Positions 1 through 8,426 of a DNA stretch of 8,426 bases are shown piece after piece; the stretch's first letter is position 1, and every line of letters begins with the position of its first letter. The notes beneath the pieces were generated by a model. It saw only the letters and a list, made by a program, of their open reading frames with translations, had not been told where the DNA came from and searched no databases. Origin of the DNA: Bacteroidales bacterium (GTDB lineage Bacteria > Bacteroidota > Bacteroidia > Bacteroidales > UBA932); contig JAHDRO010000291.1 in the NCBI GenBank assembly GCA_018433265.1, forward strand, positions 1 through 8,426. The letters are read 5' to 3'. The position numbers and the translations under genes are program-made.

Positions 1-62
1 ACAGTCGTCTTAAAATGCAAAACTGTTTGATCTCCAATCAAAAGTGTATCTTTCAGATCCAT
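1..62 (-). CDS. N-terminus of third bat-operon gene (partial)
   Basis: Reading leftward from the ATG at 62-60, 20 codons are visible before the window ends. They begin MDLKDTLLIGDQTVLHF. The gene starts 5 bp after the stop of the DUF58 gene and is clearly in the same operon. An in-frame stop lies six codons upstream with no ATG between, so this start is well supported. There is no signal peptide in the visible part. The 'LIGDQT' stretch resembles the first beta-strand region of BatD-like or other Bacteroidetes hypothetical proteins found at this place in MoxR-DUF58-BatA clusters, but 20 residues cannot settle the family. Seen: start, frame and spacing. Inferred: membership of the Bat operon. 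Confidence 0.6.
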   Translation of the reverse strand, partial: MDLKDTLLIGDQTVLHFKTT

Positions 63-67
63 ACGGC

Positions 68-946
68 TTATTTTCTGTTAAAAAGTGAAATCAATCCCTT
101 AACATAATCCTCATTTGTTGCTATGTTTACACTGTCAACCTTATACTTCCTCAAGCATTGTTTTGTAGCTTCGATAGCCCTTTCATTCCATTCGGCAAAA
201 TATTGACGGATACTTTTGCTTGAAGTATCAACCCACTCTTCCCTGCCACTCTCAGCATCTTTAACCTTAAGTAAACCAACATCTGGCAACTCTCTCTCTC
301 TTGGATCATAAACAGAGACCACAGAGATATCGTGTCTATTGACAGCTATCTTCAAAGCCTCTTCATAACGTGGCTTTAAATCTTCATCTAGATCAATCAG
401 ATCAGATAGTAAAAACGCTGTGCATCTTCTTTTAATGGCATTTGTAAGGAATCTTAGTGCTTCGCCTATATCTGTACCGCTACTTTCGGGCTCAAATTCA
501 AGTAATTCGCGAATTATCCTCAGCAAATGACTTCTTCCCTTTTTGGGAGGAATGAACTTTTCAACCTTACTGCTAAAAAATAATGCTCCAACTTTGTCGT
601 TGTTTGCAGAAGCAGAAAATGAGAGAACTGCGGCAATTTCTGTAATAAGATCTTTTTTGAATTTGTCGGTTGTACCAAAAAGTCTGGAACCACTGACATC
701 TATCAAAAGCACAACTGTTAACTCTCTTTCTTCCTCAAAAACCTTAATATAAGGTGCATTAAGCCTTGCGGTAACGTTCCAGTCCATGTTTCTTACGTCA
801 TCACCATACTGATATTCACGTACTTCACTAAAGGCCATGCCTCGTCCCTTGAAAGCAGAATGATATTCACCTGCAAAAATCTGCCTTGAGAGCCCTTTTG
901 TCTTAATTTCAATTTTTCTGACTTTTTTCAACAACTCGCTGGTCAT
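68..946 (-). CDS. DUF58 domain protein, VWA-like (Bat operon)
   Basis: A 292-residue soluble protein of the DUF58 family, normally encoded next to MoxR ATPases. The family signature is visible at residues 42-61 (VREYQYGDD...NMDW...TAR). A von Willebrand A-like fold follows, with a complete MIDAS-type metal site: DVSGS at 83-87, Thr158 in SGTDIGEAL, and Asp182 in LSDLID. Such proteins are thought to be partners or substrates of the MoxR chaperone, and in Bacteroides relatives the cluster is linked to aerotolerance and stress resistance. The exact biochemical role is unknown. The start ATG lies 1 bp beyond the MoxR stop. A GGAGG lies in the last MoxR codons (960-956), about 9 nt before the ATG, which is unusual here because the other genes lack Shine-Dalgarno sequences. 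Length is typical of Bacteroidetes homologues. Confidence 0.9.
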   Translation of the reverse strand: MTSELLKKVRKIEIKTKGLSRQIFAGEYHSAFKGRGMAFSEVREYQYGDDVRNMDWNVTARLNAPYIKVFEEERELTVVLLIDVSGSRLFGTTDKFKKDLITEIAAVLSFSASANNDKVGALFFSSKVEKFIPPKKGRSHLLRIIRELLEFEPESSGTDIGEALRFLTNAIKRRCTAFLLSDLIDLDEDLKPRYEEALKIAVNRHDISVVSVYDPRERELPDVGLLKVKDAESGREEWVDTSSKSIRQYFAEWNERAIEATKQCLRKYKVDSVNIATNEDYVKGLISLFNRK

Positions 947-947
947 A

Positions 948-1940
948 TTAAGGAACCTCCACTTTATTCATAATCTCTGTTATAATATTCTCAGTAGTTA
1001 CGTTTTCGGCTTCGGCTTCATATGTGAGACCTATTCTGTGCCTCAGAACCTCATAGCAAACAGCTCTGACATCTTCTGGTATCACATAACCTCTTCTCTT
1101 TATAAAAGCATAAGCTTTTGCTGCAATAGCCATACTTATACTGGCTCTAGGCGATCCTCCGAAAGCAATCAGATCCTTCAAACCGGACAAACCATAATCT
1201 TCAGGTGTTCTTGTAGCATAAACTATATCCACAATATATTTTTCGATCTTTTCGTCCATGTAAACCTCTCTGACTATCTGTCTGGCTCTGATAATATCTT
1301 CAGGTTTCAGAATAGTGTTGGCAGTCGGGAATGTACCACTGTTGTTCATACGGATTATAAGTTTCTCCTCCTCTTTTTTAGGATAAGAAACTATTACTTT
1401 CAACATAAAACGGTCAACCTGGGCCTCAGGAAGAGGGTATGTGCCTTCCTGTTCAATAGGATTTTGTGTAGCCATGACAAGAAAAGGTCGTGGTAATGGA
1501 AATGTCTGGTCTCCAATTGTCACTTGTCTTTCCTGCATTGCCTCAAGCAAAGCTGACTGAACTTTTGCAGGCGAACGGTTTATCTCGTCTGCCAGTACAA
1601 AATTTGCAAATATGGGACCTTTCTTTATCTGAAACTGTTCGCTTTTTTGACTGTAAATCTGTGTTCCAATTAAATCAGCAGGCAAAAGATCAGGAGTAAA
1701 CTGTATTCTGTTGAATTTGGCATCCATTGTAGATGCAAGAGTATTTATTGCCAATGTCTTCGCCAGACCGGGAACTCCTTCAAGTAGTATGTGTCCGTCG
1801 GCAAGAAGACCAATCAGAAGATTTTCTACTAAATGCTTTTGACCAACTATCACCTTGTTCATCTCAAGCGTGATCATATCTGTAAAAGCACTTTCCCGCT
1901 GAATCTTTTCGTTTAATTCTTTGATATTTACGGTTTCCAT
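948..1940 (-). CDS. moxR: MoxR-family AAA+ ATPase
   Basis: A 330-residue AAA+ ATPase of the MoxR family, acting as a cytoplasmic chaperone-like motor for VWA-domain partner proteins. Visible motifs in order: Walker A GVPGLAKT (55-62), Walker B VLADEINR (115-122), the MoxR stretch SPAKVQSALLEAMQE (123-137), sensor 1 ATQNP (157-161), the QVDRF arginine-finger region (174-178), and sensor 2 GGSPRA (261-266), followed by the C-terminal lid domain. All catalytic elements are intact and the length is normal. It is the first gene of a leftward operon with the DUF58 gene and at least one more, the layout of Bacteroidetes Bat (aerotolerance) operons. The start ATG has an A-rich upstream stretch and no Shine-Dalgarno, as is usual in this phylum. 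The family assignment is secure; the physiological role is inferred from context. Confidence 0.95.
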   Translation of the reverse strand: METVNIKELNEKIQRESAFTDMITLEMNKVIVGQKHLVENLLIGLLADGHILLEGVPGLAKTLAINTLASTMDAKFNRIQFTPDLLPADLIGTQIYSQKSEQFQIKKGPIFANFVLADEINRSPAKVQSALLEAMQERQVTIGDQTFPLPRPFLVMATQNPIEQEGTYPLPEAQVDRFMLKVIVSYPKKEEEKLIIRMNNSGTFPTANTILKPEDIIRARQIVREVYMDEKIEKYIVDIVYATRTPEDYGLSGLKDLIAFGGSPRASISMAIAAKAYAFIKRRGYVIPEDVRAVCYEVLRHRIGLTYEAEAENVTTENIITEIMNKVEVP

Positions 1941-1954
1941 ATTTATTGTTTTTG

Positions 1955-1962
1955 TATTTTTG
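1955..1962 (+). promoter_or_regulatory. Candidate -7 element for truA
   Basis: TATTTTTG matches the Bacteroidetes -7 consensus TAnnTTTG. It would place the transcription start near 1969, about 30 nt before the truA ATG. No convincing -33 TTTG is seen at the usual 19-21 nt spacing, so this is a candidate only. Confidence 0.4.
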
Positions 1963-1974
1963 TACTATAATTCA

Positions 1975-1982
1975 CAAAATTA
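1975..1982 (-). promoter_or_regulatory. Candidate -7 element for the moxR operon
   Basis: On the minus strand this reads TAATTTTG, matching TAnnTTTG, with a predicted start near 1968 and a leader of about 27 nt before the moxR ATG. The nearest upstream TTG is 14 nt away, shorter than the usual 19-21. If both candidates are real, the divergent moxR and truA promoters interleave within 58 bp. Confidence 0.3.
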
Positions 1983-1998
1983 ATCCAAATTTTAACCA

Positions 1999-2829
1999 AT
2001 GCGTTTTTTTATATCAATTTCCTATAAAGGCACACGATACTGTGGCTGGCAGACACAACCGGAACAACTCTCGGTTCAGGAAGAGATTGAACGGGCATTA
2101 ACTCTCCTTTTGGGAGAGAAATGTGAAGTAACCGGCGCAGGAAGAACAGATGCAGGAGTCCATGCAATTAACTATGTTGCACATTTTGACACAGACAATC
2201 CCTTACCTCTTCAGGATTCCGAGAGAGTGGTCTACAAAATGAATGCCATTCTCCCATCTGACATTGTTGTTCACGATATATGCAATGTCAGTCGAACTGC
2301 TCATGCACGTTATGATGCTATAGGCAGAAGTTACTGCTACTTCGTTCACACACGCAAAGATCCCTTTCTCCCTGACTTCTCGTATTATTTCCCCTACAAG
2401 GTGGACATATCAAAGATGAATGAAGCTGCAAAATACCTTATCGGAGAAAAGGATTTTACAACTATGGCAAAACTTCATTCAGATGTGAAGACTAATATTT
2501 GTAAAGTAACAGATGCTTTCTGGGAAGCAGGATCGCCAATAGGTGTTACTCCTCTTTTACCAACTGCATTTCAGGGAGTTTTGTCAGTAAGTCATGGTCA
2601 AAAATACGAAGATTCAGGAGCATTTTGCTTTTCAATTTCAGCCAATCGCTTTTTGCGAAACATGGTAAGAGCAATTGTAGGTTCTCTCCTCGAAGTAGGG
2701 CGTGGTAAGAACGAACCCGAATGGATTAGAGACATCTTACTTCAAAAAGACAGAAGTCTAGCGGGGAATTCTGTTCCTGCACATCCCCTTTTTCTAACCA
2801 AGATCGAATATCCCTATAGAACATTTTAA
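1999..2829 (+). CDS. truA: tRNA pseudouridine(38-40) synthase
   Basis: A 276-residue TruA that isomerises uridines 38, 39 and 40 in the tRNA anticodon arm to pseudouridine. The catalytic motif GAGRTDAGVHA is at 46-56, with Asp51 as the nucleophile. The N-terminal substrate strand (SYKGTRYCGWQTQP) and the C-terminal motif NRFLRNMVRAIVGSLLEVGRG (216-236) are intact, so it should be active. One oddity is a loop at about residues 176-206 that looks roughly 25 residues longer than in Bacteroides TruA as I recall it, placed between the strand ending in DAFW and the strand FCFSISANRF. The gene is divergent from moxR and seems to be the first gene of its own unit. No Shine-Dalgarno is visible. The ATG at 1999 gives the expected family N-terminus directly. 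Confidence 0.95.
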   Translation: MRFFISISYKGTRYCGWQTQPEQLSVQEEIERALTLLLGEKCEVTGAGRTDAGVHAINYVAHFDTDNPLPLQDSERVVYKMNAILPSDIVVHDICNVSRTAHARYDAIGRSYCYFVHTRKDPFLPDFSYYFPYKVDISKMNEAAKYLIGEKDFTTMAKLHSDVKTNICKVTDAFWEAGSPIGVTPLLPTAFQGVLSVSHGQKYEDSGAFCFSISANRFLRNMVRAIVGSLLEVGRGKNEPEWIRDILLQKDRSLAGNSVPAHPLFLTKIEYPYRTF

Positions 2830-2831
2830 TT

Positions 2832-2969
2832 GCTATTTTTATCGTATGCTTACCAATATTCAGAAAAAAGACATACGGGACACCAATTGCACAACAGACT
2901 GCATTTTGGTCTGCAGTTAAAAGAAATCTGGGAGCTTCAACAATTGATGTTACTAAACCCAAAAATTAA
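2832..2969 (+). pseudogene. C-terminal remnant of an unidentified gene
   Basis: Just after truA, one frame (opened by a TAG at 2817-2819) runs without a stop to the TAA at 2967-2969 and reads like real protein. A hydrophobic stretch (AIFIVCLPIF) is followed by a basic segment containing RKKTYGTPIAQQTAFW and ending ...VTKPKN. Codon use (AAA, ACA, GCA, GGA, ATT) matches the neighbouring genes. There is no ATG, GTG or TTG in this frame, and truA occupies the space where the rest of the gene should be. The stop lies only 4 bp before a strong terminator. My reading is the 3' end of a gene whose front was deleted, left behind with its terminator. I do not recognise the family. Alternatives are chance openness, or a small protein with a non-standard start. 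Confidence 0.35.
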
Positions 2970-2973
2970 CCCT

Positions 2974-3012
2974 GCGAGGGTGCCCGAGCAACTCTGGACA
3001 CCCTCGCTTTTT
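2974..3012 (+). terminator. Intrinsic terminator after truA
   Basis: A perfect 9-bp GC-rich stem, GCGAGGGTG (2974-2982) with CACCCTCGC (2999-3007), encloses a 16-nt loop and is followed directly by TTTTT. It ends the truA unit and separates it from the SMR/antiporter unit, about 145 nt after the truA stop. Confidence 0.9.
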
Positions 3013-3039
3013 ATAAAATGTATATAAACTTAATTTTCC

Positions 3040-3047
3040 TATTTTTG
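3040..3047 (+). promoter_or_regulatory. Candidate -7 element for the SMR gene
   Basis: TATTTTTG followed by CAG fits the Bacteroidetes -7 consensus TAnnTTTG. The predicted start is near 3054, only about 10 nt before the ATG at 3064. The preceding terminator supports a fresh start here. A -33 TTTG at proper spacing is not evident. Confidence 0.45.
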
Positions 3048-3063
3048 CAGTAGAATTTATACA

Positions 3064-3342
3064 ATGAAGTGGATAATATTGATAATTGCAGGATTGTGTG
3101 AAACAGGCTTTGCCTTCTGCCTAGGCAAGGCAAAAGAATCGTCAGGAATTATCTCTACATACTGGTACATAGGGTTTATAGCATTTTTGACTGTTAGTAT
3201 GTTACTCCTTGTCAGAGCCGTCCAAGACTTACCAGTAGGTACTGCATATGCAGTCTGGACAGGTATCGGCGCAGTTGGAACAGTAATAGTTGGAATCCTC
3301 TTTTTCAAAGAACCCGCTGATTTTTGGAGACTTTTTTTCTGA
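3064..3342 (+). CDS. SMR-family transporter (Gdx/SugE-like), 3' frameshifted
   Basis: A small multidrug resistance family membrane protein. As read, it has 92 residues: three membrane helices (about 2-20, 32-50, 58-80), then KEPADFWRLFF and a stop where the fourth helix should begin. The essential membrane glutamate is Glu13. The family signature PVGTAYAVWTGIGAVGT (57-73, Trp65) is closest to the SugE/Gdx/YkkD group, whose studied members export guanidinium or small quaternary ammonium compounds; the substrate here is not known. The reading frame breaks in a run of seven T (3332-3338). Adding one T restores 16 further residues and a normal total of about 108. No guanidine riboswitch was noticed upstream. 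The antiporter gene follows, probably in the same transcript. Confidence 0.85.
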   Translation: MKWIILIIAGLCETGFAFCLGKAKESSGIISTYWYIGFIAFLTVSMLLLVRAVQDLPVGTAYAVWTGIGAVGTVIVGILFFKEPADFWRLFF

Positions 3343-3389
3343 CTACATTAATAATATCTATTGTCGGATTGAAATTTGTCTCGGAATAA
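3339..3389 (+). other. Frame-displaced fourth helix of the SMR gene
   Basis: Read from CTG at 3339, this encodes LTTLIISIVGLKFVSE and then TAA. It matches the expected SMR fourth helix and the conserved '(V/I)GLK' ending. It joins the upstream frame only if the T7 run at 3332-3338 gains one base. The excellent fit shows the frameshift is recent, is a sequencing error, or is bypassed by slippage. Confidence 0.8.
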
Positions 3390-3412
3390 GTACAACAATT
3401 TAATAGCACAAG

Positions 3413-4585
3413 ATGTCATCTCATATTATCATAACTATCTGCATACTTTTGCTTATAGCATATATCTTTGACCTTACATCTTCAAAGACCCGGATTCCTT
3501 CTGTCATCTTGCTGCTGTTGCTTGGTTGGGGAGTGAAACAAATTACCCTATTACTCGGAATTCAGCTTCCTGATTTAAATTCTGTGCTGCCTGGTCTCGG
3601 GACTGTTGGGCTCGTACTAATAGTATTAGAAGGATCACTTGAGCTTGATCTCCAACGCTCCAAAGTATCTGTTATCACAAAATCCTTGTTTGGAGCGCTA
3701 CTGCCAATGATAATAGTCGCATTAGGTATTGCCGTGCTGTTTCATCTTATTGGTGGTTTCCCATTTAGAACAGCTCTCCTTAACTCCGTTCCCTTTAGCA
3801 TAATAAGCAGTGCAATTGCTATTCCAAGCGTTCGTGCATTGGATTCCTCGTTAAAAGAATTTGTTGTATATGAAAGTAGTTTTTCCGACATATTGGGGGT
3901 TCTGTTTTTTAACTTTATACTCACAAACGAGATAATTAACATCAATTCATTTGGAAATTTTACACTTCAGATATTACTGATGTTTGTAATCTCGCTGATA
4001 ACAACTTTGGGTCTTTCTTTATTTTTGAGCAAAGTAAACCATCATATAAAATTTATTCCAATTATTTTAGTCATTCTTCTTGTATATATCGCTACACATG
4101 AATTTATGCTGCCCTCCCTCATCTTTATAATGATCTTTGGATTATTTCTTGGCAATATCGACAAAATAGACAAATATAAATGGAGCTCAATGTTTAAACC
4201 TGGGGAGTTGGCAAAAGAGATTAATAAATTTAAAGAGTTTGTAGGTGAAATTTCATTTCTTATAAGAGCTCTCTTTTTCATGTTATTTGGATATCTGATT
4301 AATACAGCAGATTTACTCAACCTTTCGAGTCTTTGCTGGGCAATAGCAATATTGGCATTAATAACTTTTATTAGGGCGGCTCAACTTAAAATAACATCTC
4401 AACCAATAAAACCTCTTATTTTTGTTGCTCCAAGAGGATTAATAACTATACTTCTTGTTTTGTCTATTCCTCCTGCCCTACAGATACCTGTCGCAGACTA
4501 TCCACTTATGATACAGATCATAGTGCTTTCTTCTTTGATAATGATGTTGGGCCTTATGTTTAATTCTAAATCAAAAAATATTTAA
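3413..4585 (+). CDS. Cation/proton antiporter, CPA (Na+/H+ exchanger) family
   Basis: A 390-residue polytopic inner-membrane protein with about 12 hydrophobic segments and no soluble RCK/TrkA-N domain, so it is a bare PF00999-type exchanger that probably swaps Na+ or K+ for H+. Visible motifs: the N-terminal TxIPSVILLLLLGW segment (27-39), VLEGSLELD (71-79), the unwound-helix region SSAIAIPSV (132-140), the ion-site helix ESSFSDILG (154-162) with Asp159, and APRGLITILL (339-348). CPA1 proteins typically have Asn-Asp at the ion site and CPA2 Asp-Asp, whereas this one has Ser158-Asp159. It starts 23 bp after the restored SMR stop, so the two are probably cotranscribed. No Shine-Dalgarno is present. 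I see no terminator between its end and the aromatic operon leader. Family is sure; ion specificity is not. Confidence 0.85.
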   Translation: MSSHIIITICILLLIAYIFDLTSSKTRIPSVILLLLLGWGVKQITLLLGIQLPDLNSVLPGLGTVGLVLIVLEGSLELDLQRSKVSVITKSLFGALLPMIIVALGIAVLFHLIGGFPFRTALLNSVPFSIISSAIAIPSVRALDSSLKEFVVYESSFSDILGVLFFNFILTNEIININSFGNFTLQILLMFVISLITTLGLSLFLSKVNHHIKFIPIILVILLVYIATHEFMLPSLIFIMIFGLFLGNIDKIDKYKWSSMFKPGELAKEINKFKEFVGEISFLIRALFFMLFGYLINTADLLNLSSLCWAIAILALITFIRAAQLKITSQPIKPLIFVAPRGLITILLVLSIPPALQIPVADYPLMIQIIVLSSLIMMLGLMFNSKSKNI

Positions 4586-4624
4586 ATAAATTAATTTTTG
4601 GATACATATTTCAATTTTTATTTC

Positions 4625-4632
4625 CATATTTG
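4625..4632 (+). promoter_or_regulatory. Candidate -7 element for the aromatic operon
   Basis: CATATTTG followed by CG is one mismatch from TAnnTTTG, with a predicted start near 4639, about 14 nt before the leader-peptide ATG. A TTTTTG ends at 4600, 24 nt upstream, which is a little farther than the usual -33 spacing. Its position just ahead of the attenuator is what makes it plausible. Confidence 0.4.
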
Positions 4633-4652
4633 CGATTGAAAATACGACTGAA

Positions 4653-4739
4653 ATGAATAACAGTTTCATATATACCTCATTCTGGTTTTTTTATTTCTAT
4701 TTTAGAAATAAATCGGGGCTTATATATGATGTAAACTGA
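4653..4739 (+). CDS. Aromatic leader peptide of the attenuator
   Basis: A 28-codon reading frame, ATG to TGA, ahead of pheA. It contains 6 Phe, 4 Tyr and 1 Trp, and residues 10-17 are FWFFYFYF: eight aromatic codons in a row (4680-4703). Such a run by chance in a non-coding leader is very unlikely, and it matches the principle of the pheL, pheM and trpL leader peptides, which sense charged tRNA by ribosome stalling. The stop (4737-4739) falls in the loop of the antiterminator. A ribosome reaching it would cover the antiterminator 5' arm, while one stalled on the aromatic run would not. The single Trp codon fits an operon that includes DAHP synthase, needed for all three aromatic amino acids. 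The peptide itself probably has no function. Seen: the codons and positions. Inferred: the sensing role. Confidence 0.8.
   Translation: MNNSFIYTSFWFFYFYFRNKSGLIYDVN
4690..4712 (+). other. AU-rich hairpin over the aromatic codons
   Basis: TTTATTTCT (4690-4698) and AGAAATAAA (4704-4712) form a perfect 9-bp stem with a 5-nt loop ATTTT. It covers codons 13-20 of the leader peptide, in the position of the 1:2 (pause) hairpin of classical attenuators. It stops just short of the antiterminator arm at 4714, so it probably acts as a pause signal that keeps polymerase and ribosome in step rather than as a direct competitor. Confidence 0.6.
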
Positions 4740-4760
4740 CAATACTAACTTATGTATATA

Positions 4761-4793
4761 GACCCCGCCGAACAAGCGGGGTTTTTTGTTTTT
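4761..4793 (+). terminator. Intrinsic terminator of the attenuator
   Basis: CCCCGC (4763-4768) pairs with GCGGGG (4776-4781) around a 7-nt loop, CGAACAA, followed by TTTTTTGTTTTT. It lies after the leader-peptide stop and before the pheA ATG at 4803, with no gene end nearby for it to terminate. It is therefore a premature terminator controlling the operon downstream. Confidence 0.9.
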
Positions 4794-4802
4794 ATACCAA
4801 CC

Positions 4803-5702
4803 ATGTTAAGAGATAACAGAAAAAATTACGAATCCAAAAATGTAGCCATTCAGGGAATAAAGGGCTCTTTTCACGAAGTTGCAGCCTGCAGGTATTTTTC
4901 ACAATGCCAACTTGACATTATTGAATGTGAGACATTTGAAGAAATAATATCTTCACTCTGCAATAGAAAAGCAAACTATGGGGTAATGGCAATTGAAAAC
5001 ACCGTTGCCGGAACAATACTCAGAAATTACGAACTTATAAGAGATAATCCGGTTAAAATAATAGGAGAAGAATATCTGAGGATTAAACAAAATCTACTCT
5101 CTTTACCAGGGCAGCAGCTGAAAGACATAAATCAAGTACACTCTCACCATATGGCAATCAGTCAGTGTCGCGAATTTTTTAAACAGTATCCATGGATTAA
5201 ACTTGTTGAGTCTGTAGACACTGCTCAAAGTGCCAAGGAAATCAGATTGAATAACTTAAATGGCTTTGGAGCTATTGCAGGAGAGATGGCTGCTGAAATA
5301 TATCAGCTTGAGGTTTTGGCATCAGGAATTGAGACCAACAAAAAAAACTATACAAGATTTCTGATAATTGCCAATAGTGATCTGAATGAAAAAAACACTG
5401 ATAATAACGTGGGCTTTTATAAAACCACTAAAGCATCCCTTTGTTTCAGCCTTCCTCATTCAAAAGGAAGTCTGGCTGGCGTTTTGACAATTCTTGCAGA
5501 TAATGACATGAATCTTACAAAAATTCAGAGCTTGCCAATAATTGGAAAGGAATTTCAATACTTCTTCATAGTTGACGTAACATTTGAAAATTATTCTAAT
5601 TATCAGAAGGGATTAAATGTGATTTCAAAACAGGTAATAGACCTTCAGATACTGGGAGAATATACTCATTCCATAGAATCATTGGAAAACATTCATAATT
5701 AA
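4803..5702 (+). CDS. pheA: Prephenate dehydratase with ACT domain
   Basis: A 299-residue enzyme converting prephenate to phenylpyruvate, the committed step to phenylalanine. The chorismate mutase domain of the proteobacterial P-protein is absent. Motifs from this start: AIQGIKGSFHE (15-25), the conserved GVMAIENTVAGT (60-71), HHMAISQC (115-122), and the catalytic TRF (184-186). An ACT regulatory domain follows from about 209 to 283. The usual Phe-binding ACT motif ESRP is replaced by QSLP (242-245), which I recall also in Bacteroides relatives, so feedback by Phe may differ. The frame is open back to an ATG at 4752, but those 17 codons are the attenuator terminator (giving DPAEQAGFF). The ATG at 4803, right after the U-tract, fits the family N-terminus much better. 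First gene of the operon; the aminotransferase starts 5 bp after its stop. Confidence 0.93.
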   Translation: MLRDNRKNYESKNVAIQGIKGSFHEVAACRYFSQCQLDIIECETFEEIISSLCNRKANYGVMAIENTVAGTILRNYELIRDNPVKIIGEEYLRIKQNLLSLPGQQLKDINQVHSHHMAISQCREFFKQYPWIKLVESVDTAQSAKEIRLNNLNGFGAIAGEMAAEIYQLEVLASGIETNKKNYTRFLIIANSDLNEKNTDNNVGFYKTTKASLCFSLPHSKGSLAGVLTILADNDMNLTKIQSLPIIGKEFQYFFIVDVTFENYSNYQKGLNVISKQVIDLQILGEYTHSIESLENIHN

Positions 5703-5707
5703 GCGAT

Positions 5708-6868
5708 ATGATAACACCTGCACAAAGAACTTCACTGGTCAATGAATATTATTTCTCTATTAAACTTAAGGAGATCGACCAAATGAACAGAGACGGGAAA
5801 AAAGTGATAAATCTTGGAATTGGCAGTCCTGACATGGCTGCCCCTCACGAAGCAATTGAAGCAATGGTCAATTCTGCAAGAACTTATGGGACTAACGGAT
5901 ATCAGAGTTACATCGGGATTCCTGAATTGCGAAATGCATTTTCAAAATGGTATAAACATTTTTTCAGAGTTGAACTAGATCCTGAAAAAGAGATCCTCCC
6001 ACTTATGGGATCCAAAGAAGGTATCATGCATGTGTCGATGGCTTTTTTAAACCCCGGAGATAAAGTTTTAGTACCAAATCCTGGATACCCGACTTATAGC
6101 TCTATATCTCTAATGGTGGGTGCAGAGATTATACCATACAATCTTAAATACCAAAACTCTTGGGAGCCTGATTTTCAGGAGCTTGAAAATATAGAATTAA
6201 GCGGAGTGAAGTTGATGTGGGTTAACTATCCGAATATGCCAACAGGTAAACCGGCAAGTTATGAACTATATAAAAAACTTATCGATTTTGGTAAAAGACA
6301 TGGAATTCTCATTTGTAATGACAATCCTTATAGTTTTATCCTCAATGACTATCCCATAAGTATTCTTGAAATTGAAGGAGCAAAAGAGACTGCCATTGAG
6401 CTTAATTCCATGAGCAAATCACACAATATGGCCGGATTTCGCATTGGAATGGTTGCAGGAGAAAGTAGGCTGATAAGTTACATTCTTCAAGTAAAAAGCA
6501 ATATGGACAGTGGGATGTACAAACCTTTGCAAATAGCTGCTGCACAAGCACTGTCATGCAACGAAGATTGGTTCAATAGAATAAACGACGAGTACAAAAG
6601 AAGGAGAGAGCTCGTATGGCAAATATTTGAGGCAACCGGATCAACCTATGACAAGCGACAGAGTGGACTGTTTGTCTGGGCAAAAATTCCACAGGATTAC
6701 GAAAACTCTTCCAACTTTTCCAATAAATATCTATATGAAAGTAGCGTATTCATTGCTCCTGGTTTTATTTTCGGAACAAATGGGGAAGGATTTGCCAGAA
6801 TATCCCTATGCTGCAATATAGAGACTCTTAAAGAAGCTCTCAACAGAATCAAAAAAATTAGAAATTGA
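5708..6868 (+). CDS. PLP-dependent aminotransferase (class I/II), probably aromatic
   Basis: A 386-residue fold-type I aminotransferase. The PLP lysine is Lys237 in NSMSKSHNMAGFRIG, with the cofactor residues Asp205 and Tyr208 in NDNPYSF and the substrate-carboxylate arginine Arg364 in FARISLC. The tight N-terminal loop has GIGSPDMAAP (37-46). The usual NPTG motif reads NMPTG (176-180), so Met177 sits where most relatives have the PLP-contacting Asn. Lying between pheA and tyrA with 5-6 bp spacing, it most likely transaminates phenylpyruvate and 4-hydroxyphenylpyruvate to Phe and Tyr. It could instead act on prephenate to give arogenate; the sequence does not decide. By family alone it might be annotated as aspartate or LL-diaminopimelate aminotransferase, but the operon context argues for aromatic substrates. 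Confidence 0.9.
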   Translation: MITPAQRTSLVNEYYFSIKLKEIDQMNRDGKKVINLGIGSPDMAAPHEAIEAMVNSARTYGTNGYQSYIGIPELRNAFSKWYKHFFRVELDPEKEILPLMGSKEGIMHVSMAFLNPGDKVLVPNPGYPTYSSISLMVGAEIIPYNLKYQNSWEPDFQELENIELSGVKLMWVNYPNMPTGKPASYELYKKLIDFGKRHGILICNDNPYSFILNDYPISILEIEGAKETAIELNSMSKSHNMAGFRIGMVAGESRLISYILQVKSNMDSGMYKPLQIAAAQALSCNEDWFNRINDEYKRRRELVWQIFEATGSTYDKRQSGLFVWAKIPQDYENSSNFSNKYLYESSVFIAPGFIFGTNGEGFARISLCCNIETLKEALNRIKKIRN

Positions 6869-6874
6869 TTTAAC

Positions 6875-7729
6875 ATGACAGTAACAATTATAGGCATCGG
6901 TCTGATAGGAGGTTCAGCTGCAATAGATCTCAGAAAAAGAGGTTTTGCTGCAACTATATTGGGAATTGACAATGACAAGATAAATGCCAACGCAGCATTA
7001 TCATTAGGACTGGTAGACGAAATATGTACTCTGGAAGAGAGTGTAAAAAGAAGTAATCTCGTCATAATTTCAACCCCTGCCAATGCAACTCTCACTCTGC
7101 TCCCCAAGATTCTTGATATAGCCGGAAACAAAACGGTTATTACAGACGTGAGTTCAACTAAATTTGAGATATGTAAAAAAGTAAAAAATCATGTTAACCG
7201 AGGACGTTTCGTTGCTTCTCATCCAATGGCAGGAACTGAGTTTTCAGGCCCATGGGCTGCAACTTCAGGTCTGTTTGACGGAAAAGGAGCAATTTTATGT
7301 GATACAGACCAATCTGACAAAGATGCACTTTACATAATTCAAAAAATGTATGAAACTCTTAATATGAGAATCATATACATGAAAAGCTCCAGTCACGACA
7401 CACACGCTGCCTATGTCTCTCATATATCTCACATAAGTTCCTTTGCTCTTGCACTGACAGTACTTGAAAAGGAACAGGATGAAAAAAATATTTTTGACAT
7501 GGCCAGCGGCGGTTTCGATTCGACTGTCAGACTTGCTAAAAGCTCTTCCGATATGTGGGTGCCTGTCTTCCTGCAAAACAAAAAAAACGTACTTACAGTT
7601 CTCAGAACATATATTGATAAACTGAGAGAGTTCGAGACTCTAATCGAAACAGAAGAGGGTGAAAAAATTAAATCTCTTATAGAGAGTTCAAATAAAATAA
7701 AAAAAGTATTGAATTGTAATAAAAACTGA
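6875..7729 (+). CDS. tyrA: Prephenate dehydrogenase
   Basis: A 284-residue TyrA that oxidatively decarboxylates prephenate to 4-hydroxyphenylpyruvate, the branch to tyrosine. The Rossmann dinucleotide motif is GIGLIGGS (7-14), with Asp32 at the end of beta-2, which suggests NAD+ rather than NADP+. The catalytic histidine region is SHPMAGTEFSGP (115-126, His116). The helical domain carries HAAYVSHISH (177-186) and TVRLAKSSSDMW (217-228). There is no C-terminal ACT domain and no fused chorismate mutase, so Tyr feedback through an ACT domain is not expected. Use of arogenate instead of prephenate cannot be excluded. It starts 6 bp after the aminotransferase stop and ends 1 bp before the DAHP synthase ATG. 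Confidence 0.93.
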   Translation: MTVTIIGIGLIGGSAAIDLRKRGFAATILGIDNDKINANAALSLGLVDEICTLEESVKRSNLVIISTPANATLTLLPKILDIAGNKTVITDVSSTKFEICKKVKNHVNRGRFVASHPMAGTEFSGPWAATSGLFDGKGAILCDTDQSDKDALYIIQKMYETLNMRIIYMKSSSHDTHAAYVSHISHISSFALALTVLEKEQDEKNIFDMASGGFDSTVRLAKSSSDMWVPVFLQNKKNVLTVLRTYIDKLREFETLIETEEGEKIKSLIESSNKIKKVLNCNKN

Positions 7730-7730
7730 T

Positions 7731-8426
7731 ATGGAAAAGAGCAATAATTCACCTTTTGAAGGATGGGGGCTTAAAAAGTTAGAACGACCCCTTGTCATTG
7801 CCGGTCCCTGCAGTGCAGAATCTGAGGAACAGGTTGTGGAAACTGCCACACAACTCAAAACGTTGGGTATTGAGGTTTTCCGTGCAGGAATATGGAAGCC
7901 ACGTACCAGACCGAATCAATTTGAAGGAGTAGGAATTTCCGGTCTCGAATGGATGAAAAGAGTCCAAAAAGAGGTTGGAATGAAAGTATCTACTGAAGTT
8001 GGAAATGTTAAACACGTATACGACTCATTGAGACACGGAGTTGATATAATCTGGATTGGAGCCAGAACGTCTGCAGATCCATTTGCCATGCAAGAGATTG
8101 CAGATGCCCTAAGGGGAGTGGACATTCCAGTCCTTGTCAAAAACCCTGTTAATCCAGATCTTAACTTATGGATTGGAGCAATAGAGAGAATTTCAGCAGC
8201 AGGGATTCGCAGAGTTGGAGCAATACATAGAGGTTTTTCAACTTACGACACAACACGATACAGGAATATTCCTCAATGGCAAGTACCTATCGAACTAAAG
8301 CAGAAAATGCCTGAGATACCTATGATTTGTGATCCAAGTCATATGGGCGGCAAAAGAGAGTTAATTCAGGAACTCTCACAAAAAGCCCTTGATTTGAATT
8401 ATGACGGTTTGATGATAGAATCTCAC
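7731..8426 (+). CDS. DAHP synthase (type I-beta), probably fused to chorismate mutase; 3' end cut
   Basis: 232 codons are visible up to the window end, with no stop. The protein condenses phosphoenolpyruvate and erythrose 4-phosphate, the first step of the shikimate pathway. Motifs: AGPCSAES (24-31, metal ligand Cys27), WKPRTRP (55-61), STEVGN (87-92), WIGARTSADPFAMQ (108-121), VKNPVNPDLNLWIGA (136-150), HRGFS (166-170), CDPSHMGG (200-207, His204) and GLMIESH (226-232, Glu230). The last metal-ligand aspartate should lie about 11 residues beyond the cut. The short N-terminus has no ferredoxin-like or ACT regulatory domain. Bacteroidetes homologues at this place are usually about 350 residues, with a C-terminal AroQ-type chorismate mutase. 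That would also supply the step missing from this operon, but that half is outside the window. The start is 1 bp after tyrA, in the same transcript. Confidence 0.92.
   Translation, partial: MEKSNNSPFEGWGLKKLERPLVIAGPCSAESEEQVVETATQLKTLGIEVFRAGIWKPRTRPNQFEGVGISGLEWMKRVQKEVGMKVSTEVGNVKHVYDSLRHGVDIIWIGARTSADPFAMQEIADALRGVDIPVLVKNPVNPDLNLWIGAIERISAAGIRRVGAIHRGFSTYDTTRYRNIPQWQVPIELKQKMPEIPMICDPSHMGGKRELIQELSQKALDLNYDGLMIESH

Follow-up and report, generated by a model that had tools for sequence, protein, structure and literature searches.

Mixed Phe/Tyr control codons in a predicted four-segment, ribosome-mediated attenuator upstream of an aromatic amino acid operon in Bacteroidales

Here, we analyse a stretch of 8,426 nucleotides from a Bacteroidales bacterium (the window) and propose that its aromatic operon is very probably governed by transcription attenuation of the classical kind, mediated by the ribosome through four RNA segments and a mixture of Phe and Tyr control codons. 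The region upstream of the operon combines a short, translated-looking ORF that carries codons for the operon's product, a terminator between this leader and the first gene, a predicted antiterminator that excludes the terminator, and a predicted trp-type protector that excludes the antiterminator. We refer to the protector, antiterminator and terminator helices by the segments that form them, as 1:2, 2:3 and 3:4, respectively (Table 1).

Between an antiporter-like gene and pheA, the window contains a 28-codon ORF and one U-tailed terminator (4760-4784). The genes that follow encode, consecutively, prephenate dehydratase, an aminotransferase, prephenate dehydrogenase and DAHP synthase, and by their Pfam matches these are enzymes of Phe and Tyr synthesis. 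The nearest named relatives of the window's pheA protein are Bacteroidales, in line with the Bacteroidota character of the window. We place the pheA start codon presumptively at 4803, and an ATG at 4752, inside segment 3, extends the same open frame upstream. Two database proteins (P0002 and P0003, 316 aa) start at the equivalent of 4752 and their 17 added residues are unchanged, which may reflect conservation of the RNA combined with a misplaced start, while the next best relatives examined (P0004-P0007) are called without this extension. Among the 68 non-redundant, leader-bearing loci of the best 80 described below, all three further proteins were matched downstream of pheA in 32 and DAHP synthase in 59, in loci that end at various distances and with thresholds that may miss distant copies.

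Table 1. Features of the attenuator and its surroundings in the window.
Feature	Position	Strand	Basis
Upstream gene, Na/H exchanger family (antiporter-like)	ends 4585		Pfam
Promoter-like -7 box, 7/8 to TAnnTTTG	4625..4632	+	by eye
Leader ORF, 28 codons, MNNSFIYTSFWFFYFYFRNKSGLIYDVN	4653..4739	+	ORF list; counterparts in relatives
Segment 1: 5' strand of protector helix	4661..4678	+	folding; 1:2 duplex shuffle p = 0.025
Control codons FWFFYFYF (Phe, Trp, Tyr)	4680..4703	+	leader ORF translation
AU hairpin, tip of 1:2 hairpin	4690..4712	+	4690-4699 with 4703-4712, -5.6 kcal/mol
Segment 2: antiterminator 5' strand (4714-4728) and protector 3' strand (4715-4738)	4714..4738	+	folding, shuffles
Segment 3: antiterminator 3' strand; 4760-4768 = terminator 5' arm	4751..4768	+	folding, shuffles
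Segment 4: terminator 3' arm 4776-4784, into U tract 4782-4787	4776..4787	+	folding
Prephenate dehydratase, pheA-like, weak ACT-domain match	4803..5702	+	Pfam PDT 4.8e-55; ACT under cut-off
Class I/II aminotransferase	5708..6868	+	Pfam
Prephenate dehydrogenase, tyrA-like	6875..7729	+	Pfam
DAHP synthase, runs off window	7731..8426	+	Pfam

Elsewhere in the window, the ORF at 3064-3342 matches the small multidrug resistance transporters in Pfam; by eye, a homopolymer close to its 3' end seems to interrupt the frame and to leave a family-like tail in another one. After truA, an inverted repeat (2974-3012; GCGAGGGTG at 2974-2982 with CACCCTCGC at 2999-3007) is followed by a T tract and, judged by eye, is probably the terminator of truA; a 65-aa ORF (2830-3027) that overlaps it looks spurious.

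At the centre of the proposed switch lies the CCCCG at 4763-4767, which has two possible partners, CGGGG at 4777-4781 or CGGGG at 4714-4718. Pairing with the former gives a terminator of 9 bp (4760-4768 with 4776-4784, -14.8 kcal/mol) that runs into the U tract, and pairing with the latter gives an antiterminator (4714-4728 with 4751-4767) of -15.1 kcal/mol when folded alone and -17.7 kcal/mol as a duplex, a value that 200 dinucleotide shuffles of its 5' zone never equalled. The two helices share the CCCCG arm. The leader as a whole (4640-4800) folds to -36.6 kcal/mol (z = -3.83, 0/200 shuffles as good). A first-pass annotation of this DNA had already proposed the alternation of CCCCG between its two partners, and this holds up: the bases are where it put them, and both helices are predicted. 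It had also drawn a nine-position AU/GU extension of the antiterminator between 4720-4728 and 4753-4761. Such a helix is indeed predicted, but not in that register, for which the six pairs examined give probabilities of only about 0.02-0.08; the preferred one runs through C4719-G4761, U4720-A4760, a bulged U4759, and U4721-A4758 to G4728-U4751 (0.82-0.92 each).

The minimum-energy fold of 4640-4800 contains, in addition, a long helix (4661-4678/4715-4738) that encloses the AU hairpin and is built from the pairings 4661-4665/4734-4738, 4666-4674/4721-4729 and 4675-4678/4715-4718. Its CCUC at 4675-4678 mimics the CCCC of the terminator, which gives segment 2 a choice of two partners, like its counterpart in the trp attenuator. 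The AU hairpin had been noticed before and does exist, but it had been taken as separate from the antiterminator, unlike the situation in trp, and as a sign of a simplified two-state attenuator. Neither idea is supported: the hairpin is the tip of the 1:2 hairpin, and the 1:2 helix, which had been missed, is one whose complementarity the relatives keep. Since this outer helix reuses antiterminator bases, three helices compete as in trp, in a four-segment design. We then followed the fold at equilibrium for each RNA length, a path that does not represent kinetics. With the nascent end at 4725-4760, 1:2 leads (about 6 expected pairs at 4725 and about 14 at 4738-4760); at 4765, 1:2 and 2:3 are mixed; at 4768-4779, with no ribosome, 2:3 dominates; and from 4781 onwards 1:2 is found together with 3:4. 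Because 1:2 leads first and the final state without a ribosome is 1:2 plus 3:4, the default of this leader would be off.

To describe the leader in relatives, we used a rule that asks for an ORF with at least five F/Y/W in nine codons and for a U-tailed hairpin 30-150 nt further downstream. The first set comprised 142 sources, scanned with slightly relaxed terminator rules: the best 80 of 558 confirmed loci (species genomes, 19-protein alignment), 61 further loci (L081-L141) that were the best matches in G001-G006, 295 genomes of the order and 99 of the family, and the window. The order and family sampled are those of 'Bacteroidales bacterium CF' (L002/G002). Leader and terminator were found in 126 of the 142, window and repeats included (72/80, 53/61 and the window itself); among the 16 misses, 3 have short upstream DNA and 13 are without run plus terminator. 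As 15 of the 53 leaders from L081-L141 exactly duplicate a leader of L001-L080, the 142 sources are not independent, and a redundancy filter kept 106 of the 126 leaders, and 69 of 76 in a second set. The latter consisted of 94 of 96 further order-search genomes with a match (G160, a fragment, and G184, with 29% identity, were left out), where the leader was present in 76 of the 90 loci with enough upstream DNA; the 18 misses comprise 4 with short upstream DNA and 14 without a leader, 6 of which have an aromatic-run ORF without a terminator as the rule defines it. In the order sample, 126 of the 295 genomes have a pheA match at all, and after adding 30 first-set loci, none of them among the first-set misses, 106 of 120 carry the leader.

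The same rule matched only 5 of 2190 other 495-nt stretches of these loci, which are mostly coding DNA, and, in a fairer control, 1 of 166 stretches upstream of other long ORFs. This single match, on the minus strand of L054, may be due to chance or represent another attenuator. Most titles among the best 80 loci are Bacteroidales or unclassified Bacteroidetes, and the leader is also present in L010 (Crocinitomicaceae), L075 (Saprospiraceae) and L078 (Lewinella), while the rule detected none in the loci titled Flavobacteriales (L013), Lentisphaerae (L019) and FCB group (L045). By eye, two of the 13 inspected misses (L037 and L047) look like leaders overlooked by the terminator rule. In L013, L028, L122 and L125, coding DNA appears by eye to precede pheA directly, without a leader, and the attenuator may therefore be absent where pheA has a different gene neighbourhood.

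The aromatic run of the non-redundant leaders contains Phe in all 106 and Tyr in 104 (69/69 and 64/69 in the second set), and Trp occurs in the leader peptide of 26 of the 106. In the window the leader ORF ends with a UGA at 4737-4739, which falls in the antiterminator loop, as the first reading had it. Bacteroidota rarely use Shine-Dalgarno sequences, and the consensus of their -7 promoter box is TAnnTTTG. Of 105 leaders, 69 have an exact copy of this box within the 100 nt upstream of their start, compared with 7.2 expected from mononucleotide shuffles; the window's own box has one mismatch and is therefore outside these 69. Transcription would probably start a few bases past 4632.

Evidence that the helices are maintained comes from the leaders taken together. 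Tested one by one against shuffles, 2:3 reaches p <= 0.05 in 79 of the 106 leaders and 1:2 in 33, the window included, with about 5 expected. An alignment of 8 close leaders keeps the core pairs of 2:3 in 40/40 cells (56/500 shuffles reach the score) and those of 1:2 in 95% of cells (132/500 shuffles). Two of its sequences carry a double change in the 2:3 core, from G-C to A-U (columns 70/128). The covariation search that the first-pass annotation had suggested is thus too weak alone among close relatives, and we used a comparison with non-cognate pairing instead. Across the 106 leaders, cognate segments pair far better than non-cognate ones for 2:3 (z -17.3, 0/5000 permutations as good) and for 1:2 (z -14.0, 0/5000), with z -28.6 for the terminator arms as a positive control. 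The 1:3 control pairing shows no cognate excess in these 106 leaders (z -0.7, 1196/5000), and a small bias for 1:4 (z -2.0, 142/5000) indicates that composition contributes a little. The second set of 69 leaders behaves alike (2:3 z -16.8, 1:2 z -9.2, 1:3 z -0.3, 1:4 z -2.9 with 14/5000). Moreover, the aromatic run pairs with segment 2 at z -11.4, so the protector often extends into the run.

How would this leader work? The segments, their energies, the helix favoured at each RNA length and the conservation were computed, and from them we infer that the ribosome stalls, that amino acid supply is the signal and that transcription reads through. A ribosome would translate the leader and, when Phe-tRNA or Tyr-tRNA (perhaps also Trp-tRNA) runs short, stall within the control codons. 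Its position would then be over segment 1 or in the gap before segment 2, and its front edge would come to rest where segment 2 begins or close by. This would leave segment 2 free to pair with segment 3, and RNA polymerase would read through. With adequate charging, the ribosome would reach the UGA and cover the loop as well as the AU portion of segment 2; the GGGG core could then be held by upstream RNA, 3:4 would form and transcription would terminate.

The spacing of the segments is consistent with a ribosome footprint. Segment 2 starts a median of 13 nt past the first base of the last aromatic codon in the 106 leaders, and within 8-18 nt of it in 94 of them, compared with 31% for shuffled zones. 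We modelled a stall by masking the RNA through 12 nt beginning at that base, footprint sizes being assumed. In this model, 2:3 reaches at least 0.5 before the terminator 3' arm is made in 99 of the 106 leaders, compared with 53 without a ribosome and 11 with a ribosome at the stop codon. The earlier proposal that a stalled ribosome leaves the antiterminator free is supported by these figures, and its counterpart, that a ribosome finishing the peptide blocks this helix, applies to most leaders but not fully to the one in the window, whose GC core stays uncovered. Indeed, in the 11 exceptions, which include the window, the stop codon is at least 24 nt past the start of segment 2, and so the core is outside the modelled footprint. 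The fold with 4722-4751 masked, put forward in the first reading as a check, behaves in the same way: the GGGG core is not masked and still pairs with CCCC as long as the terminator lacks its 3' arm (0.973 at end 4770), after which the terminator wins (1.0).

The stop codon lies before segment 2 in 42 of the 106 leaders, 0-18 nt into it in 44, and at least 19 nt past its start in 20. We asked whether leaders with late stops have stronger protectors, and found no such correlation (p12 against stop position, Spearman -0.03, p 0.72). We propose that in leaders whose GC core is left uncovered this core may be dealt with by segment 1 or by steric exclusion. In addition, the complete leader favours the terminator at equilibrium even when the ribosome is stalled (0.91 in the window; 0.91-0.999 over four stall positions), so the switch must be kinetic. 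In trp attenuation it is accepted that timing decides. With a wider mask (to 4715) and a stall at the last codon, Phe17, the antiterminator core drops to 0.54, and stalls at this codon may therefore not open the operon.

Other readings of the same region have to be weighed against this one. An attenuator without a protector, in which only 2:3 and 3:4 compete and masking by the ribosome is the sole switch, gains from two of our results, namely that 2:3 outcompetes 1:2 at ends 4768-4779, so that 1:2 cannot alone stop antitermination at equilibrium, and that 1:2 is individually significant in just a third or so of the leaders (33/106). However, it leaves unexplained the 14 or so expected 1:2 pairs at ends 4738-4760, which are found again in the final state, and a cognate 1:2 complementarity that is far above the non-cognate in two sets. 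Masking alone would also be incomplete, since a terminating ribosome leaves the GC core of the window's leader uncovered. The folding and the pairing controls lead us to reject this two-state model, which we consider improbable.

It could also be argued that the hairpin is the ordinary terminator of the upstream gene and that the aromatic ORF is there by chance; after all, a U-tailed hairpin is what one finds between an antiporter-like gene and pheA, and aromatic-run ORFs alone are common in the controls (243/2190 stretches, and 25/166 before other long ORFs). What makes this explanation very improbable is the combination of run and terminator, found in 126/142 and 76/90 loci as opposed to 5/2190 and 1/166 controls, together with the fixed spacing and the promoter box, and it was rejected on the basis of this frequency in relatives. 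We give hardly more than a token chance to a control that is partly translational, with leader translation coupled to that of pheA or with the start at 4752 in use. The frame open from this ATG and the two proteins called from it (P0002 and P0003) would fit, but P0004-P0007 are called without the extension, and because 4752 lies inside segment 3, that product would be made only from read-through RNA. We thus retain the four-segment attenuator as the preferred reading.

It is tempting to speculate further, in a reading that we regard as evenly balanced, that much of Bacteroidota shares one attenuator family for aromatic synthesis, unnamed in Rfam, in which interleaved Phe and Tyr codons act as an OR gate, with a late-stop subclass, including the window, whose core must be held by segment 1. 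In this joint reading, a shortage of either charged tRNA would open the whole branch, and in the late-stop subclass the terminating ribosome could not reach the antiterminator core. In our opinion, the breadth of this attenuator and its mixed Phe/Tyr sensor are its interesting parts. The full four-segment anatomy is described here for a large Bacteroidota set, Bacteroidales for the most part; evidence obtained without alignment indicates that its helices co-evolve, and the segment spacing fits a ribosome footprint. This provides testable predictions for Bacteroidales, about the amino acids sensed and the transcripts cut short, as well as a basis for an RNA family lacking in the Rfam release searched. 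If correct, it would show that translation-transcription coupling matters in Bacteroidota.

No Rfam family, the T-box riboswitch included, was found at the gathering threshold in the window, and in the loci of 20 relatives the only match was a tRNA gene, with no leader family; a T-box or another Rfam element was therefore discarded as a candidate. The scores of Trp_leader (RF00513) and Phe_leader (RF01859) were 20.9 and 18.3 bits, against gathering thresholds of 41 and 55, respectively. In a permissive scan, GcvB (E 0.01) ranked above Trp_leader (E 0.052), both far below gathering, and the GcvB match was taken as spurious.

Related observations exist in the same phylum. In Flavobacterium psychrophilum, amino acid operons have been proposed to be under leader-peptide attenuation, and pheA has a 5' element, without Rfam hits, that other genera of Flavobacteriaceae share (PMC9723704). 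This element shares phylum and gene name with the leader described here, a likeness by description, since the passages of that account on pheA concern Flavobacteriaceae only and give no helices, codons or mechanism. In Bacteroides thetaiotaomicron, short ORFs in long 5' UTRs are reminiscent of attenuation leader peptides (PMC7366714) and in this respect resemble the leader described here; the word 'phenylalanine' is absent from the main text of that paper, and its passages on these short ORFs mention no aromatic operon leader. The main text of PMC2965389 is without Bacteroides, Flavobacter, Porphyromonas, Cytophaga, pheA and phenylalanine. A high incidence of attenuation is described in Actinobacteria and Proteobacteria by PMC4833913, whose references include Lopatovskaya et al. 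2010. Among the open-access titles and beginnings of abstracts listed, we found no description of this leader family across Bacteroidales. The 2010 study may cover some Bacteroidota.

Classical attenuation has been described mainly in Proteobacteria and Actinobacteria, and the E. coli trp and pheA attenuators consist of a leader ORF, the helices 1:2, 2:3 and 3:4, and a U-tailed terminator. While each of these two responds to one amino acid, the leader described here has mixed Phe/Tyr, plus Trp, codons. It also differs from them in having a Bacteroidota-type promoter box and no Rfam match at the gathering level, and in the position of the stop codon, which 64 of the 106 leaders place at or beyond the first base of segment 2. 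In the remaining respects it resembles them, with a control-codon leader ORF, three helices, a U-tailed terminator and a biosynthetic operon downstream.
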